A stretch of 64,000 nucleotides of DNA from Rhodobacteraceae bacterium REDSEA-S34_B6 (GTDB lineage Bacteria; Pseudomonadota; Alphaproteobacteria; Rhodobacterales; Rhodobacteraceae): NCBI GenBank assembly GCA_001627925.1, contig LUQC01000040.1:1-64000 (forward strand). The letters run 5' to 3'. Shown in pieces: positions 1 to 64,000 of the stretch; positions within the stretch are counted from its first letter, which is position 1; each line of letters starts with the position of its first letter. Both the position numbers and the translations under genes were made by a program. Below the pieces are notes generated by a model. That model worked only from the letters and a program-made list of their open reading frames with translations, ran no database searches and had not been told where the DNA came from.

Positions 1-2
1 AT

Positions 3-437
3 GTAGCTGCTCGCGGATTAGATATACCAAGAGTTAGCCATGTTTATAATTTTGACGTACCCACCAACGCGGAAGATTATGTTCATAGAATTGGCAGAAC
101 TGGGCGAGCCGGTCGTAATGGGAAAGCCTTAATGATTTCCACTCCAAGAGATGAAAAAAACTTAAATGCTATTGAAAAACTAATACAGATAGAAATTCCA
201 AAAATCGAAAATTCCTCCCTCAATATTCAGAACGAGAATAGGAAGGAAATTCAGAAAAACGTTGCCAAGAGAAATACCAAAGGCAAACCATCAGCAAAAG
301 ATAATAAGGTTAGTAACAGGTTTTCAAAATCATTGGCAACAAATCAAAATGAGCCGACTACTTCATCAGAATATAAAGATGAATTTCAACTTCCAAACTT
401 TATAACAAAGAGTTTCGTGGAGCGGCTATCACTCTAA
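3..437 (+). CDS. DEAD-box RNA helicase, C-terminal part (5' end outside window)
   Basis: The frame is open from the first bases of the window and ends at the TAA at 435-437. The opening residues [11 protein letters not shown] carry helicase motif V, and [11 protein letters not shown] about 30 residues later is motif VI, the ATP-sensing arginine-finger motif of superfamily 2 DEAD-box enzymes. These proteins unwind short RNA duplexes in ribosome assembly, cold adaptation or mRNA turnover. After motif VI the core ends, and a tail of about 90 residues rich in Lys, Asn and Ser follows, as in RhlE-type proteins, where such tails bind RNA. The subfamily cannot be fixed from this fragment. It converges on rnj, with about 56 bases between the stops and no strong terminator visible. 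Confidence 0.9.
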
Positions 438-493
438 AATAAAACAATATTTTACTTCATAACCGTTTGTTTACAGTTAGTTAAAGCACTAGA

Positions 494-2161
494 TCAAACT
501 AAACGACTAACGATAACGGAAACTTCTGGCTTCTTCCCTACTTCGGATTTGCACGTTTGCCTAGCACACCTTCTGACTACTTCTTCTAACAGTCCATTAT
601 CCAACATTACATCTGAGCCTGCTCGCCCTATTAATTGACTTAGGTCTTCCTCCAAGCAATCAACCAAAGGTGCACTTGAATTTGTAACGGAAGGTAAACC
701 CCTGGTTTCACACCATGGCTCCCCAACAAGATCATCGTTCTCATCTAGCAGAATAGTCACAACAACCAAACCGTTTAACGCCATACGTATACGATCTCGT
801 ACTATACCCTCTGTTGAAGTAATTTTAGAACTTCCATCTAAATATAACCGCCCGATCTCTATTTTATCCACAAACTTTGGCTCATTAGCAGATATATTTA
901 AAATATTACCATTAGTGCAAACAAATGATGAAAATCCATTCTGAGATGCCAACTTAGAATGCTCTCGCAAGTGCCGATGCTCCCCGTGCATTGGTATAAG
1001 AAATTGAGGTTGAATAATTTTATGCATTTCCTCCAAGTCAGGTCTATTTGCGTGACCAGACACATGATAAAAACCCGACTCATCATCGACAACATCAACA
1101 CCCATTTCTGAAAATTGATTAATTATTTTAGAAACGCCTTTTTCATTACCAGGGATTGTTTTCGATGAAAATATAAAGAGATCGCCCTCTTGTAATGAAA
1201 AACCCCTATATTTTCCATTCGCTAACTGCGCAGTGGCTGCTCTGCGTTCTCCTTGTGATCCAGTTGCCAATATCAATAGATTTTCTCGCGGAACTTGTAA
1301 TGCATCCTCTGGACTTATGAGCGGAGGAAAATCACTTAAAACTCCAGTTTCCACTGAAGCATCTATCATTCTTCTCATGGCTCTCCCAAGAATGCATACA
1401 GAGCGGCCAGATCTCACACCTGCTTCAGCTAATGTCTTTAATCGAGCAACATTAGATCCAAACGTTGTGGCGACGACGAGCCGTTCAGCATTTTCTATCA
1501 GTCCCTGCAGCGGCATGCTAATTGATAGCTCTGAACGGCCCTCCTGTTTTGAAAAAACATTAGTACTATCACAGATAAGAGCTTTTATGCCACCTTTGGA
1601 AATATTTCGCCACACTTCTCTATTAAAGGGCTCACCAACACCTGGTGTTTCATCAATTTTGAAATCACCCGTATGAACTAATCGGCCAGCCGGAGTGTCT
1701 ATGACGAGACTGCTACTCTCTGGTATCGAATGAGAAACAGGTACAAACCCTACTTCAAAGGGCCCTAATTTTTTCATTTCAGGCCATGGTTGCAAGGTAT
1801 GAACGGAATGATCTGTCAATAAGGCGTCATTCAACTTTAAACGTGCTATATGCGCAGTAAATGCTCGGCAGTATATAGGTGCCCGCAACTCATTCCATAA
1901 ATGCCCAAGGGCACCAATATGATCCTCATGGGCATGGGTGATCAAAATTCCCTCTATTCTATCGCGCCGCTCCTTTATCCATGATATGTCTGGTAGAATT
2001 AAGTCTACACCAGGAGTAGTTTCCATATCTGGAAAGGAGACGCCCAAATCAACGATAATAAAACGTTCTTTATCTGGTGGACCGTACCCATAGATATATG
2101 AATTTAGTCCAATTTCACCCGCTCCGCCTAGCGGCAGATAGATTAAGTGATTTTCGCTCAT
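494..2161 (-). CDS. rnj: Ribonuclease J (metallo-beta-lactamase/beta-CASP nuclease)
   Basis: The 555-residue protein has the usual length of RNase J. The zinc-binding motif THAHEDH is at residues 75-81, followed further on by HTGDF (about 163) and by the beta-CASP motif region with VSGHANRPD (about 367). It acts in the cytoplasm as a 5' exonuclease and endonuclease in mRNA decay and rRNA maturation; in alphaproteobacteria it works alongside RNase E. Its ATG overlaps the coaX stop by four bases (ATGA), so the two are translationally coupled. It is the last gene of the nuo-birA-coaX-rnj run. Confidence 0.95.
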   Translation of the reverse strand: MSENHLIYLPLGGAGEIGLNSYIYGYGPPDKERFIIVDLGVSFPDMETTPGVDLILPDISWIKERRDRIEGILITHAHEDHIGALGHLWNELRAPIYCRAFTAHIARLKLNDALLTDHSVHTLQPWPEMKKLGPFEVGFVPVSHSIPESSSLVIDTPAGRLVHTGDFKIDETPGVGEPFNREVWRNISKGGIKALICDSTNVFSKQEGRSELSISMPLQGLIENAERLVVATTFGSNVARLKTLAEAGVRSGRSVCILGRAMRRMIDASVETGVLSDFPPLISPEDALQVPRENLLILATGSQGERRAATAQLANGKYRGFSLQEGDLFIFSSKTIPGNEKGVSKIINQFSEMGVDVVDDESGFYHVSGHANRPDLEEMHKIIQPQFLIPMHGEHRHLREHSKLASQNGFSSFVCTNGNILNISANEPKFVDKIEIGRLYLDGSSKITSTEGIVRDRIRMALNGLVVVTILLDENDDLVGEPWCETRGLPSVTNSSAPLVDCLEEDLSQLIGRAGSDVMLDNGLLEEVVRRCARQTCKSEVGKKPEVSVIVSRLV

Positions 2162-2937
2162 TTGACTTCTGAACTCTTATTATGCTCAAAGATCAACCGC
2201 AAACCATGCATCGTAAGATCATCTTTCCACTCATCAAATACTTTTTCTGCTGACTGAAATAAAGGCCCCAACCCACCGGTAGAAATTATTTTCATTTTGG
2301 AACCGTGTTCAGTTTTTATGCGCTCACAAATTTCTTTTAGCAATCCAATATAACCCCAAAATACTCCTGATTGCATACACATCACTGTATTTTTACCTAT
2401 GACTTTATCTGGCCTTGCAATATCGACATGTGGAAGTGCCGCAGCTTCTTGATGAAGTGCCTCTAGAGATAGATTTACGCCTGGAGCTATCACTCCCCCA
2501 ATGTAAGCACCATCATGATCAACCACATCGAATGTTGTAGCCGTGCCAAAATCAACTATGATCAAATTCCCACCGAACAAGTCATAACCAGCAATAGTAT
2601 TAACTAACCTATCAGGCCCTACTCCAGCTCCACTGTCTACTCGCACATCAAGGGGAAGGTGACATTCTGGCCTTCCCACCACCATTGCGCGAGTAGCGAA
2701 GTAACGGTCAGCGAGTACTCTTAAATTGAAAACCACTCGAGGAACAGTCGATGAAACTATAACATTTCTAATTTTTACCTCAATCTTATTCAATTGCATA
2801 AGAGATGAGAGCCAAACATAATACTGATCCGCTGTCCTTTGATGCTCAGTTGCAGTTCGCCAGGTAGCAATAAATTTGTCTCCGTCCCAGATAGAAAAGA
2901 CAGTGTTTGTATTTCCACAATCAATTGCTAAAAGCAT
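2158..2937 (-). CDS. coaX: Type III pantothenate kinase
   Basis: The 259-residue protein is a member of the CoaX/acetate-kinase-like fold and phosphorylates pantothenate, the first step of coenzyme A synthesis. Visible motifs are the N-terminal phosphate loop DCGNTNT (6-12), GVGPDR (105-110), the catalytic-region aspartate in IVDFGTATTFD (127-137), and GGVIAPG after it. The start ATG has an AGAGAGG ribosome site six bases upstream. It lies 11 bases after birA and overlaps rnj by four bases. No type I kinase (coaA) is seen in this window. Confidence 0.95.
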   Translation of the reverse strand: MLLAIDCGNTNTVFSIWDGDKFIATWRTATEHQRTADQYYVWLSSLMQLNKIEVKIRNVIVSSTVPRVVFNLRVLADRYFATRAMVVGRPECHLPLDVRVDSGAGVGPDRLVNTIAGYDLFGGNLIIVDFGTATTFDVVDHDGAYIGGVIAPGVNLSLEALHQEAAALPHVDIARPDKVIGKNTVMCMQSGVFWGYIGLLKEICERIKTEHGSKMKIISTGGLGPLFQSAEKVFDEWKDDLTMHGLRLIFEHNKSSEVK

Positions 2938-2948
2938 AAGAAACCTCT

Positions 2949-3686
2949 CTAGTCAAAATAAACGTCGGCCGCAGCTATTGCCCGTTTAGTGCGCCCTGCT
3001 TTTAAAATCAAATGCCCGTCCATGTTAATGTCACTAAATACTCCACTTAGTGTCTCATTTGTCGTTCTCACAATAATCTGGCTTCCAATCCCGTGAATAC
3101 GATCCATCAGAAGACTTCTCAATTCCGTGAAACCTTTATCTTGTAAAGTACCTTCATATTTAGAAAAATTAACCGCTAGCTTATTCAATAATTCAATTGG
3201 ATCTATGGCAACTCCAGTTTCGGTCAAAATAGATGTAGGACTGAAGGCACTTTCTTCCAGCTCAGAAGCCCCTGGGTATGACAATAAGTTAACTCCAAAA
3301 CCAATTGATAGGGCTATTTTATTTTTACCAACTGCTATCGTTTCGAGCAGAATTCCAGCAACCTTTTTTTGATTTAACAAAATATCATTTGGCCACTTTA
3401 TGGATACCGGAGCACTACCTTCTGTGAAATCACTCAAACAGTCATATACGGATAATGCGGCGGTAAACGAGCTTAGAGCATATCTATCTATGGTTCTGTC
3501 TGGAAAAAATACATACGTACACGCAAAATTCCCGGTGGGATCAACCCACATTCTACCGCGCCGACCTTTACCTGCCAATTGAATATGAGCAAATATCCAG
3601 CAGGGACCAGACCCGCTAGATACCCGTCTACGGGCTTCCAGCATAGTACTATCAATTTTATCTAATACTATTATGTCGTAAGAAAT
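2949..3686 (-). CDS. birA: Biotin-[acetyl-CoA-carboxylase] ligase, probable ATT start
   Basis: BirA adenylates biotin and attaches it to biotin carboxyl carrier proteins. The protein lacks the N-terminal DNA-binding domain of the E. coli regulator type. GKGRRGRMW is the ATP/biotinyl-AMP loop and KWPNDILLN the catalytic-lysine strand. The first ATG (3644) lies inside the conserved DST biotin-pocket motif (IDSTM), so starting there would delete it. The frame stays open upstream through SYDIIVLDKIDST, but no ATG, GTG or TTG precedes an in-frame TAA. The best candidate is ATT at 3686-3684, seven bases after an AGG that overlaps the nuoN stop, giving about 245 residues. The upstream extension is visible in the sequence; use of ATT is inferred. 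Confidence 0.85.
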   Translation of the reverse strand: MSYDIIVLDKIDSTMLEARRRVSSGSGPCWIFAHIQLAGKGRRGRMWVDPTGNFACTYVFFPDRTIDRYALSSFTAALSVYDCLSDFTEGSAPVSIKWPNDILLNQKKVAGILLETIAVGKNKIALSIGFGVNLLSYPGASELEESAFSPTSILTETGVAIDPIELLNKLAVNFSKYEGTLQDKGFTELRSLLMDRIHGIGSQIIVRTTNETLSGVFSDINMDGHLILKAGRTKRAIAAADVYFD

Positions 3687-3694
3687 ATTAATAC

Positions 3695-5137
3695 CTAATT
3701 AATCAAAGAACTCGCCGCTAAACTTGCAGCAGCCTCTATTCCAAAAAGATTGATAATGCCAAGTACCATGACAACTGCTGCAGTTGCAGCAAAACCTGAC
3801 AATATTGGTGACTTCACTATATCTAAAGAAAGATCTTGTTTCTCGCCAAAGTACATCAAATACACAAGTCTTAGATAGTAATATGCCCCAATAACGGAAG
3901 CCAAAACACCCATAACCGCCAACCAAATCAGCCCTGCATCATAAGCGGCCCTTAAAACGTACAGTTTACCAAAAAATCCTACCAGAGGGGGAACACCGGC
4001 AAGGCTAAAAAGAAGTACCAACATAGCTAACGCTCTCCCAGGTTGCTTTACGCCTAACTGTGATAAGGAACCAATGTCAGTTACAGGCTGCCCATCTCTT
4101 TCCATCGACATTATGAATGCAAAAGTGCCAATATTCATCGCTAAGTATATCGCCATGTAAACCAGCATTGCCTGGAGGCCTAATAACGTTCCTGAGGCAA
4201 GTCCAATCATAGCATAACCCATGTGCGCAATAGACGAGTAAGCCATCAAACGCTTAATATTTGTCTGCCCAATTGCCGCGATTGCCCCAACAAACATCGA
4301 AAGAACAGACATCAGAGCAACAACCTGCTGCCAGTCAGAAATTAAAACATAAAAGGCATCATAAACAACCCGTGCAAAAAGAGCCATTGCGGCAATCTTA
4401 GGGGCTGTCGATAAAAAAGCTGTCACTGGAGTTGGGGATCCCTCGTAAACATCTGGTGTCCACATGTGAAATGGTACCGCTGAAATCTTAAATGCAAGCC
4501 CTGCGACTAATAAAATCATTCCAAACATTAGACCAAGGCTAACACTGCCAGAATCCAAAGATATAATTATAGACTGAAAGTTTGTTGATCCTGAATAACC
4601 ATATATCAAGGACGCTCCGTACAACAATAAACCAGACGACAATGCCCCCAAAACAAAATACTTCATACCGGCTTCTGTAGACTTGAGACTTTCACGTCTA
4701 ATGGAAGCAACCACATAGAGTGCCAACGACTGCAATTCTAAACCTAGATATAATACCATAAGATCGTTAGCAGACACCATAAACATCATTCCAACAACTG
4801 AAAAAATTATTAAAATTGGATATTCAAAACGTCCCAAATCATGTCTAAGCATGTAGCCTAAGCTCATAATCAGAACAGCAGCCGAAGACAGCAAAATCAG
4901 CGCTTTTGCGTATCTGGAAAATGCATCACTAATAAACATGTTATTAAAAGCGGCTTCACTTGATGAGCCACCGAATATCATCCACATGCCAACAATCAAC
5001 ATAAGCCCTGCAGTGGCTAAGGTTAAAGTTGCTGTTTTTTTATCCTGACCTCTATAAACACCAAATATTAATGCCAGCATTGCAAAAATAGACAGAAGTA
5101 TTTCAGGCAAAATTAAATTTAAATCATTTTGGATCAT
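3695..5137 (-). CDS. nuoN: NADH-quinone oxidoreductase subunit N
   Basis: A 480-residue polytopic membrane protein of the Mrp-antiporter-like family, with about 14 hydrophobic segments. It is one of three proton-channel subunits of complex I in the inner membrane. Characteristic stretches are AVPFHMWTPDVYEGSPTP (the discontinuous helix region with the channel lysine before it) and LMAYSSIAHMGYAM. It is the last structural gene of the nuo operon, 16 bases after nuoM. Its stop overlaps the probable ribosome site of birA. Confidence 0.96.
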   Translation of the reverse strand: MIQNDLNLILPEILLSIFAMLALIFGVYRGQDKKTATLTLATAGLMLIVGMWMIFGGSSSEAAFNNMFISDAFSRYAKALILLSSAAVLIMSLGYMLRHDLGRFEYPILIIFSVVGMMFMVSANDLMVLYLGLELQSLALYVVASIRRESLKSTEAGMKYFVLGALSSGLLLYGASLIYGYSGSTNFQSIIISLDSGSVSLGLMFGMILLVAGLAFKISAVPFHMWTPDVYEGSPTPVTAFLSTAPKIAAMALFARVVYDAFYVLISDWQQVVALMSVLSMFVGAIAAIGQTNIKRLMAYSSIAHMGYAMIGLASGTLLGLQAMLVYMAIYLAMNIGTFAFIMSMERDGQPVTDIGSLSQLGVKQPGRALAMLVLLFSLAGVPPLVGFFGKLYVLRAAYDAGLIWLAVMGVLASVIGAYYYLRLVYLMYFGEKQDLSLDIVKSPILSGFAATAAVVMVLGIINLFGIEAAASLAASSLIN

Positions 5138-5153
5138 ATTAAATATTGCTCCA

Positions 5154-6704
5154 TTAATGTGATGCTATCATTGTGTTGCCATCAATGCCTGCAATTGAAA
5201 GGGCGGAATTATAATTGTCGATAAGGCTCTGTACCGATGGACTTATCAAGTCAAGAGCAAGAACGGGATATATCCCCAATAACAAAGTCATGAATACAAG
5301 AGGAGCGAATACCGCCCTCTCCCGTAGAGACATATCCTGGATCGTACGAAGCGCTTCCTTTATTAAATCTCCCATCATTACGCGACGGTATAACCAAAGG
5401 GCATAAGCCGCTGACAAAACGACACCTGATGTCGCCAGCAAAGCAATCCACGTGTTAACCTTAAAAATTCCAACTAGTGTAAGAAACTCCCCCACAAAAC
5501 CTGAGGTGCCAGGCAAGCCTACATTAGCCATCGTAAAGAACATAAAGATGAGTGCATAAGCCGGCATTCTATTCACCAAGCCACCATAGGCCTCTATCTC
5601 ACGAGTATGCATTCTGTCGTAAATAACGCCCACGCAGAGAAACAACGCTCCCGAAATAAACCCATGACTCAGCATTTGGAAAATAGCACCATCAATTCCT
5701 TGTTGGTTGGCAGCAAAAATCCCAATGGTTACGTACCCCATGTGAGCAACGGAAGAGTAAGCAATTAACTTCTTCATATCGCTTTGGACTAGTGCAACTA
5801 ATGAAGTATAAACAATAGCGATTACCGATAGCCAAAGAATAAAATCAGTCATTATATATGAACCAACCGGAAACATCGGCAGGCTGAATCTCAAGAAACC
5901 ATAGCCACCCATCTTAAGTAAGATAGCAGCAAGTACTACTGACCCTGCAGTTGGCGCCTGAACGTGGGCATCCGGTAACCATGTATGCACCGGCCACATG
6001 GGCATCTTCACCGCAAAACTTGCAAAGAATGCTAAAAATAGTAACGTTTGCATTCCGCCTAAAATCTGAAAACCAAACAAATTAAAATCATCAAATGCGA
6101 ATTGATGAAGCATTAGAGATTCAATGTCAGTTGTGCCTGCTTCAGCATACATCACCACCATCGCAATGAGCATTAAAACTGATCCCAAAAGGGTATAGAG
6201 AAAAAACTTGAATGATGCGTAAACTCTATTAGCTCCACCCCAAATTCCGATTATTAAAAACATCGGAATTAAACCAGCCTCAAAGAAGAGATAGAACAAC
6301 ACTAAATCTAATGCCATAAAAACACCCAGCATGAGTGTTTCCAGCAATAAGAACGCGATCATATATTCCTTAACACGTACTTCGATACCCCAGCTGGCCC
6401 ATATGACAATTGGCATCATAAAAGTAGTCAGGATTACAAAAAGAACACTTATTCCATCAATACCCAGTTTATACTTTAAACCCATTATCCATTCAGCTTC
6501 CTCCACCATTTGAAAACCAGTATTTTCCGGCTCAAATTGCGCTATAATGAATAGGGAAACAAAAAATGTTACTCCAGTTGCGAAAAGAGCAAACCTTTTT
6601 GCCACTAAAGCTGCCGCTGCATCATTCCCTCTCGCTACTACTAGCAAAATAAGCGCAGATATAGCAGGTATGAAGGTGACTATGGAAAGTAAAAAATAAT
6701 CCAT
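5154..6704 (-). CDS. nuoM: NADH-quinone oxidoreductase subunit M
   Basis: A 516-residue antiporter-like membrane subunit of complex I, the middle proton channel between NuoN and NuoL. It contains the family signature [20 protein letters not shown] and [15 protein letters not shown], plus an early conserved glutamate in [12 protein letters not shown]. Its length fits the family (about 510). It begins one base after the nuoL stop, so translation is coupled to nuoL. Confidence 0.97.
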
Positions 6705-6705
6705 A

Positions 6706-8775
6706 TTAGCTACCTGTCCCTAATGCCATCCATGTAATAAGAACAACAATTCCTAGGACCATGGCAAAAGCATAAGTAAAGATATATCCAGACTGGGCAC
6801 GCCCGGCCAGTCTCGTAAGCAATGGAATAAATACCATCGAAAGATTATCTATAAACCCATCGATTACTGTACCATCGCCCTTCTTCCACAAAAGGCGTCC
6901 GAAAAACTTAGCAGACCGAACAAAAAGAATTTCATAAACTTCATCAAAGTACCATTTGTTGAGTAGGAAGAGATATAAAGGCCTTTGGTTCTCAGCTAAT
7001 TTTTGGGGTAGATCTGTACGCCAAATATAAAAGATGTAAGATAGTATAAACCCTAACAGCATAGCCACAAAAGGACTCAATTTAACCCATTTAGGAACAT
7101 GGTGAGCTTCATCCAAAATGTGATTATCAGGAGCCATGTAAATAGCACCTGATGGCAAATAAATAGATGAGTGGTTATTCAAACCCTCATTTTTCACATC
7201 TGAAGACCCATGATTATCACCATTATATTGCGAGTGGTATTCCGTTTCTTCAATACCAAAAAACTTATTTACGCTGTAATGATCACCAAAAAAGCTTTTG
7301 TACCAAATCATTCCTGAAAATATTGCTCCTAATGATAGAATAGCCAACGGTATAATCATCACTTTAGGGCTTTCATGGGCTGAAGTATGAGTATGTGAAT
7401 CTCCACGAGGCTTACCGTAAAATGTCATAAAGATTAGCCTCCAACTGTAAAAAGACGTAAACAACGCCGACATAACCAACATCCAGAACGAGTAACCACC
7501 TACTGACGCTGCGTAAGCACTTTCGATTATTGCGTCTTTGGACAAAAACCCAGCAAACCCGTAATGCGTTAAAGGGATACCAACACCCGTTATTGCTAAT
7601 GTTCCAATCATCATAGCGACAAAAGTGTACGGTATTTTCTTTCTCAAACCGCCATAATTTCTCATATCTTGCTCATGATGCATAGCGTGTATAACTGACC
7701 CAGCACCTAAAAATAGCAGAGCCTTGAAAAATGCATGCGTGAACAAATGGAACATTGCTGCCGAGTACACTCCCGAGCCGGCAGCAACGAACATATACCC
7801 AAGTTGAGAGCACGTCGAATATGCAATAACCCTTTTGATATCATTCTGCACAAGACCTATCGTAGCAGCAAAAAATGCTGTCGTAGCTCCAATGAACGTA
7901 ATAAAGGCCATTGCATTCGGCGCAAACTCCATGAGCGGAGACATACGACAAACCAGGAAAACACCTGCTGTAACCATTGTTGCGGCATGGATGAGTGCTG
8001 AAACCGGAGTAGGACCTTCCATAGCGTCTGGCAGCCAAGTATGGAGGAAAAGCTGAGCAGACTTGCCCATTGCTCCAACAAACAAAAGAAAGGCAATTAA
8101 GTTAGCAGCGTTCCACTCAGTCCATAGAAAGCTTATTTCTTGATCTACTAAACCCGGTGCTAATAAAAAAACATCGGAGAACTGAATGCTACCGGTTAAG
8201 TAGAAAATTCCGAATATACCTAATGCAAATCCAAAATCACCAACTCTATTCACGACAAAAGCTTTAATTGCCGCTGAATTAGCAGTTGGTTTTTTGTAGT
8301 AGAAGCCAATAAGCAAATAGGATGCTACGCCGACACCTTCCCATCCGAAGAACATTTGAAGTAAATTATCAGAAGTCACTAACATTAGCATTGCAAATGT
8401 AAAGAACGATAAATATGCAAAGAAACGCGGTTTATAACTTTCATCATGCTCCCAGTTGGGATCATGATCCATGTAGCCGAAACTATAGAGATGCACTAAT
8501 GCAGAAACAGTGGTCACTACGATCAACATAATTGCTGTTAAACGATCAAAACGAATAGCCCAATAAGCTTCAAGAGACCCCGAACTCATCCATTTGGAAA
8601 TTTCTATAATTCTCAGATCACCGTCAAAACCTATAAAAAGAAACCAACTGACGAAACACGCTAAGAAAAGTAACAAAGTAGCCGAAATAAGAGCTGCTTT
8701 TTCACCAATAATTTTCCATCCAAAACCCGCAAGAATAGCCCCTGCGAGTGGGGAAAATATGACAAATAATTCCAT
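6706..8775 (-). CDS. nuoL: NADH-quinone oxidoreductase subunit L
   Basis: A 689-residue antiporter-like subunit, the distal proton channel of complex I. The N-terminal two-thirds carry the conserved core with [20 protein letters not shown] and [15 protein letters not shown]. The C-terminal part holds the hydrophilic stretch that precedes the long lateral helix and the final transmembrane helix. A His/Asn-rich soluble insertion (about residues 460-540, with [12 protein letters not shown]) separates the two halves and looks lineage-variable. It lies five bases after nuoK. Confidence 0.97.
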
Positions 8776-8780
8776 AGAAG

Positions 8781-9086
8781 TTAGCCCTTCATCACATTGA
8801 CATCTTCAACCGCAATCGTTCCGCGGTTTCGGAAAAAACTAACGATTATAGCTAGACCAATTGCAGCCTCCGCTGCCGCAACAGTAAGAATAAACAGAGT
8901 AAAAACCTGCCCAACCAAATCCCCAAGATAGCTAGAAAAGGCAACTAGATTAATATTTACAGCCAGCAACATTAGTTCAATTGACATAAGAAGAATAATC
9001 ACGTTTTTCCTATTGAGAAAAAGGCCAAAAATTCCAATGACGAAAAGTATCGAGGCGGTGGTTAGATAATGCTCTATGCCTATCAT
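8781..9086 (-). CDS. nuoK: NADH-quinone oxidoreductase subunit K
   Basis: A 101-residue protein with three transmembrane helices, the normal size of NuoK (mitochondrial ND4L). The membrane glutamates needed for proton transfer are visible in [17 protein letters not shown] (first Glu) and in [11 protein letters not shown] (second Glu). It lies between nuoJ and nuoL, as in all alphaproteobacterial nuo operons. Confidence 0.96.
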
Positions 9087-9120
9087 ATTAAGTTTATTCC
9101 CTTTTCTAATCGCCGTTTCT

Positions 9121-9729
9121 TTACAAACCTTGTCCAGGTTTTACATCTAATATTTCTAATGACTTATCGGGGTCTCGGTATATTTGTGAAAGAATATTTT
9201 GTCTTTTTACATTTTTGCGATGACGCAAAGTTAGAACTATGGCCCCAATCATTGCCACTAGAAGAATTAGTCCTGACAGCTGAAATAAAATAAAATATCT
9301 GTCGTACAAAATCAGACCTAAGGCTTGTGTGTTGTGGTATTCAGGGTTTACCAAAACCTCTCGCGCTCCTACAGCAGTGTCTGCATAAGACCATAACCCA
9401 AATGCCATAGCGAGTTGCATAACCAGCACCACAGCTATAAGCAGCGCAATTGGGAGATAACCGGCCATTTCTGCCTTTAAAGTAGAAAAATCGACATCAA
9501 GCATCATAACAACAAAAAGGAATAAAACTGCGACTGCTCCGACATAAACAATTATTAGAAGCATTGCTAAAAACTCTGCACCAAGTAACACAAACAACCC
9601 TGCAGACGATAAAAAAGCCAGTATAAGCCATAAAACCGAATGTACTGGATTTCTACTAATGACTGTCATTAGGCCACCGGCAATCACGCTTAATGAAAAC
9701 AGATAAAAAGTTGAAACAAAGATACTCAA
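9121..9729 (-). CDS. nuoJ: NADH-quinone oxidoreductase subunit J (TTG start)
   Basis: A 202-residue subunit with five hydrophobic helices (mitochondrial ND6). The conserved core is [20 protein letters not shown] followed by [21 protein letters not shown], containing the pi-bulge helix at the quinone-to-membrane coupling site. The reading frame starts with TTG at 9729; an AAAGGAG ribosome site eight bases upstream supports it, and there is no nearby in-frame ATG. That site lies in the end of the preceding carboxymuconolactone-decarboxylase-like gene. Confidence 0.95.
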
Positions 9730-9731
9730 GT

Positions 9732-10133
9732 CTATGACTCCTTTAATTCTTCACTGATTTCGTATGTGATTTTCAAAGCCTTTGTAGTTACCAAAGGTCC
9801 TGAAAATAATGAAAGAAGCATAATTGCTTCTGATATATTTTCAGCTGATACCTCTGCTTCTCGCAAATGGCGTATAGTTTGCCTCAAAACTTGCTCGCTC
9901 TGCATGCCCTGAGCTAAAACTCCCGCTAATGTCAAAAATAGCTTTGTTTTGGCGTCTAAGCCCAATTTATTAAATGTATTTCCAAAAAGAAATTCCATAG
10001 CCTCTTTGGGCATAGTCGGCCCACGTTTTGCATACTCATCCACAGATAGGTCAGAATTGTCCATACTTGCATTTTTAAACACTTCGTTTACGAAGCTGAG
10101 CATCTGCTCATATGGATTTTGATCAGTGCTCAT
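9732..10133 (-). CDS. Carboxymuconolactone decarboxylase-like protein inside the nuo operon
   Basis: A 133-residue, mostly helical soluble protein. The middle ([19 protein letters not shown], about 58-76) and the following [25 protein letters not shown] match the helical repeat of the carboxymuconolactone decarboxylase/AhpD fold. It contains no cysteine at all, so the AhpD-type CxxC peroxidase centre is absent and a redox role of that type is excluded. Its ATG overlaps the nuoI stop (ATGA) and it ends two bases before the nuoJ start, so it is co-translated with complex I subunits. The function is unknown; a role in assembly or stability of complex I is only a guess from position. Confidence 0.8.
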
Positions 10134-10624
10134 CTGTAAGGTGCATCCATTTCTAAATTTTTCGCAATTTCAGATTCCCACCTGTCACCATTTGCTAATA
10201 ATTTCTCTTTGTCGTAAAAAAGCTCTTCTCTAGTCTCAGTGGAAAACTCAAAATTTGGCCCCTCTACGATGGCATCAACTGGGCAGGCTTCTTGACAAAA
10301 ACCACAATAAATACACTTTGTCATATCGATATCATATCTAGTTGTACGCCTGCTACCGTCATCCCTGGGTTCAGCATCAATTGTGATTGCCTGAGCAGGA
10401 CAGATCGCTTCGCAGAGCTTACATGCTATAAATCTTTCCTCACCATTCGGATATCGACGAAGCGCATGCTCACCACGAAAACGTGGACTTAATTCCCCCT
10501 TTTCATGTGGATAATTGAGTGTTGTTTTACGTGAAAAGAAATACTTTAATCCTAGCTTAAAACCAGTCCATATATCCATTAGCAGAAAGTATTTTGCTGC
10601 TCTCGTGTAATCAATTTTACTCAT
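10130..10624 (-). CDS. nuoI: NADH-quinone oxidoreductase subunit I (two [4Fe-4S] clusters)
   Basis: A 164-residue peripheral-arm subunit carrying clusters N6a and N6b. Two ferredoxin motifs are visible: [13 protein letters not shown] (about 68-80) and [16 protein letters not shown] (about 107-122). It passes electrons from NuoG toward NuoB. The N-terminal amphipathic segment ([19 protein letters not shown]) anchors it at the membrane interface. It begins three bases after the nuoH stop and overlaps the next gene by four bases. Confidence 0.97.
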
Positions 10625-10627
10625 GAT

Positions 10628-11665
10628 TTAAGCTCCGATTACCCAACGTGCGTATGCGCCGCCAAACATGTTAAATTTTGCAAGAAAAGCTACGATGATA
10701 ACCCAACCTAAAGAAATTGGCAAAAATACTTTCCACCCCAACCTCATTAATTGATCATAACGGTACCTAGGAGTTATTGCTTTTACCATTGCGAAGACGA
10801 AAAAGAAAAACCCCATCTTTGCGAGCATCCAATGAAAACCATCTGCAAGACCAGGAATTGGCGATAACCACCCTCCAAAAAACAAAAGCGTTGTTAGAGC
10901 GCACATAAGAAAGACCGCAATTAACTCACCGGCCATAAACAATAAAAAAGGCGTAGAGCTATACTCAACCTGAAAGCCTGCAACCAATTCACTTTCAGCC
11001 TCAGGCAGGTCAAATGGCGGTCTATTTGTTTCGGCTAATGCGGATATGAAAAAGAGAAAAACCATTGGAAGATGTGGCAACCAGTACCAGTTAAAAATTC
11101 CAAATTCACCCTCCTGAGCCCTAACTATATCCCCGAAGTTCATAGATCCGGTTGAGATAATAACACCAATAATTATGAGCCCAATTGATACTTCGTATGA
11201 AATCATCTGTGCGGCCGACCTCAGTGATCCAAGAAACGGATATTTTGAGTTAGATGCCCATCCCCCCATAATCACTCCATACACCTCCAAAGAGGAAATC
11301 GCGAAAACGAACAAAAGGGCTACATTGATCTCGGATAGAACCCAACCATCGTTTAATGGGATAACTGCCCAAGCAAGAATAGCCATTACAAAAGAAATCA
11401 GAGGAGCCAAGAAGAATACCGGCTTATCTGCACCAGCCGGTATTATAATCTCTTTGAAGACAAGCTTAAGCATGTCAGCTCCCGACTGAAGCAACCCAAA
11501 AGCACCTACAACATTAGGACCACGTCTCATTTGAACAGCCGCCCAGACTTTACGGTCTGCATAAATTAAAAAATAAGCCGAAAGCAGCAAAAAGACTGCC
11601 ATCATCAATCCTTGAGAAATTAAAATTAACGCAGTGCCCCAAGAGGAAGCGAAAAATTCAGCCAT
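10628..11665 (-). CDS. nuoH: NADH-quinone oxidoreductase subunit H
   Basis: A 345-residue membrane subunit with about eight helices that forms the quinone chamber with NuoB and NuoD. The hallmarks are [25 protein letters not shown] near the N-terminus and [23 protein letters not shown], the acidic loop next to the quinone site. An in-frame GTG lies nine codons upstream, but the ATG at 11665 (MAEFF) has a GAGGA ribosome site about five bases before it and matches the usual family N-terminus, so it was chosen. Confidence 0.95.
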
Positions 11666-11828
11666 TAGTCCTCGCTTTGTAATTGTACCCACCCGATATT
11701 TTGCACAGGAACAGACTTGACAAGTTTATATACTCAATAGGTCGAAATTGAACACCCAATAGTTCTGACATAAATGACACCATTGGCAGTGGTATTTTTC
11801 TCTTAAACAGATATGTTTTTTTGAGCAT
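11658..11828 (-). CDS. Small ORF between nuoG and nuoH, unrecognised
   Basis: A 56-residue ORF fills the gap between nuoG and nuoH. It starts four bases after the nuoG stop with a GGAG ribosome site seven bases upstream of the ATG, and its TGA lies eight bases inside the start of nuoH, which would couple the two. The peptide begins [15 protein letters not shown] and is basic at the N-terminus, with one moderately hydrophobic stretch. I do not recognise it. Rhodobacter and Paracoccus nuo operons are known to contain unidentified small reading frames, so a real gene is plausible, but spacing alone is weak proof. Confidence 0.4.
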
Positions 11829-11832
11829 AAGA

Positions 11833-13848
11833 TCACTCCGCTGCAATTCTGCTAGATTTTCTGGCTTTAGTTTGAGCCGACAATTCACTCATCAAAGTTG
11901 AGGCCCTGGCTATTGGGTTTGTTAAGTAATAATCCTTAATTGCAAAAGCAAAATCACCCTTATCTAATTCCCCCATCATTTCATTACGCCATTCATTTTC
12001 CAATGGAAGATCAATATTTTTTAAATGGGGATGCTCAATAAAAAGAGCCTCGCGAAGTTGACCCAACGTGTCAAAATTCAGTGTTACGTCCATTTTTTGA
12101 GAAAGAGCTCTTAGAATTGCCCAATTTTCCCTAGCATCACCTGGTGCAAACCCAGACCTATTAGCCATTTGTGGCCGACCTTCTGTGTTTACAAATATAC
12201 CACTTTCTTCTGTGTAAGCGGCAGCGGGAAGAATTATATCAGCTCTGTGAGCGCCTCTATCACCGTGGCTACCCTGATAAATTACAAACGGCCCATTTGG
12301 AATTTCCATTTCATCCGAACCAAGATTAAATATCACATCATAATTTATTAAATCGGAAATACCCTTAGCATTGTTCGCTCCTACATCCATAGCTCCCACT
12401 CGAGAAGCGGCATTATGCAGGACTAAAAGCTTGCAATTTGTACCACTTACCAGCTGCATTACATGACCAAGTACTGCAGCACCATCTGCGTCTGTCAAAG
12501 CGCCAACACCTAAAATCACAACAGCGCTCCTGCCCTTGCCAACCTTTAAACCACGGGTTGTCAGTTTCCTTAAAGCTGAGCGATCGGATCCAAGGTAAGA
12601 ATAGTCATAAGTAAGCTCTGCTTTGGGTCCTAACAAATGCACATTCGCTCCTTCAGACCATGCTTTCCGTATTCGGGCGTTCAGAACAGGCGCTTCATTA
12701 CGTGGATTACTTCCAATCAAAAAAATCTCATCAGCAAGATCGATATCATCGATAGTCGCATTACCAACGTATCCGGACCTATTGTCGATTGGCAGCTTGG
12801 AACCATCTGTTCTGCATTCTACAACCCCGCCGAGCTTCGTTACCAATTTTTTCAGGGAGTAAGCCGACTCTGTTGAAGTTAAATCCCCAACGAGTCCCAT
12901 AATATTTTTGCCCGAAAGTGACGCAGCTGCAAAGTTCAAAGCCTCATTCCAGTCTGCAGAAACCAACTTACCATCTTTCCGTATGTAAGGTTTATCCAAT
13001 CTCTGACGCCTCAAACCATCCCATACAAATCGAGTCTTATCTGAAATCCATTCCTCATTTATACCGTCATGATTACGAGGCAGAATGCGCATAACTTCGC
13101 GCCCCTTTGTATCAACTCTTATGTTGGACCCTAATGCGTCCATAACATCAATTGTCTCTGTGTTTGATAGTTCCCACGGTCTAGCTGTAAAAGCATAGGG
13201 CTTAGAGGTTAAAGCCCCTACCGGGCAGAGATCAATAATATTACCCTGCAAGTTGCTATCTAAAGTCTGATTTAGATAGCTGGTTATTTCAGCATCTTCA
13301 CCACGACCTGTTTGTCCCATTTGACTTATCCCAGCTACTTCCGAGGTAAATCTAACACATCGTGTGCAACTTATGCATCTTGTCATATTGGTGGATACAA
13401 GTGGTCCTAAATCGAGATCATCTACCGCGCGTTTAGGCTCTTTAAATCTACTAAAGTCCACGCCGAAAGCCATTGCTTGATCCTGAAGGTCGCATTCTCC
13501 TCCCTGATCACAAATTGGACAATCAAGGGGGTGATTAATCAACAAGAATTCCATTACTCCCTCACGCGCCTTTTTAACCATTTTGGAGTTTGTACGAACC
13601 ACTGGAGGTTGCCCCTCAGGTCCTGGACGTAGATCCTTAACTTGCATAGCACACGATGCAGTAGGCTTTGGAGGACCACCGACCACTTCTACTAAGCACA
13701 TCCGACAGTTACCAGCGATAGACAACCGCTCATGATAACAAAATCTAGGAATTTCTATACCGACTAACTCGCAGGCCTGAATGAGTGTCATTTCGGACTC
13801 AACTTCAATTTCCTGATTATCGATTATGATTTTTTTTACATCTGTCAT
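11833..13848 (-). CDS. nuoG: NADH-quinone oxidoreductase subunit G
   Basis: The 671-residue iron-sulfur subunit of the NADH-oxidising module. In order: an N-terminal [2Fe-2S] ferredoxin fold ([19 protein letters not shown]), the His/Cys N5 site ([18 protein letters not shown]), the four-Cys N4 site ([12 protein letters not shown] and CPVGAL), then a molybdopterin-oxidoreductase-like domain that has lost its cofactor. The length is typical of alphaproteobacteria, which lack the extra N7 cluster of the E. coli protein. The leader before its ATG is A/T-rich, and 112 bases separate it from the lipoprotein gene upstream. Confidence 0.97.
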
Positions 13849-13960
13849 ATTTTTTTAATAGCTATTTTATAATTTTTTCAATAAGTTATAGGTTCTCTTT
13901 TATGTTATGATTAAATACTATATTTCAAAAATTCTGATTAAACCACATACTCCATGATTT

Positions 13961-14272
13961 TCATATTCTGCACCGACCTTTGATAAATATTGAGTTGCTG
14001 GATGTAACTGCCGATACGTCTTCAGGATCCAGATCCCAGGCAATATCAGACGTACCAAATTTATTAACACAGTAAATTGTTGCTTCATATCGCCCTGCTT
14101 CTTTTGCTCCACTTAAAGAGCGGTTGGCGCGCAGCACTGTAATCTCAAAATCTTTCTTAGTTAACCCGACCTTTAACTTCGAATTGAACATAAAACCATC
14201 AAAAGCAACCCGATTTTCATTAATGCGAGCGGAACATCCAAAAAGAAGTAATATAGATAACGGTATGAACAT
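13961..14272 (-). CDS. Small putative lipoprotein between nuoF and nuoG
   Basis: About 103 residues starting at the ATG 14272 (an upstream TTG at 14284 would add MINY). The first 13 residues are hydrophobic and end in LLLFGC, a lipobox whose cysteine would be lipidated, so the mature protein probably sits in the periplasm or outer membrane. The rest is soluble, with three further Cys/Asp-rich turns (YCVNKFG, GRCRI). It is embedded between nuoF and nuoG in the same direction. I do not recognise a domain; extra genes at this spot are known in related nuo operons, but their role is not established. Confidence 0.65.
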   Translation of the reverse strand: MFIPLSILLLFGCSARINENRVAFDGFMFNSKLKVGLTKKDFEITVLRANRSLSGAKEAGRYEATIYCVNKFGTSDIAWDLDPEDVSAVTSSNSIFIKGRCRI

Positions 14273-14291
14273 ATAATTTATCAATGTTACA

Positions 14292-15593
14292 TTACTCAGC
14301 AGCTAAAGGTTTACTACCTATGGCGATATCTCTATTTAATATTCTCTCCTCTATCTCATCTCTGAAATTCCTTATAAGACCCTGAATAGGCCATGCAGCG
14401 GCATCTCCTAAAGCACAAATAGTATGCCCTTCAACCTGCTTAGTTACATCGAAAAGCATATCAATCTCATCTTTTTCTGCATTACCGTGCACAAGTCGCT
14501 CCATAACTCTCATTATCCAGCCTGTACCTTCGCGACATGGTGTGCATTGGCCACAACTTTCATGCTTATAGAATTTTGATAAACGCCATATAGCCTTAAT
14601 AACATCTACAGAATTGTCCATTACGATAACCGCTGCAGTGCCTAACCCAGATCCTAAATCACTTCGCAGATAATCAAAATCCATGATTGCATCTTTCATA
14701 TCTTCGCCACGGACACATGGAACTGAGGAACCACCTGGTATTACTGCTTTCAAATTCTTCCAACCTCCACGTACGCCACCGCAATGCTTATCGATCAACT
14801 CTTGGAAAGAAATGGACATAGCCTCCTCCACAACACACGGATTATTAACATGTCCAGAAATAGCAAAAAGCTTTGTTCCAGAATTATTAGGCCTTCCAAA
14901 AGATGAAAACCAATCCGCTCCGCGTCTTAGAATAGTTGGCACAACAGCTATCGACTCAACGTTGTTTACGGTGGTGGGGCATCCGTACAAGCCAGCTCCA
15001 GCTGGAAAGGGTGGCTTCATTCTAGGCATACCCTTTTTACCCTCTAAACTTTCAATTAAAGCTGTTTCCTCTCCACAGATATAAGCTCCTGCGCCGTGGT
15101 GAAGAAAAATGTCAAAATCCCACCCAGATTTACATGCATTTTTACCCACAAGACCTGCGTCATACGCCTCATCAATCGCACGCTGAAGCGTTTCTTTTTC
15201 TCTGATGTACTCACCTCGAATATAAATGTAACAACAGTTCGCACCCATTGCGAAAGAAGCAATCAGACATCCCTCAATCAATGTGTGGGGATCGTGCCTC
15301 ATTATCTCTCTATCTTTACATGTACCCGGCTCACTTTCATCAGCATTAATTACTAAATAAGATGGACGCCCATCGCTTTCTATCGGCATAAATGACCACT
15401 TTAATCCTGTTGGAAATCCAGCTCCCCCACGGCCTCTCAGACCCGAGGCTTTCATTTGCTCAACTATCCAGTCTCGTCCTTTTACTAATATCGACTTAGT
15501 ATTATCCCAATGACCCCGCGCAATGGCTCCGCGAAGAGTCCGGTCGTGCATGCCATAGATATTTGTAAAGATACGATCTCTGTCGGTTAACAT
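14292..15593 (-). CDS. nuoF: NADH-quinone oxidoreductase subunit F (NADH/FMN-binding)
   Basis: The 433-residue catalytic subunit that oxidises NADH. Motifs in order: [13 protein letters not shown] (glycine-rich NADH/FMN loop), [15 protein letters not shown] (FMN site), [19 protein letters not shown], and the N3 [4Fe-4S] site [14 protein letters not shown] with the fourth Cys in [13 protein letters not shown]. Its length matches bacterial NuoF. It starts next to the stop of the small membrane gene before it, consistent with one transcript. Confidence 0.97.
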
Positions 15594-15824
15594 TTACTTT
15601 TCCTTCCCGTTAGTTCGACGCGACCGCCACATTAGCATTCCAGATATTATGGCCCAAAGGAAAGCCACCAGTGCTAAAAAATCTATAAGTATAGCGTATC
15701 GCCCTGGAAGTCCAAGATAAGGACCCAAAGACTGCGCTACTATCCAAATCACCATGGAAATTGCGATGACCAAACCTACCACTCGGCCCTGCTTTGCGTC
15801 TGTCCTGCTTTCTTTGGCCTGCAT
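15594..15824 (-). CDS. Small two-helix membrane protein between nuoE and nuoF (DUF5337-like)
   Basis: About 76 residues from the ATG at 15824, with GGGA upstream; a TTG at 15836 would add four residues. Two transmembrane helices are evident (VVGLVIAISMVIWIVAQSLG and YAILIDFLALVAFLWAIISG), separated by a short PYLGLPGRY loop and followed by a basic RSRRTNGKEK tail, so both ends probably face the cytoplasm. Rhodobacteraceae carry a small protein of this pattern at this position, annotated as DUF5337; that match is from memory. It may be a lineage-specific complex I accessory or assembly protein. Confidence 0.75.
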   Translation of the reverse strand: MQAKESRTDAKQGRVVGLVIAISMVIWIVAQSLGPYLGLPGRYAILIDFLALVAFLWAIISGMLMWRSRRTNGKEK

Positions 15825-15842
15825 TATGCTTCCCAACTTAAA

Positions 15843-16829
15843 TTACCCATCTTTATTTGTTTGTAATTTTTTTGCCTGCTCAACAAAGCTTTTCAACTTA
15901 TTCAAGCTTAGCGAACCAGATAAATTTGAATGCACCCAGTATATTTCATTAGTCTCCCAATTTGATATTTGGGAGACATGATATATACCCAAAGAATTGA
16001 GGGCAATTTTAGCTTTCCCGCCCAAGCCCGATATTTTTGATAAATCTTCAGGGACTGACTTTTTAGGAAACTTTAAGGTTTTTGGTTTCTTCATCTTTAC
16101 TTGGCTCGTTGTTCTATCGCTACTTTTGAGCCATGGAGTGACCAATTTAGTCTCTGTGCCATTTATTCGCTTGATAGTATCCTTTAAATCTTCAGCCATT
16201 TGAACACTACCATTGAACTTTGTACGCCCACTTTCATGTTCCATAAGAGATGTCAGGCCATTTTTTGGCTCAGAGGCAAATCGTCCATCCTGCGGACCAG
16301 GCGCCGGAACTCTCCCGGCTGACAAATTGTCAATAATCTGACCTATGGATTCCTTAGTCAAATCCTCAAAATAATCCTTGCCAATTTGCGCCATGGGAGC
16401 ATTTGAACAAGCACCCAGACACTCTACTTCCTCCCAACTAAATTTACCATCTTCAGACAGTTGATGGGGATTAGGGGCAATTTTATCTTTACAAACTGAA
16501 ATTAAATCTTCAGCACCGCAGAGCATACACGATAAAGTGCCACAAACTTGGATGTGAGCAATATTTCCCACAGGCTTGAGGTGGAACATAAAATAAAAGG
16601 TAGCGACCTCCAAAGCCCTCATGTAAGCCATGCCTAACAAATCCGCGACGTATTCTATAGCGGGCCGAGTCAGCCAACCCTCTTGCTCCTGCGCCCTCCA
16701 AAGCAAGGGGATTATCGCAGAAGCCTCACGACCAGCAGGATACTTTTTAATTTGAGAATCGGCCCAAGCTTTATTCTCAGAAGTAAATGAGAAAGATGTT
16801 GGCTGCTCCTCATGCAATCGTCGTAACAT
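15843..16829 (-). CDS. nuoE: NADH-quinone oxidoreductase subunit E with C-terminal helix-hairpin-helix extension
   Basis: The 328-residue protein is about twice the core NuoE length. Residues 1-170 form the thioredoxin-like [2Fe-2S] subunit: [10 protein letters not shown] and [12 protein letters not shown] supply the N1a cluster ligands. An additional Cys occupies a position that is usually Arg in this group (MLCGAED). A low-complexity Lys/Ser/Thr linker follows. The last 60 residues ([20 protein letters not shown] and onward) form a helix-hairpin-helix-like domain that related Rhodobacteraceae also attach to NuoE and to ribosomal protein L21. The start shares TAATG with nuoD. Confidence 0.95.
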
Positions 16830-18043
16830 TATCGATCAATCTCTCCAAATACTATATCCATGGTTCCGATGATAGCAGCAACATCTGCCAGTTGATGACC
16901 AGATGCCATGTGATCCATCGCCTGCAAATGAAGGTAGCCGGGGGCGCGCAATTTTGCTCGATATGGCTTGTTAGAGCCATCGGAGACAAGGTAAACTCCA
17001 AATTCTCCTTTAGGAGCTTCAACACACGCGTATATCTCTCCTTCAGGCACATGAAAGCCCTCTGTATAGAGCTTAAAATGATGAATCAAAGCCTCCATTG
17101 AACCTTTCATCTCTGCACGTTTTGGAGGTGTTATTTTACCCCGAGCAAGGATATCACCAGGCTCATCCATGAGCTTTTTAATCGCCTGCTTTATGATAGA
17201 GAGCGATTGCCGCATTTCCTCCATCCGAACCAAATAGCGATCATAACAATCTCCATTTTTTCCAACTGGCACTTTAAAATCAAACTCATCGTAACATTCG
17301 TAAGGTTGAGCACGCCTTAAATCCCATGCCAACCCTGAACCCCGCACCATTACTCCTGAGAAACCAAATTTTTGAATGTCGTCCTCAGATACTACACCTA
17401 TGTCGACATTTCGCTGTTTAAAAATTCTGTTTTCAGTCAATAATTCGTCTATATCCTGCAAAACTGATGGGAACTCTTCTGCCCAATTCGCAATGTCTTG
17501 CAACAAATCGTCTGGCAAGTCCTGATGAACCCCGCCCGGTCTAAAATATGCGGCATGTAAACGAGCACCGCATGCCCGCTCGTAAAACACCATTAGTTTC
17601 TCACGCTCTTCAAATCCCCACAATGGAGGTGTTAGAGCTCCTACGTCCATAGCTTGGGTGGTAACATTTAATAAATGGTTCAGTATTCTACCTATCTCAG
17701 AATACAAAACTCTAATCAAGGATGCTCTTCGTGGCACAATGACCTTTGTTAATTTTTCAATTGCAAGACACCAAGCATGCTCCTGATTCATCGGAGCCAC
17801 ATAGTCTAGACGATCAAAATATGGTAAATTTTGGAGGTAAGTCCTACTCTCCATTAACTTTTCAGTACCCCGATGAAGCAGCCCAATATGCGGATCACAA
17901 CGCTCGACAATCTCACCATCTAACTCAAGAACAAGTCTTAACACGCCATGTGCTGCAGGATGTTGGGGACCAAAATTAATATTGAAGTTTCGAATTTTCT
18001 GTTCGTTCGTGAGAGTATCCTGAAAACCTTTTGAGCCGTCCAT
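16829..18043 (-). CDS. nuoD: NADH-quinone oxidoreductase subunit D
   Basis: The 404-residue 49-kDa subunit, derived from hydrogenase large subunits. It forms the quinone head-group site with NuoB. Visible landmarks are [22 protein letters not shown] (the quinone-site histidine loop), [18 protein letters not shown] and the C-terminal [12 protein letters not shown]. The hydrogenase nickel ligands are absent, as expected. It is separate from nuoC, unlike the fused E. coli NuoCD, and shares its start with the nuoC stop (TAATG). Confidence 0.97.
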
Positions 18044-18648
18044 TAATTTGCTCCCTCAGTTTCATCATCAGAAATTATGTATTCCGCGCCTTCCCATGGA
18101 CTCATAAAATCAAACTGACGGTACTCTTGCGTTAAGCTTACTGGCTCATAAACTACTTTCTTCTGAACTTCATCATAACGCACTTCGTTATAACCTGTGG
18201 TTGGGAAATCTTTCCTCAGGGGGAAACCTTGGAACCCATAATCTGTGAGGATCCTTCTCAAATCCGGGTGGTCTCTGAAAAGGATACCGAACATATCAAA
18301 AACTTCTCGTTCGAACCAGTTTGCGCTTGGATGAACACTTACTATGGAGTGTATCGATTCACTTTCCCTGATCGAAACCTTTAATCTTATTCTATGGTTT
18401 TGATACATCGACAATAAATGATAGACCACATCGAAACGCTTTGTTCTATCGGGGTAATCAACACCTGTTATATCCACCAATGTGGAGAACTTACATCTAC
18501 TGTCAGATCTTAGGAACTCCACAAAACTTGTAATATTAGAAGGAGCAACAGAAATGTTAAGTTCGCCATTCGTAAACCCCCAAGAAATGACGCAATCACT
18601 TCTTTTCTGCTCTATATATTCCGCCAGATCCTGTAATGCTTCAGTCAT
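18043..18648 (-). CDS. nuoC: NADH-quinone oxidoreductase subunit C
   Basis: The 201-residue 30-kDa subunit of the connecting module. The diagnostic stretch is [27 protein letters not shown] followed by FPLRKDFP. It contains no metal-binding motif and scaffolds NuoD and NuoI. Its ATG overlaps the nuoB stop by four bases and its stop overlaps the nuoD start. Confidence 0.97.
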
Positions 18649-19169
18649 CGAACAATAGTTCCCGTCCTACGAATTTTACGTTGCAAAGCCATTATTCCGT
18701 ATAAAAGAGCCTCTGCGGTTGGAGGACAGCCAGGAACATACACATCCACTGGCACAATTCGATCACACCCCCTAACGACTGAATAAGAGTAATGATAATA
18801 CCCACCACCGTTTGCGCATGAACCCATTGATATCACGTACCTTGGCTCTGGCATTTGATCATATACTTTTCTCAAAGCAGGTGCCATTTTGTTTGTCAAA
18901 GTGCCGGCGACAATCATTAAATCAGATTGCCTTGGAGATGCCCTTGGTGCAGTACCAAAACGCTCTAAGTCATATCGTGGCATTGAGGTGTGCATCATCT
19001 CTACTGCACAACAGGCCAAACCGAATGTCATCCAATGAAGCGACCCAGTTCTTGCCCAGTTTATGACATCTTCAGTAGATGTAAGCAAATAGCCCTTGTC
19101 TTGCAGCTGACCACTTAGAGCCGTTGTTTCCACTTCAAAATCACGTCCAGCAGCATTCGACTCAGTCAT
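18645..19169 (-). CDS. nuoB: NADH-quinone oxidoreductase subunit B (cluster N2)
   Basis: A 174-residue subunit that holds N2, the last cluster before quinone. Ligands are the tandem cysteines in [11 protein letters not shown], the Cys in [14 protein letters not shown] and the Cys in [12 protein letters not shown]. The frame is open further upstream into nuoA, but the ATG at 19169 (MTESNAAG) matches the family N-terminus and shares TAATG with the nuoA stop. An ATG nine bases earlier (19178) is the alternative and has a better-spaced AAGG. Confidence 0.96.
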
Positions 19170-19534
19170 TACTCCCATTCTAAAGCACCTTTTTTCCACT
19201 CGTAAGCAAACCCGATAGTAAGTATTAAAAGAAATACCATCATCGACCAAAACCCCAACAACGACACATCTTTAAATGCCACAGCCCATGGAAATAAAAA
19301 AGCGATTTCAAGATCAAAAATGATGAATAAAATGGAGACTAAGTAAAATCTTACGTCAAACTTCATTCTCGCATCATCAAATGCATTGAAGCCACATTCG
19401 TATGCAGATACTTTTTCGGTATCGGGGTTTCTAACGGCGATTATCGTAGCAGATAGCAACAAAATTAGACCCAAAGCTAAAGCTATAGCCAAAAAAATTA
19501 GGATCGGGAGGTATTCCGACAACATCTCGTCCAC
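19169..19534 (-). CDS. nuoA: NADH-quinone oxidoreductase subunit A (GTG start)
   Basis: A 121-residue subunit with three transmembrane helices, first gene of the operon. [43 protein letters not shown] spans the loop with the conserved cysteine that senses the active/deactive state, and the conserved FDLE helix. The start is GTG at 19534, six bases after an AAGGAG ribosome site; the ATG three codons later lacks this spacing. A candidate promoter lies 56-84 bases upstream. Confidence 0.95.
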
Positions 19535-19589
19535 AGATGGCTCCTTTTAAATTTCAATATGCAGCGCATATCGAGTTTGGCTTGGTCGT

Positions 19590-19618
19590 GGTTTAACCTC
19601 AGACTTTGGCAGGGTCAA
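19590..19618 (-). promoter_or_regulatory. Candidate promoter of the nuo operon
   Basis: On the minus strand TTGACC (19618-19613) is followed after 17 bases by TAAACC (19595-19590). The -35 box is one base from the sigma-70 consensus; the -10 box is poor. It lies upstream of nuoA in the gap to the next gene. The spacing is right but the -10 weakness makes this only a candidate. Confidence 0.35.
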
Positions 19619-19753
19619 CACGAGTCTTTTCTACGTACTTAAACTATGTCCAGGTCAGATGATAAAGCGTACATTTTGTCCTACTTAAAAAATTATCGGT
19701 ATTCTTGTAAGAAACCTTATTTTTATCAGAGAGTTGCTTCTAATATGACACAA

Positions 19754-20062
19754 CTATATATCTTTTCGGAAGATCTGAGAGTTTTCAATAATAAGCTGGC
19801 CCCAAAGTCCAATCTTGTAGACTTCAATTTTAGCACCATTACACTCTATTCGCAATCTAATCCAAAAACTCTCATCTTGAACTGCAACACAATCAGATAC
19901 AGAGGCATCAATACCTTTATCATGCATAGTAAAGACATACCGCTCAGCGTAATGATCTATTACGGCACTTTCATCCAGATAAGCTGTCTGAAAGCCCAAA
20001 CGCACCATTAAAACGAGACCAATTAGAACACAAACCCCAAAGCCATACCAGATACTACTCAA
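19754..20062 (-). CDS. Small membrane-anchored protein of unknown function (TTG start)
   Basis: A 102-residue ORF downstream of the DegT-like gene. Residues 5-21 (WYGFGVCVLIGLVLMVR) form one N-terminal transmembrane helix. The rest is a soluble, probably periplasmic domain with two cysteines (SDCVAVQDESFWIRLRIECNG), which could form a disulfide. The start is TTG at 20062 with AAAGAG eight bases upstream. A reading frame on the opposite strand (19646-20011) overlaps it, but that one lacks a ribosome site and has no protein-like pattern. I do not recognise a family. Confidence 0.6.
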   Translation of the reverse strand: MSSIWYGFGVCVLIGLVLMVRLGFQTAYLDESAVIDHYAERYVFTMHDKGIDASVSDCVAVQDESFWIRLRIECNGAKIEVYKIGLWGQLIIENSQIFRKDI

Positions 20063-20082
20063 TAAAATAACTCTTTATCATA

Positions 20083-21282
20083 CTAACCGTTTCTTTCGAG
20101 TGGTGTTTTGCGCTCTACTTCTTGACCAATTATCGTGGCTATTAATTTACAATCTTCTGGTGAAAATGTTAGAGGCAAACGCATATCTAATATTGAATTA
20201 ATAATCCGATCGGACTTAGTCATTTTTTGAGACGGGATATATTTCCAGGAATCATATTTTGAAGTGAAGCCAATAGGCTCGCCTTGGCCAAACCATTTAA
20301 GTTCAACCCCCCTACTTTTGCAGCCTTCTACTATTGATTGTATCTCAGCATAAGACCGATTTAGCAGCAAAAATTGAAAAGATGACCCCACAAAATTCTC
20401 TTGAGTTTGACGTTCAATTATTTGCAAACCTTCCACCCGCCTCAGAAAAGACTCAATTATCATGTATCTCTCATTCCAGCGAGCAATCTGATTATCAAGT
20501 TCCTTGAGCTGCGGCCGTAATATGGCAGCTCTCAATTGATCCATACGACCAGATATGTTTGGCGTTTCATATTTTACCCCATCAAAATGGGCTTTAGCGG
20601 GAGCAGAAAGATGCTTTTCGAACATCATGTAAGACCCTGATAAAGCGATAGATTTTGACATTATTTGAGGATCGTTGGTGGTAATTAAACCACCCTCGCC
20701 TGAATTTATATGTTTGTATGTTTGAGTTGAAAAACAACCAATAATTCCATAGGAGCCAGAGGGTTTTTTATTCCAGCCTGCACCCATTGTATGAGCACAA
20801 TCCTCTATTACTCTGATACCGTGCCGGTTTGTTATTTTTAGAAGTTTTTCCATGTCGCATATATGTCCCCGCATATGACTCAACAAGAGAACATCAGATT
20901 GCGGGGCCTTTGCTTCTAGATCGTCGAAGTCAATCGTTAAATTCTCAGTAACCTCAACCAAAACAGGAACTGCATTAATTGAAGCAATTGCTCCCGGAAC
21001 AGGAGCCAACGTAAATGCATTTGTCAAAACTTTCTGCCCTGGTTTTACACCTACAGCACGTAATGCTGTGGCCAAGGCGTAGCCGCCGGAGGCTACCGCC
21101 AAACAAAATTCTGACGCCACCCTTTCAGCAAATTCAATCTCAAGTAAAGCAACCTCCCCTGCATCTCCCTCTTCTACATTATATCGGTGTAAGCGACCCG
21201 AATGTAAGACTCGTAAAGCTGCATCTATCGCTTCTTGGGATAAGGGTTCTTGTTGCGTAAAACTGCCGTTAAATATTTCCAT
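20083..21282 (-). CDS. DegT/DnrJ/EryC1/StrS-family PLP-dependent aminotransferase
   Basis: A 399-residue fold-type I PLP enzyme. The Schiff-base lysine is K190 in FSTQTYKHINSGEGG, and the pyridine-nitrogen aspartate is in VIEDCAHTMGAG (D161). Members transaminate keto-sugars on nucleotide carriers, or act in antibiotic and cofactor pathways. Here there are no nucleotide-sugar or glycosyltransferase genes beside it, so the substrate cannot be read from context. It lies 20 bases upstream of the small membrane protein gene and about 190 bases from gph. A stand-alone DegT-type gene in this chromosomal position is unexplained. Confidence 0.85.
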   Translation of the reverse strand: MEIFNGSFTQQEPLSQEAIDAALRVLHSGRLHRYNVEEGDAGEVALLEIEFAERVASEFCLAVASGGYALATALRAVGVKPGQKVLTNAFTLAPVPGAIASINAVPVLVEVTENLTIDFDDLEAKAPQSDVLLLSHMRGHICDMEKLLKITNRHGIRVIEDCAHTMGAGWNKKPSGSYGIIGCFSTQTYKHINSGEGGLITTNDPQIMSKSIALSGSYMMFEKHLSAPAKAHFDGVKYETPNISGRMDQLRAAILRPQLKELDNQIARWNERYMIIESFLRRVEGLQIIERQTQENFVGSSFQFLLLNRSYAEIQSIVEGCKSRGVELKWFGQGEPIGFTSKYDSWKYIPSQKMTKSDRIINSILDMRLPLTFSPEDCKLIATIIGQEVERKTPLERNG

Positions 21283-21474
21283 TGTTTCATTTCCAGAAAA
21301 AGTCTTTTGAAATTGATAACTTCTAAATAAACTTCGCTAAAGATTTACGATGCGGAAAATACTATCAGATTTGTTCTGTTTAATAATTCAATACGAATTT
21401 GGCAATTGAATTAAATCTTTTCAGGCTAGTACTTTAATTAAAACCTACTATTAATTCGTGTCCTATCTTTGCAA

Positions 21475-22140
21475 TTATGAATTTAGCAACCCAATTACAA
21501 TCTCTGGAAGATCCAAGAAAGATTTGAGTATTGCATCAGGGTTGGAGGCACTAAAATCAAAACCCGCAAAGCCAAAGTCGACCATAATTATTGGTACGCC
21601 AACAGCCTTTGCTGTATCAAAGTCTGTAGAAGTATCACCGACCATCAATGATTGCTCAACACTACCGCCTGAGCCGGTGACGGCCGCTATGAACGGAGCA
21701 GGATCAGGCTTTTTAGATGAAAGGGTATCTGATCCAATTAACTCTTGGAACAAATGTCTTGCCCCCAACCGCACCATCAACTCTTCTGCCAAAGCGAACG
21801 GTTTGTTCGTGCAAATAGCAGAGTTTACACCCAGCAGTTGTAGCTTACGAATAGAGTCCAACGCATACGGGAAAAATTGAGTGTGCTTATCCAAGCTTTT
21901 AGAATAAGCACGAAGAAGAATCGGATATTGTTGTTGAATAAACTGCTCATCATTCAATCCAATTTTTTGGCAACCTAATTCTAGCATTGCCCTACCGCCA
22001 CGCATTGCCACTCCAGCATCCTCTTTGCAATCTAGAAGCTTTGGGTAACCCAAACTATCAAAACAAAAATTAGCGGCTGATATTAAATCTGCGCTTGTGT
22101 CGGCAAGTGTGCCATCTAAGTCAAAAACAACAGTTTTCAT
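21475..22140 (-). CDS. gph: Phosphoglycolate phosphatase-like HAD hydrolase
   Basis: A 221-residue HAD-superfamily phosphatase. Motif I is DLDGTLADTSAD (7-18, with the nucleophile and acid aspartates), motif II is the Thr in SAICTNKP, motif III is the Lys in SSKKPDPAPF, and motif IV is MVGDTSTDFDTA. The cap domain is the alpha-helical type used by Gph. It likely removes 2-phosphoglycolate formed during DNA repair. It is divergent from glmU; this pairing is common in Rhodobacteraceae. Confidence 0.85.
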   Translation of the reverse strand: MKTVVFDLDGTLADTSADLISAANFCFDSLGYPKLLDCKEDAGVAMRGGRAMLELGCQKIGLNDEQFIQQQYPILLRAYSKSLDKHTQFFPYALDSIRKLQLLGVNSAICTNKPFALAEELMVRLGARHLFQELIGSDTLSSKKPDPAPFIAAVTGSGGSVEQSLMVGDTSTDFDTAKAVGVPIIMVDFGFAGFDFSASNPDAILKSFLDLPEIVIGLLNS

Positions 22141-22271
22141 ATCTTAACTCCACTTATTTTAATTGAAATCTTCAGCATAAAATGAAACATTCAGCAACTA
22201 ATTTTGACACAAGTTAAGCTTGCAACGAAACAGTTTTACGATAAAACGGGCTCAAATCTTAAGGACTTTCT

Positions 22272-23618
22272 ATGGATACTGCAGTTATAATACTGGCCGC
22301 AGGCAAAGGAACTCGGATGAACTCTACTCGTCCTAAAGTTTTACATGAAGTAGGAAATTTTCCACTTATTGCTCACTGCATAAAAACAGCACAATCAATC
22401 GATCCGAAAAAAATCTTGATTGTTTTGGGTCATGGACAATCTGAAATAAAAAGCGTCTTGGGAAATGCGGTCAACTCGATCGATTTTGCGATACAACAGG
22501 AACAATTGGGAACAGGTCATGCCGTCGGCGTAGCCACAAACGAGTTGGCAGACTTTGAAGGTAATTTAATCGTACTTTTCGGTGATACTCCTTTTATATC
22601 AGCCAGAACAATGACTAAAATTGAAAATGAGTGTAAGCAAGCTGATTTGGTAGTTTTAGGTTTTCATCCGCAAGATCCCACCGGTTACGGGCGACTAGTT
22701 ACAAATAACAAAGAACTTTTACGAATAGTCGAACACAATGACGCAAACCAAGAAGAGTTAGCAATCACGTTATGTAACAGTGGCGTTATGGCCGGTAGCG
22801 CAATATTGATAAAAAAGCTTTTGAAGGAGTTGGATAGAAATAATAAAAATAATGAAATTTATCTAACCGACTGTATTGAATTAGCTGACACAGAGGGGCT
22901 GAATAGCACCTATTTGACTTGTGATCCGACTGAGGCACTTGGCATTAATTCGCTTCAACAACTCGCTGATGCAGAGAAAAGATTTCAACAGACAGCGCGG
23001 AGTGTGGCTTTGAATAATGGCGTTCATCTTGTTGCGCCCGAGACTGTTTTCTTTTCATTAGATACTGACCTTGGCCAAGATACGATCATTGAACCAAACG
23101 TCATATTTGGGCCTGGCGTTACAGTAGGCACTGGCTGCAAGGTCAAAGCATTCTCATATCTTGAAGGGTGTAAAATCTCCAATGATTGCAATATTGGCCC
23201 CTTCGCTCGAATTAGACCAGGAGTAGATCTCTCAGATGGTGTTAAGATTGGTAACTTTGTAGAAATAAAAAATGCAAAAGTTGCAGAACATTCAAAGATA
23301 AACCACCTTTCGTACATTGGGGACGCGGAAATTGGTGAGAATACAAATATTGGCGCCGGCACGATCACATGTAATTACGATGGCTTTAACAAGCATAAAA
23401 CGGTAATTGGTGAAGACGTATTTATCGGCTCAAATACCATGTTAATTGCTCCTGTGAATTTAGGAAATAATGCAATGACTGGCAGCGGATCAGTAATTAC
23501 GAAAGATGTACCAGCGCAAGATTTGGCCATTGCACGCTCAGAGCAAAGCAATAAAAAGGGCGGCGCTTCGAAACTGAAAGCACTTCTGAGCCGCAAAAAC
23601 AATCTTAAGGCAGAATAA
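22272..23618 (+). CDS. glmU: Bifunctional N-acetylglucosamine-1-phosphate uridyltransferase/glucosamine-1-phosphate acetyltransferase
   Basis: A 448-residue cytoplasmic enzyme making UDP-GlcNAc for peptidoglycan and lipopolysaccharide. The N-terminal pyrophosphorylase domain starts with LAAGKGTRMNSTRPKVLH; the C-terminal left-handed beta-helix shows hexapeptide repeats (IGPFARIRP, IGNFVEIKNA, IGAGTITCNYDG). The start has AAGGA six bases upstream. A TTGACA box is present at 22204-22209 but no good -10 follows it. The stop overlaps the glmS start (TAATG), coupling the two genes. Confidence 0.96.
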   Translation: MDTAVIILAAGKGTRMNSTRPKVLHEVGNFPLIAHCIKTAQSIDPKKILIVLGHGQSEIKSVLGNAVNSIDFAIQQEQLGTGHAVGVATNELADFEGNLIVLFGDTPFISARTMTKIENECKQADLVVLGFHPQDPTGYGRLVTNNKELLRIVEHNDANQEELAITLCNSGVMAGSAILIKKLLKELDRNNKNNEIYLTDCIELADTEGLNSTYLTCDPTEALGINSLQQLADAEKRFQQTARSVALNNGVHLVAPETVFFSLDTDLGQDTIIEPNVIFGPGVTVGTGCKVKAFSYLEGCKISNDCNIGPFARIRPGVDLSDGVKIGNFVEIKNAKVAEHSKINHLSYIGDAEIGENTNIGAGTITCNYDGFNKHKTVIGEDVFIGSNTMLIAPVNLGNNAMTGSGSVITKDVPAQDLAIARSEQSNKKGGASKLKALLSRKNNLKAE

Positions 23619-25360
23619 TGTGTGGCATAATTGGAATATTAGGTAAACATGAGGCAGCACCAATTATTGTCGAAGCGTTGAAACGCTTAGAATATCGGGG
23701 GTACGATAGCTCGGGTATTGCCACGGTGAAAGATGATGGCTCAATTGATCGACGGCGAGCAGTTGGCAAACTATTAGAATTGCAAGACAAACTTGTTTTT
23801 GAACCGCTAAAAGGAAAAGCGGGGATTGGGCATACCAGATGGGCAACACACGGAGAGCCAAACGAAAAAAATGCGCACCCCCATACCAGAGGCGCAGTTT
23901 CAGTTGTACATAACGGAATAATTGAAAACTTTCTTACCCTTCGAGAAGAATTAAAATGTGACGGTTACAATGCTGAAACAGATACCGACTCTGAAACAAT
24001 TGCAGTCTTGTGCTCGAAATTTATTGATGAGGGAGATGAGCCACTCGTTGCGGCTAGAAAGACAGTATCGAAACTTACTGGTTCTTTTGCAATAGCAATG
24101 CTTTTTGAGGGACACAAAAATCTTATTTTTGCTGCAAGATCCGGATCACCCTTAGCGGTTGGATATGGCAAAAATGAAATGTATCTTGGCTCAGACGCTC
24201 TTGCACTGCTCCCACTGACAAAAAAAGTCGCCTATCTTGAAGAGGGAGATCACGCTGTACTAACTCGAGAAGGTATAGAAATATATGATATAGAAGAAAA
24301 CTCTATTTCTCGACAGATTACACACTTGAATCAAAGCATAAATTTTCATGATAAATCTGGCTTTAACCATTTTATGGAAAAGGAAATCCACGAGCAACCA
24401 ATAGCTTTGGAAAGGGCAATTAGAGCCTGCGGAACTGCGCACTACGCATGTTACGTTGCAAAATATTGGATTGAAAAATTAGCTAAAATCCCTGTTGAAA
24501 TTGATATTGCTAGCGAATTTCGATACCGAGAGCCGCCGATTGAGCATGCCACTGTAGCAATTTTTGTAAGTCAATCGGGAGAAACAGCAGATACATTGGC
24601 AGCATTACGCTACTGTAGCGGTAGAGCAGAAAAGATTATTTCCATTGTGAACGTCTCTACAAGCTCAATTGCTCGTGAAAGTGATGAGGTATTGGAGATC
24701 CACGCTGGCCCAGAAATAGGCGTAGCTTCAACCAAAGCGTTTACATGTCAACTGGCGGTTTTGTTTTTGGCAACCTTAAAGGCTGCAAAGGATAGATCAA
24801 AGATTTCTTCGACCGATATTTTAACAATAGTCAATAACTTAAAAAACTTACCGGCAACACTAAACCAATACTTGGGAAATGTTAATTCCTTAAAGGATAT
24901 TTCTTATAAATTGTCGACAACTAGTGATGTCCTGTTTTTGGGACGTGGTTTAATGTATCCGCTGGCCCTTGAGGGGGCATTAAAATTAAAAGAAATAAGC
25001 TATATCCATGCTGAGGGATATGCTTCTGGAGAACTCAAACATGGCCCAATTGCACTTATAGATGATAGTGTCCCAGTCATTATTTTAGCGCCATATGACA
25101 ATTTATTTGAAAAGAGTATTTCAAATATGCAGGAGGTAATTGCGCGTAAAGCAAATGTGATAGTAATTTCTGATAATGACGGCCTTCGCGCAGCTGGATT
25201 AAAATCTGAAACTTCTATAGAAATACCAAAAGCCGACGCCTTATTAGCGCCATTTGTCTATGCACTACCAATTCAATTACTTGCATACTTCACCGCTGTA
25301 TTTAAAGGTACGGATGTTGATCAGCCCCGAAATTTGGCAAAATCCGTGACCGTGGAATAA
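23618..25360 (+). CDS. glmS: Glutamine-fructose-6-phosphate aminotransferase, with about 30 residues missing before SIS domain 1
   Basis: The enzyme makes glucosamine-6-phosphate. Cys2 of MCGIIGILG is the N-terminal nucleophile of the glutaminase domain; two SIS (sugar isomerase) domains follow, with SQSGETADTLAALR, GVASTKAF and the C-terminal DQPRNLAKSVTVE intact. At 580 residues it is shorter than the usual 600-610. Between EIHEQPIALERAI and RACGTAHYAC (about residue 268, near base 24420) only about 8 residues stand where E. coli and related proteins have about 38. The lost segment includes the first beta strand of SIS domain 1. The change is in frame. Whether the enzyme works is uncertain. 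Confidence 0.93.
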   Translation: MCGIIGILGKHEAAPIIVEALKRLEYRGYDSSGIATVKDDGSIDRRRAVGKLLELQDKLVFEPLKGKAGIGHTRWATHGEPNEKNAHPHTRGAVSVVHNGIIENFLTLREELKCDGYNAETDTDSETIAVLCSKFIDEGDEPLVAARKTVSKLTGSFAIAMLFEGHKNLIFAARSGSPLAVGYGKNEMYLGSDALALLPLTKKVAYLEEGDHAVLTREGIEIYDIEENSISRQITHLNQSINFHDKSGFNHFMEKEIHEQPIALERAIRACGTAHYACYVAKYWIEKLAKIPVEIDIASEFRYREPPIEHATVAIFVSQSGETADTLAALRYCSGRAEKIISIVNVSTSSIARESDEVLEIHAGPEIGVASTKAFTCQLAVLFLATLKAAKDRSKISSTDILTIVNNLKNLPATLNQYLGNVNSLKDISYKLSTTSDVLFLGRGLMYPLALEGALKLKEISYIHAEGYASGELKHGPIALIDDSVPVIILAPYDNLFEKSISNMQEVIARKANVIVISDNDGLRAAGLKSETSIEIPKADALLAPFVYALPIQLLAYFTAVFKGTDVDQPRNLAKSVTVE

Positions 25361-25418
25361 TGTTATGGTATTTGTATGCTAAAACCACGATTCAGTCTGC
25401 ATTATGATGTAGAAGTTG

Positions 25419-25439
25419 CTACTTATGTATTATAAGTAG
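25419..25439. repeat. Inverted repeat upstream of rpsF
   Basis: Two perfect 8-base arms, CTACTTAT (25419-25426) and ATAAGTAG (25432-25439), are separated by GTATT. No T-run follows, so it is not a standard terminator for glmS. It could be a weak RNA hairpin in the rpsF leader or an operator. The arm sequences also occur as the outer arms of the palindrome before pdhA. Confidence 0.45.
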
Positions 25440-25576
25440 GGGTTGTAGTTTCACGAAATTAGTATAAACACACCAAATCTTTTTGTAATTAGTGTAAGCG
25501 TAGTCACTCGTGGTTGGGAACAAAAAGATTTAACCCCCTTCCTATGAAACGCGCCATAGATAGATTGGAAACAAAG

Positions 25577-25933
25577 ATGCCTCTATATGAGCACGTTTTT
25601 ATTTCTCGACAAGACTTATCAAATACTCAGGCAGAGGGCCTTGTTGAGCACTTTGGAATAGTCCTTAAAGATAATGGTGGTACAGTAGTCAATTCCGAAT
25701 ATTGGGGATTGAAAACCATGGCCTATAAAATCAACAAAAATCGTAAAGGACATTATGCAATGATGCGAACAGACTCACCTTCAGAGGCTGTTCAAGAAAT
25801 GGAACGATTAATGCGTCTTCATGAAGATGTAATGCGAGTTTTAACTATTAAAGTTGATAAACACGACGAAGGTCCATCAGTTCAAATGCATAAACGAGAT
25901 GATCGCAGTGACAGACGCGAACAGCACGATTAG
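25577..25933 (+). CDS. rpsF: 30S ribosomal protein S6
   Basis: A 118-residue protein beginning MPLYEHVFISRQDLS, the standard S6 N-terminus. A longer frame is open from 25514 but the added 21 residues do not resemble S6, so the ATG at 25577 (GGA seven bases before it) is preferred. S6 pairs with S18 on the central domain of 16S rRNA. The C-terminus is a charged tail (HKRDDRSDRREQ). First gene of rpsF-rpsR-rplI. Confidence 0.96.
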   Translation: MPLYEHVFISRQDLSNTQAEGLVEHFGIVLKDNGGTVVNSEYWGLKTMAYKINKNRKGHYAMMRTDSPSEAVQEMERLMRLHEDVMRVLTIKVDKHDEGPSVQMHKRDDRSDRREQHD

Positions 25934-25953
25934 GTCTGTAAGGAGTTTTCATA

Positions 25954-26181
25954 ATGACAAACAAACCATTTTTTCGCAGGAAGAAAGTGTGTCCATTCTC
26001 AAGTGAGGATGCTCCAAAAATTGATTATAAAGACACAAAATTGCTTCAAAGATACATATCAGAGCGTGGAAAAGTTGTGCCATCAAGGATCACAGCTGTT
26101 TCTGCAAAAAAGCAAAGAGAATTGGCCCGTGCTATAAAACGCGCACGCTTCTTAGCGCTATTACCTTACGCCGTTAAGTAG
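25954..26181 (+). CDS. rpsR: 30S ribosomal protein S18
   Basis: A 75-residue basic protein with the S18 core [24 protein letters not shown] and the C-terminal [15 protein letters not shown]. It has a strong TAAGGAG ribosome site. It binds S6 and helps form the platform of the small subunit. It lies 20 bases after rpsF. Confidence 0.97.
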
Positions 26182-26198
26182 GAAGAGAGGTAGACACA

Positions 26199-26822
26199 AT
26201 GCAAGTTATTCTTTTGGAAAGAGTATCAAAACTAGGCCAGATGGGCGACGTGGTTGACGTTAAACCAGGCTATGCAAGAAATTTTCTTTTGCCTCAAGGA
26301 AAGGCTAAAACGGCATCAGAGACTAATATTGCTGCTTTCGAAAAGCAGAAATCGCAGCTCGAGGCTCAAAATTTAGAAACTAAAAAAGAAGCCGATGCAC
26401 TTCTAGGAAAGCTGGATGGGCAGACTTTTATAGTTATTAGATCTGCATCAGATTCAGGAGCTCTTTACGGATCGGTTTCTCCCAGAGATGCGGCGGAAGT
26501 TGCTACCTCTGAAGGGTTTTCAATTAATCGGAAGCAAATTTCACTGGTAAAACCGATAAAGGAGCTTGGGCTGCATGAAATGTCTGTTGTTTTGCATCCA
26601 GAGGTCACGGCAACGATAGTTCTTAATGTTGCCAGGTCGAACGAAGAGGCTGAGCTACAGGCATCTGGTAAATCCATTCAAGATGTCGCTGCAGAGGCAG
26701 AGGCAGAAGCTGAGTTTGAAATAGCAGAATTATTTGATGATATTGGAAGCGCGGCTCTTGATGAAGAAGTAGAGGAAGATCGGGAAGCAGACACGAAAGA
26801 GGCCGACGAAACTATTTCTTAG
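26199..26822 (+). CDS. rplI: 50S ribosomal protein L9 with acidic C-terminal tail
   Basis: The protein of 207 residues starts [19 protein letters not shown] and has the N-terminal rRNA-binding domain ([13 protein letters not shown]), a connecting helix and a C-terminal domain. About 45 extra residues at the end are almost all acidic and Ala (from [18 protein letters not shown] onward), an extension frequent in alphaproteobacterial L9. It is the last gene of the operon and is followed by a clear terminator. Confidence 0.96.
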
Positions 26823-26849
26823 TTTATTTTACCAATTATAATAAAAGAC

Positions 26850-26875
26850 TGAGCCCTATAAGGGCTCATTTTTTT
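26850..26875 (+). terminator. Rho-independent terminator of the rpsF-rpsR-rplI operon
   Basis: An 8-base stem TGAGCCCT / AGGGCTCA with a three-base loop is followed at once by seven T residues (26869-26875). It lies 28 bases after the rplI stop. This is the clearest intrinsic terminator in the window. Confidence 0.92.
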
Positions 26876-27076
26876 GTGTGTTGCCAAAAAGAGTTATATT
26901 CTTTCCAAATATTACCCTATTTGAATATAATTGGTAATAAAATTAAAAAATATCGCTAAATAGAGCCATTTCTAGTTGACCAATCTTTTTGTTGTTCATA
27001 TGTTGGCCTTTGCGAGTGAATTAGAGCAAATTTTATCGATTTATTAATTAGTTAAAGAGTGAGCAGGAGTTTCTAT

Positions 27077-28834
27077 ATGACTAGCCAAATAACTGGAGCC
27101 AAAATGGTTGTTCAAGCCCTTAAAGATCAAGGGGTTGATACTGTGTTTGGATACCCGGGTGGAGCAGTACTGCCAATCTACGATGAAATTTTCCAACAAA
27201 ATGAGATAAGGCATATCCTAGTTAGACATGAACAAGGAGCAGTTCATGCGGCTGAAGGATACGCTAGGTCAACTGGGAAACCTGGAGTGGTTTTAGTAAC
27301 ATCTGGACCAGGCGCGACCAACGCTGTTACAGGATTAACCGATGCTTTAATGGATTCTATTCCTTTAGTTGTTCTTACTGGACAGGTACCTACTTTTATG
27401 ATCGGCTCAGACGCTTTTCAGGAAGCAGATACGGTTGGGATCACAAGACCATGTACTAAACATAATTGGCTTGTTAAAGACACAGATCAGTTGGCACCGA
27501 TTTTACATGAAGCTTTCCATGTTGCAAAATCTGGTCGCCCTGGGCCTGTTTTAGTTGATATTCCAAAAGATGTTCAATTTGCTTCTGGTGTTTACATTTC
27601 AAATAAAAAAGCACCAACCTCCCAATACAGGCCTAAATTAAAGGGCGATATTGAACAAATTACAAAACTCGTTGAAGCAATTGAGCAATCAAAAAAACCA
27701 ATCTTCTACACAGGTGGCGGAGTGATTAATTCTGGCACAGGTGCGAGCCAACTTCTGAGAGAATTGGTTAAAGGTACTAATTTCCCAATCACTTCCACTC
27801 TAATGGGCTTGGGGTGCTATCCCGCGTCCGGCAGCAACTGGCTCGGGATGTTAGGAATGCATGGGCTTTACGAGGCCAACATGGCGATGCACGATTGCGA
27901 TCTTATGATAAATATCGGTGCTCGATTTGATGATCGGATTACCGGTAGAATAGATGCTTTTAGCCCAAGCTCCAAGAAAGCGCACATTGATATTGACCCA
28001 TCATCTATTAATAAAGTAATTCACGTTGATATTCCTATCATAGGCGATATTGCACACGTATTAGATGATGTTTTGAATATGTGGAAAGCCCGAGGACGCA
28101 AGACGAACTCTGCCGCTATCGATAAATGGTGGGGTCAAATAGGCGAATGGCGATCTGTTAAGTGTCTGGAGTATAAAAATAGTAAAGAGACAATTAAACC
28201 ACAATTTGCGCTTGAGCGCCTAGAAGAGCTTACTCGGAGTAGATCAGACCGGTTTATATGCACTGAAGTTGGTCAGCATCAAATGTGGGCTGCTCAGTTC
28301 TTAGGTTTTGAGGAACCCAATCAATGGATGACTTCAGGCGGACTTGGAACAATGGGTTATGGCTTTCCTGCATCAATAGGCGTGCAAATTGCTCACCCAA
28401 AGGCATTGGTTATTAATGTCGCTGGCGAGGCTAGTTGGTTGATGAATATGCAGGAAATGGGTACGGCAGTCCAATATAAGTTACCTGTAAAGCAATTTAT
28501 ATTGAATAACGAAAGATTGGGTATGGTAAGACAATGGCAAGAGTTGCTGCACGGTGAACGCTACTCTCACAGCTGGTCTGATGCCCTTCCCGACTTTGTG
28601 AAATTGGCAGATGCATTTGGTGCAAAAGGCATCATGGTATCAGATCCTGCAGATTTAGATGATGCTATTATGGAAATGCTGTCTTACGATGGTCCGGTTC
28701 TCTTTGATTGTTTAGTTGAAAAACATGAGAACTGCTTCCCAATGATTCCGTCTGGGGAGCCTCATAATAAAATGTTGTTAGGAGAAGCGACAACAGAGGA
28801 CGCCATAGGAAGCAGCGGAGCCGTATTAGTATGA
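27077..28834 (+). CDS. ilvB: Acetolactate synthase large subunit
   Basis: The 585-residue thiamine-diphosphate enzyme makes acetolactate or acetohydroxybutyrate for Val, Leu and Ile. Seen in order: FGYPGGAVLPIYDE, the catalytic glutamate in VRHEQGAVHAAEGYAR, the FAD/central domain with GARFDDRITG, and the C-terminal ThDP motif NVAGEASWLMN, where Glu replaces the common Asp of GDG/GDA. The ATG at 27077 has AGGAG seven bases upstream; an earlier in-frame start at 27059 has none. The 250-base leader contains no gene. ilvH follows 22 bases later. Confidence 0.95.
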   Translation: MTSQITGAKMVVQALKDQGVDTVFGYPGGAVLPIYDEIFQQNEIRHILVRHEQGAVHAAEGYARSTGKPGVVLVTSGPGATNAVTGLTDALMDSIPLVVLTGQVPTFMIGSDAFQEADTVGITRPCTKHNWLVKDTDQLAPILHEAFHVAKSGRPGPVLVDIPKDVQFASGVYISNKKAPTSQYRPKLKGDIEQITKLVEAIEQSKKPIFYTGGGVINSGTGASQLLRELVKGTNFPITSTLMGLGCYPASGSNWLGMLGMHGLYEANMAMHDCDLMINIGARFDDRITGRIDAFSPSSKKAHIDIDPSSINKVIHVDIPIIGDIAHVLDDVLNMWKARGRKTNSAAIDKWWGQIGEWRSVKCLEYKNSKETIKPQFALERLEELTRSRSDRFICTEVGQHQMWAAQFLGFEEPNQWMTSGGLGTMGYGFPASIGVQIAHPKALVINVAGEASWLMNMQEMGTAVQYKLPVKQFILNNERLGMVRQWQELLHGERYSHSWSDALPDFVKLADAFGAKGIMVSDPADLDDAIMEMLSYDGPVLFDCLVEKHENCFPMIPSGEPHNKMLLGEATTEDAIGSSGAVLV

Positions 28835-28856
28835 GAATTTACTTCGTAGGTCACAG

Positions 28857-29414
28857 ATGTCAGCATTAAAAATAAAAAAAGGATCTAGCAAGCATTCTGC
28901 TTATGATCTTAGGTCTACTTTCGGTGATGAAATACAAACACATACCTTAGCAATATTAGTTGATAATGAGGCTGGAGTTCTTGCTCGCGTAATAGGGCTT
29001 TTCTCAGGCCGCGGATACAATATCGATAGTCTAACGGTTGCAGAGGTCGACCACGAGGGTCATCTCAGTCGAATTACAATCGTAACTACAGGCACTCCTC
29101 AGGTTATTGAACAAATAAAAGCCCAATTAGGACGAATTGTGCCTGTTCATGAGGTACACGATTTAACTGTAGACGGCCCTCATGTGGAGCGAGAGCTTGC
29201 TCTGCTCAAGGTTGGAGGAAAAGGCGAAAAAAGAGTAGAAGCATTACGTTTAGCAGACATTTTTAGAGCAAACGTGGTAGATAGCACGCTAGACAGCTTT
29301 ACTTTTCAAATCACCGGCACACCAGAAAAAGTTGATGCATTTGCAGAATTGATGCGTCCGCTGGGCCTTATAGAAATTGCCAGAACGGGTGTAGCAGCTC
29401 TGTCTCGCGGCTGA
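28857..29414 (+). CDS. ilvH: Acetolactate synthase small (regulatory) subunit
   Basis: A 185-residue ACT-domain protein. The valine-binding ACT domain is LAILVDNEAGVLARVIGLFSGRGYNIDSL (about 31-59), followed by a second ACT-like half with LALLKVGGKGEKRVEALRLADIFRANVVD. It activates the large subunit and confers feedback inhibition by branched-chain amino acids. It forms one operon with ilvB. Confidence 0.96.
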   Translation: MSALKIKKGSSKHSAYDLRSTFGDEIQTHTLAILVDNEAGVLARVIGLFSGRGYNIDSLTVAEVDHEGHLSRITIVTTGTPQVIEQIKAQLGRIVPVHEVHDLTVDGPHVERELALLKVGGKGEKRVEALRLADIFRANVVDSTLDSFTFQITGTPEKVDAFAELMRPLGLIEIARTGVAALSRG

Positions 29415-29518
29415 ACAACAAGCTGAAAATATTGTCGTTTTCAATTTAGTCAGGTGTCGTTTTGAGCTAGCCTCCAATAGTATCTTTTTTTATCAATATA
29501 AAAAAATTGAGCCAGACA

Positions 29519-30667
29519 ATGGAAAAGACAGCTAGACTAAACCAGGTTTGCTTACCAGTAGATGAAGCAAATGGGCTTCCAAATGAACATTACACTTGCC
29601 CATCTGTATTTAAAGAAGAAAAAGATATCCTACTTTTTGGCAAGTGGAGTGGGCTGGCAGTTTCAGCTCAAATTCCAAATATAGGAGACGCTGTGCCTAT
29701 TTTCTTTCAGGGCACTCCCTTGTTTATTATTCGTACTAAAAAAAACAAAGTAAAAGTTTTTCAAAACACTTGTCGACATCGTGGCATGATACTTATTGAT
29801 AGAGTGAAATCTATAGAAGGAGCTATCAGATGTCCCTATCATAGCTGGTGTTATTCCACAGAAGGCAGTCTAATCAGCACACCTCATGTGGGGGGGGCAG
29901 GTAGAAATCTGCATGATGCTATTGATAGGTCTGAATTAGGATTAACTGAAATCCGAAGCCACGTATGGATGGGTGTAATTTGGATTAATCTTTCCGGAGA
30001 CGCACCAAAATTTGAAGACAACATGAAAGAATTGATAGATAGATGGTCAGACTTCGACAGACCCCTTTTTCACAGAGGGAAGGAGAGTTCATTTACGATC
30101 GAAGTTGCAGCAAATTGGAAATTAGCGGTAGAAAATTATTGTGAAAGTTATCATTTACCTTGGGTGCACCCTGGCTTGAACAGTTACTCCAAATTAGAAG
30201 ATCATTATCACATTGAGCACAAAAATAAATTTTCGGGCCAGGGAACAACAGTTTATCAGCAGCTAAAAGGTGGGAACGGTAACGTTTTCCCTGATTTTGC
30301 TGAATTAAATGCTAAATGGGATACTGCCGCTGAATACATTGCAGTTTATCCTAATGTTCTACTGGGTGTTCATAGGGATCATGCGTTTGTAATTATTCTA
30401 ATACCAGATGGTCCTGAAAAAACATATGAACACATTCATCTATTTTATTCTAAGGAAAACACTCCGAAGCAATTGCGGCTCCAAAATATGAAACAATGGA
30501 AGCTAGTTTTCGAGGAAGATGTTCCAGTCGTCGAGGGCATGCAACGAGGACGTCACGCGGTAAATTTTGATGGTGGTAGATTTTCACCCGTAATGGATAA
30601 TCCTACTCATTGTTTTCACTGTTGGGTTGCTAATGAGGTCCAAAATGGACGCAAGCAAAAAAACTAA
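29519..30667 (+). CDS. Rieske-type aromatic-ring-hydroxylating/quaternary-amine oxygenase alpha subunit
   Basis: The start may be the ATG at 29519 (382 residues) or a TTG at 29507; neither has a clear ribosome site. The Rieske [2Fe-2S] site is CRHRG (C85, H87) and CPYHSW (C105, H108). The mononuclear-iron site is NYCESYHLPWVHP. The residue three before the first iron histidine, normally a bridging Asp, is Glu, a trait described for carnitine, glycine-betaine and related quaternary-amine oxygenases. The likely substrate is therefore a methylated amine rather than an aromatic ring, but this is inference. No reductase gene is adjacent. A small gene overlaps its 3' end. Confidence 0.85.
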   Translation: MEKTARLNQVCLPVDEANGLPNEHYTCPSVFKEEKDILLFGKWSGLAVSAQIPNIGDAVPIFFQGTPLFIIRTKKNKVKVFQNTCRHRGMILIDRVKSIEGAIRCPYHSWCYSTEGSLISTPHVGGAGRNLHDAIDRSELGLTEIRSHVWMGVIWINLSGDAPKFEDNMKELIDRWSDFDRPLFHRGKESSFTIEVAANWKLAVENYCESYHLPWVHPGLNSYSKLEDHYHIEHKNKFSGQGTTVYQQLKGGNGNVFPDFAELNAKWDTAAEYIAVYPNVLLGVHRDHAFVIILIPDGPEKTYEHIHLFYSKENTPKQLRLQNMKQWKLVFEEDVPVVEGMQRGRHAVNFDGGRFSPVMDNPTHCFHCWVANEVQNGRKQKN

Positions 30668-30878
30668 AATCGATTTAGAGGAAAAAATTTTAACTGCCCA
30701 CCAGAATAATGATGGAATAAAATTAGCAGAGTTGTACGCTAAAGCAGCTTATAAAACATCTAATATAAACAAGGCCTGTTTTTTCATGGTGAATGCTTAT
30801 ACTCTTGCTCTGGAGTGTAACCACCCTGACACGTTATCCTTCTTTCAGTTTCTGCAAAAATACGATAGAGAAAAATAA
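30645..30878 (+). CDS. Small conserved-looking helical protein overlapping the Rieske gene
   Basis: 77 residues from the ATG at 30645, overlapping the end of the Rieske oxygenase gene by 23 bases in another frame. The sequence is helical (LEEKILTAHQNNDGIKLAELYAKAAY and INKACFFMVNAYTLALE), resembling a single TPR-like helical hairpin. No domain is recognised with certainty. The overlap suggests translational coupling, so it may assist the oxygenase or simply be co-transcribed. Confidence 0.6.
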   Translation: MDASKKTKIDLEEKILTAHQNNDGIKLAELYAKAAYKTSNINKACFFMVNAYTLALECNHPDTLSFFQFLQKYDREK

Positions 30879-30896
30879 AAGTCTTCCGCGTTAGGA

Positions 30897-32003
30897 ATGG
30901 TATTTTCTGTAAAGCTAATTTTTAACAAAGGAATTTCATTGAGGAAAAGCCTTTTATATACGGTGTTTTTATTAGCGCTTGGAGGATCAGCCGGCTGGTT
31001 AGCATCAAAAACCCTAATGCCACTGCCTTGGATGATAGGTTCATTATTAATTTGTGCTTTATGGTCAATTAATTTTGGAACTAAAATAATTCTTGAAAAT
31101 TACACTTTCCCACAAAAATTCAGAAATTACTTTGTGGCGATAATTGGCGTAATGATTGGATTACAGGTTACTGCTGATCTGATAATTCAGATAACCGATT
31201 ATCTACCAAGTTTATTAGGTTTAATTGTTTTTAGTTGGTGCGCCCATTTTTTGAACTATAAAATTTTAACAAAGCTTGGAAAATATGATCGAGCCACAGC
31301 ATTTTTCTCCTCTGCGCCCGGTGGATTAATGGAGAGTATAGCCATGTCTGAAGAGTATGGCGGAGAAATAAAAATCGTCACTCTTCAGCAATTCTTACGT
31401 ATAATTTTGGTAATAATTCTAGTTCCAATCATAATTTCAATTTGGTTTGGAGCTCCAGTTGGTAGTGCAGCCGGAATTACCATAAAAGAAAATGCATCGA
31501 TCACTTTAACTGACCTAATTTACATCTTTTTTTTAGTAATTGTAGGCTTGAGTCTAGGATCGCGCTTAAGGATACCTGCTGGGCACTTGTTTGGCCCGAT
31601 GCTTTTAACAGTTTTTGTTACTTTGGGCACAGATACTAACATTCAACTTCCCAATATACTGATTTTAGTCGCACAGGTCGTAATCGGAACCAGCCTGGGC
31701 GCAAGATTTTATGGGATAGATACAAATATTCTTTTTATTGCCGTTCGATTATCAGCATTGTCGGTAGTCACAATGCTTATCATGGCGTTCATTTTTGTAT
31801 TAATGCTCCAAAGCTTATCAGACTTGTCCGTGGTTACGCTTTTTATATCCTTTGCACCTGGCGGCGTTACAGAAATGTCATTAATTGCTTTGACTATTGC
31901 CTCAAGTCCAGCTTTAGTAAGCGCTCATCATATTTTTAGAATTGTAGTTACCGTCTCATTATTAGGTTTTATTTACAAAAAGTGTATAGAAAAAGTACAT
32001 TAG
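30897..32003 (+). CDS. AbrB-family (ammonia-monooxygenase-like) membrane protein
   Basis: A 368-residue polytopic protein with about ten hydrophobic helices. The two internal repeats of the AbrB duplication family are visible: the first with GWLASKTLMPLPWMIGSLL and FFSSAPGGLMESIAMSEEYGG, the second with LGSRLRIPAGHLFGPMLLTV and ISFAPGGVTEMSLIAL. The paired APGG motifs are typical. The substrates of this putative transporter family are not established. It is downstream of the Rieske gene and converges on the ABC-F gene. Confidence 0.85.
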   Translation: MVFSVKLIFNKGISLRKSLLYTVFLLALGGSAGWLASKTLMPLPWMIGSLLICALWSINFGTKIILENYTFPQKFRNYFVAIIGVMIGLQVTADLIIQITDYLPSLLGLIVFSWCAHFLNYKILTKLGKYDRATAFFSSAPGGLMESIAMSEEYGGEIKIVTLQQFLRIILVIILVPIIISIWFGAPVGSAAGITIKENASITLTDLIYIFFLVIVGLSLGSRLRIPAGHLFGPMLLTVFVTLGTDTNIQLPNILILVAQVVIGTSLGARFYGIDTNILFIAVRLSALSVVTMLIMAFIFVLMLQSLSDLSVVTLFISFAPGGVTEMSLIALTIASSPALVSAHHIFRIVVTVSLLGFIYKKCIEKVH

Positions 32004-32049
32004 AGTAGTTAAGACGGCCTGCTTAAATTATAAAGAAAATAGCAATTTC

Positions 32050-33858
32050 TCATCCCTTTTTATCTTCAAGTAACAACCATTCTTCCATAATTTCATCCAG
32101 TTTAAGCTTACGTTCCGCCAAAGCAGTTGAGGCTTTATCAAATTTTTTTTGATCAGACAGATAAAGGTCATCGATCGACAAGAAATTTTCTAATTTTTTT
32201 ATTTCTAACTCAAGCCTTTCAACCTCTCTCGGTATCTCCCTCAGCCTATGGTGATCTGTGAATGATAAATTCACATTCTTCTTTTTTGCACGCAAATCCA
32301 TCATGGTTTTGGACTTTACAGATTTTCGATCAGTATTTTTTCGGCTTTTATCCACTGAACGATTATTTAAGTATGATCTGTAACCCCCTGTAAAATCGAT
32401 TATATTACCATTTCCTTCGAAAAATAAAACTCGAGTTGCTACCTGCTCAACAAAATCTCTATCATGACTAATCAAAATAATTGTACCGTCGTAATCACAA
32501 AGTATTTCCTGCAATAAATCTAGTGTCTCTATATCCAAGTCATTGGTTGGCTCATCCAACAATAATAAATTGCTCTTTTTAGCCATTAGTTTAGCAAGAA
32601 TTAACCTAGATTTTTCACCCCCAGAAAGAGAACGCACCGGTGCCCTTAAAGTACTGGGGTCAAACAAAAATTCTTTTAAATACCCAGCGACATGTCTGGG
32701 TATACCTTTCACTAGTATCTGATCAGCTCTATTAGGAAGTGCAATTTCTGGGTCACCTGCCAAGTTTTCCTGTAGACTTGCATCCATACTCAAACTGCCT
32801 TTATCCTGATCAAAGTTGGCAATACTTAAGTTTGTACCTCTCTTAATAGTCCCTTCGTCGGGAGTTAAATCTCTAAATAGAATATTTAATAGTGTGGTCT
32901 TTCCGACGCCATTTGCTCCAACTAGAGCAATCCGCTCTCCACGAGAAATTGTGACACTAAATTTACCGCATATTGGCTTTCCATCAATTTTTTTACTGAT
33001 AGATTGCGCTTCTAATACCTTTCGGCCAGAAATTTCACCAGATTGAAAAGACATTTTTGCAGTTTCTTGACGTTTTATTTGCAAATCATTTTCAAGCTTT
33101 AGCTCTTTCAGTGCTTTCAACCTACCCTGATTTCTTTTGCGTCTTGCAGAAATACCTTCGACGGCCCATACAGATTCTTCTTTTATGCGTCGCTTTAATT
33201 TATGGTTACGTGTATCCTCTTCAGCCCAAGTTTTATCTCGCCAATCCTCAAAATCAGCAAAATTTTTCTCATTTCTCCGAAGAATTCCCCTATCCAACCA
33301 TAAAGTGGTTTTGGATACTGCTCGAAGAAATGCTCTATCGTGGCTTATTATCACTATTCCACACTTTAAATTTCTCAATAGATCCTCGAGCCACTGAATA
33401 CTTTCAATATCTAGGTGGTTGGTGGGTTCATCTAAAAGCATCAAATCTGGCGTTTCTGCTATTATTTTCGCCAATGCTGCTCGTCTAATTTCTCCACCAG
33501 AAGCAAACTTTACCTCTTGTCTAAGATTTAACTTTAGCCCATTACTTATTGCTTCAACTTTATAAATCTCATTACTACTTAATTTGCTTGCTGCAAAATC
33601 TCCTAAAGTAGGAAAAGAAGATAGGTCCGGATCCTGTTCCATAAGACTTATTTGAATGCCCTTTTGCACAGCAACATGACCCGCATCGGGTGCAATTTTA
33701 CCAGCAATCAGTTTTAGAAGCGTTGATTTACCAGACCCATTTCGACCAACCAGACATGCGCGCGCTCCCTTGTTCAAAACCAAATCTATATTTTTGAAAA
33801 TATCATGCTTTCCAAAACCAAGGCTAACTTCACTCAATTGGATTAAAGGGGCACTCAT
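32050..33858 (-). CDS. ABC-F ATPase (Uup-like)
   Basis: A 602-residue soluble protein with two ABC ATPase domains and no membrane segment. Walker A motifs are GRNGSGKSTLL and GANGVGKTTLL; signature motifs are ASGGEIRRA and LSGGEKSRL; Walker B/H-loop regions are LMLLDEPTNHLDI and LLLLDEPTNDLDI. A basic coiled region links the domains, and the C-terminus is a Lys-rich coiled coil as in Uup. Members act at the ribosome or in DNA transactions. The exact subfamily is not certain. Confidence 0.92.
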   Translation of the reverse strand: MSAPLIQLSEVSLGFGKHDIFKNIDLVLNKGARACLVGRNGSGKSTLLKLIAGKIAPDAGHVAVQKGIQISLMEQDPDLSSFPTLGDFAASKLSSNEIYKVEAISNGLKLNLRQEVKFASGGEIRRAALAKIIAETPDLMLLDEPTNHLDIESIQWLEDLLRNLKCGIVIISHDRAFLRAVSKTTLWLDRGILRRNEKNFADFEDWRDKTWAEEDTRNHKLKRRIKEESVWAVEGISARRKRNQGRLKALKELKLENDLQIKRQETAKMSFQSGEISGRKVLEAQSISKKIDGKPICGKFSVTISRGERIALVGANGVGKTTLLNILFRDLTPDEGTIKRGTNLSIANFDQDKGSLSMDASLQENLAGDPEIALPNRADQILVKGIPRHVAGYLKEFLFDPSTLRAPVRSLSGGEKSRLILAKLMAKKSNLLLLDEPTNDLDIETLDLLQEILCDYDGTIILISHDRDFVEQVATRVLFFEGNGNIIDFTGGYRSYLNNRSVDKSRKNTDRKSVKSKTMMDLRAKKKNVNLSFTDHHRLREIPREVERLELEIKKLENFLSIDDLYLSDQKKFDKASTALAERKLKLDEIMEEWLLLEDKKG

Positions 33859-33891
33859 AACATACTGAACTAATTCAGAAAAATTAGCGGG

Positions 33892-34626
33892 TCAAGGTTT
33901 CTTCAGTAGAAACCGTTTCTTTGCAGCTGGTATTTTACTCACCTCCAAGCCTGTAAAAACATGAAGCGTGTTTAACTTATTATCTATAACAGCATGATCG
34001 CTTACCCACCCCCCCATCGAAAGGTAAGCCCGTAATAGCGGAGGCATCTTCATCATTGCTGTCTTTAAATTAACTTCCGACCGAAGTTTTTTTGCAAATT
34101 TTAAAACAGATTGTGACTTTACACTTGGTAACATATTTTTTGGTCCTAAATATCGCGCTCGAAGAACAGCAAAACAATCAATATATTTTTTGTAATCAGT
34201 TCCTTCGAATGAAGTACAACCAAATACAAAAACAATATTTCTTTTCTCAACGAACTGTGCCAAATAAGCCCAAACTAATCGCAATATATCTGGATCATTC
34301 GCAAAGGGGTCAGTGCATACACGCCCCACCTCCAATACCGGTTTATCAAATCTTTCTAAAGCTTTGAGGCCATAATGAGCGGCAGAATAGCCATTTTGAA
34401 TACGCGAACCAGAGCTATAACAAGTATACCTAAAATATCCTACGACTTTGCGATGTCGCCTATCACGGATAATTATGTGATTAAATTTTTGATCATACTC
34501 ATCTTTATCAAGCCCACTCTCATTGACCACTCCGAATGCTTTGTATCTAAATGCTTGAGCTTCTGCGATATCAACAGGATTGAAAGCTGGCTCGATATCA
34601 AACTTAGGATGAAAAAAAATCAACAA
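33892..34626 (-). CDS. olsB: OlsB-like L-ornithine N-acyltransferase (TTG start)
   Basis: A 244-residue GNAT-related acyltransferase. The pattern FRYKAFGV...DEYDQ near the N-terminus, LEVGRVCTDP and FGCTSFEGTDYKKY match the OlsB/acyl-ACP-dependent family, which puts a 3-hydroxy fatty acid on ornithine to make lyso-ornithine lipid. The start is TTG at 34626 with AGGAG five bases upstream, a strong site. The usual partner olsA, an O-acyltransferase, is not next to it. Ornithine lipids replace phospholipids under phosphate limitation in marine bacteria; whether this gene is so regulated is not visible. Confidence 0.78.
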   Translation of the reverse strand: MLIFFHPKFDIEPAFNPVDIAEAQAFRYKAFGVVNESGLDKDEYDQKFNHIIIRDRRHRKVVGYFRYTCYSSGSRIQNGYSAAHYGLKALERFDKPVLEVGRVCTDPFANDPDILRLVWAYLAQFVEKRNIVFVFGCTSFEGTDYKKYIDCFAVLRARYLGPKNMLPSVKSQSVLKFAKKLRSEVNLKTAMMKMPPLLRAYLSMGGWVSDHAVIDNKLNTLHVFTGLEVSKIPAAKKRFLLKKP

Positions 34627-34684
34627 TGTTTCTCCTATTAAAACGGAGTTAAAACAGGCTTATAAAGGTCAAACCAATCTTTAT

Positions 34685-35131
34685 TTATTGTAGTAAGGAC
34701 TCGGCAGAGGGGCCTCCAACATTTTGAAATAACCGAAGTAGAAATGACATATTTTTTAGCCCAGATGGAGTGGTTCGGTAATCTAGAATAACGATTTTAC
34801 CCTTATCAATTCCAAATTTTTGAATATTACTTAGTCTATCATTGTCGTCGAAACTTAAAACAAGAACTTGCCGATCTATAGGTTTCGAAGCTCTTATGGA
34901 GTTCTTCAAGACTTTGGACTGAACAAAATAAATGTTTCCATCATTTAAGATACCACCAATTGATGGCGTTCCAAGCTTTTCGATCACACTATTTTTATCA
35001 TCTTGCGATACAGAAACACTTGATAATTCTTCGTCACTAGGTATGTAACCATGATTACGATATTGTTCGGAACAACCGAAAATAAGTACTAGTAAAGCAA
35101 CACTTAAAATCTTTTTAAGAATTCCAGTCAT
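34685..35131 (-). CDS. bamE: Outer-membrane assembly lipoprotein BamE (SmpA/OmlA)
   Basis: A 148-residue lipoprotein: signal peptide and lipobox VLLVLIFGC with the cysteine at about residue 20. The SmpA/OmlA fold follows (VSQDDKNSVIEKLGTPSIGG, IYFVQSK, QVLVLSFDDNDRLSNIQKFG). It is part of the BAM complex that inserts beta-barrel proteins. It is divergent from the DUF177 gene, a standard alphaproteobacterial arrangement. Confidence 0.9.
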   Translation of the reverse strand: MTGILKKILSVALLVLIFGCSEQYRNHGYIPSDEELSSVSVSQDDKNSVIEKLGTPSIGGILNDGNIYFVQSKVLKNSIRASKPIDRQVLVLSFDDNDRLSNIQKFGIDKGKIVILDYRTTPSGLKNMSFLLRLFQNVGGPSAESLLQ

Positions 35132-35217
35132 GAATTAAGCCTACTTGATTAAAATACAACGCTATCTTGAAGTACATCATATTGAATGTTCATTACAACC
35201 AAGGAAGAAATTTATAA

Positions 35218-35775
35218 ATGCCCAAAATTGAAATTTCTGACAAAATCATAAAATTTGCGAACTTAAATACGGTAAGGACGAATAGTTTCCATTGGAAAAG
35301 CGATGCTATAAATAACTCTAAGATCGCGAAACAGCTTGATTTACTTTCAGTTGAAAAAATTGACTTTAAAGGAAAAATAAGCGCTCACGGCAAAAAAAAG
35401 TGGTTGCTATCTGGTAAATTGGGTGCAACAGCACTTCAACAATGTGTGGTGACGCTAGAAGCCGTAAAATGCCGTGTAGAAGAAAAAATAAAGCGTATTT
35501 ATATACCTGTAGAAGAAATACCTTCTTTAGAGAAAGATGACGGACGAGATGTTGAACTCGAGTTAGACGAGAACTTAGAGCCATTAACCAATTCTTTGGA
35601 TCTATCAACGATAGCATTAGAGGCTCTTACCCTAGCATTGCCCGACTATCCGAGATCAAATAATGCCGATTATGTAACAAGATCGATAGGTATTGATGAT
35701 CAAATAGTCGAAGAAGAAAATAGCCAAAATCCTTTTGCGATTTTAAATACTCTGAAGGAGAAGTTAAAGTCTTAA
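35218..35775 (+). CDS. YceD/DUF177 family protein
   Basis: A 185-residue cytoplasmic protein upstream of rpmF, the universal position of this family. It shows LSGKLGATALQQCVVTLEAVKCRVEEKIKRIYIP, the DUF177 core with its Cys pair (usually CxxC-type; here Cys-x8-Cys), and an acidic ELELDENLEPL segment. The family is linked to 23S rRNA and L32 accumulation in other bacteria. It precedes rpmF by 130 bases. Confidence 0.88.
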   Translation: MPKIEISDKIIKFANLNTVRTNSFHWKSDAINNSKIAKQLDLLSVEKIDFKGKISAHGKKKWLLSGKLGATALQQCVVTLEAVKCRVEEKIKRIYIPVEEIPSLEKDDGRDVELELDENLEPLTNSLDLSTIALEALTLALPDYPRSNNADYVTRSIGIDDQIVEEENSQNPFAILNTLKEKLKS

Positions 35776-35905
35776 ATAAAAGCATAAAATTTAACTAAAT
35801 TCACAAAATAGGAAAAATTGGGTTGTATATCGGTGCCGAATAGATGTATTGCGCTAGGATGATAATCAACTTTGGGATAAACCCCTATAATACTGAGATT
35901 TAGAC

Positions 35906-36112
35906 ATGGCTGTTCAGCAAAATAAAGTATCAAAGTCCAGACGAAATAATCGTAGAGCTCATGACGCTCTGGTGGCTGGGAACCCTAATGAATGTCCAAA
36001 TTGTGGTGAATTAAAACGTCCTCACCATGTATGCGCATCTTGTGGCTTTTATGGAGATAAAGAAGTTATATCCATGACCGAGGAAATCGACTTGGATGAT
36101 GACGCAGCCTAA
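35906..36112 (+). CDS. rpmF: 50S ribosomal protein L32
   Basis: A 68-residue basic protein starting [19 protein letters not shown], with the zinc ribbon [18 protein letters not shown] carrying four cysteines, and an acidic end. No ribosome site is evident. A TATAAT at 35886-35891 has no recognisable -35 partner, but would start transcription only about eight bases before the ATG. plsX begins 21 bases after the stop. Confidence 0.95.
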
Positions 36113-36133
36113 TTCCTAATAAAGGAAGGCGAT

Positions 36134-37228
36134 ATGACCACGACCGTAAAAAACAATTCGGAGGTGGTGCATTCAGGCACAACTATAAGCATTGACGCAA
36201 TGGGAGGTGATTTAGGACCATCTGCCATAGTAGCAGGACTAGTACGAGCTGCAAAAATAGATGACAGTATACACTTTCTTTTGCATGGCAAAAGTGAACT
36301 ACTTAAAAAATTAGTAAATAGACGTCGCTCCTTGGTAGGCAGAGTTACGATAGTAGATAGCCGTGAAGTAATAAAAATGGAGGACAAGCCTAGCCACGTG
36401 GTGAGACACGGAAAAGCAACCTCAATGTGGTCAGCCATTGACTCTGTAAGAGACGGCAAAGCCAGCGTTTGCGTCTCCTGCGGTAATACCGGAGCTTTGA
36501 TGGCCATAAGTATGCTAAGACTACGTAAGCTTACTGGGGTAAACCGTCCTGCAATTGCAATACTATGGCCATCTTCCAACCCTATGGGATTCAATGTTAT
36601 GTTGGACGTGGGCGCTGACATTAGAGCTGAGGCAAAAGACTTACTACAATATGCTTTGATGGGAGTATCATACGCCAGAAACGGATTGGGAATACCGAAG
36701 CCAAGAGTTGGACTGCTTAATGTGGGAACTGAAGAGCATAAAGGCAGAAGTGAACTAAAAGAAGCATTTTCAAAAATTGAGCACTGTCAAAGAGACGCAA
36801 ATTTTACTTTCGAGGGATTTGTAGAAGGTGGAGATATCCCTGGTCCAAAAGTTGATGTGATAGTTACTGATGGCTTTACAGGAAATGTTGCTCTGAAAAC
36901 AGGTGAAGGCACCGCAAGTTTAATTGGTTATTTACTTCGCGAGGCATTTAAATTTTCACCATTATCAAGACTTGCAAGTATTTTAGCATATACCTCATTA
37001 AATCGACTTAAAATGAGAATCGATCCCAGAAGAGTTAACGGCGGGGTATTTTTGGGCCTAAATGGTACAGTAGTAAAATCACACGGCTCGGCTGACGCAA
37101 CTGGAATCGAGGCAGCAATTAAATTAGCGTTTGAGCTCTCGAAGAATGATTTTTCACAAAAAGTAGCCGCGCGGGTTGCATACGCAGGCGCAATTGATAA
37201 CCATGTACTCGATGTTACAGATAAATAG
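36134..37228 (+). CDS. plsX: Phosphate acyltransferase PlsX
   Basis: A 364-residue cytoplasmic enzyme that makes acyl-phosphate from acyl-ACP, the first step in membrane phospholipid synthesis with PlsY. Family markers are SIDAMGGDLGPSAIV near the N-terminus, SCGNTGALMAIS, and DGFTGNVALKTGEG. The length is usual. It forms the conserved rpmF-plsX-fabH cluster, with 13 bases to fabH. Confidence 0.96.
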   Translation: MTTTVKNNSEVVHSGTTISIDAMGGDLGPSAIVAGLVRAAKIDDSIHFLLHGKSELLKKLVNRRRSLVGRVTIVDSREVIKMEDKPSHVVRHGKATSMWSAIDSVRDGKASVCVSCGNTGALMAISMLRLRKLTGVNRPAIAILWPSSNPMGFNVMLDVGADIRAEAKDLLQYALMGVSYARNGLGIPKPRVGLLNVGTEEHKGRSELKEAFSKIEHCQRDANFTFEGFVEGGDIPGPKVDVIVTDGFTGNVALKTGEGTASLIGYLLREAFKFSPLSRLASILAYTSLNRLKMRIDPRRVNGGVFLGLNGTVVKSHGSADATGIEAAIKLAFELSKNDFSQKVAARVAYAGAIDNHVLDVTDK

Positions 37229-37241
37229 TTTAGGATAATCA

Positions 37242-38213
37242 ATGACGGTTCGTGCTGTGATACAGGGATGTGGACACTACTTACCTAAACGAGTAGTTGA
37301 TAATTCTGAATTCGAGAGAACCTTAGATACATCCGACGATTGGATTTCTAGTCGTTCTGGGATTAAACGCAGACATTTTGCAAACAAGGATGAGACCACC
37401 TCTGTCATGGCTACACTGGCAGCCAAAGAAGCGTTAGCAGATGCCAACTTACGGGCTGATGATATAGACGCAATCATTCTAGCAACTTCAACTTCAGATC
37501 TTACATTTCCATCTTCTGCCACAATGGTACAGGCAAATTTAGGAATAGCAAAAGGTTTTGCCTATGACGTTCAGGCAGTTTGTGCTGGTTTTGTCTTTGC
37601 TCTAGCAAATGCGAATGCACTAATAATTTCGGGACAAGCAAAAAAAATCTTGGTGATCGGTTCTGAAACGTTTTCAAAATTAATGGACTGGGAAGATAGA
37701 TCCACGTGCGTACTTTTCGGCGATGGTGCCGGTGCGGTCATTTTGTCTGCAGAAAATGGGAAAGGAGATAAATATGATCGTGGAATTTTGGCGTCTGACT
37801 TAAACTCTGACGGAAGACTGAAAGATATTTTATATGTGGACGGAGGCGTATCCACGCAGTCTACTGGATATTTAAGGATGCATGGCAAAGAAGTTTATAG
37901 ACACGCAATTGAGAAGTTAGCAACTACTGCTCAAGACTCCATGAAATCTGCAGGTATTTCTGTTGAAGAAATTGACTGGATTTTGCCCCACCAAGCCAAT
38001 ATTAGGATTATTCTTGGAACTGCAAAAAAGATGGGTATAACATCAGACCGTGTATTAACGACAGTGCAGGATCACGGAAATACCTCCGCAGCCTCTATTC
38101 CCCTCGCCTTGTCAGTTTCAAAAATAAACGGGCATATTAAGAAAAATGACTTGATTGTTACAGAGGCTATTGGAGGCGGGCTCGCTTGGGGATCGCTCGT
38201 TATACGCTGGTAA
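37242..38213 (+). CDS. fabH: 3-oxoacyl-ACP synthase III
   Basis: A 323-residue thiolase-fold enzyme that condenses acetyl-CoA with malonyl-ACP to start fatty acid synthesis. The catalytic Cys is C114 in DVQAVCAGF, the His is in WILPHQANIR, and the Asn is in HGNTSAASIP, all present. It immediately follows plsX. Confidence 0.97.
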   Translation: MTVRAVIQGCGHYLPKRVVDNSEFERTLDTSDDWISSRSGIKRRHFANKDETTSVMATLAAKEALADANLRADDIDAIILATSTSDLTFPSSATMVQANLGIAKGFAYDVQAVCAGFVFALANANALIISGQAKKILVIGSETFSKLMDWEDRSTCVLFGDGAGAVILSAENGKGDKYDRGILASDLNSDGRLKDILYVDGGVSTQSTGYLRMHGKEVYRHAIEKLATTAQDSMKSAGISVEEIDWILPHQANIRIILGTAKKMGITSDRVLTTVQDHGNTSAASIPLALSVSKINGHIKKNDLIVTEAIGGGLAWGSLVIRW

Positions 38214-38266
38214 ACCTAAATATATAAAAAAAATTAACAACTTTGCTTATCGTTGTCCCATTTAAG

Positions 38267-38296
38267 TTGACTTACTAAATTTGTGAGCACTACAAT
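38267..38296 (+). promoter_or_regulatory. Candidate sigma-70 promoter of ihfA-merR
   Basis: TTGACT (38267-38272) and TACAAT (38291-38296) are separated by 18 bases. Both boxes are one base off consensus. They lie 25 bases before the ihfA ATG, which is preceded by a GGGGGA ribosome site. Confidence 0.55.
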
Positions 38297-38320
38297 TAGA
38301 TAAAAATGGGGGATAATTAA

Positions 38321-38617
38321 ATGAGTGAAAAGACGTTAACGCGAATGGATTTAAGTGAATCAGTTTTTCGGGAGGTTGGACTTTCCAGAAACGAGTCAGC
38401 CGATTTAGTAGAAAGCGTGCTCGAGAAAATTAGTGCATCTCTGGTAGCAGGTGAGCAAGTTAAGATTTCTTCATTTGGAACATTTAGTATTCGTCAGAAA
38501 AACGCCAGAGTTGGGCGAAATCCGAAAACAGGCGAAGAAGCGCCTATACCACCTAGAAGAGTTCTTACATTCCGACCTTCTCATTTGATGAAAGATAGGG
38601 TGTCAGAAGGGAAATAA
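38321..38617 (+). CDS. ihfA: Integration host factor subunit alpha
   Basis: A 98-residue DNA-bending protein of the HU/IHF family. It shows the IHF arm [23 protein letters not shown] with the proline that intercalates in DNA, and the N-terminal dimerisation helices. It functions as an alpha/beta heterodimer; the beta subunit gene is not in the window. It is followed 19 bases later by a MerR-family gene. Confidence 0.95.
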
Positions 38618-38636
38618 ATAAGGTCATTGTAGAGTT

Positions 38637-39242
38637 ATGTCAAAATCTGAGAAAGCTTTTCGTAATATAAGTGAAGTTTCAGAGTGGCTAGCTACCCCGA
38701 CTCATGTACTGAGGTTTTGGGAAAGTAAATTTAGTCAAATTAAACCGATTAAACGAGCTGGGGGACGACGTTATTACCGTCCAAAAGACATGCTTATTAT
38801 TGGTGGAATAAAACAGCTACTGCATATTGAAGGACATACCATCAAGGGTGCGAAACAAGTTTTTCGCGAAAAGGGCCTAAATTACGTCATAGGACTATCA
38901 AAACCCTTAATGTCCCAAGATCTCGCGGGAACAGGCAGCGATAAAGAGACCATTACAAAAGTTGTTAAACCTTTTGAAAAAATAAGAAATGCAGATCTTG
39001 TTTCTGTGAAAAGTGAACAACTCAATACTTCAAGCCCAAAAGTCCCAGAACAACCAGGCCTTTTTGACTTTTTTGAGGCAGAAAATCAGAAAATTGATCC
39101 AAAACCCATCGAAAATAAAACGAGTGATGTGTTTTCAACATCAGTTTTATTGAGAGAGATTGAGAATTTAAACAACGACCAGGTAAACAAAATTACACCA
39201 ATAATAAATGATATGAAAAATCTGATTTCATTATGGAAGTAA
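38637..39242 (+). CDS. MerR-family transcriptional regulator
   Basis: A 201-residue protein with an N-terminal winged helix ([45 protein letters not shown]), residues about 10-55, typical of MerR. No metal-binding cysteines follow, so it is not of the metal-sensing type. The C-terminal half is low complexity with a small helical end. The pair ihfA-merR followed by tRNA-Pro is standard in Rhodobacteraceae. Its target is unknown. Confidence 0.9.
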
Positions 39243-39308
39243 AAATAAAGTAAGAAAATTTTTAACTTGTGTATGAGAAAAAAACCAGTAATTAGGGTGT
39301 TAACAAGG

Positions 39309-39334
39309 CGGGCTATGGCGCAGCCTGGTAGCGC
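39309..39334 (+). pseudogene. 5' half of a tRNA-Pro gene, truncated
   Basis: These 26 bases form the start of a proline tRNA: acceptor strand CGGGCTA, then TG, then the D arm GCGC-AGCCTGGTA-GCGC. The anticodon arm, T arm and 3' acceptor strand (which should include TAGCCCG) do not follow. Instead the sequence continues into the coding region of a dCTP deaminase. The anticodon is lost, so the isoacceptor cannot be told. It cannot make a tRNA unless another copy exists elsewhere. Confidence 0.75.
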
Positions 39335-39336
39335 TT

Positions 39337-40368
39337 GGTTCAATTACGTCAGGTGTTCCAATAGACCATGAACAAATACAACCTGCAAGCCTAGATTTGA
39401 GGCTAAGTGGTAAAGCGTTTCGTATAAGAGCATCTTTTTTGCCCGGAAGCCGCGAAAAAGTTGAAGATCGATTAAAATCTTTAAAAATGCATGAAATTGA
39501 TTTAAGAGACGGTGCAGTGCTCGAGAAAGGGTGTGTTTATTTAGTACCGCTACTCGAAGAACTAAATTTATCACAAGATATCCAGGCTGCAGCCAACGCT
39601 AAAAGCTCAACCGGGCGCCTCGATCTATTAACCAGGGTAATTACAAACTCCGGGGAAGAGTTCGATCGCGTTTCCAGTGGATATTGCGGCAACCTATACG
39701 CGGAAATATGCCCCCGCTCTTTTTCGGTATTAGTGCGACAGGGAATGAAACTCAATCAAATTAGATTTAGAAATAAAAATACGACTTTGAATGATGAAGA
39801 CTTAACAGCTCTTCATGCTCAAGAAACATTAGTACCTGGAAACGCCATAATTGATGACGGACTTGGGTTTTCAGTAGATTTAAGACCATCACAAGGTGAC
39901 TTGGTTGGTTACAGAGCAAAACCACACACTGGAATAATTGATCTAGATCTAATTGACTACTACGATCCAGCGGAATTTTGGGATGAGATAAAAACTTCAC
40001 AAGGTGAGATAATTTTAGACCCTGGTGCATTTTATATTTTGGTTAGTCGTGAGAGTGTTCACATACCGCCAGAATACGCTGCGGAAATGGCACCGTATGT
40101 CGCCATGGTTGGCGAATTCAGGGTTCATTACGCCGGCTTTTTTGATCCAGGTTTTGGTCACAATGCAGCAGGCGGATCAGGCGCGCGTGGCGTATTGGAA
40201 GTAAGATGCCATGAAGCCCCATTTGTATTGGAGCATGGTCAAGTTGTAGGACGTTTGATATATGAAAAAATGTCCAATCGACCTACGAAACTATATGGTC
40301 AAGGGGTAAAATCAAATTATCAAGGTCAAGGACTAAAATTATCAAAACACTTCAAGAAAAGTTTCTGA
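39337..40368 (+). CDS. dcd: 2'-deoxycytidine 5'-triphosphate deaminase, 5'-truncated (no start codon)
   Basis: About 343 residues. PIDHEQIQPASLDLRLSG, NAKSSTGRLDLLTR and AGFFDPGFGHNAAGGSGARG are typical of the long alphaproteobacterial dCTP deaminase, which supplies dUMP precursors for dTTP. The frame is open back to a TAA at 39301 but holds no ATG or GTG before LGSITSGVPIDHEQ; the first possible start is an internal TTG at 39397, past conserved residues. About 15-20 N-terminal residues are missing and replaced by a tRNA-Pro fragment. It is probably non-functional unless translated from an unusual start or misassembled. Confidence 0.8.
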   Translation, partial: GSITSGVPIDHEQIQPASLDLRLSGKAFRIRASFLPGSREKVEDRLKSLKMHEIDLRDGAVLEKGCVYLVPLLEELNLSQDIQAAANAKSSTGRLDLLTRVITNSGEEFDRVSSGYCGNLYAEICPRSFSVLVRQGMKLNQIRFRNKNTTLNDEDLTALHAQETLVPGNAIIDDGLGFSVDLRPSQGDLVGYRAKPHTGIIDLDLIDYYDPAEFWDEIKTSQGEIILDPGAFYILVSRESVHIPPEYAAEMAPYVAMVGEFRVHYAGFFDPGFGHNAAGGSGARGVLEVRCHEAPFVLEHGQVVGRLIYEKMSNRPTKLYGQGVKSNYQGQGLKLSKHFKKSF

Positions 40369-40394
40369 GTTTTTTTATAGACAAAGAGTTGTTT

Positions 40395-41087
40395 CTATTC
40401 CTCAAAAAGCTCAGGCTGATCTAAATTCTCTGATAAATCTCGCTCTTCTTCATCGACTCCTTCCCCAGTCTCTTTGACATTTGGGATAGTACTTTCGAGC
40501 AATCCAGCAGACTTCAATTCCTTAAGACCAGGCAGGTCTTTTGCACTCTCTAGCCCAAAGTGATCCAAGAAATGTTGAGTGACAACAAAAGTAACTGGCC
40601 TTCCTGGAGTCATTTTTCGTCTTCCAAATTTTATCCAATCCATCTCTAAAAGTAAATCAACAGTACCCTTAGAAACTCCAACACCTCGAACCTCTTCAAT
40701 TTCTAATCTTGTCACAGGTTGATGGTAAGCAATTATAGCTAATGTTTCCACTGCTGCACGACTCAATTTACGAGTTTCGATAGTCTCTTTTCTCATTAAA
40801 AAACTAAGATCAGCGCTAGTGCGCATCGCCCAACCATCACCAACTTTTACTAAATTAACACCGCGGCTACTATATTGCACTTTTAATTCATCTAGAGCAA
40901 ATGCGGGATCAGATCCTTGCGGCATTCTGTTTTTTAACTCTGAAACCGTAACTGGTGTAGAGGATGCAAATAGAATTGCCTCCACCATACGCTGTTGTTC
41001 AGGGATTGATGGAGCTTCGAAAAGGTTGGCTTGGTCAACTTCACCTATCTTGTGCTCACCTAAAGATTTATTTGGTTGATCACTCAT
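40395..41087 (-). CDS. scpB: Segregation and condensation protein B
   Basis: A 230-residue protein with two winged-helix domains (AILFASSTPVTVSELKNRMP and LAIIAYHQPVTRLEIEEVRGV). It binds the ScpA/Smc complex that condenses the chromosome. The C-terminal 40 residues are acidic. Its ATG overlaps the scpA stop by four bases. It converges on the dCTP deaminase gene. Confidence 0.95.
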   Translation of the reverse strand: MSDQPNKSLGEHKIGEVDQANLFEAPSIPEQQRMVEAILFASSTPVTVSELKNRMPQGSDPAFALDELKVQYSSRGVNLVKVGDGWAMRTSADLSFLMRKETIETRKLSRAAVETLAIIAYHQPVTRLEIEEVRGVGVSKGTVDLLLEMDWIKFGRRKMTPGRPVTFVVTQHFLDHFGLESAKDLPGLKELKSAGLLESTIPNVKETGEGVDEEERDLSENLDQPELFEE

Positions 41088-41878
41088 TCAGTGGTCCTTT
41101 TCCTAAGCTCAATTTTAGCAAAGGTCTCTGTTTGTCTAAGTTCAACCGCTCCTGACTTAACTAACTCAAGAGTTGCTGCAAAGGTTGCAGCGGTAGCTGC
41201 CCTCACTCTCTTTGGCTCATTTTGCCATTCTTCTGGCAAAAAACTCATCAGATCGTTCCAATCTCCTGAAAATCCAAGCAACTCTTGCATTCTTTCTAAA
41301 GCACTCTCCATTGTGAATACACTTTCTCTATCCGCACTAAAAGGCCTGAAGTCGTCACGTGTACGAATCCTGGCGTATCCTTGCATTAGATCGAGAAGGC
41401 TCAATGTATAGTTAATCGTTCGTTTTTTCTCTAAAGCTTCAGGAATACCTCTTGAAAAAAAATCTTTACCGAGTTGATTTCGAGCAATTAATTTAGCGCC
41501 AGCGTTCCTCATCGCTTGTAATCGTTCTAGCCGGAATGCCAAGATGGCGCTCAATTCTTCTCCCGTTGGCCCATCATCATTCGGATCAGCCGGAAGTAAT
41601 AAACGCGATTTGAGAAATGCAAGCCAAGCGGCCATTACGAGATAGTCAGCAGCCAATTCTATCCTTAATTCTTTTGCTTTTGCTACAAAATCTAAATATT
41701 GGCTCGCCAGCTGAGAAATAGAAATTTTAAGTAAGTCTACTTTTTGGGTTCTGGATAAAGTCAGTAACATATCCAGAGCCCCTTCGAAACCATCTACATT
41801 GACAACTAGACTTTCCGGAGAATTTTCTGCGATATAATCATTTTCTGGAAAAAATTCTAAGTTCGGTGTATTACTCAT
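41084..41878 (-). CDS. scpA: Segregation and condensation protein A
   Basis: A 264-residue kleisin subunit. The N-terminal Smc-binding stretch FEGALDMLLTLSRTQKVDLLKISI and the helix AADYLVMAAWLAFLKSRLLLP identify it. It bridges Smc heads with ScpB. In many Rhodobacteraceae nagZ sits between the SPOR gene and scpA; here only 112 bases lie between them. Confidence 0.95.
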   Translation of the reverse strand: MSNTPNLEFFPENDYIAENSPESLVVNVDGFEGALDMLLTLSRTQKVDLLKISISQLASQYLDFVAKAKELRIELAADYLVMAAWLAFLKSRLLLPADPNDDGPTGEELSAILAFRLERLQAMRNAGAKLIARNQLGKDFFSRGIPEALEKKRTINYTLSLLDLMQGYARIRTRDDFRPFSADRESVFTMESALERMQELLGFSGDWNDLMSFLPEEWQNEPKRVRAATAATFAATLELVKSGAVELRQTETFAKIELRKRTTE

Positions 41879-41965
41879 ACTTCACTCTAGCGGACCCTTT
41901 AATAAAGCTGATCTTTCAGAACAAAGATGTCAAGTAATTGCATAAAAGATTCCATAAATTAGAAA

Positions 41966-41989
41966 AATTGACTTAAGAGATTCTCTTAA
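41966..41989 (-). terminator. Possible terminator after the SPOR-protein gene
   Basis: On the minus strand, directly after the SPOR stop, TTAAGAGA and TCTCTTAA form 8-base arms around one base (41973-41989), followed by GTCAATTTTT. The stem is A/T-rich and the T-run starts a few bases later, so it is a moderate candidate. It would end the argS-SPOR transcript before scpA. Confidence 0.4.
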
Positions 41990-41990
41990 T

Positions 41991-42929
41991 TCACTTTGCT
42001 ATTACGGGCACACAGTTTTCTTGAGATATGACCGCAGAACAAAAGCGGCTAGCGTCATCAATATTAACAAAGCCACCTAATCTCAAACGGTATATCTCAT
42101 TACCATTTCTTTTAATACGTTCAACATATTTTGGCCTACCATCCAAAATAACTGAAAGATTTTTGGAAAGCCTATCCCATTCCTCAAAAGCCACTGTTTC
42201 TGTTGCGAATGTTCCAAATTGAACTACCGCAAGGCCTGTCTCAACAGAAGCAAGAGCTGGACGAATGACTGTCTCAGTAGTAGACAAACTTACTTCAAGT
42301 AACGAACCTGGTCTGGGCCTGGGTTTTATTTGTTTGAATTTGTTTTGCGCAACAGCATTGCCTATGAAATTATCAGCGCTTGGCTTCAAAGCTAGAGCAA
42401 GGGCAGCAGCCACTAGTTCAGATTGATGTTCAGTAATACTATAATTCGCGGTGTTAGTTACTGTATTGACTGGTTCGAATGAAATTTCTTTCGAAAGATT
42501 GGGCTCAATTACCCCTAAATGAATCTGATTATTTAGTGCTGCTTGCCTGTCAATTATCTTTTTTTGTCTTGTAGCCTGAAATATCGTTAAATCGTCAGGG
42601 GTTAACTTTTCGGTGCTGGGGGCTAACTCAACTGCCTTAGGATTGGGTGGCAATTCTTGTGAGGCAATCTTAGTCACAGCTAATTCAATGTTTTCTGCCT
42701 CAATACCCCCTGGAGTATCCGGAGCGACTCTAAGTGGCCCTGGTTGAGCCGCAACAATTGGTATTCCGTTTATATCACGAGAAATGATATTGTATGTCCA
42801 ATAACCTGCCCACAATATCAGATTTAAACTTATTACAGCACCAAATATTGAAAAAATAGATAATTTGCTGTTTTGGATATCTTTATATAAATTTCCTTCA
42901 GCGCTGGCCGAATAAACCTGCTCAGTCAT
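41991..42929 (-). CDS. SPOR-domain membrane protein
   Basis: 312 residues from the ATG at 42929, chosen because AGAGAGG lies five bases upstream; an earlier in-frame start lacks one. One transmembrane helix (SIFSIFGAVISLNLILWAGYW) is near the N-terminus, then a long periplasmic Pro/Ala/Thr linker. The C-terminal SPOR domain (VQFGTFATETVAFEEWDRLSK, YRLRLGGF, ISQENCVPVIA) binds denuded peptidoglycan at division sites. It follows argS, the usual location. Confidence 0.88.
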   Translation of the reverse strand: MTEQVYSASAEGNLYKDIQNSKLSIFSIFGAVISLNLILWAGYWTYNIISRDINGIPIVAAQPGPLRVAPDTPGGIEAENIELAVTKIASQELPPNPKAVELAPSTEKLTPDDLTIFQATRQKKIIDRQAALNNQIHLGVIEPNLSKEISFEPVNTVTNTANYSITEHQSELVAAALALALKPSADNFIGNAVAQNKFKQIKPRPRPGSLLEVSLSTTETVIRPALASVETGLAVVQFGTFATETVAFEEWDRLSKNLSVILDGRPKYVERIKRNGNEIYRLRLGGFVNIDDASRFCSAVISQENCVPVIAK

Positions 42930-42991
42930 TATAACCTCTCTTCGCTGGGTTATCCCAGCACCTTGCCTCATAAACCGCAGAATTATCGTTT

Positions 42992-44734
42992 TTACATTTT
43001 TTCCACTGGTTTCACTCCTAGAATAGCAAGCCCGGAGGAAATAACAATAGAAACTGCACGGGCAAGTGCAATTTTGCTCTGGGTTTTTACTAAATTATCA
43101 TTGTGCAGAAACCTAAGGTCTGGATTGTCGCTACCTTTATTCCAATGAGCGTGCAGCTGGGACGATAAGTCAAACAGGTAAAACGCAATTCTATGCGGCT
43201 CATACAAACGAGCTGCTACCTCAACAAGTCTAGGCCATTCAGCGATCTTTTTAATAAGACTCAATTCGGAGGAATGGGTAAGGCCAGTTAAATTCGTCTC
43301 GGACAGAGCGCGATCTGAAATATCAATATCCAATTCCTCCGCCTTACGAATAACTGACTTAATTCGCGCATGTGCATACTGCACATAAAAAACCGGATTT
43401 TCGCGACTTTGTTCTAAGACTCTTTGAAAGTCAAAATCTAATGTTGCATCATTTTTTCTAGTAAGCATGACAAATCGAGTTACGTCGGGCCCAACTTGTT
43501 CAACCAGGTCTCTGAGCGTTACAAAATTACCTGCACGCTTCGACATTTTAAACGGCTCGCCATTTTGATAAAGTTTTACGAGCTGACATAGTTTAATATC
43601 CAACGGTACTTTCCCATTAGAAAGAGCAGAAACTGCGGCTTTCATTCTTTTTACATAACCGCCATGATCTGCTCCAAATATATCTATCAAGAGATCAAAA
43701 CCTCGGGTTATTTTATCAAAGTGATAGGCTATATCTGGAGCAAAATATGTCCATGCACCATCAGATTTTAAAACTGGCCGATCTACGTCGTCACCATGCA
43801 GAGTGGACTTAAATAATGTTTGCTCACGCGGCTCCCAGTCTTCTGTCTTTTTCCCTTTAGGAGGCTCTAAAATCCCTTTATAAATGAGCCCATTATTTCT
43901 TAGGCGATCCAACGCCGCCTCTATTTGGCCACTGTCATAAAGAGATTTTTCAGAAAAATAGGTATCCATTTCTATACCTAGAAGATCTAAATCCGACTTA
44001 ATTAAGTCCATCATCGCCTGAACTGCGTAATCTCTGAATTCAGGAAGCCACTTATCCTCAGATTTTTGTAAATATGCATCTCCAACTTTGTCTTTTAGCT
44101 TTAATGCAATTGGTATCAAATAGTCTCCCGGATAAGTCCCATCCTCAAATACAACCTCCTTGCCAAATGCTTCCTGATACCGGAGAAAAACAGACCTAGC
44201 CAGAACATCTACTTGAGCGCCACCATCGTTAATATAATATTCTCGCGTTACTTCATATCCAGAATATGATAGAAGACTTGCGAGGGCATCACCAAAAACG
44301 GCGCCTCTAGTATGGCCTACGTGAAGTGGGCCTGTCGGGTTAGCAGAAACAAATTCTACGTTTGCCTTTTTTGAGGATCCGATATTAGACCTACCAAAAT
44401 TTATGCCATTTAATAGTACTCGAGAGAGTAAACTGTGCCAGCATAGCTCACTCAAACTGATATTTATAAAACCAGGACCAGCTATATCTACCGATGAAAC
44501 GATTTCATTTTGTGACAATGACTCGCTTATGATCTTAGCTAGTTCCCGCGGTTTAGTTTGTACTGACTTTGAAAGAACCATTGCAGCGTTCGTGGCCATG
44601 TCCCCATGACGAGAATCCTTAGGTGGTTCTACCGTAATTGGTGAAAAATCTGTATCAGCCGGCAAAATACCTTGAGTTGATAGATCATGTAAACTATCTA
44701 TCAAAATTTCACGAACATGCGTAAATAAATTCAT
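42992..44734 (-). CDS. argS: Arginyl-tRNA synthetase
   Basis: A 580-residue class I synthetase. NPTGPLHVGHTRGAVFGD is the HIGH-type motif, and QNGEPFKMSKRAGNF the KMSK motif; an N-terminal additional domain with SPITVEPPKDSRHGDMATNAA and the C-terminal anticodon-binding DALR domain frame them. Its length is usual. Confidence 0.97.
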   Translation of the reverse strand: MNLFTHVREILIDSLHDLSTQGILPADTDFSPITVEPPKDSRHGDMATNAAMVLSKSVQTKPRELAKIISESLSQNEIVSSVDIAGPGFINISLSELCWHSLLSRVLLNGINFGRSNIGSSKKANVEFVSANPTGPLHVGHTRGAVFGDALASLLSYSGYEVTREYYINDGGAQVDVLARSVFLRYQEAFGKEVVFEDGTYPGDYLIPIALKLKDKVGDAYLQKSEDKWLPEFRDYAVQAMMDLIKSDLDLLGIEMDTYFSEKSLYDSGQIEAALDRLRNNGLIYKGILEPPKGKKTEDWEPREQTLFKSTLHGDDVDRPVLKSDGAWTYFAPDIAYHFDKITRGFDLLIDIFGADHGGYVKRMKAAVSALSNGKVPLDIKLCQLVKLYQNGEPFKMSKRAGNFVTLRDLVEQVGPDVTRFVMLTRKNDATLDFDFQRVLEQSRENPVFYVQYAHARIKSVIRKAEELDIDISDRALSETNLTGLTHSSELSLIKKIAEWPRLVEVAARLYEPHRIAFYLFDLSSQLHAHWNKGSDNPDLRFLHNDNLVKTQSKIALARAVSIVISSGLAILGVKPVEKM

Positions 44735-44813
44735 ATTTGCTTAAACCCTTTAATACCTTGTGTTTATCAAGCTACGGAAAAAGTTCAATGCACTATCAGG
44801 ACCAAGTAAAATT

Positions 44814-45968
44814 TTAAGACATCTTAATCGGCTTACCCATTATCTTTTCATATTGAGAAATTGCAAATCGATCTGTCATGCCCGCTATATAGTCACAAAC
44901 TAAGGTTACTATATCGGCATCAGAGTAAACAGAACTAATATCCTTCCTCCACTTTTGAGGCATCAAATTTGGATCGTTAGTGTAAGCCGCAAAAAGCTCT
45001 TTAACAATCTTTGTAACCTTCTCCCGCATTTGCAAAACACTTGGCGCCCTATACATCCGTTCAAAAAGGAAACTTCTTATCATATCCAAATTCCTTTCTA
45101 GCTCATTGGAAAAACTAATAACCTGGCGACCTGCTTTCCTAAAATCATCTGGCGAAGTGGGCACCAGTTTTGCGAAAGTCTGTTGCGCTTCTTTTAGAAC
45201 GTCATCAACTAACATACCCAAAAAACATCTTAATGCCTCATGCTGTCTTCGGTAATTATCAATTTGTGGATACTTCTTATCCACTGCCTGAAAGCACTCA
45301 CTTAACAAGGGGAGTGATGCCAACTCTTCGATGCTAAAAAGCCCCGCCCTTAGGCCATCGTGTAAATCGTGACTGTTATATGCAATATCATCTGATATTG
45401 CGGCTACTTGAGCTTCAGCGCTAGCATAATCGAACAAATTTAATTTATGTAAATTGTCATAATGCTCGATGTACCTTGGAACTTCCTTCACTAGAGGGCC
45501 ATTGTGCTTAACTATACCCTCCAAAGTCTCCCAACTGAGATTTAGCCCATCAAATGCTGCATAGTGGCGCTCAATAATTGTTACAAGTTTCAAGGCATGT
45601 GCGTTATGATCAAAACCCGAGTGCTCTGACATTAGACTATTTAACGCTTCCTCTCCTGTATGCCCAAAAGGTGGATGCCCCAAGTCATGCGCTAACGAAA
45701 TTGCTTCAGTCAACTCCGAATTTAGTCCTAATACACCAGCAATAGTCCGAGCAACCTGTGCAACCTCAATTGTATGTGTTAATCTAGTCCTGTAATAATC
45801 GCTTTCGTGTTCAACAAAGACCTGCGTTTTGTGTTTTAAACGTCGAAACGCGCTGCAGTGAATAACTCTATCCCGATCACGCTGAAAATTATCACGGAAA
45901 CTACTTTTATTTTCATGATGCAATCTACCCATGCTTTGCGCAGGGTTTGATGCGAAGTTTGACTGCAT
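44814..45968 (-). CDS. dgt: Deoxyguanosinetriphosphate triphosphohydrolase-like protein
   Basis: A 384-residue HD-domain phosphohydrolase. RDRDRVIHCSAFRRLKHKTQVF and the metal site (LTHTIEVAQVARTIAG, AISLAHDLGHPPFGHTGEEAL) define the dGTPase family. It splits dNTPs to nucleoside and triphosphate, keeping pools in balance. It is divergent from erpA. Members of this subgroup are often tetrameric dNTPases rather than strict dGTPases. Confidence 0.93.
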   Translation of the reverse strand: MQSNFASNPAQSMGRLHHENKSSFRDNFQRDRDRVIHCSAFRRLKHKTQVFVEHESDYYRTRLTHTIEVAQVARTIAGVLGLNSELTEAISLAHDLGHPPFGHTGEEALNSLMSEHSGFDHNAHALKLVTIIERHYAAFDGLNLSWETLEGIVKHNGPLVKEVPRYIEHYDNLHKLNLFDYASAEAQVAAISDDIAYNSHDLHDGLRAGLFSIEELASLPLLSECFQAVDKKYPQIDNYRRQHEALRCFLGMLVDDVLKEAQQTFAKLVPTSPDDFRKAGRQVISFSNELERNLDMIRSFLFERMYRAPSVLQMREKVTKIVKELFAAYTNDPNLMPQKWRKDISSVYSDADIVTLVCDYIAGMTDRFAISQYEKIMGKPIKMS

Positions 45969-46052
45969 TTTTATGAAGATTCCTTGTAAATTGAGTGATT
46001 ACTGATTATAATATAAATCTTTAGTATACCATATAATATTGGAAATTAATCG

Positions 46053-46376
46053 ATGTATCTACCACCAAAAGTCACCCGCAGAGCATTCGAACGATTGAGT
46101 GAAATCAATGCTGCTAATGATGGAAAGGCTTTACGAATTGCTGTAGAAGGGGGTGGTTGCTCTGGATTTCAATACGAAATAAGTTTGGGAAATCCAACAG
46201 CGGAAGACCTGGTAATAGAGGAAGGTGGAGAAAAAGTAATTATTGACTCAGCTTCTCTCCCATTTTTGGAAAATGCTGTTATTGATTATTCCGATGAATT
46301 AATTGGTGCCAGGTTTGTGATCGATAACCCTAACGCAACGAGCTCATGTGGTTGCGGTACTAGCTTTTCAATTTAA
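46053..46376 (+). CDS. erpA: A-type iron-sulfur cluster insertion protein
   Basis: A 107-residue A-type carrier with the three cysteines: one in GGGCSGFQYE and two in CGCGTSF at the C-terminus. It passes Fe-S clusters to apo-proteins, which may include the complex I subunits encoded in this window. It is followed 13 bases later by xthA. Confidence 0.93.
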   Translation: MYLPPKVTRRAFERLSEINAANDGKALRIAVEGGGCSGFQYEISLGNPTAEDLVIEEGGEKVIIDSASLPFLENAVIDYSDELIGARFVIDNPNATSSCGCGTSFSI

Positions 46377-46389
46377 AGAAGCAATCACG

Positions 46390-47169
46390 GTGAAAATTGC
46401 CAGCTTTAATATTAATGGAATAAAAGCAAGAGAAAAGGCTTTAATGACTTGGCTTGAAGAAGCTCGGCCAGACGTAGTTCTGATGCAAGAAATAAAATCA
46501 GTTAGCGAAAAATTCCCATCAAACCTATTTGAGGATGTTGGTTATAACGTAGCAGTTAATGGACAAAAATCATTTAACGGTGTTGCCATTATTTCAAAAC
46601 TTCCTCTCGAGGACGTTGTGACCGAATTACCAGGCGACGGCACAGATGATCAAGCTCGGTGGTTAGAAGCAACAATTGTGGGAGATCACGCAATTCGGAT
46701 GTGTAATTTGTACCTTCCAAATGGAAATCCTACACCTGGGCCCAAATATGATTATAAACTAAAGTGGATGCATAGACTTTATCAAAGAGCTAAAGATCTT
46801 ATAGATAGTGAAGCGCCAGCATTTATGGCAGGTGATTTCAACATCATTCCCCAACCAGAAGATGCAGCAAATATAGACAATTGGGAGAAAGACGCGCTGT
46901 TTTTACCAGAAAGTCGAGCCGAGTTCAGTAAAATAATTAATTTAGGTTATACGGATGCTTTCCGGGCAAAAAATTTTGGTTCAGGAAACTACAGCTTCTG
47001 GGATTATCAGGCCGGTGCCTGGGACCGCGATGATGGAGTTAGAATAGACCATTTTTTACTCACTCCTCAATGCGCTGATTTATTGGAAAACTGCAAAATT
47101 GATAAACATATCCGATCTGGAGAAAAACCGTCTGATCACGTCCCAATCTGGATTGAACTCAGTATTTAA
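46390..47169 (+). CDS. xthA: Exodeoxyribonuclease III (GTG start)
   Basis: A 259-residue AP endonuclease/exonuclease. Motifs: FNINGIKAR (Asn of the active site), QEIKS (metal Glu), LPNGNP, GDFNI, and the final GVRIDHFLL with SDHVPIW (catalytic Asp/His). GTG at 46390 gives the usual N-terminus (VKIASFN). A longer frame from 46348 overlaps erpA and adds unrelated residues. It acts in base-excision repair. Confidence 0.94.
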   Translation: MKIASFNINGIKAREKALMTWLEEARPDVVLMQEIKSVSEKFPSNLFEDVGYNVAVNGQKSFNGVAIISKLPLEDVVTELPGDGTDDQARWLEATIVGDHAIRMCNLYLPNGNPTPGPKYDYKLKWMHRLYQRAKDLIDSEAPAFMAGDFNIIPQPEDAANIDNWEKDALFLPESRAEFSKIINLGYTDAFRAKNFGSGNYSFWDYQAGAWDRDDGVRIDHFLLTPQCADLLENCKIDKHIRSGEKPSDHVPIWIELSI

Positions 47170-47197
47170 TCTTACTTACAATAATCAATGCACTGGA

Positions 47198-48373
47198 TCA
47201 GCTGGAGTAATGTTTATTTGTAACGTTATGGTCATAGATCCAGTTAAAACGCTTTACAAGAAGATGTGGAAAGAACTTACTCAAGAACCGCAATGAAACT
47301 TGGAAAACCCTTCTAGATATAATGTTTGATAAATGAAAGATATGCGCATTTTTTGTGGATGCGAGTACTACTCGCTGTACACGTGGAAACCTTTCACGTC
47401 GGAACTCTTTGAAAGCAACAGATGAATTTGAAAATTCAAAGATTTTAGAAGCAAGCACGAAGCTATCTTCAATTGCCATTGCAGCACCCTGAGCCAAGAA
47501 TGGTAAAGTGGGATGAGCAGCATCTCCAATCAAAATCACTCGGTCGTTGTACCAACTTTGTTTAAGGGGATATCTAAATAATCCCCACTTATATACATTT
47601 TCTATTGAGGATATCACTTCTGCTGTTCCGCCAGAAAAATCCTTGAAGTTTTCTTTTACTACTCTTGGATCTTCAAGATGTTTCCATCCATCCGGCTGCC
47701 ACTCATCTTGCTCCTTAATGAGAACTAAATTTAATTCACTTCCATCTTTAATCGGATAGCTCACCAAGTGCCTTTTAGGAGCTAGTGTAACATGAGAAAA
47801 ATCACCCTGTTTGATTGAATTTGGTACAATTGATCTCCAAGCAATTTGACGAGTAAATACAGGTTTAGCCTCATCAGCAATGGTTTTTCGAACATTGGAA
47901 TGTAATCCATCTGCTCCAATTATTAGTTCAGCAGGTAACGCCTCCCCATCTGAAAATATAGCTTTGTTATTAACTATTTTCTCTACTTTTTTATTGAAGT
48001 AAACTGGAATCTCCAATTTCTGACAGGCTGCATAGAGTATACCAACTAAATCCGCTCGATGGCAAAAGTAAAACAAGTCATTACCTTTGAATTTCATGTA
48101 ATCGAATAGCGCAAGCTGCTGGTTTGATTTATAGTCAAAGACCTTCACACCATGGCAGCGTATCGAAACCGAAGAAATCTCTTTCAAAACTCCTATCCGG
48201 GATAGTACTCTGTTTGCGTTCGGACTAAGCTGAATTCCCGCACCAGCAGATATGATCTTAGGGGATCTCTCGTATATGCTTGTTCTTATACCAAAGTGCC
48301 TCAAACTGAGCGCAGCGGTTAGTCCAGCGATCCCTGCTCCGATAATAATAATATGTTTCGAGTTTTCCAGCAT
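47198..48373 (-). CDS. FAD-dependent monooxygenase (salicylate-hydroxylase-like)
   Basis: A 391-residue flavoprotein of the PHBH fold. The nucleotide-binding motif GAGIAGLTAALSLRHFG is at residues about 12-28, the DG motif at GADGLHSNVRK, and the GD motif at LIGDAAHPTLPFLAQGAAMAIED. Members hydroxylate aromatic acids with NAD(P)H; the substrate is not evident. ATG at 48373 is preferred to an adjacent TTG. It lies 28 bases after the DksA-like gene. It converges on xthA. Confidence 0.87.
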   Translation of the reverse strand: MLENSKHIIIIGAGIAGLTAALSLRHFGIRTSIYERSPKIISAGAGIQLSPNANRVLSRIGVLKEISSVSIRCHGVKVFDYKSNQQLALFDYMKFKGNDLFYFCHRADLVGILYAACQKLEIPVYFNKKVEKIVNNKAIFSDGEALPAELIIGADGLHSNVRKTIADEAKPVFTRQIAWRSIVPNSIKQGDFSHVTLAPKRHLVSYPIKDGSELNLVLIKEQDEWQPDGWKHLEDPRVVKENFKDFSGGTAEVISSIENVYKWGLFRYPLKQSWYNDRVILIGDAAHPTLPFLAQGAAMAIEDSFVLASKIFEFSNSSVAFKEFRRERFPRVQRVVLASTKNAHIFHLSNIISRRVFQVSLRFLSKFFPHLLVKRFNWIYDHNVTNKHYSS

Positions 48374-48401
48374 CAAGACTAGAAAATATCAAACTATATT
48401 T

Positions 48402-48824
48402 CTAGTCGTCTCTATGCGCTTTTTCGCTACGCTCATGACGTTCTTGAGCTTCAAGCGTCATTGTTGCAATTGGTCTTGCATCAAGTCTTTTGAGTGAGAT
48501 CGGCTCGCCAGTCATTTCACAATAGCCGTATTCACCCTCATCGATCCTGCGAAGCGCGGCGTCAATTTTGGAAACTAACTTTCTTTGTCTGTCTCGCGTT
48601 CTCAATTCAAGCGCTCTGTCAGTTTCTTCACTGGCCCGATCCGCAATATCCGGAATATTTCGAGTGTTATCCTGGAGCCCCTCAATAGTCTCCTTGGAAT
48701 CAGACATAAGATCATTTTTCCAAGTAACGAGTTTACGTCTAAAGTATTCTAATTGACGATCATTCATAAATGGTTCGCCCTCGACTGGACGATAATCTTC
48801 GGAAAAAACGTTATCCTGTTTCAT
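48402..48824 (-). CDS. dksA: DksA/TraR-family RNA polymerase regulator with reduced zinc finger
   Basis: A 140-residue protein with a coiled-coil N-terminal half (LEYFRRKLVTWKNDLMSDSKE...RTRDRQRKLVSKIDAALRRID) and a C-terminal zinc-finger-like domain. Only one Cys (GYCEMTGEPISLKRLDARP) of the four typical ligands remains, so zinc binding is unlikely. Alphaproteobacterial DksA proteins are known in which zinc cysteines have been lost. The start is the ATG at 48824 with GGGGGA upstream. It works with ppGpp at RNA polymerase. Confidence 0.9.
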   Translation of the reverse strand: MKQDNVFSEDYRPVEGEPFMNDRQLEYFRRKLVTWKNDLMSDSKETIEGLQDNTRNIPDIADRASEETDRALELRTRDRQRKLVSKIDAALRRIDEGEYGYCEMTGEPISLKRLDARPIATMTLEAQERHERSEKAHRDD

Positions 48825-48871
48825 GCTTTGTCCCCCAAGCAGTTCATAAATCCAAAACTTAACCAATATCT

Positions 48872-48893
48872 AGATAGGTAATTAAACCTATCT
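48872..48893. repeat. Inverted repeat between dksA and the MoxR gene
   Basis: Arms AGATAGGT (48872-48879) and ACCTATCT (48886-48893) flank AATTAA. It lies about 48 bases upstream of the dksA ATG, in the 150-base divergent space before the MoxR gene. It could be an operator for either gene or a leader hairpin. No T-run follows. Confidence 0.45.
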
Positions 48894-49018
48894 CTGGCCA
48901 AGTAAAGCAATTGGATTAAAATGTCACTAGTCAAAGATGAAGATTGAACGTTTTTTATTAATGTGCGAGAGATCGTTTTGTTTTACAGGTTGGTGGGTCT
49001 AATAGGAAGGTGATCTCA

Positions 49019-49858
49019 ATGAAGTTTGACGGCACTCAAAATTATGTTGCAACTGAAGACTTAAAAATTGCTGTAAATGCAGCAGTTACTCTGGAGCGAC
49101 CTTTGCTTGTAAAGGGTGAGCCGGGTACTGGAAAAACTGAGCTCGCGAAACAAGTAGCAAGCTCTCTGGGCCTACAACTTTATGAATGGAACATTAAGTC
49201 AACAACTAAAGCCCAACAAGGTTTATATGAGTATGACGCTGTTTCACGCCTGAGAGATAGCCAGTTGGGTGATAAAAAAGTCGAAGACGTAAGAAACTAC
49301 ATTAAAAAAGGGAAGCTATGGCAAGCTTTTGAGTCTAAGGAAAAAGTTGTTTTGCTTATTGATGAAGTTGACAAAGCCGATATCGAGTTCCCTAACGATC
49401 TTTTGCAAGAACTAGATAAAATGGCTTTTCACGTTTATGAGACGGGCGAGAACGTAAAAGCGATAAAAAGACCGGTAGTGATTATTACCTCAAATAACGA
49501 AAAAGAACTCCCTGATGCATTCCTGAGACGCTGTTTTTTTCATTACATTAGGTTTCCTGATCAAGAAACATTAGAAAAAATAATTCGAGTGCACTACCCC
49601 AATATAAAACAAAACCTTTTGTCGACAGCACTGGCTCAATTCTTCGAGTTACGTGAGCAGCCTGGCCTGAAAAAGAAACCCTCAACTTCGGAGGCATTGG
49701 ATTGGTTAAAGTTATTATTGGCAGAAGATCTGAGTGCAACTGATCTGACCAAGCAAGGTAAAAACGCTTTACCTCAGTTGCATGGAGCACTCTTAAAAAA
49801 TGAACAAGACGTACAACTTTTTGAACGCCTCGCCTTTATGGCGCGCAATCAAAGATAA
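49019..49858 (+). CDS. MoxR-type AAA+ ATPase
   Basis: 279 residues from the ATG at 49019 (GGAAGG upstream). The Walker A motif is GEPGTGKTELA, Walker B is VVLLIDEVDKAD, sensor 1 is in VIITSNNEKELPDAFLRRCFF. This single-domain AAA+ belongs to the MoxR group, which typically remodels or loads cofactors together with a VWA-domain partner encoded next to it. The partner here (50043-51204) is broken. Confidence 0.92.
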   Translation: MKFDGTQNYVATEDLKIAVNAAVTLERPLLVKGEPGTGKTELAKQVASSLGLQLYEWNIKSTTKAQQGLYEYDAVSRLRDSQLGDKKVEDVRNYIKKGKLWQAFESKEKVVLLIDEVDKADIEFPNDLLQELDKMAFHVYETGENVKAIKRPVVIITSNNEKELPDAFLRRCFFHYIRFPDQETLEKIIRVHYPNIKQNLLSTALAQFFELREQPGLKKKPSTSEALDWLKLLLAEDLSATDLTKQGKNALPQLHGALLKNEQDVQLFERLAFMARNQR

Positions 49859-49874
49859 TTTTGGGGAGATACCT

Positions 49875-50039
49875 ATGTACCTATTATTTGGCATTTTTGG
49901 AGGTATTTGGGGTGCTAGATTAGCTAAAAAGCGTGGTGGAAAAACACTTGATATACTTCAATACTCTGCTGGATACTTTCTATTTTATGCAATAATTGGT
50001 GTAATAGTAACTGTTATTTTGGACAGAACTATTTTTTAA
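49875..50039 (+). CDS. Small membrane protein between MoxR and VWA genes
   Basis: 54 residues from ATG 49875 with GGGGAG six bases upstream. Two hydrophobic segments (MYLLFGIFGGIWGARLA and FLFYAIIGVIVTVILD) are joined by a basic loop with KKRGGKTLDI. It lies 16 bases after the MoxR stop and three bases before the VWA gene. No family is recognised. Its ribosome site and position suggest a real gene. Confidence 0.65.
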   Translation: MYLLFGIFGGIWGARLAKKRGGKTLDILQYSAGYFLFYAIIGVIVTVILDRTIF

Positions 50040-50042
50040 AAA

Positions 50043-51204
50043 ATGTTTATCAAATTTTTCGAAAATTTACGACAACATAAGGTGCCAGTGAGTTTAAGGG
50101 AATACCTAACATTTCTGGAGTCCGTGTCACTCGAGCTTTGTACTTACGATGTTGATCACTTTTATTTTCTTGGACGCATAATAATGGTTAAGGACGAAAG
50201 GCATTTAGATAAATTTGATAGAGCTTTTTCAAAAACCTTTGCCGGTATTGAATCTTTATCAATCACAGACCTAATAGAATCTCTGGATGTGCCTGAGGCT
50301 TGGTTGAAAAAACTTACGGAGAGAGTGTTCGAAAAAGAAGAATAAGAAAAAATTGAAGCGCTTGGTAGTCTTGAAAAGCTGATTGAAACTCTAAAGAAAC
50401 GTCTAGAGGAACAAGAAAAACGCCACCAAGGTGGTAGTAAATCCCTTTGGTGCCTATGGATACAATCCTGAAGGCGTCAGGGTTGGTCAGGACCGAAGTA
50501 GGCACCAGCGTGCTGTTAAAGTTTGGGACAAGCGTGAATTTAAAAATTTAGATGACACGATAGAACTTGGTACAAGAAATATTAAAGTAGCAATGAAACG
50601 TCTAAGGCAATGGGTGAGAAATGGTGCTGAGGATGAATTGGATCTTCAAGGTACAATTCGGTCTACTGCTGAGAAAGGTTACTTGGACGTTAAAACGCAA
50701 CCTGAGAGACGTAATGCGGTAAAACTACTTCTTTTTCTAGATGTTGGTGGCTCTATGGATCCATATATCAGATTAGTTGAGGAACTATTTTCGGCGGCTA
50801 GTGCAGAATTTAAAAACCTCGAACACTACTATTTTCACAATTGTCTTTATGAGGGTGTATGGAAAGACAATACCAGGCGTTGGGAAAAGAAGATAGACAC
50901 TTGGGATATTCTAAATACATATGGTTCTGATTATAAATGTATATTTGTAGGTGACGCATCGATGTCTCCGTATGAAATACTGTATCCAGGCGGCGCTAAT
51001 GAATATTGGAATGAAGAGTCTGGTTCAGTTTGGCTAGAGCGTGCACGAACTCAATGGCCATCTAATATCTGGATCAACCCCTTACCCGTTTCTCAGTGGA
51101 AATACACGCAATCAGTAGAAATTATAAAGGAAATATTCCAATCAAGGATGTTCCCCCTAAATTTAAATGGAATAGACCAGGGCATGAAAACACTGCGCTC
51201 ATGA
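50043..51204 (+). pseudogene. VWA-domain (CoxE-like) protein gene, broken by a stop and a frameshift
   Basis: The N-terminal 100 residues (FIKFFENLRQHKVPVSLREYL) end at a TAA (50343-50345) in mid-protein. The same frame continues with EKIEALGSLEKLIETLKKRLEEQ. Near 50430-50445, in a GGTGGTAGTAAAT stretch, the frame shifts, and NPFGAYGYNPEGVRVGQ begins in another frame. That second part holds the VWA domain with FLDVGGSMD (a MIDAS-like motif) and runs to 51204. The intact family protein is about 390 residues. A GTG at 50431 could start the second part but has no ribosome site. Assembly error remains possible. Confidence 0.85.
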
Positions 51205-51241
51205 GTTGAAAATTGCTGACCAAAGTATCATATCGTAAAGG

Positions 51242-51931
51242 ATGATAAAGTTTGTCCCCATAATATTGCCTTTGGTATATGGATTGGTAATGTTTCGGTT
51301 ATCAGCTTGGAGGTTGAACCGGACCCTTAAAAATCAGTCAAGCTTGTTAGCAGATAAACAGCTCCTTAAACCAATTCAACTGCTGGCTAATGCACTTGAT
51401 TTAGAAAGCATATCTGTAAACATCTATGAGATCGAACCAGTGAATGGGTTGGCAGCGCCCGATGGAAAAATTTTTATAACAAGGGGGTTTTATAATAAAT
51501 TTACGTCCGGTGAGGTAACCGGGAATGAACTCGCCTCAGTGATCGCACACGAATTAGGTCATGTGGCCTTAGGACACACAAGACGACGGATGATTGATTT
51601 TTCAGGACAAAATGCTCTTAGGATGGCTTTGGGAAGCATTCTTTCAAGGGTTTTACCAGGTATAGGCGGAATTGTGGCCAACGTGCTTTCAAATCTTTTG
51701 ATGGCTCGTTTGTCTCGAGCAGATGAGTTCGAAGCTGATGAATACGCATCTGCATTAATGATTAAATCTGGGATAGGTGTCAAACCTCAGATCTCCATGT
51801 TCGAGAAATTAGAAAAATTAAGCGGAAATAACGGCAACTTACAGCCCGCTTGGCTGCTCAGCCATCCCAAAACCAACAAACGGATTGAGAAAATTCAAGA
51901 AAATGTATCAAAATGGGATGCAAACAAATAG
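51242..51931 (+). CDS. M48-family zinc metallopeptidase
   Basis: A 229-residue protein with one N-terminal hydrophobic helix (FVPIILPLVYGLVMFRL) and the zinc motif SVIAHELGHVALGH, with the third ligand Glu in the later ADEFEADEYAS. It resembles HtpX/LoiP-type proteases that degrade misfolded envelope proteins. Related genomes also carry it after the MoxR/VWA genes. It converges on pgi. Confidence 0.9.
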   Translation: MIKFVPIILPLVYGLVMFRLSAWRLNRTLKNQSSLLADKQLLKPIQLLANALDLESISVNIYEIEPVNGLAAPDGKIFITRGFYNKFTSGEVTGNELASVIAHELGHVALGHTRRRMIDFSGQNALRMALGSILSRVLPGIGGIVANVLSNLLMARLSRADEFEADEYASALMIKSGIGVKPQISMFEKLEKLSGNNGNLQPAWLLSHPKTNKRIEKIQENVSKWDANK

Positions 51932-51949
51932 GATATAAAATTGATTAAT

Positions 51950-53557
51950 CTATGCTTTTTTGTAAGTACCGATCCGTGTTAATAGCATTTTAGTAGACCC
52001 GTCTTTTGTAGCAGCACTTTTTTTGCCCGCAATAATTTGAGTAAGTTCTTCCGCCAAAACTTTACCTAACTCGACACCCCATTGATCAAAGCTGTTAATT
52101 CCAAGAATTATTCCCTCAACAAAGACGCGATGTTCGTAGAGTGCTATAATTTTTCCGAGAGTTGATGGGTTAAGTTTAGAATAAACTAGTTTGGTCGAGG
52201 GTCGGTTTCCTGGAAATACTCGATGATATGCAATAGCTTCAAATTCTTGCTTATTTTCCTCATTTTGGGCCATTCTTTCGATAACCTCCGATAAAGAAAG
52301 CCCAAGCATTAATGCCTCCGACTGGGCAAGGCAATTCGCAATCAAAATATCATGATGTTTGACAAGATAGCTTTCACTTCCCATTGCACCTACCAAAAAC
52401 TCGCATGGAACAATCCTGGTTCCCTGATGAATTAATTGAAAAAAAGCATGTTGCCCGTTTGTGCCGGGCTCGCCCCAGACAATCGGGCCCGTGTCATAAT
52501 TTAATTTTTTACCCTCCATAGAAACATTTTTTCCATTACTTTCCATCTCTAACTGCTGCAAGTAGGCAGGTAATTTAGATAATCTTTGCTCGTAAGGCAA
52601 AACTGCTCTCGTGTGGTAACCACAAATCTGGTTATGCCAAATGCCTACTAAAGCAAGCATAATTGGCATATTTCTTTCCGCGGGAGCATCCATGAAATGC
52701 TGGTCCATCTCAAAGGCTCCCTCAAGAAATTCGTCGAAGTTCTTTACCCCAATTGCAAGCATCAATGACAATCCAATAGGGCCCCAAATCGAGTACCTTC
52801 CTCCAACCCAATCCGCAAAATCAAAAACACGATCCTTTGGAATACCGAAGGCTTTGGTATTACTTACTGAATTTGAAACAGCAACAAACTGATTGGTGGG
52901 ATTTGGAACTTCGCGTGACATCCAACTCAAAGCTGTGCGTGCGTTCGTCATAGTCTCAGTGGTTGTAAAAGTTTTTGACGCAACAATTATTAAAGTTGTT
53001 TTAGGATTAAGGTTTTTCAAAATGTCATGTATCTGAGCGCCGTCAACATTGGAAACAAAATGACATTCCGGTCCGCTGTGATAGGCGGCCAATGCTGACG
53101 TAGCCATAAGCGGACCTAGATCTGATCCACCGATGCCTATGTTAACAACATCGGTAATCGGACCACCTAACCCACTAAATTCTCCTTCCTGTATACTTTT
53201 TGTAAATACCCGCATTTTTTCAATAGTTTCGAAAATTTTTGGCATTACATTTTCACCGTCAGAAAAGATCTTTGTCTCTGATTTATTCCGCAATGCCATA
53301 TGAAGCACGGATCTATCTTCAGTTCTATTTATCTTGTCTCCCGAAAACATTGCATTCTTAAACTTTTCTACCCTTTTAAGTTCCACAAGTTTTAAAAGTT
53401 CTGCACGACATTCGTCATCAATTTGAGTTTTAGAATAATCAAAAAAGAGATTTCCCAAATCCACTGAAAAATCCATAGCTCGTTTCGGATCATCAAATAG
53501 AGATATTATTGACCTAGAACTTTTTTCTTTCCAAAGTCTTTCTAACTTCTTGAACAT
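51950..53557 (-). CDS. pgi: Glucose-6-phosphate isomerase
   Basis: A 535-residue enzyme interconverting glucose-6-phosphate and fructose-6-phosphate. The PGI signatures NIGIGGSDLGPLM, DWVGGRYSIWGPIGL and GINSFDQWGVELGK are present. It is the last gene of a zwf-pgl-pgi operon, 26 bases after pgl, and links the Entner-Doudoroff entry with hexose recycling. Confidence 0.97.
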   Translation of the reverse strand: MFKKLERLWKEKSSRSIISLFDDPKRAMDFSVDLGNLFFDYSKTQIDDECRAELLKLVELKRVEKFKNAMFSGDKINRTEDRSVLHMALRNKSETKIFSDGENVMPKIFETIEKMRVFTKSIQEGEFSGLGGPITDVVNIGIGGSDLGPLMATSALAAYHSGPECHFVSNVDGAQIHDILKNLNPKTTLIIVASKTFTTTETMTNARTALSWMSREVPNPTNQFVAVSNSVSNTKAFGIPKDRVFDFADWVGGRYSIWGPIGLSLMLAIGVKNFDEFLEGAFEMDQHFMDAPAERNMPIMLALVGIWHNQICGYHTRAVLPYEQRLSKLPAYLQQLEMESNGKNVSMEGKKLNYDTGPIVWGEPGTNGQHAFFQLIHQGTRIVPCEFLVGAMGSESYLVKHHDILIANCLAQSEALMLGLSLSEVIERMAQNEENKQEFEAIAYHRVFPGNRPSTKLVYSKLNPSTLGKIIALYEHRVFVEGIILGINSFDQWGVELGKVLAEELTQIIAGKKSAATKDGSTKMLLTRIGTYKKA

Positions 53558-53583
53558 TTTATTCTCTCAAATTATTCAGTATT

Positions 53584-54258
53584 CTATTCGGCCCAATGCA
53601 CAACGGCGCCATCTAAAACGGCACTAACCGGTGCAGATAAAGGATCAAGAAACATTGCTTCATCAAGAACCCTTTTCTTATCTACACCAAAAAACACCAA
53701 ATGTTTTTCTTGCGAGGAATTTAGAACTCTCGCGGTCAAAGAGATCCGAGGTTCAGGTATGCCCGGAGCTGATACAGCAACCACGTTCGGAGCATCTTTA
53801 CTTAAAGCCAGCCCCAAATTTTTTGATTCCGGGAAAAGAGATGCGGTGTGCATATCTGCCCCCATACCCAAAAGAGCTACTGACAAAGGAAGAGCAGGCT
53901 CAATATCTTTATTAATATGCAAAATACCATCTTCTGGACTTGCGAAATCAGCGTACATAGGGATAAACCTCGCTTTTTTTGCCTCATTCTTGAAAAGTGT
54001 CTTCATTATCAATCTGGTATTTGATCTTTCGTGAGAATGAGGAACCCATCTTTCGTCTCCCAGAATGACATTCACCCTAGCCCAATCTAAGTAAAATTCA
54101 GAAAGTTTTTCTAAAATAGGTCCAGGTGTTGTACCGCCTGGCACCGCAAATGTAATAGTTTCACGACCTTCTAATGCAGTAATTAAGGCACTCGATATTT
54201 TTGCTGCAACTTTCTGAATTAATTCTTCTCGTTCGTCGTACTTTATTATCTTTGTCAT
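53584..54258 (-). CDS. pgl: 6-phosphogluconolactonase
   Basis: A 224-residue DevB-type lactonase. FAVPGGTTPGPILEKL, LGDERWVPHSHERSN and LLGMGADMHTASLFP are family markers. It hydrolyses the product of Zwf to 6-phosphogluconate. Its ATG overlaps the zwf stop by four bases. Confidence 0.95.
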   Translation of the reverse strand: MTKIIKYDEREELIQKVAAKISSALITALEGRETITFAVPGGTTPGPILEKLSEFYLDWARVNVILGDERWVPHSHERSNTRLIMKTLFKNEAKKARFIPMYADFASPEDGILHINKDIEPALPLSVALLGMGADMHTASLFPESKNLGLALSKDAPNVVAVSAPGIPEPRISLTARVLNSSQEKHLVFFGVDKKRVLDEAMFLDPLSAPVSAVLDGAVVHWAE

Positions 54259-55703
54259 GATATTTCACGCCATTTTCTTCCATCTCTATGCATGAGCATC
54301 ATAGAGTCTTCAGGGCCAGAGCTTCCAGCATCGTAAGAGACAGGTGAAGTGCCTTTACTTACCCATTGATTGATCACCGGGTCTGTCCAAGACCATGCTG
54401 CCTCAACCTCATCGCCTCGCATGAATAGCGTTTGGTTGCCTCGGATAACATCCATAATAAGCCTTTCGTATGCATCTGGAACTGCACCAATCTCAGGACC
54501 GAGAGCCTCAGCGAAAGTCATATCCAAAGGAACATCAATCAGTCGCATACCACCAGGTCCCGGTTCTTTTATAGTGAGATCCATCATCATCCCTTCATCT
54601 GGTTGCAACCGGATAACAAGTGCATTTCTATGACTTCCCGCATCTGGGCCAAAAATTGAATGGGGTGTTTCTTTGAAAACTACTGCTATTTCAGAACATC
54701 TTGCTTTTAATTTTTTACCAGTTCTTAGATAAAAAGGAGTACCAGCCCAACGCCAATTGCTGATTTGAACTTTCAGTGCAATAAAACTTTCTGTTTTTGA
54801 ACTAGGGTTGTCTACCGCCTCAAGATAACCCTTTTCTGTGCCCACAGTACTATATTGCCCACGAACAATATCTTTTGAATTAATTGGATCTAAAGCACGT
54901 ATAACTTTCAACTTTTCATCACGCACTGCATCTGGTGAAAACTTAGCTGGTGGCTCCATCGCAATTAAACAAAGCAATTGCATAAGGTGGTTCTGGACCA
55001 TATCCCGCATGGCACCAGCTTGGTCATAATAACTACCACGCCCCTCTACCCCTACTGACTCAGCAACAGTGACTTGAATATGATCGATATACTGAGAATT
55101 CCACAGCGGTTCAAATAACATATTTCCAAAACGAACGGCCATCAGGTTTTGAACTGTTTCTTTGCCTAGGTAGTGATCAATTCTGTATATTTGCTCCTCG
55201 CTAAAATGTTCTTTTAGCACCGCATTTAAAGCACGAGCTGAGTTTAAATCTCTGCCAAAGGGTTTTTCTAATACTATTCGTGAACTTTTGGATGAAATTG
55301 AATATTGATGCAACTTTTCAGCTAAAGGACCAAACAAGGACGGCGATACTGAAAAATAAAAAGCTTGTATTGCATCTTTTCGAACTATTCCCGCTAAATC
55401 TGACCAACCAAGGTCACCTTGAGCATCTATCTGTACATATTGGATTTGTTTGATAAAACTTTTCAATTCACCTGACGCCGACAGCTCTGGCTCAAACTCT
55501 TGCAGTGCCGCAATAACCAAATCTTGGTAGCCATTAGTATCAAATTCTGATCGTGCAACCCCTATAACATAAGCATTATCTGGCATCTGACCCGCAACAA
55601 ATCTTCGAAAAAGACTTGGCAAAATTTTTCTTCTGGCAAGGTCACCAGTTCCACCAAAAACCACAAGATCAAAGGCTTTAACTGGGATTACACGTGAGAC
55701 CAT
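54255..55703 (-). CDS. zwf: Glucose-6-phosphate 1-dehydrogenase
   Basis: A 482-residue enzyme. The NADP-binding motif is VVFGGTGDLARRKILPS, the substrate/catalytic motif RIDHYLGKETVQN (with the active His), and VLEKPFGRDL a third signature. It starts oxidation of glucose-6-phosphate in the Entner-Doudoroff or pentose-phosphate route; edd and eda are not in the window. First gene of the operon; a palindromic operator-like site lies about 82 bases upstream. Confidence 0.97.
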   Translation of the reverse strand: MVSRVIPVKAFDLVVFGGTGDLARRKILPSLFRRFVAGQMPDNAYVIGVARSEFDTNGYQDLVIAALQEFEPELSASGELKSFIKQIQYVQIDAQGDLGWSDLAGIVRKDAIQAFYFSVSPSLFGPLAEKLHQYSISSKSSRIVLEKPFGRDLNSARALNAVLKEHFSEEQIYRIDHYLGKETVQNLMAVRFGNMLFEPLWNSQYIDHIQVTVAESVGVEGRGSYYDQAGAMRDMVQNHLMQLLCLIAMEPPAKFSPDAVRDEKLKVIRALDPINSKDIVRGQYSTVGTEKGYLEAVDNPSSKTESFIALKVQISNWRWAGTPFYLRTGKKLKARCSEIAVVFKETPHSIFGPDAGSHRNALVIRLQPDEGMMMDLTIKEPGPGGMRLIDVPLDMTFAEALGPEIGAVPDAYERLIMDVIRGNQTLFMRGDEVEAAWSWTDPVINQWVSKGTSPVSYDAGSSGPEDSMMLMHRDGRKWREIS

Positions 55704-55784
55704 TTTTTACTCCTAAAAACAATACCCGATTGTATAGTAAACCACTCGAGCTCAAATAACACCCCATATGCAAGCAATGATCAT

Positions 55785-55796
55785 GTTAGCGCTAAC
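55785..55796. promoter_or_regulatory. LacI-type operator-like palindrome upstream of zwf
   Basis: GTTAGCGCTAAC is a perfect 12-base palindrome with a central CG/GC core like LacI/GalR-family operators. It lies in the divergent zwf-tyrS space, 82 bases from the zwf start. A related site precedes the aldolase gene. Regulator identity is inferred only from the site type. Confidence 0.5.
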
Positions 55797-55956
55797 TATA
55801 AACGATTTATTACTGAAAAGGGAATTTGTCTAGAGGAACTCTTAACAAAAAAACAACGGATTTTATGGTAAAAAAAAGAATATATTTCACGTAAGTATCT
55901 TTTACTCAGTCCGCTACCTAGTTATAAAGCAGTGAGATTTAAAGATAGGATTATTA

Positions 55957-57210
55957 ATGGTTTTCCGACCTAAGTCAGATTTTCTAAACATTATGATATC
56001 TCGTGGTTTTATTTCTGATTGCACCGACTATGAGGGGCTAGATCATCTTTTGAATTCGCAAATTTGTCCAGGTTATATAGGATTTGACGCCACAGCCAAA
56101 TCTCTACACGTCGGCAGCTTAATGCAAATTATGATGCTTCGTTGGCTGCAAAAAACCGGAGGAAAACCAATTACATTGATGGGTGGCGGTACAACAAAGG
56201 TTGGAGATCCAAGCTTTAGAGCAGATGAAAGACCGTTATTAAGCGATTCACAGATTGAAGAAAATATTTCAGGAATAAAAGGAATATTTTCAAATTATCT
56301 TAATTTTGGAGATAAGAATTCCGATGCATTAATGGTAAACAACTCGGAATGGCTCGATGATTTAAATTATATTCAGTTCCTTCGTGAAATCGGTGGCCAT
56401 TTTTCTGTAAATCGCATGCTTTCGTTCGAGAGTGTCAAATCAAGATTAGATCGAGAACAATCTTTATCATTTCTAGAGTTCAACTATATGATTTTACAGG
56501 CATATGATTTTTACGAATTGAACCAGCGATATGGATGTATACTTCAAATGGGTGGTTCCGATCAGATGGGAAACATAATAAATGGTATGGAATTGTCACG
56601 CCGTAAAGCAAACGCAAAAGTATTTGGTTTAACATCTCCCTTACTGACAACTTCAGACGGCAAAAAAATGGGTAAATCTCAAAACGGAGCAGTCTGGCTA
56701 AATAAAGAAATGCTATCACCTTTTGATTTTTGGCAATTTTGGCGAAACACTTCTGATGCAGATGTTGGTAAGTTCCTTAAACTTTATACGGAAATTGACC
56801 TGATCGAATGTGAAAAATTAGGATCTCTGAAAGGCTCCGAAATTAATGAAGCAAAGTCTATTTTAGCGAACCAAGTAACCAAGTTATGCCACGGTGAAAA
56901 CGTGGCATCAGATGTAGAAAAAACTGCAAAAGAAGTTTTTGAGAAAGGTGGCGTTGGCAGTGATCTTCCATCATACAGCGTTTCGAAGAATGAAGTTGAA
57001 ACTGGTTTGTCTCTGGCCCAATTATTGACAAAAACAGGACTCACTAAATCAGGAAAAGAAGCCAAACGCTTGATTTCAGAAAATGGAGCACGTCTCAATG
57101 GATCTTTAATCAGCGATACAAATCAGATGCTAAGTGTGGATGACTTTAATGAACCCTTAAAAATAAGTGCGGGCAAGAAAAGACATGCTATTGTCACTCT
57201 TCAAAAATAG
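55957..57210 (+). CDS. tyrS: Tyrosyl-tRNA synthetase
   Basis: A 417-residue class I synthetase. The HIGH-type motif is in [10 protein letters not shown], the KMSKS motif is KKMGKSQNG, and a C-terminal S4-like domain carries [22 protein letters not shown]. It is the bacterial TyrRS type. Confidence 0.97.
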
Positions 57211-57231
57211 TAGAAAATATACGCTTAGAAA

Positions 57232-57792
57232 TTATTGATCCATAGACGAAACTTTTTCCATAAAATCTGGAGCTCCTAAAACCGCTCCATTTGATCCTAG
57301 ACCTAACTTAATGGTGTCAACGATTTCCATTCCCTCCACGACTTTACCCACTACTGTGTATTGACCATTCAAAAAGTAACCCTCTTTGAACATTATGAAA
57401 AACTGGCTATTGGCGCTGTTTGGGTTCTGAGCTCTAGCCATACCAACTATACCTCTATCGAACGGTATATTCGAAAATTCTGCAGGCAAATCTGGCAGTT
57501 CTGATCCACCGCGCCCTGCCATAGCAATATTGTCTCCAACTTTACCGAATTGAACATCACCAGTTTGAGCCATAAAGCCATCAATCACCCGGTGAAAAAC
57601 TATACCATCATAGCTTCCATTAGATGCTAGGGTCAAAATTCTTTCAACATGCTGTGGTGCCACATCTTCAAAAAGTTCTACTACTACAGTACCGTTTGCC
57701 CCCTCACCCTTTATTGAAATTTCGAGTTTAGCCGCGTTGATGCTTATGGTCGAAAACATACAAATAAAAAAAGACAGTAACAATCTATGCAT
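57232..57792 (-). CDS. Secreted cyclophilin-type peptidyl-prolyl isomerase
   Basis: A 186-residue cyclophilin with an N-terminal signal peptide (LLLSFFICMFSTISINA), so it acts in the periplasm. The core has FHRVIDGFMAQTGDV, NSQFFIMF and YTVVGKVVEGM. It overlaps the upstream cyclophilin gene by eight bases, a tandem duplication typical of Rhodobacteraceae in which one copy is cytoplasmic and one exported. Confidence 0.92.
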   Translation of the reverse strand: MHRLLLSFFICMFSTISINAAKLEISIKGEGANGTVVVELFEDVAPQHVERILTLASNGSYDGIVFHRVIDGFMAQTGDVQFGKVGDNIAMAGRGGSELPDLPAEFSNIPFDRGIVGMARAQNPNSANSQFFIMFKEGYFLNGQYTVVGKVVEGMEIVDTIKLGLGSNGAVLGAPDFMEKVSSMDQ

Positions 57793-58291
57793 CGGCAGCC
57801 ACCACGACCGATATCATTTTATCAGGAGATGCCGGTGGCTCGCCTCTTTCAAGTGCATCAACGAAGTCCATTCCTGATATAACCCGTCCATAAACCGTAT
57901 ATTGCCGATTTAAAAAGTGATTATCGTTAAAATTTATAAAAAATTGACTATTTGCACTATCTGGGTTCGCACTTCTAGCTGCTCCAAGAGTGCCTCTATC
58001 ATGGGGAATGCCTGAAAATTCTGCTTTTACATCCGGAAACTCAGAGCCTCCTCGGCCTGCCATTCTTATATCAAAATTTGACTCCATGTTGCCATATTGC
58101 ACATCTCCAGTTTGCGCCATAAAACCTTCGATGACTCTGTGGAAACAAACATTATCGTAAAGTCCTGACCTCACAAGGATCTTCATCCTTTCACAGTGAA
58201 GTGGTGCAATATCTGGCAGCAATTCTATCAGAACGGTACCACCTTTTACTTCCATAATAATTGTGTTTTCTGGGTCTTTTATATTGTCCAT
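57785..58291 (-). CDS. Cytoplasmic cyclophilin-type peptidyl-prolyl isomerase
   Basis: A 168-residue cyclophilin without a signal peptide. FHRVIEGFMAQTGDVQYG, the active-site region FFINFNDNHFLNRQYTVYGRV and NSQFF are visible. It is close in sequence to its downstream neighbour, indicating local duplication. It catalyses cis-trans proline isomerisation in protein folding. Confidence 0.93.
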   Translation of the reverse strand: MDNIKDPENTIIMEVKGGTVLIELLPDIAPLHCERMKILVRSGLYDNVCFHRVIEGFMAQTGDVQYGNMESNFDIRMAGRGGSEFPDVKAEFSGIPHDRGTLGAARSANPDSANSQFFINFNDNHFLNRQYTVYGRVISGMDFVDALERGEPPASPDKMISVVVAADA

Positions 58292-58416
58292 TTACGGCTC
58301 CTGTTAATTGTCGCTACGATACCTATGATGAAATTATTTTATTAACAAGATATCGTATTGAATAATTGCTAATTATTAAGGCATAAAAGCCCAAGTGTGA
58401 ATTGAGGGGAACATCC

Positions 58417-59604
58417 GTGGGCTGGAAAACGCTGGATCAAATGGAATTAGAAGGCAAAAGGGTTCTGACCCGAGTAGATTTAAACGTCCCAATTAAAGAT
58501 GAAAAAATTTCAGACGATACGCGAATAAAAAAAATCATTCCGACCTTATCTCACATAATTAAAAGAGGCGGGCTTCCGATATTAGTCGCTCACCTTGGCC
58601 GACCGAATGGTAAGAGAAATCCAAGCTTAAGTTTTGCAAAAATATCTACTGACATTGAAAAATTAATCGGTTTGCCTTTAATATTTGCTGCCGACTGCAT
58701 TGGAACTACGGCTGAACTGGCTGTCACATCACAGAAAACTGGTGGAGTTGTTCTACTTGAAAATACCCGTTTTCATGAAGGTGAAGAGAAAAACTCTATC
58801 TCATTTGCAAAATCATTGGCAAAACTGGCTGACATTTACTGCAACGATGCTTTCTCTTGCGCCCACCGAGCGCATGCATCCACCGAAGCGATTGCTCATT
58901 TGCTCCCAAATTGCTCTGGCAAGTTGATGGAACAAGAGCTACTATCTCTAGAACCCGCACTTACCAAGCCAGAAAGACCTTTAACAGCGATTGTGGGCGG
59001 TTCAAAGGTATCTACCAAGCTAGATTTACTCAACAATCTTATCCAAAAAGTGGATACACTGATAGTGGGCGGTGGCATGGCAAACACTTTTTTATTAGCT
59101 AAAGGGTTTTCAATTGGAGCTTCTTTAGCAGAACACAAAATGAAGAATAATGCCTGCATGATATTAGATACTGCCCAAAAAGCTGGATGTAAAATTTTAC
59201 TGCCGTCAGACGTGGTAGTCGCAAAACTTTTAAATAGCGATGTTGAAAACTTTGTTGTTCCAATAACTGATTGTCCGAGTAATTTAATGATCTTAGATAT
59301 TGGGCCTAAAACGCTAGAAAACGCGAAGGGAATTCTAGTAAACTCTAAAACCGTAATTTGGAACGGTCCACTCGGGGCGTTTGAAATAAAGCCTTTTGAC
59401 CAGGCGACAAATATTCTAGCAAATTTTGTTTCAAACTTAAGTTACAATGAAAAGCTAATTTCTATTGCTGGTGGTGGAGACACATTGGCGGCATTAAATA
59501 ACGCTGAAGCCTCTGATGGATTTAGCTATCTGTCTACTGCTGGTGGCGCATTTTTGGAATGGATGGAAGGTAAAAAACTTCCTGGAATTGCAGCACTGGA
59601 ATGA
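58417..59604 (+). CDS. pgk: Phosphoglycerate kinase (GTG start)
   Basis: 395 residues from GTG at 58417, which has GAGGGG seven bases upstream; a TTG at 58402 is in frame but would overlap that site. Family motifs: RVDLNVPIKDEKI, LAHLGRPNGKRNP, KVSTKLDLLNN, NGPLGAFE and GGGDTLAAL. It makes ATP and 3-phosphoglycerate in lower glycolysis. The aldolase gene follows 118 bases later. Confidence 0.96.
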   Translation: MGWKTLDQMELEGKRVLTRVDLNVPIKDEKISDDTRIKKIIPTLSHIIKRGGLPILVAHLGRPNGKRNPSLSFAKISTDIEKLIGLPLIFAADCIGTTAELAVTSQKTGGVVLLENTRFHEGEEKNSISFAKSLAKLADIYCNDAFSCAHRAHASTEAIAHLLPNCSGKLMEQELLSLEPALTKPERPLTAIVGGSKVSTKLDLLNNLIQKVDTLIVGGGMANTFLLAKGFSIGASLAEHKMKNNACMILDTAQKAGCKILLPSDVVVAKLLNSDVENFVVPITDCPSNLMILDIGPKTLENAKGILVNSKTVIWNGPLGAFEIKPFDQATNILANFVSNLSYNEKLISIAGGGDTLAALNNAEASDGFSYLSTAGGAFLEWMEGKKLPGIAALE

Positions 59605-59644
59605 AAAAATAATGGATAATTGGTTGTAAATAAATTTTAATTTA

Positions 59645-59654
59645 TAGCGCTAAC
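59645..59654. promoter_or_regulatory. Operator-like site upstream of the aldolase gene
   Basis: TAGCGCTAAC shares the AGCGCT core and the right arm of the palindrome upstream of zwf; the left arm is imperfect (TATAGCGC). It lies about 70 bases before the aldolase start, just after an AT-rich inverted repeat (ATAAATT, TT, AATTTAT). A second member of one regulon is possible. Confidence 0.35.
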
Positions 59655-59722
59655 AGGATTGAATCATTTTTCTAGACTTCTAAGCTATTGTTCATCTTAT
59701 TGTTTTTAAAGGTCCAAATAAA

Positions 59723-60610
59723 TTGAATAATGCACAATTGTTAAAAATATCAACTGGCCAAGGATTTATTGCAGCCCTTGACCAAAGCGGCGGATCTACG
59801 CCAAAAGCTCTAAAACACTACGGCGTAGAGGAGTCAGAGTATGATAATTCCGCAGATATGTATGATTTAATTCATGAAATGCGCACACGAATTATAAAGT
59901 CAAATGCATTCTCGAGCGGCAGGATTTTAGGAGCAATACTTTTTGAAAACACAATACAAAAGAAAATAGATAAAATACCATCCGCAATTTATCTTTGGGA
60001 AAAATTGAAAGTCGTGCCGTTTCTTAAAATTGATAAGGGCCTACTCTCCATAGACAACCACGTGCAACTATTAAAGCCGATTAATGACCTTAAAAATTCT
60101 TTGAAACTGGCAAAAGAAAACGAAGTATTTGGTACAAAAATGCGCTCTGTAATAATTGGCGCAAATGAAACTGGCATCAAAGATATCGTCGATCAGCAAT
60201 TTGATGTAGCATCAGAAATATTATCATATGGGCTCATACCGATAATCGAACCAGAGGTGGCCATCACAATTCCTGACAAAAAAGAAGCTGAAGATTTACT
60301 GTATGAAAACCTTAGGAGCAGGCTTGATCAAATTGGGTCGAACAAAAAAGTAATTCTAAAACTCAGCCTCCCTGATCAAGACAATTTATACGAGCCACTA
60401 ACAAACCATCCCAATATATTGCGAATAGTCGCTTTAAGTGGTGGGTTCAAAAAGAACGAAGCCGTTGCCAAGCTGACGCGAAATACGAAAATTATCGCAA
60501 GTTTTTCAAGAGCTTTGGCGGAAGGCTTAAAAAGAAACGATCCTAAAGAACAGTTTGAAAAACAATTAGAGCAAACTATCCAAAGCATTTACGAGGCATC
60601 TCTGACTTAA
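59723..60610 (+). CDS. Class I fructose-bisphosphate aldolase (TTG start)
   Basis: A 295-residue aldolase of the bacterial class I (FdaB-like) type. GFIAALDQSGGSTPKALKHYGV near the N-terminus, ILFENTIQ and the Schiff-base lysine region VILKLSLPDQ are typical. The frame starts with TTG at 59723, with AAAGG upstream, and no in-frame ATG is nearby. It interconverts fructose-1,6-bisphosphate and triose phosphates. It follows pgk. Confidence 0.93.
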   Translation: MNNAQLLKISTGQGFIAALDQSGGSTPKALKHYGVEESEYDNSADMYDLIHEMRTRIIKSNAFSSGRILGAILFENTIQKKIDKIPSAIYLWEKLKVVPFLKIDKGLLSIDNHVQLLKPINDLKNSLKLAKENEVFGTKMRSVIIGANETGIKDIVDQQFDVASEILSYGLIPIIEPEVAITIPDKKEAEDLLYENLRSRLDQIGSNKKVILKLSLPDQDNLYEPLTNHPNILRIVALSGGFKKNEAVAKLTRNTKIIASFSRALAEGLKRNDPKEQFEKQLEQTIQSIYEASLT

Positions 60611-60679
60611 GTTAAAAAAAGGGATTCACTTTTAAATTATTCTGTGCCATCCTCTTGCAAAAAACTATATTGAGGCAAA

Positions 60680-60982
60680 ATGGCAGAAAAAAAATCAGGC
60701 ACACCGTGGGTTATTATTTGTGTTTTCACAATTTCTCTTTCATTGGGACTTTATTTTACTTTTGCAGCGGTGCAAGGAGATTTTGGTATCTTGCGTCGAG
60801 CTGAAATAAATCACGATATACAAAAATTACAGGCAGAATTAACGAGTTTGAATGTCGAAATAGCAGGTTTAAAGAACCTGACACGGCGTCTTTCCGATCA
60901 TTACTTGGATCTAGAACTATTGGACCAACAGGCCAGAGATATTCTCGGATACGTTAGATCAGACGAACTTGTAATCCAGTAG
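60680..60982 (+). CDS. ftsB: Septum formation initiator, FtsB/DivIC family
   Basis: A 100-residue bitopic protein: one transmembrane helix (VIICVFTISLSLGLYFTFAAV, about 11-31), then a coiled coil (INHDIQKLQAELTSLNVEIAGLKNL) and a short DQQARDILGYVRSDELVI end. It acts with FtsL and FtsQ in the divisome. It precedes pdhA, a standard alphaproteobacterial arrangement. Confidence 0.92.
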   Translation: MAEKKSGTPWVIICVFTISLSLGLYFTFAAVQGDFGILRRAEINHDIQKLQAELTSLNVEIAGLKNLTRRLSDHYLDLELLDQQARDILGYVRSDELVIQ

Positions 60983-61036
60983 CAAAATTTACCATTTGAA
61001 ATTGCATAAATGTCATAGCTGATATGCTTTTAAATT

Positions 61037-61064
61037 TTGCACTCGCACTTCACAAAAATATATG
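61037..61064 (+). promoter_or_regulatory. Candidate promoter of pdhABC
   Basis: TTGCAC (61037-61042), a 16-base spacer, and TATATG (61059-61064). An alternative -10, TATGTA, gives an 18-base spacer. The predicted start falls at about 61071, inside the palindrome described next. Confidence 0.45.
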
Positions 61065-61066
61065 TA

Positions 61067-61094
61067 ATAAGTAGTTTAACGTTAAACTACTTAT
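61067..61094. promoter_or_regulatory. Perfect 28-bp palindrome before pdhA, probable operator
   Basis: The left half ATAAGTAGTTTAAC (61067-61080) is mirrored exactly by GTTAAACTACTTAT (61081-61094). It covers the predicted transcription start of pdhABC and ends just before the GGAG ribosome site. A dyad of this length is typical of a dimeric repressor site; as RNA it would also form a strong hairpin next to the ribosome site. The outer arms ATAAGTAG/CTACTTAT recur in the rpsF leader. Confidence 0.75.
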
Positions 61095-61107
61095 CGGAGA
61101 AGAGCTG

Positions 61108-62097
61108 ATGGCTGCAAAAAAAGTCACTAAAAAATCTACTGATGAGAACCATGACTTAATCAAATTTTATCGGGACATGCTCCTGATAAGACGCTTTGAA
61201 GAGAAAGCAGGGCAGCTTTATGGCATGGGATTGATAGGTGGTTTCTGCCATTTGTATATTGGTCAAGAGGCAGTTGTTGTTGGCTTGGAGGCAGCGGCCA
61301 GAGACGGCGATAAAAGAATAACTTCCTACCGAGATCATGGGCACATGCTTGCCTGCGGCATGGACCCTAATGGTGTTATGGCCGAACTCACTGGGCGCGG
61401 TGGTGGCTACTCAAAAGGCAAAGGTGGATCCATGCATATGTTTTCCAAAGAAAAAAACTTTTATGGTGGGCATGGAATTGTGGGGGCACAAGTACCTCTC
61501 GGTGCCGGCTTGGCCTTTGCAGATCGCTACCGAGAAAACAATTGCGTGACATTTACTTATTTTGGAGACGGTGCAGCTAACCAGGGTCAAGTCTACGAAA
61601 CTTTTAACATGGCAGCATTATGGAAACTTCCAGTAATATTTGTAATAGAAAATAATCAGTACGCGATGGGAACAGCCCAAGAGAGATCAACATCAAGCCC
61701 TGAAATTTATACAAGGGGTGAAGCATTTGGAATAAAAGGTGAAGCTGTTGATGGTATGGATGTAATAGCTGTAAAAACTGCAGGAGACAAAGCTGCAGAT
61801 TATTGCCGTGCAGGTAAAGGTCCATATATCTTAGAGATTAAAACTTACCGGTATCGAGGACACTCTATGTCTGACCCTGCAAAGTATCGAACTCGCGAAG
61901 AGGTGCAGAAAATGCGAGCTCAGAGAGATCCAATAGAAGCAGTTAGAACTCTGTTAATTTCAGAAAAACACGCCACAGATGAAGAAATCAAAACTATAGA
62001 TAAAGAGATTAAAGAGATCATTAATGCATGCGCTGAATATGCAAAAGATAGCCCAGAAGTTTCCGCAGAAGAACTTTGGACAGACATATACGCTTGA
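61108..62097 (+). CDS. pdhA: Pyruvate dehydrogenase E1 component, alpha subunit
   Basis: A 329-residue ThDP-dependent E1-alpha. Seen: IRRFEEKAGQLYGMGLIGGFCHLYIGQEA, the ThDP motif GDGAANQGQVYE to ENNQYAMGT (about 153-187), and the phosphorylation-loop region YRYRGHSMSDPAKYR. It oxidatively decarboxylates pyruvate. First gene of pdhABC; an 11-base gap separates pdhB. Confidence 0.97.
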   Translation: MAAKKVTKKSTDENHDLIKFYRDMLLIRRFEEKAGQLYGMGLIGGFCHLYIGQEAVVVGLEAAARDGDKRITSYRDHGHMLACGMDPNGVMAELTGRGGGYSKGKGGSMHMFSKEKNFYGGHGIVGAQVPLGAGLAFADRYRENNCVTFTYFGDGAANQGQVYETFNMAALWKLPVIFVIENNQYAMGTAQERSTSSPEIYTRGEAFGIKGEAVDGMDVIAVKTAGDKAADYCRAGKGPYILEIKTYRYRGHSMSDPAKYRTREEVQKMRAQRDPIEAVRTLLISEKHATDEEIKTIDKEIKEIINACAEYAKDSPEVSAEELWTDIYA

Positions 62098-62108
62098 GAG
62101 TTTAAACT

Positions 62109-63464
62109 ATGACAACTGAAATTTTAATGCCAGCATTATCGCCGACTATGGAAGAGGGCAAGCTTGCTAAGTGGCTTGTAAAAGAAGGCGACAAAGTGTC
62201 AGCAGGAGATATTATAGCCGAAATAGAAACAGATAAAGCTACTATGGAATTTGAAGCAGTAGATGAAGGTATACTCGCAAAAATTATAGTGGCTGAAGGT
62301 ACAGAAGGTGTATTAGTAAATTCACCAATCGCGATGATGGCAAACGAAGCAACCGAAAGTACGGTTGATTTACAGCCGATTGAGAAAAATGTTCAGACTG
62401 ATGCTTCTTCAACCAAGACTGAGTTTAAAAGCCAAGAAGCACCATTAAGCGGCATAGAAGCCGAATGGGGCGCTGAAATCCAAACCAAAACACAAACGGT
62501 CAGAGAGGCCATTCGAGATGCCATGGCAGAAGAAATGCGCCGTGATGAAACCGTGTATCTCATGGGAGAAGAGGTAGCGGAATATCAGGGGGCATATAAA
62601 GTTTCTCAAGGTTTATTGGATGAATTCGGCTCAAAACGTGTTATAGATACACCAATAACTGAGCATGGTTTTACAGGTATAGCAGTAGGGTCTGCATTCG
62701 CAGGGTTACGACCTATTGTTGAATTTATGACTTTTAATTTTTCTATGCAAGCAATCGATCAGATTGTCAATTCCGCAGCTAAGACCCTTTATATGTCTGG
62801 TGGCCAAATGGGTGCGCCAATGGTGTTTCGAGGGCCCAATGGTGCTGCTGCTCGGGTTGGCGCACAACATAGCCAAGATTATGCCGCTTGGTATGCCCAC
62901 ATTCCGGGATTAAAAGTAGTACAACCATACTCAGCATCCGACGCAAAAGGTTTAATGAAAACAGCAATACGTGATGACAACCCAGTTATCTTCCTAGAAA
63001 ACGAAATACTTTATGGAAAATCATTCGAAGTTCCACTTTTGGAAGATTACACGGTGCCTTTCGGCAAAGCCCGTGTTTGGCGCGAAGGTACAGATGTTAC
63101 AATTGTGTCGTTTGGCATTGGAATGCAATATGCTCTTGAAGCCTCAAACCAGTTGGAAGCAGAAGGCGTATCAGTAGAGGTTATCGATTTACGCTCGCTA
63201 CGACCGATTGATTACGAAACGATTATAAATTCAATCGAAAAAACAAATCGATGTATAACTGTTGAAGAAGGCTTTCCTATAGGTTCGATAGGTAACCATT
63301 TATCTGCTGTTATAATGGAAAGAGCATTCGACTATTTGGATGCTCCTGTAATTAATTGTACTGGGAAGGATGTACCTATGCCCTATGCTGCTAATTTAGA
63401 AAAACTTGCACTAACTACTACAGCTGAAGTTATTAGTGCTGTCAAAAAAGTAATATATAAGTAA
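62109..63464 (+). CDS. pdhB: Pyruvate dehydrogenase E1 component, beta subunit with N-terminal lipoyl domain
   Basis: A 451-residue protein. Residues 1-78 form a lipoyl domain ([35 protein letters not shown], with the lipoyl Lys in DKA). A linker follows, then the E1-beta transketolase-like domain ([69 protein letters not shown]). A lipoyl domain on E1-beta is an alphaproteobacterial trait. pdhC follows after ten bases. Confidence 0.97.
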
Positions 63465-63474
63465 GGAGAAAAAA

Positions 63475-64000
63475 TTGGCTATCGAAGTTTTAATGCCAGC
63501 GCTTTCTCCTACTATGGAAGAGGGTACATTGGCAAAATGGTTTGTTAAAGAGGGAGACAAAATTGAATCTGGAGACCTTCTTGCAGAAATAGAAACAGAC
63601 AAAGCAACCATGGAGTTTGAAGCTGTCGAAGAAGGAATTATCGAGAAACTTTTAGTTGCTGAAGGCACAGAAGGAGTGAAAGTAAATTCAGCAATTGCAA
63701 CCTTAAGTGGGGAAGATAATTCGACTAGTAAAAAAATTGAAGAGCCTGCTGCTCCTAAACCAGTTATAACTGATGCAACCCAAATAACTGCGAAAGACAT
63801 TAAAAATAATTCAAGTTCCAAACCTAGAGACCGCGTTTTTATTACGCCTCTTGCACGTCGAATTGCGGAACAACAGGGAATTGATATAAATTTAGTTAAA
63901 GGGACTGGGCCTCACGGTCGAATAATTAAAAAAGATTTAGCCAATATAAAATCAACATCTTTAGGTAAAATTCTTCAAAAACCTGATTTCACAACTGCAA
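63475..64000 (+). CDS. pdhC: Pyruvate dehydrogenase E2, dihydrolipoamide acetyltransferase, N-terminal part (3' end outside window)
   Basis: Starts with TTG at 63475, five bases after AAGGAG, and is still open at the window end. The N-terminal lipoyl domain ([37 protein letters not shown]) is very similar to that of PdhB. After a Pro/Ala/Lys linker comes the peripheral-subunit-binding domain ([31 protein letters not shown]). The catalytic acetyltransferase domain lies beyond the window. Confidence 0.95.

Follow-up and report, generated by a model that had tools for sequence, protein, structure and literature searches.

In E. coli, pcnB, the gene of poly(A) polymerase I, reportedly has an AUU start codon and is translationally limited, a finding credited to Binns and Masters in 2002. 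The infC gene starts at ATT in E. coli and at ATC in Streptomyces, as given in PMC5472188, where the non-canonical start of Streptomyces sigR is GTC in 32 and GTT in 2 of 34 cases and repression by IF3 was measured. In Borrelia burgdorferi, the AUU start of pncA (BBE22) was confirmed by biochemistry and structure, according to PMC13398362. Well-supported near-cognate starts in bacteria are few, and gene callers miss them. The original prediction had placed ATT starts chiefly in infC; infC is one such gene, but the description is too narrow, as pcnB, Borrelia pncA and, with GTC, Streptomyces sigR belong beside it. For AUG to AUU switches, a single case was reconstructed among 61,358 AUG starts in PMC5622118, and this rarity lowers the prior for an AUU start in birA. 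In the open-access literature, judged by titles and abstract openings, we found no description of a near-cognate birA start.

Here we compare the birA start of the 64,000-nt window (the whole stretch of DNA that was analysed) with these systems. The gene order on the minus strand is nuoN, birA, coaX (Table 1), and the birA stop codon is 2951-2949. The birA product is a monofunctional biotin protein ligase with catalytic and C-terminal domains (PF03099 and PF02237 both present) and a TIGR00121 match of 126.6 bits against a cut-off of 83.1. It has no N-terminal DNA-binding domain, with an in-frame stop five codons before ATT 3686, and its predicted structure aligns with E. coli BirA from residue 77 on. 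The assembly (G000) is a draft genome of 111 contigs that also encodes a biotin carrier protein needing BirA. A second BirA that might relieve birA of its duty was considered and rejected, as G000 has one TIGR00121 match only.

Table 1 Features of the birA locus, in window coordinates.
Feature	Position	Strand	Remarks
coaX, type III pantothenate kinase, downstream of birA	2158..2937	-	NF009844, 414.3 bits
birA, biotin--[acetyl-CoA-carboxylase] ligase	2949..3686	-	245 aa with ATT 3686 as start
First in-frame birA ATG, expected pick of standard gene callers	3642..3644	-	just after Asp-Ser-Thr
Asp-Ser-Thr (DST) biotin-pocket motif (residues 12-14)	3645..3653	-	17 aligned sequences all share S13 and T14
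Codons of beta strand 1 (residues 4-11 counted from ATT)	3654..3677	-	DSSP on AF2 model
ATT, proposed birA start codon	3684..3686	-	ATT 5, ATC 1 in the clade; ATG 5/5 in the sister clade
AGG, weak Shine-Dalgarno-like element	3694..3696	-	7 nt before ATT; overlaps nuoN stop
nuoN stop codon TAG	3695..3697	-	8 nt between TAG and ATT 3686
nuoN, upstream of birA	3695..5137	-	NF004440, 667.8 bits
In-frame stop TAA upstream of birA	3699..3701	-	read directly

The birA start region in the window and in related genomes

The birA frame is open from 3698, immediately after the TAA at 3701-3699, and none of the 18 in-frame codons upstream of ATG 3644 is ATG, GTG or TTG. The original prediction had noted the absence of these codons correctly but gave the open stretch as 14 codons, which is the count from ATT 3686. 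It also held that the first ATG cuts into the DST motif. The motif would indeed be damaged, but since ATG 3644 lies after the DST codons (3653-3645), a start there loses all of it. The AGG that had been described as seven bases from the ATT was read directly at 3696-3694, where it shares its first two bases with the nuoN stop TAG (3697-3695).

Sixteen genomes of the genus were searched and birA was found in 11; the five without a match are 58-77% complete. Six of the 11 genes form a clade in which a canonical start upstream of the BirA domain was found in 0/6. At the 3686 column, these genes carry ATT in G000, G006, G008, G012 and G003 and ATC in G013. Two of the six correspond to named public records, CACDPV010000004.1 (isolate AG-390-B07, Rhodobacteraceae), with ATT, and PAHS01000025.1 (MAG NAT183, 'Marinovum sp.'), with ATC. 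From its isolate name, we take AG-390-B07 to be a single-cell genome. In the other five genes (G007, G014, G001, G015 and G011), the alignment places ATG exactly at this column. A comparison of start regions in relatives, which had been proposed as a check, thus found a canonical codon at the column of the proposed start in every member of the sister clade (5/5), and the start at ATT 3686 put forward by the original prediction was well supported by this column, by ATT or ATC in 6/6 clade members and by signs of purifying selection in the codons that follow.

A tree of NuoN and CoaX recovers the ATT/ATC group and the ATG group as monophyletic (bootstrap 100 each) and as sisters (94). Both clades are also recovered in the BirA tree, where G013 is placed differently inside the ATT clade. 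With ATG at the same column in the sister clade, the simplest change runs from ATG to ATT/ATC, and the switch probably replaced an ATG. Most outgroups start birA four or more codons further upstream, and they do not settle the direction. The 16 genomes (G000-G015) are classed as one genus, which falls into two halves with BirA identity of only 38-40% and NuoN identity of about 60%.

In the family, 295 genomes were searched and 289 contain birA. The start region was read in 94 birA genes of other genera (26 + 8 + 60), of which L128 was unreadable, leaving 93. An in-frame canonical codon lies at least 10 codons before the DST aspartate in 93/93, and in ten genes of one 60-gene set the nearest such codon stands over 20 codons upstream. 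Absence of a canonical start ahead of the domain, first read in the window, is therefore found in 6/6 clade genes and in 0/93 genes of other genera. In L124, L125, L127, L140, L144, L145 and others, the sole nearby canonical start for birA is a TTG that arises in the final codons of nuoN (CTTGTCAACTGA-like) and that seems to be used; with such a start, birA would overlap nuoN in those family members.

Substitutions between clade members suggest that the codons after ATT are translated. Over the eight codons from ATT to TTA, G000 and G013 differ by five synonymous and no non-synonymous changes (expected synonymous share 0.235, P 0.0007), G012 and G013 by five and one (P 0.003), and G000 and G012 by one and one (P 0.42), a comparison of three lineages in which the significant pairs share G013 and which lends support short of proof. 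The four codons before ATT show few changes, with synonymous to non-synonymous counts of 2:1 for G000 and G013 and 1:0 and 1:1 for the other pairs. Variation in the codons from ATT up to the first ATG is mostly synonymous, so this stretch is probably translated.

An AF2 model of BirA read from ATT was built on 17 sequences (mean pLDDT 87.1); residues 4-11 form its first strand. Residues 1-245 of the model match solved biotin ligases with Z scores up to 28.5, and against the A. aeolicus ligase 2eay_B (residues 1-233, Z 27.0) the alignment runs from residue 1 to residue 1. On this model, a start at ATG 3644 would remove the first strand together with DST. Four of the six clade members have a canonical codon inside the strand, an in-frame TTG at codon -4 (G003, G008 and G012) or GTG at codon -5 (G013), and a start there would halve the predicted strand. 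G000 and G006 have neither codon.

The AGG at 7-nt spacing before ATT/ATC is present in 6/6 clade members and missing from the sister clade. Its predicted duplex with the 16S tail has an energy of -3.8 kcal/mol in G000, G006 and G003 and -4.2 in G013, and the best site in the sister clade reaches +1.0 kcal/mol in 4/5 genes and -1.0 in one. The strongest site of G008 and G012 is a different one, a GGTGA located 13 nt upstream of 3686, which would suit a start at 3692. A stronger Shine-Dalgarno element beside a weaker start fits a pattern described in PMC5622118, although that paper reports no significant difference within the alphaproteobacteria. The 8-nt gap after the nuoN stop is compatible with reinitiation by the same ribosome, as in the 70S scanning reinitiation treated in PMC9031893.

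Readings of the birA start

Our preferred reading, to which we assign a probability of about 0.83, is that birA is translated from ATT 3686 (ATC in one member), with initiation placed by the AGG and expected to be inefficient and sensitive to IF3. At the level of sequence, comparison shows where the start lies, that the clade conserves it and that the codons following it are translated. From known biology we infer the remaining steps. The AGG overlapping the nuoN stop would position a 30S subunit, or a ribosome just off nuoN 8 nt upstream, coupling initiation to nuoN termination. Initiator tRNA would then read ATT or ATC as formyl-Met despite the mismatch at the third base. Weaker third-base pairs are excluded by IF3, according to PMC10158994, and a mismatch of this kind with the initiator anticodon should lower the efficiency of initiation and let IF3 reject it. 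BirA would accordingly be expected in small amounts that rise when IF3 is low.

The alternative that survives best, though improbable, is a near-cognate start at another Ile codon, most obviously the one at 3692, which is ATT in G000 and G006 and ATA in the other four clade members. ATA can probably initiate in this family, where it appears to be the infC start, and the GGTGA of G008 and G012 lies 7 nt ahead of 3692. This element is missing in G000, G006 and G003, however, and just 1 nt separates the AGG from 3692. The sister-clade ATG sits at the 3686 column, and the sequence upstream of 3686 bears no resemblance to other family N-termini.

A very small chance is left to a shorter but working enzyme that begins at a downstream canonical codon, either ATG 3644 in all members or the TTG/GTG at -4/-5 in four. 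Such codons do occur in frame, but with ATG 3644 the protein would lose its first strand and the DST motif, in which S and T never vary, the TTG/GTG positions are not common to the whole clade, and the codons ahead of these starts appear subject to purifying selection. It is hardly plausible that birA lacks a start of its own and is made as a NuoN-BirA fusion by -1 frameshifting or bypass of the nuoN stop. nuoN does end 8 nt before 3686, with birA in another frame. Against this, the TAA in G000 leaves only the last nuoN sense codon for shifting, inspection by eye revealed no slippery heptamer, an ATG of its own is present in the sister clade, and BirA would be tethered to a membrane protein. 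A sequencing or assembly error at 3684-3686, for which the draft state of the window's genome might speak, is next to impossible, as the check for a different base there found ATT/ATC agreed by six genomes, including one whose isolate name points to a single-cell genome.

The probable birA start beside other near-cognate starts

In the same lineage, infC provides a second near-cognate start. ATA stands before a (A/V)R(R/K)PH motif, with no canonical start, in 11 of the 12 genus genomes that have infC, G000 among them. The twelfth (G010, L112) has a longer run of C near the start, which puts the frame out of register with its relatives and may be a sequencing error. The family set holds 29 infC loci, from which L164 and L170 were left out for length; the 27 loci read comprise 24 with ATA, two with ATC and one unmatched (L192, outside the pattern). 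AAGGA-type elements lie upstream in the infC loci (G000:C41:71288-71782, or L113; L111-L122; L165-L192). Judged by this column, the known infC cases and the AAGGA elements, ATA appears to be the infC start throughout the family, so that near-cognate starts would be in use in the lineage to which the window belongs.

The best reading, from comparison of genomes, is a real AUU/AUC start, fixed in the clade, that joins the class of infC, pcnB and sigR. Like infC, birA would keep a near-cognate AUH start across a clade. The infC start acts on the production of IF3 itself and so forms a feedback loop, whereas birA has none; the birA Shine-Dalgarno element in G000 is also the weaker of the two (-3.8 versus -6.2 kcal/mol). 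It shares the AUU start with E. coli pcnB, a different gene, for which limitation is said to have been found by experiment whereas at birA it is deduced. The drift among weak codons within a genus or clade, with no return to a strong start, recalls sigR, whose GTC differs in the first base as well as the third. B. burgdorferi pncA, like birA, encodes a metabolic enzyme of cofactor use in which a canonical start would trim the N-terminal fold; the birA start is supported here by sequence comparison and a predicted structure.

The same column comparison was run as a control over the other genes of the window, keeping 27 ORFs, of which 22 had at least three sequences. For birA, the first column canonical in all genes was the ATG after DST. 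Four other ORFs (8781, 10628, 18645 and 20083) gave no common canonical column or only a late one. Some relatives had been extended in the wrong frame, and canonical starts at the expected N-terminus were seen in some relatives of 8781, 10628 and 20083; 18645 stayed ambiguous. The control is thus partly usable, and we do not claim birA as the sole gene of its kind in the window.

Possible role of a weak start

BirA is a low-demand enzyme. Since it is needed in few copies, a weak start may be nearly neutral, and we see about an even chance that the ATT/ATC codon is a tolerated accident that exerts no control, an account that concerns its purpose and leaves the start itself in place. The biotin setting, alike in the ATT and ATG clades, agrees with this. 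Against it, ATG is one base away and yet occurs in 0/6 members despite differences of 0.50-0.54 at fourfold sites between G000 and G003, G008, G012 and G013, the AGG is kept in 6/6, and the one codon change seen within the clade stays within ATH (ATT/ATC). The absence of reversion to ATG comes from only six genomes, and a low need for BirA would explain it equally well.

Low BirA output or feedback, which the original prediction had suggested as the aim, would be a reasonable purpose for a weak start. More specifically, the codon may be under selection as an IF3-responsive control of biotinylation, and hence of fatty acid synthesis capacity, which we regard as possible but doubtful. If true, BirA would stay low while IF3 is plentiful and rise when IF3 is short, in ocean bacteria that import biotin. 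A difference in biotin economy between the two clades was also considered and rejected, as searches for bioB, BioY and biotin carrier proteins showed no split. In the 16 genomes of the genus, bioB was above the cut-off in 0/16, BioY was found in 15/16 and BCCP-type matches in 16/16. The genus therefore appears to import biotin in both clades alike, and biotin import does not explain the difference in start codon.

Sister clades with ATG and ATT/ATC at one column, together with their Shine-Dalgarno difference, make the case directly testable. The single AUG to AUU switch reconstructed among the 61,358 AUG starts of PMC5622118 makes a fixed switch in an enzyme expected to be essential both uncommon and useful. 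In annotation, BirA proteins of the ATT clade are likely recorded 14 residues short, without the biotin-pocket motif. Further along the protein, residue 40 counted from ATT (window 3567-3569) lies in the stretch GKGRRGR in the six ATT-clade BirA sequences, with R in place of K in the other 11 aligned; the loop holding this stretch is presumably the biotinyl-AMP loop.

Follow-up and report, generated by a model that had tools for sequence, protein, structure and literature searches.

A tRNA-Pro/dcd fusion in a Rhodobacteraceae draft genome is very likely an assembly artefact

In the window, which is the whole stretch of 64,000 nucleotides analysed here, the beginning of a tRNA-Pro gene runs straight into the frame of a dCTP deaminase gene (dcd), and the question is whether the two genes were broken in the organism or in the assembly. 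Positions 39309-39334 on the forward strand (CGGGCTATGGCGCAGCCTGGTAGCGC) match at 100% nucleotides 1-26 of the tRNA-Pro(GGG) of the closest relative, the metagenome-assembled genome MED-G08 (G006, NTKT01000015.1; locus L032, 1336-1412), and comprise the 5' acceptor strand and the whole D arm. The other 51 nt are missing; the anticodon arm and the T arm are absent, no complete cloverleaf with a GGG anticodon is present at these positions, and neither ARAGORN nor Rfam reports a whole tRNA anywhere in the window. From 39335 the sequence matches the dcd of the sister genome, beginning at the second base of codon 16. The initial annotation, made from the sequence itself, had described the acceptor strand and D arm as running into dcd with no anticodon or T arm and no dcd start codon, and both parts of this description were borne out, by the identity over 26 nucleotides and the entry at codon 16, and by sequence reading, ARAGORN, Rfam and the listing of open reading frames.

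The alignment breaks bluntly between 39334 and 39335, where 134 bp of the sister contig (G006:C7, 13579-13712) are absent, of which 51 nt belong to the tRNA, 37 nt to the spacer and 46 nt to dcd. Sequence that the relatives possess has thus been lost at a single blunt point between colinear flanks, and since these flanks follow G006:C7 across 58 kb and the break falls exactly at 39334|39335, the junction is not a product of chance. It had been proposed that one deletion joined the two genes, possibly at a shared GCGCTT stretch; the single loss of sequence stands, and the shared stretch does not, as 0 bp are in common at the join (in G006, left ...GCGC|GTCC and right ...GAAG|TTGG). The microhomology at both ends that marks a real deletion by short direct repeats was not found.

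What remains of dcd (39335-40368, forward strand) is a two-domain dCTP deaminase by its Pfam matches, at 6e-72 to DCD_N and 2e-87 to DCD_C, and the intact dcd of the sister genome is 98% identical to it in amino acids. Its dN/dS against G006 is 0.13, the same as that of plsX (0.13) and near that of fabH (0.17), from which it follows that the body of the gene is not decaying; it is under normal purifying selection, and decay of dcd was rejected as an explanation. Missing are the start codon and the first 15 codons, with the conserved N-terminal GVLP segment that G006 and other relatives carry; the comparison with homologues suggested at the outset places the start of the sister gene at an ATG upstream of the break. 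In several genus relatives (L038, L040, L042 and L044) the aligned ATG is absent and a TTG precedes GVLP, which may be the start codon of dcd in those genomes.

In the window a TAA at 39301-39303 bounds the open dcd frame on its upstream side, and the frame holds no ATG, GTG or TTG upstream of 39397. The first canonical start codon left in it, a TTG at 39397-39399 on the forward strand, comes downstream of the conserved QIQPASLDL segment, within conserved protein sequence, and probably does not serve as a true start. Translation from a non-canonical start through the tRNA remnant (for example CTG at 39322) would give a chimeric but working N-terminus in which LVALGSIT replaces LIEVGSIT, and the frame, open back to 39304, and the DCD_N match, which reaches into the tRNA-derived residues, would agree with this. 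An open run of 10-12 codons is however often expected by chance, the frame has none of the three usual start codons, none of the other genomes searched has the junction, and an artefact makes such a start needless; taken together, this form of expression is scarcely credible.

The sister genome shows what the locus looks like when whole: tRNA-Pro(GGG) is complete and is followed, after a spacer of 37 bp, by dcd from its ATG. Over the 58 kb the window runs colinear with G006:C7, with an identity of 95.5-96.8% to the left and right of the break, and the 134-bp loss is the only large gap in this alignment. Elsewhere, at 50441-50443, the window is 23 bp shorter (4 + 19) than G006:C7 in colinear surroundings. 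Of 394 sampled genomes of the family and 16 genomes of the genus, the remaining 393 and 15 lack the junction; as no other genome searched has it and the relatives carry the intact pair, a shared ancestral deletion was rejected. Among viral contigs no relative of the window dcd was found. In another relative (G012:C23; L051 and L053) both contig ends carry the same 3' half of dcd, in opposite directions, apparently through a fault in that assembly.

To the left of the break lie an ihfA-type gene of the bacterial DNA-binding protein family (38321-38617, forward strand; Pfam Bac_DNA_binding) and a MerR-family regulator (38637-39242, forward strand; Pfam MerR_1), both in an order kept in the relatives. 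The order ihfA-merR-tRNA-Pro(GGG)-dcd is intact in nearly all family relatives examined, which makes the intact state the ancestral one and agrees with the earlier view that the left side of the locus is ancestral. The MerR gene has a dN/dS of 0.45 against G006, compared with 0.03-0.17 for its neighbours, a figure that stems from few changes (7 synonymous and 12 non-synonymous).

One way to read these observations is that the lineage did lose 134 bp, and with them tRNA-Pro(GGG) and the dcd start, that tRNA-Pro(UGG) came to read CCC and CCU, and that dUMP was made by another route. In its favour, the contig is otherwise colinear with the sister genome, and neither gene has a second copy in a bin that is 95.5% complete. 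The initial annotation had pointed to other tRNA-Pro genes and to another dcd or a dut-based route as things to look for. No second tRNA-Pro(GGG) was found in the whole bin, a result that rests on DNA searches, since the tRNA family search scores no more than 150 candidates per genome and its tRNA lists are incomplete (as a positive control it recovers the intact tRNA-Pro(GGG) of G006); tRNA-Pro(UGG) is present. A second dcd is likewise lacking in the whole bin, and the dut-based side of the suggestion holds in that a dUTPase is present; both tRNA-Pro(UGG) and dUTPase fit a real deletion. The contigs of the assembly that were examined contain none of the 14-mers of the missing 134 bp; this, and the lack of a second copy of either gene, also counts in favour of an artefact.

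Against such a deletion stand the purifying selection on the dcd body and the fact that nearly all relatives have kept a tRNA-Pro(GGG) next to dcd. Moreover CmoB, which would widen the decoding of tRNA-Pro(UGG), does not rise above the family cut-off in this assembly or in four relatives, and the weak matches look like general methyltransferases; compensation through a cmo5U-modified tRNA-Pro(UGG) was rejected on this ground. The full biological scenario, in which the deletion is real, the cell lives without tRNA-Pro(GGG) or a CmoB that can be found, CCC and CCU are both left to tRNA-Pro(UGG), and dcd starts at an unusual codon inside the tRNA remnant, is correspondingly hard to credit.

A further argument against a real deletion comes from the rest of the assembly. 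Other contigs were aligned to G006, 372 kb being compared in total, with base-level comparison for most events against this one close sister genome. Eight near-blunt losses of 60-143 bp were found, all of them in genes; G006 has none of comparable size and type over the same 372 kb, and the loss type therefore recurs in the assembly under study and not in the one it is compared with. Besides the tRNA-Pro/dcd loss (window contig C47:39334, 134 bp), the G006 alignment gives losses in rnc (C25:40820, 121 bp), metG (C40:27624, 90 bp), a merR gene (C40:46039, 91 bp), recJ (C40:56084, 60 bp), dnaG (C40:67306, an aligned length of 143 bp and an in-frame loss of 48 codons), fdxA at its 3' end (C42:50864, 133 bp) and hrpB (C59:8150, 102 bp). 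The genes metG and dnaG were named by Pfam, and the names of rnc, recJ, hrpB, fdxA and merR come from reading of the translated sequences.

Three of these genes, metG, dnaG and rnc, belong to those expected to be essential, their essentiality in such an organism being general knowledge. The sole metG of the bin gives a broken match, to query residues 1-279 and then to 307-568, compared with unbroken matches of 1-567 or 1-568 in five relatives; about 30 residues of the catalytic domain are gone and the Pfam match to that domain is split. Among the lost residues is the segment QFMGKDNVPF, which can be aligned to solved methionyl-tRNA synthetase structures, and an enzyme without this segment is not expected in a living cell. 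The sole rnc is found as two separate matches (1-161 and 200-228) with a frame shift at the join, and is whole in four relatives. For dnaG the lost residues, about 379-426, lie towards and beyond the end of the region that aligns with solved primases and leave the Pfam domains unaffected, which makes it the weaker case from function. With seven more such losses in one assembly, several of them in genes not expected to be dispensable, an artefact is favoured over real breakage, and a lineage deletion at the tRNA-Pro/dcd locus becomes very unlikely. These seven losses also speak against the earlier proposal of true breakage in a tRNA gene and in an enzyme of dTTP supply, and the misassembly offered beside it as the alternative is the reading that the evidence favours.

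How such joins would arise is suggested by the marked gaps of the same assembly. Its N runs are 1-73 bases long, which indicates that it was scaffolded; a 50-N run at C42:68788-68837 replaces 124 bp of G006 and another 50-N run replaces 10 bp, from which it follows that the gap lengths of this assembly are inexact. A contig from pure short-read de Bruijn assembly cannot invent a blunt junction, and an artefact would therefore need a step of scaffolding, gap closing, merging or amplification. Most probably a scaffolding or gap-closing step with an underestimated gap made the joins, so that N-free joins over true gaps of 60-143 bp would be a natural extension of the inexact gap lengths; at the tRNA-Pro/dcd join the gap would have been closed without Ns and 134 bases, that is the 3' two thirds of the tRNA, the spacer and codons 1-15 of dcd, dropped where two pieces met. 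The mismatch rate near the eight joins does not rise, and error at contig ends adds no support.

A different origin of the junction, chimeric amplification, such as whole-genome amplification can produce, or a minor strain or rare cell whose sequence was taken into the assembly, is highly improbable. Several blunt local deletions without microhomology would suit chimeric template switching, but the varied lengths of the N runs point to scaffolding and the data bear no sign of amplified DNA. An assembly artefact is thus very likely the source of the fusion, which is very probably not a biological feature and as such would be of no biological importance; in the organism's own genome the order is most likely ihfA, merR, tRNA-Pro(GGG), a short spacer and dcd, with both genes whole. 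The wider meaning concerns the assembly, which appears to drop about 60-143 bases, free of Ns, approximately once in every 45 kb of compared sequence and always in a gene. Broken genes, missing tRNAs and gene fusions in it should be compared with the sister genome before they are believed.

Set beside known systems, the dcd of the window shares both conserved domains of the two-domain dCTP deaminases (Pfam DCD_N, PF06559, and DCD_C, PF22569; solved relative 2r9q) and differs from them in that the assembly lacks its start codon and codons 1-15. Compared with the tRNA-Pro(GGG) that the family carries upstream of dcd, the tRNA remnant keeps the identical first 26 nt (against G006) and the same position between merR and dcd, and in the assembly lacks 51 nt. 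Unmarked gaps and mis-joins of scaffolded drafts offer the closest parallel: the present case, deduced from sequence comparison, resembles them in that tens to hundreds of bases are bluntly missing from an otherwise colinear contig, and in that such losses are repeated across the assembly, with N-marked gaps nearby.
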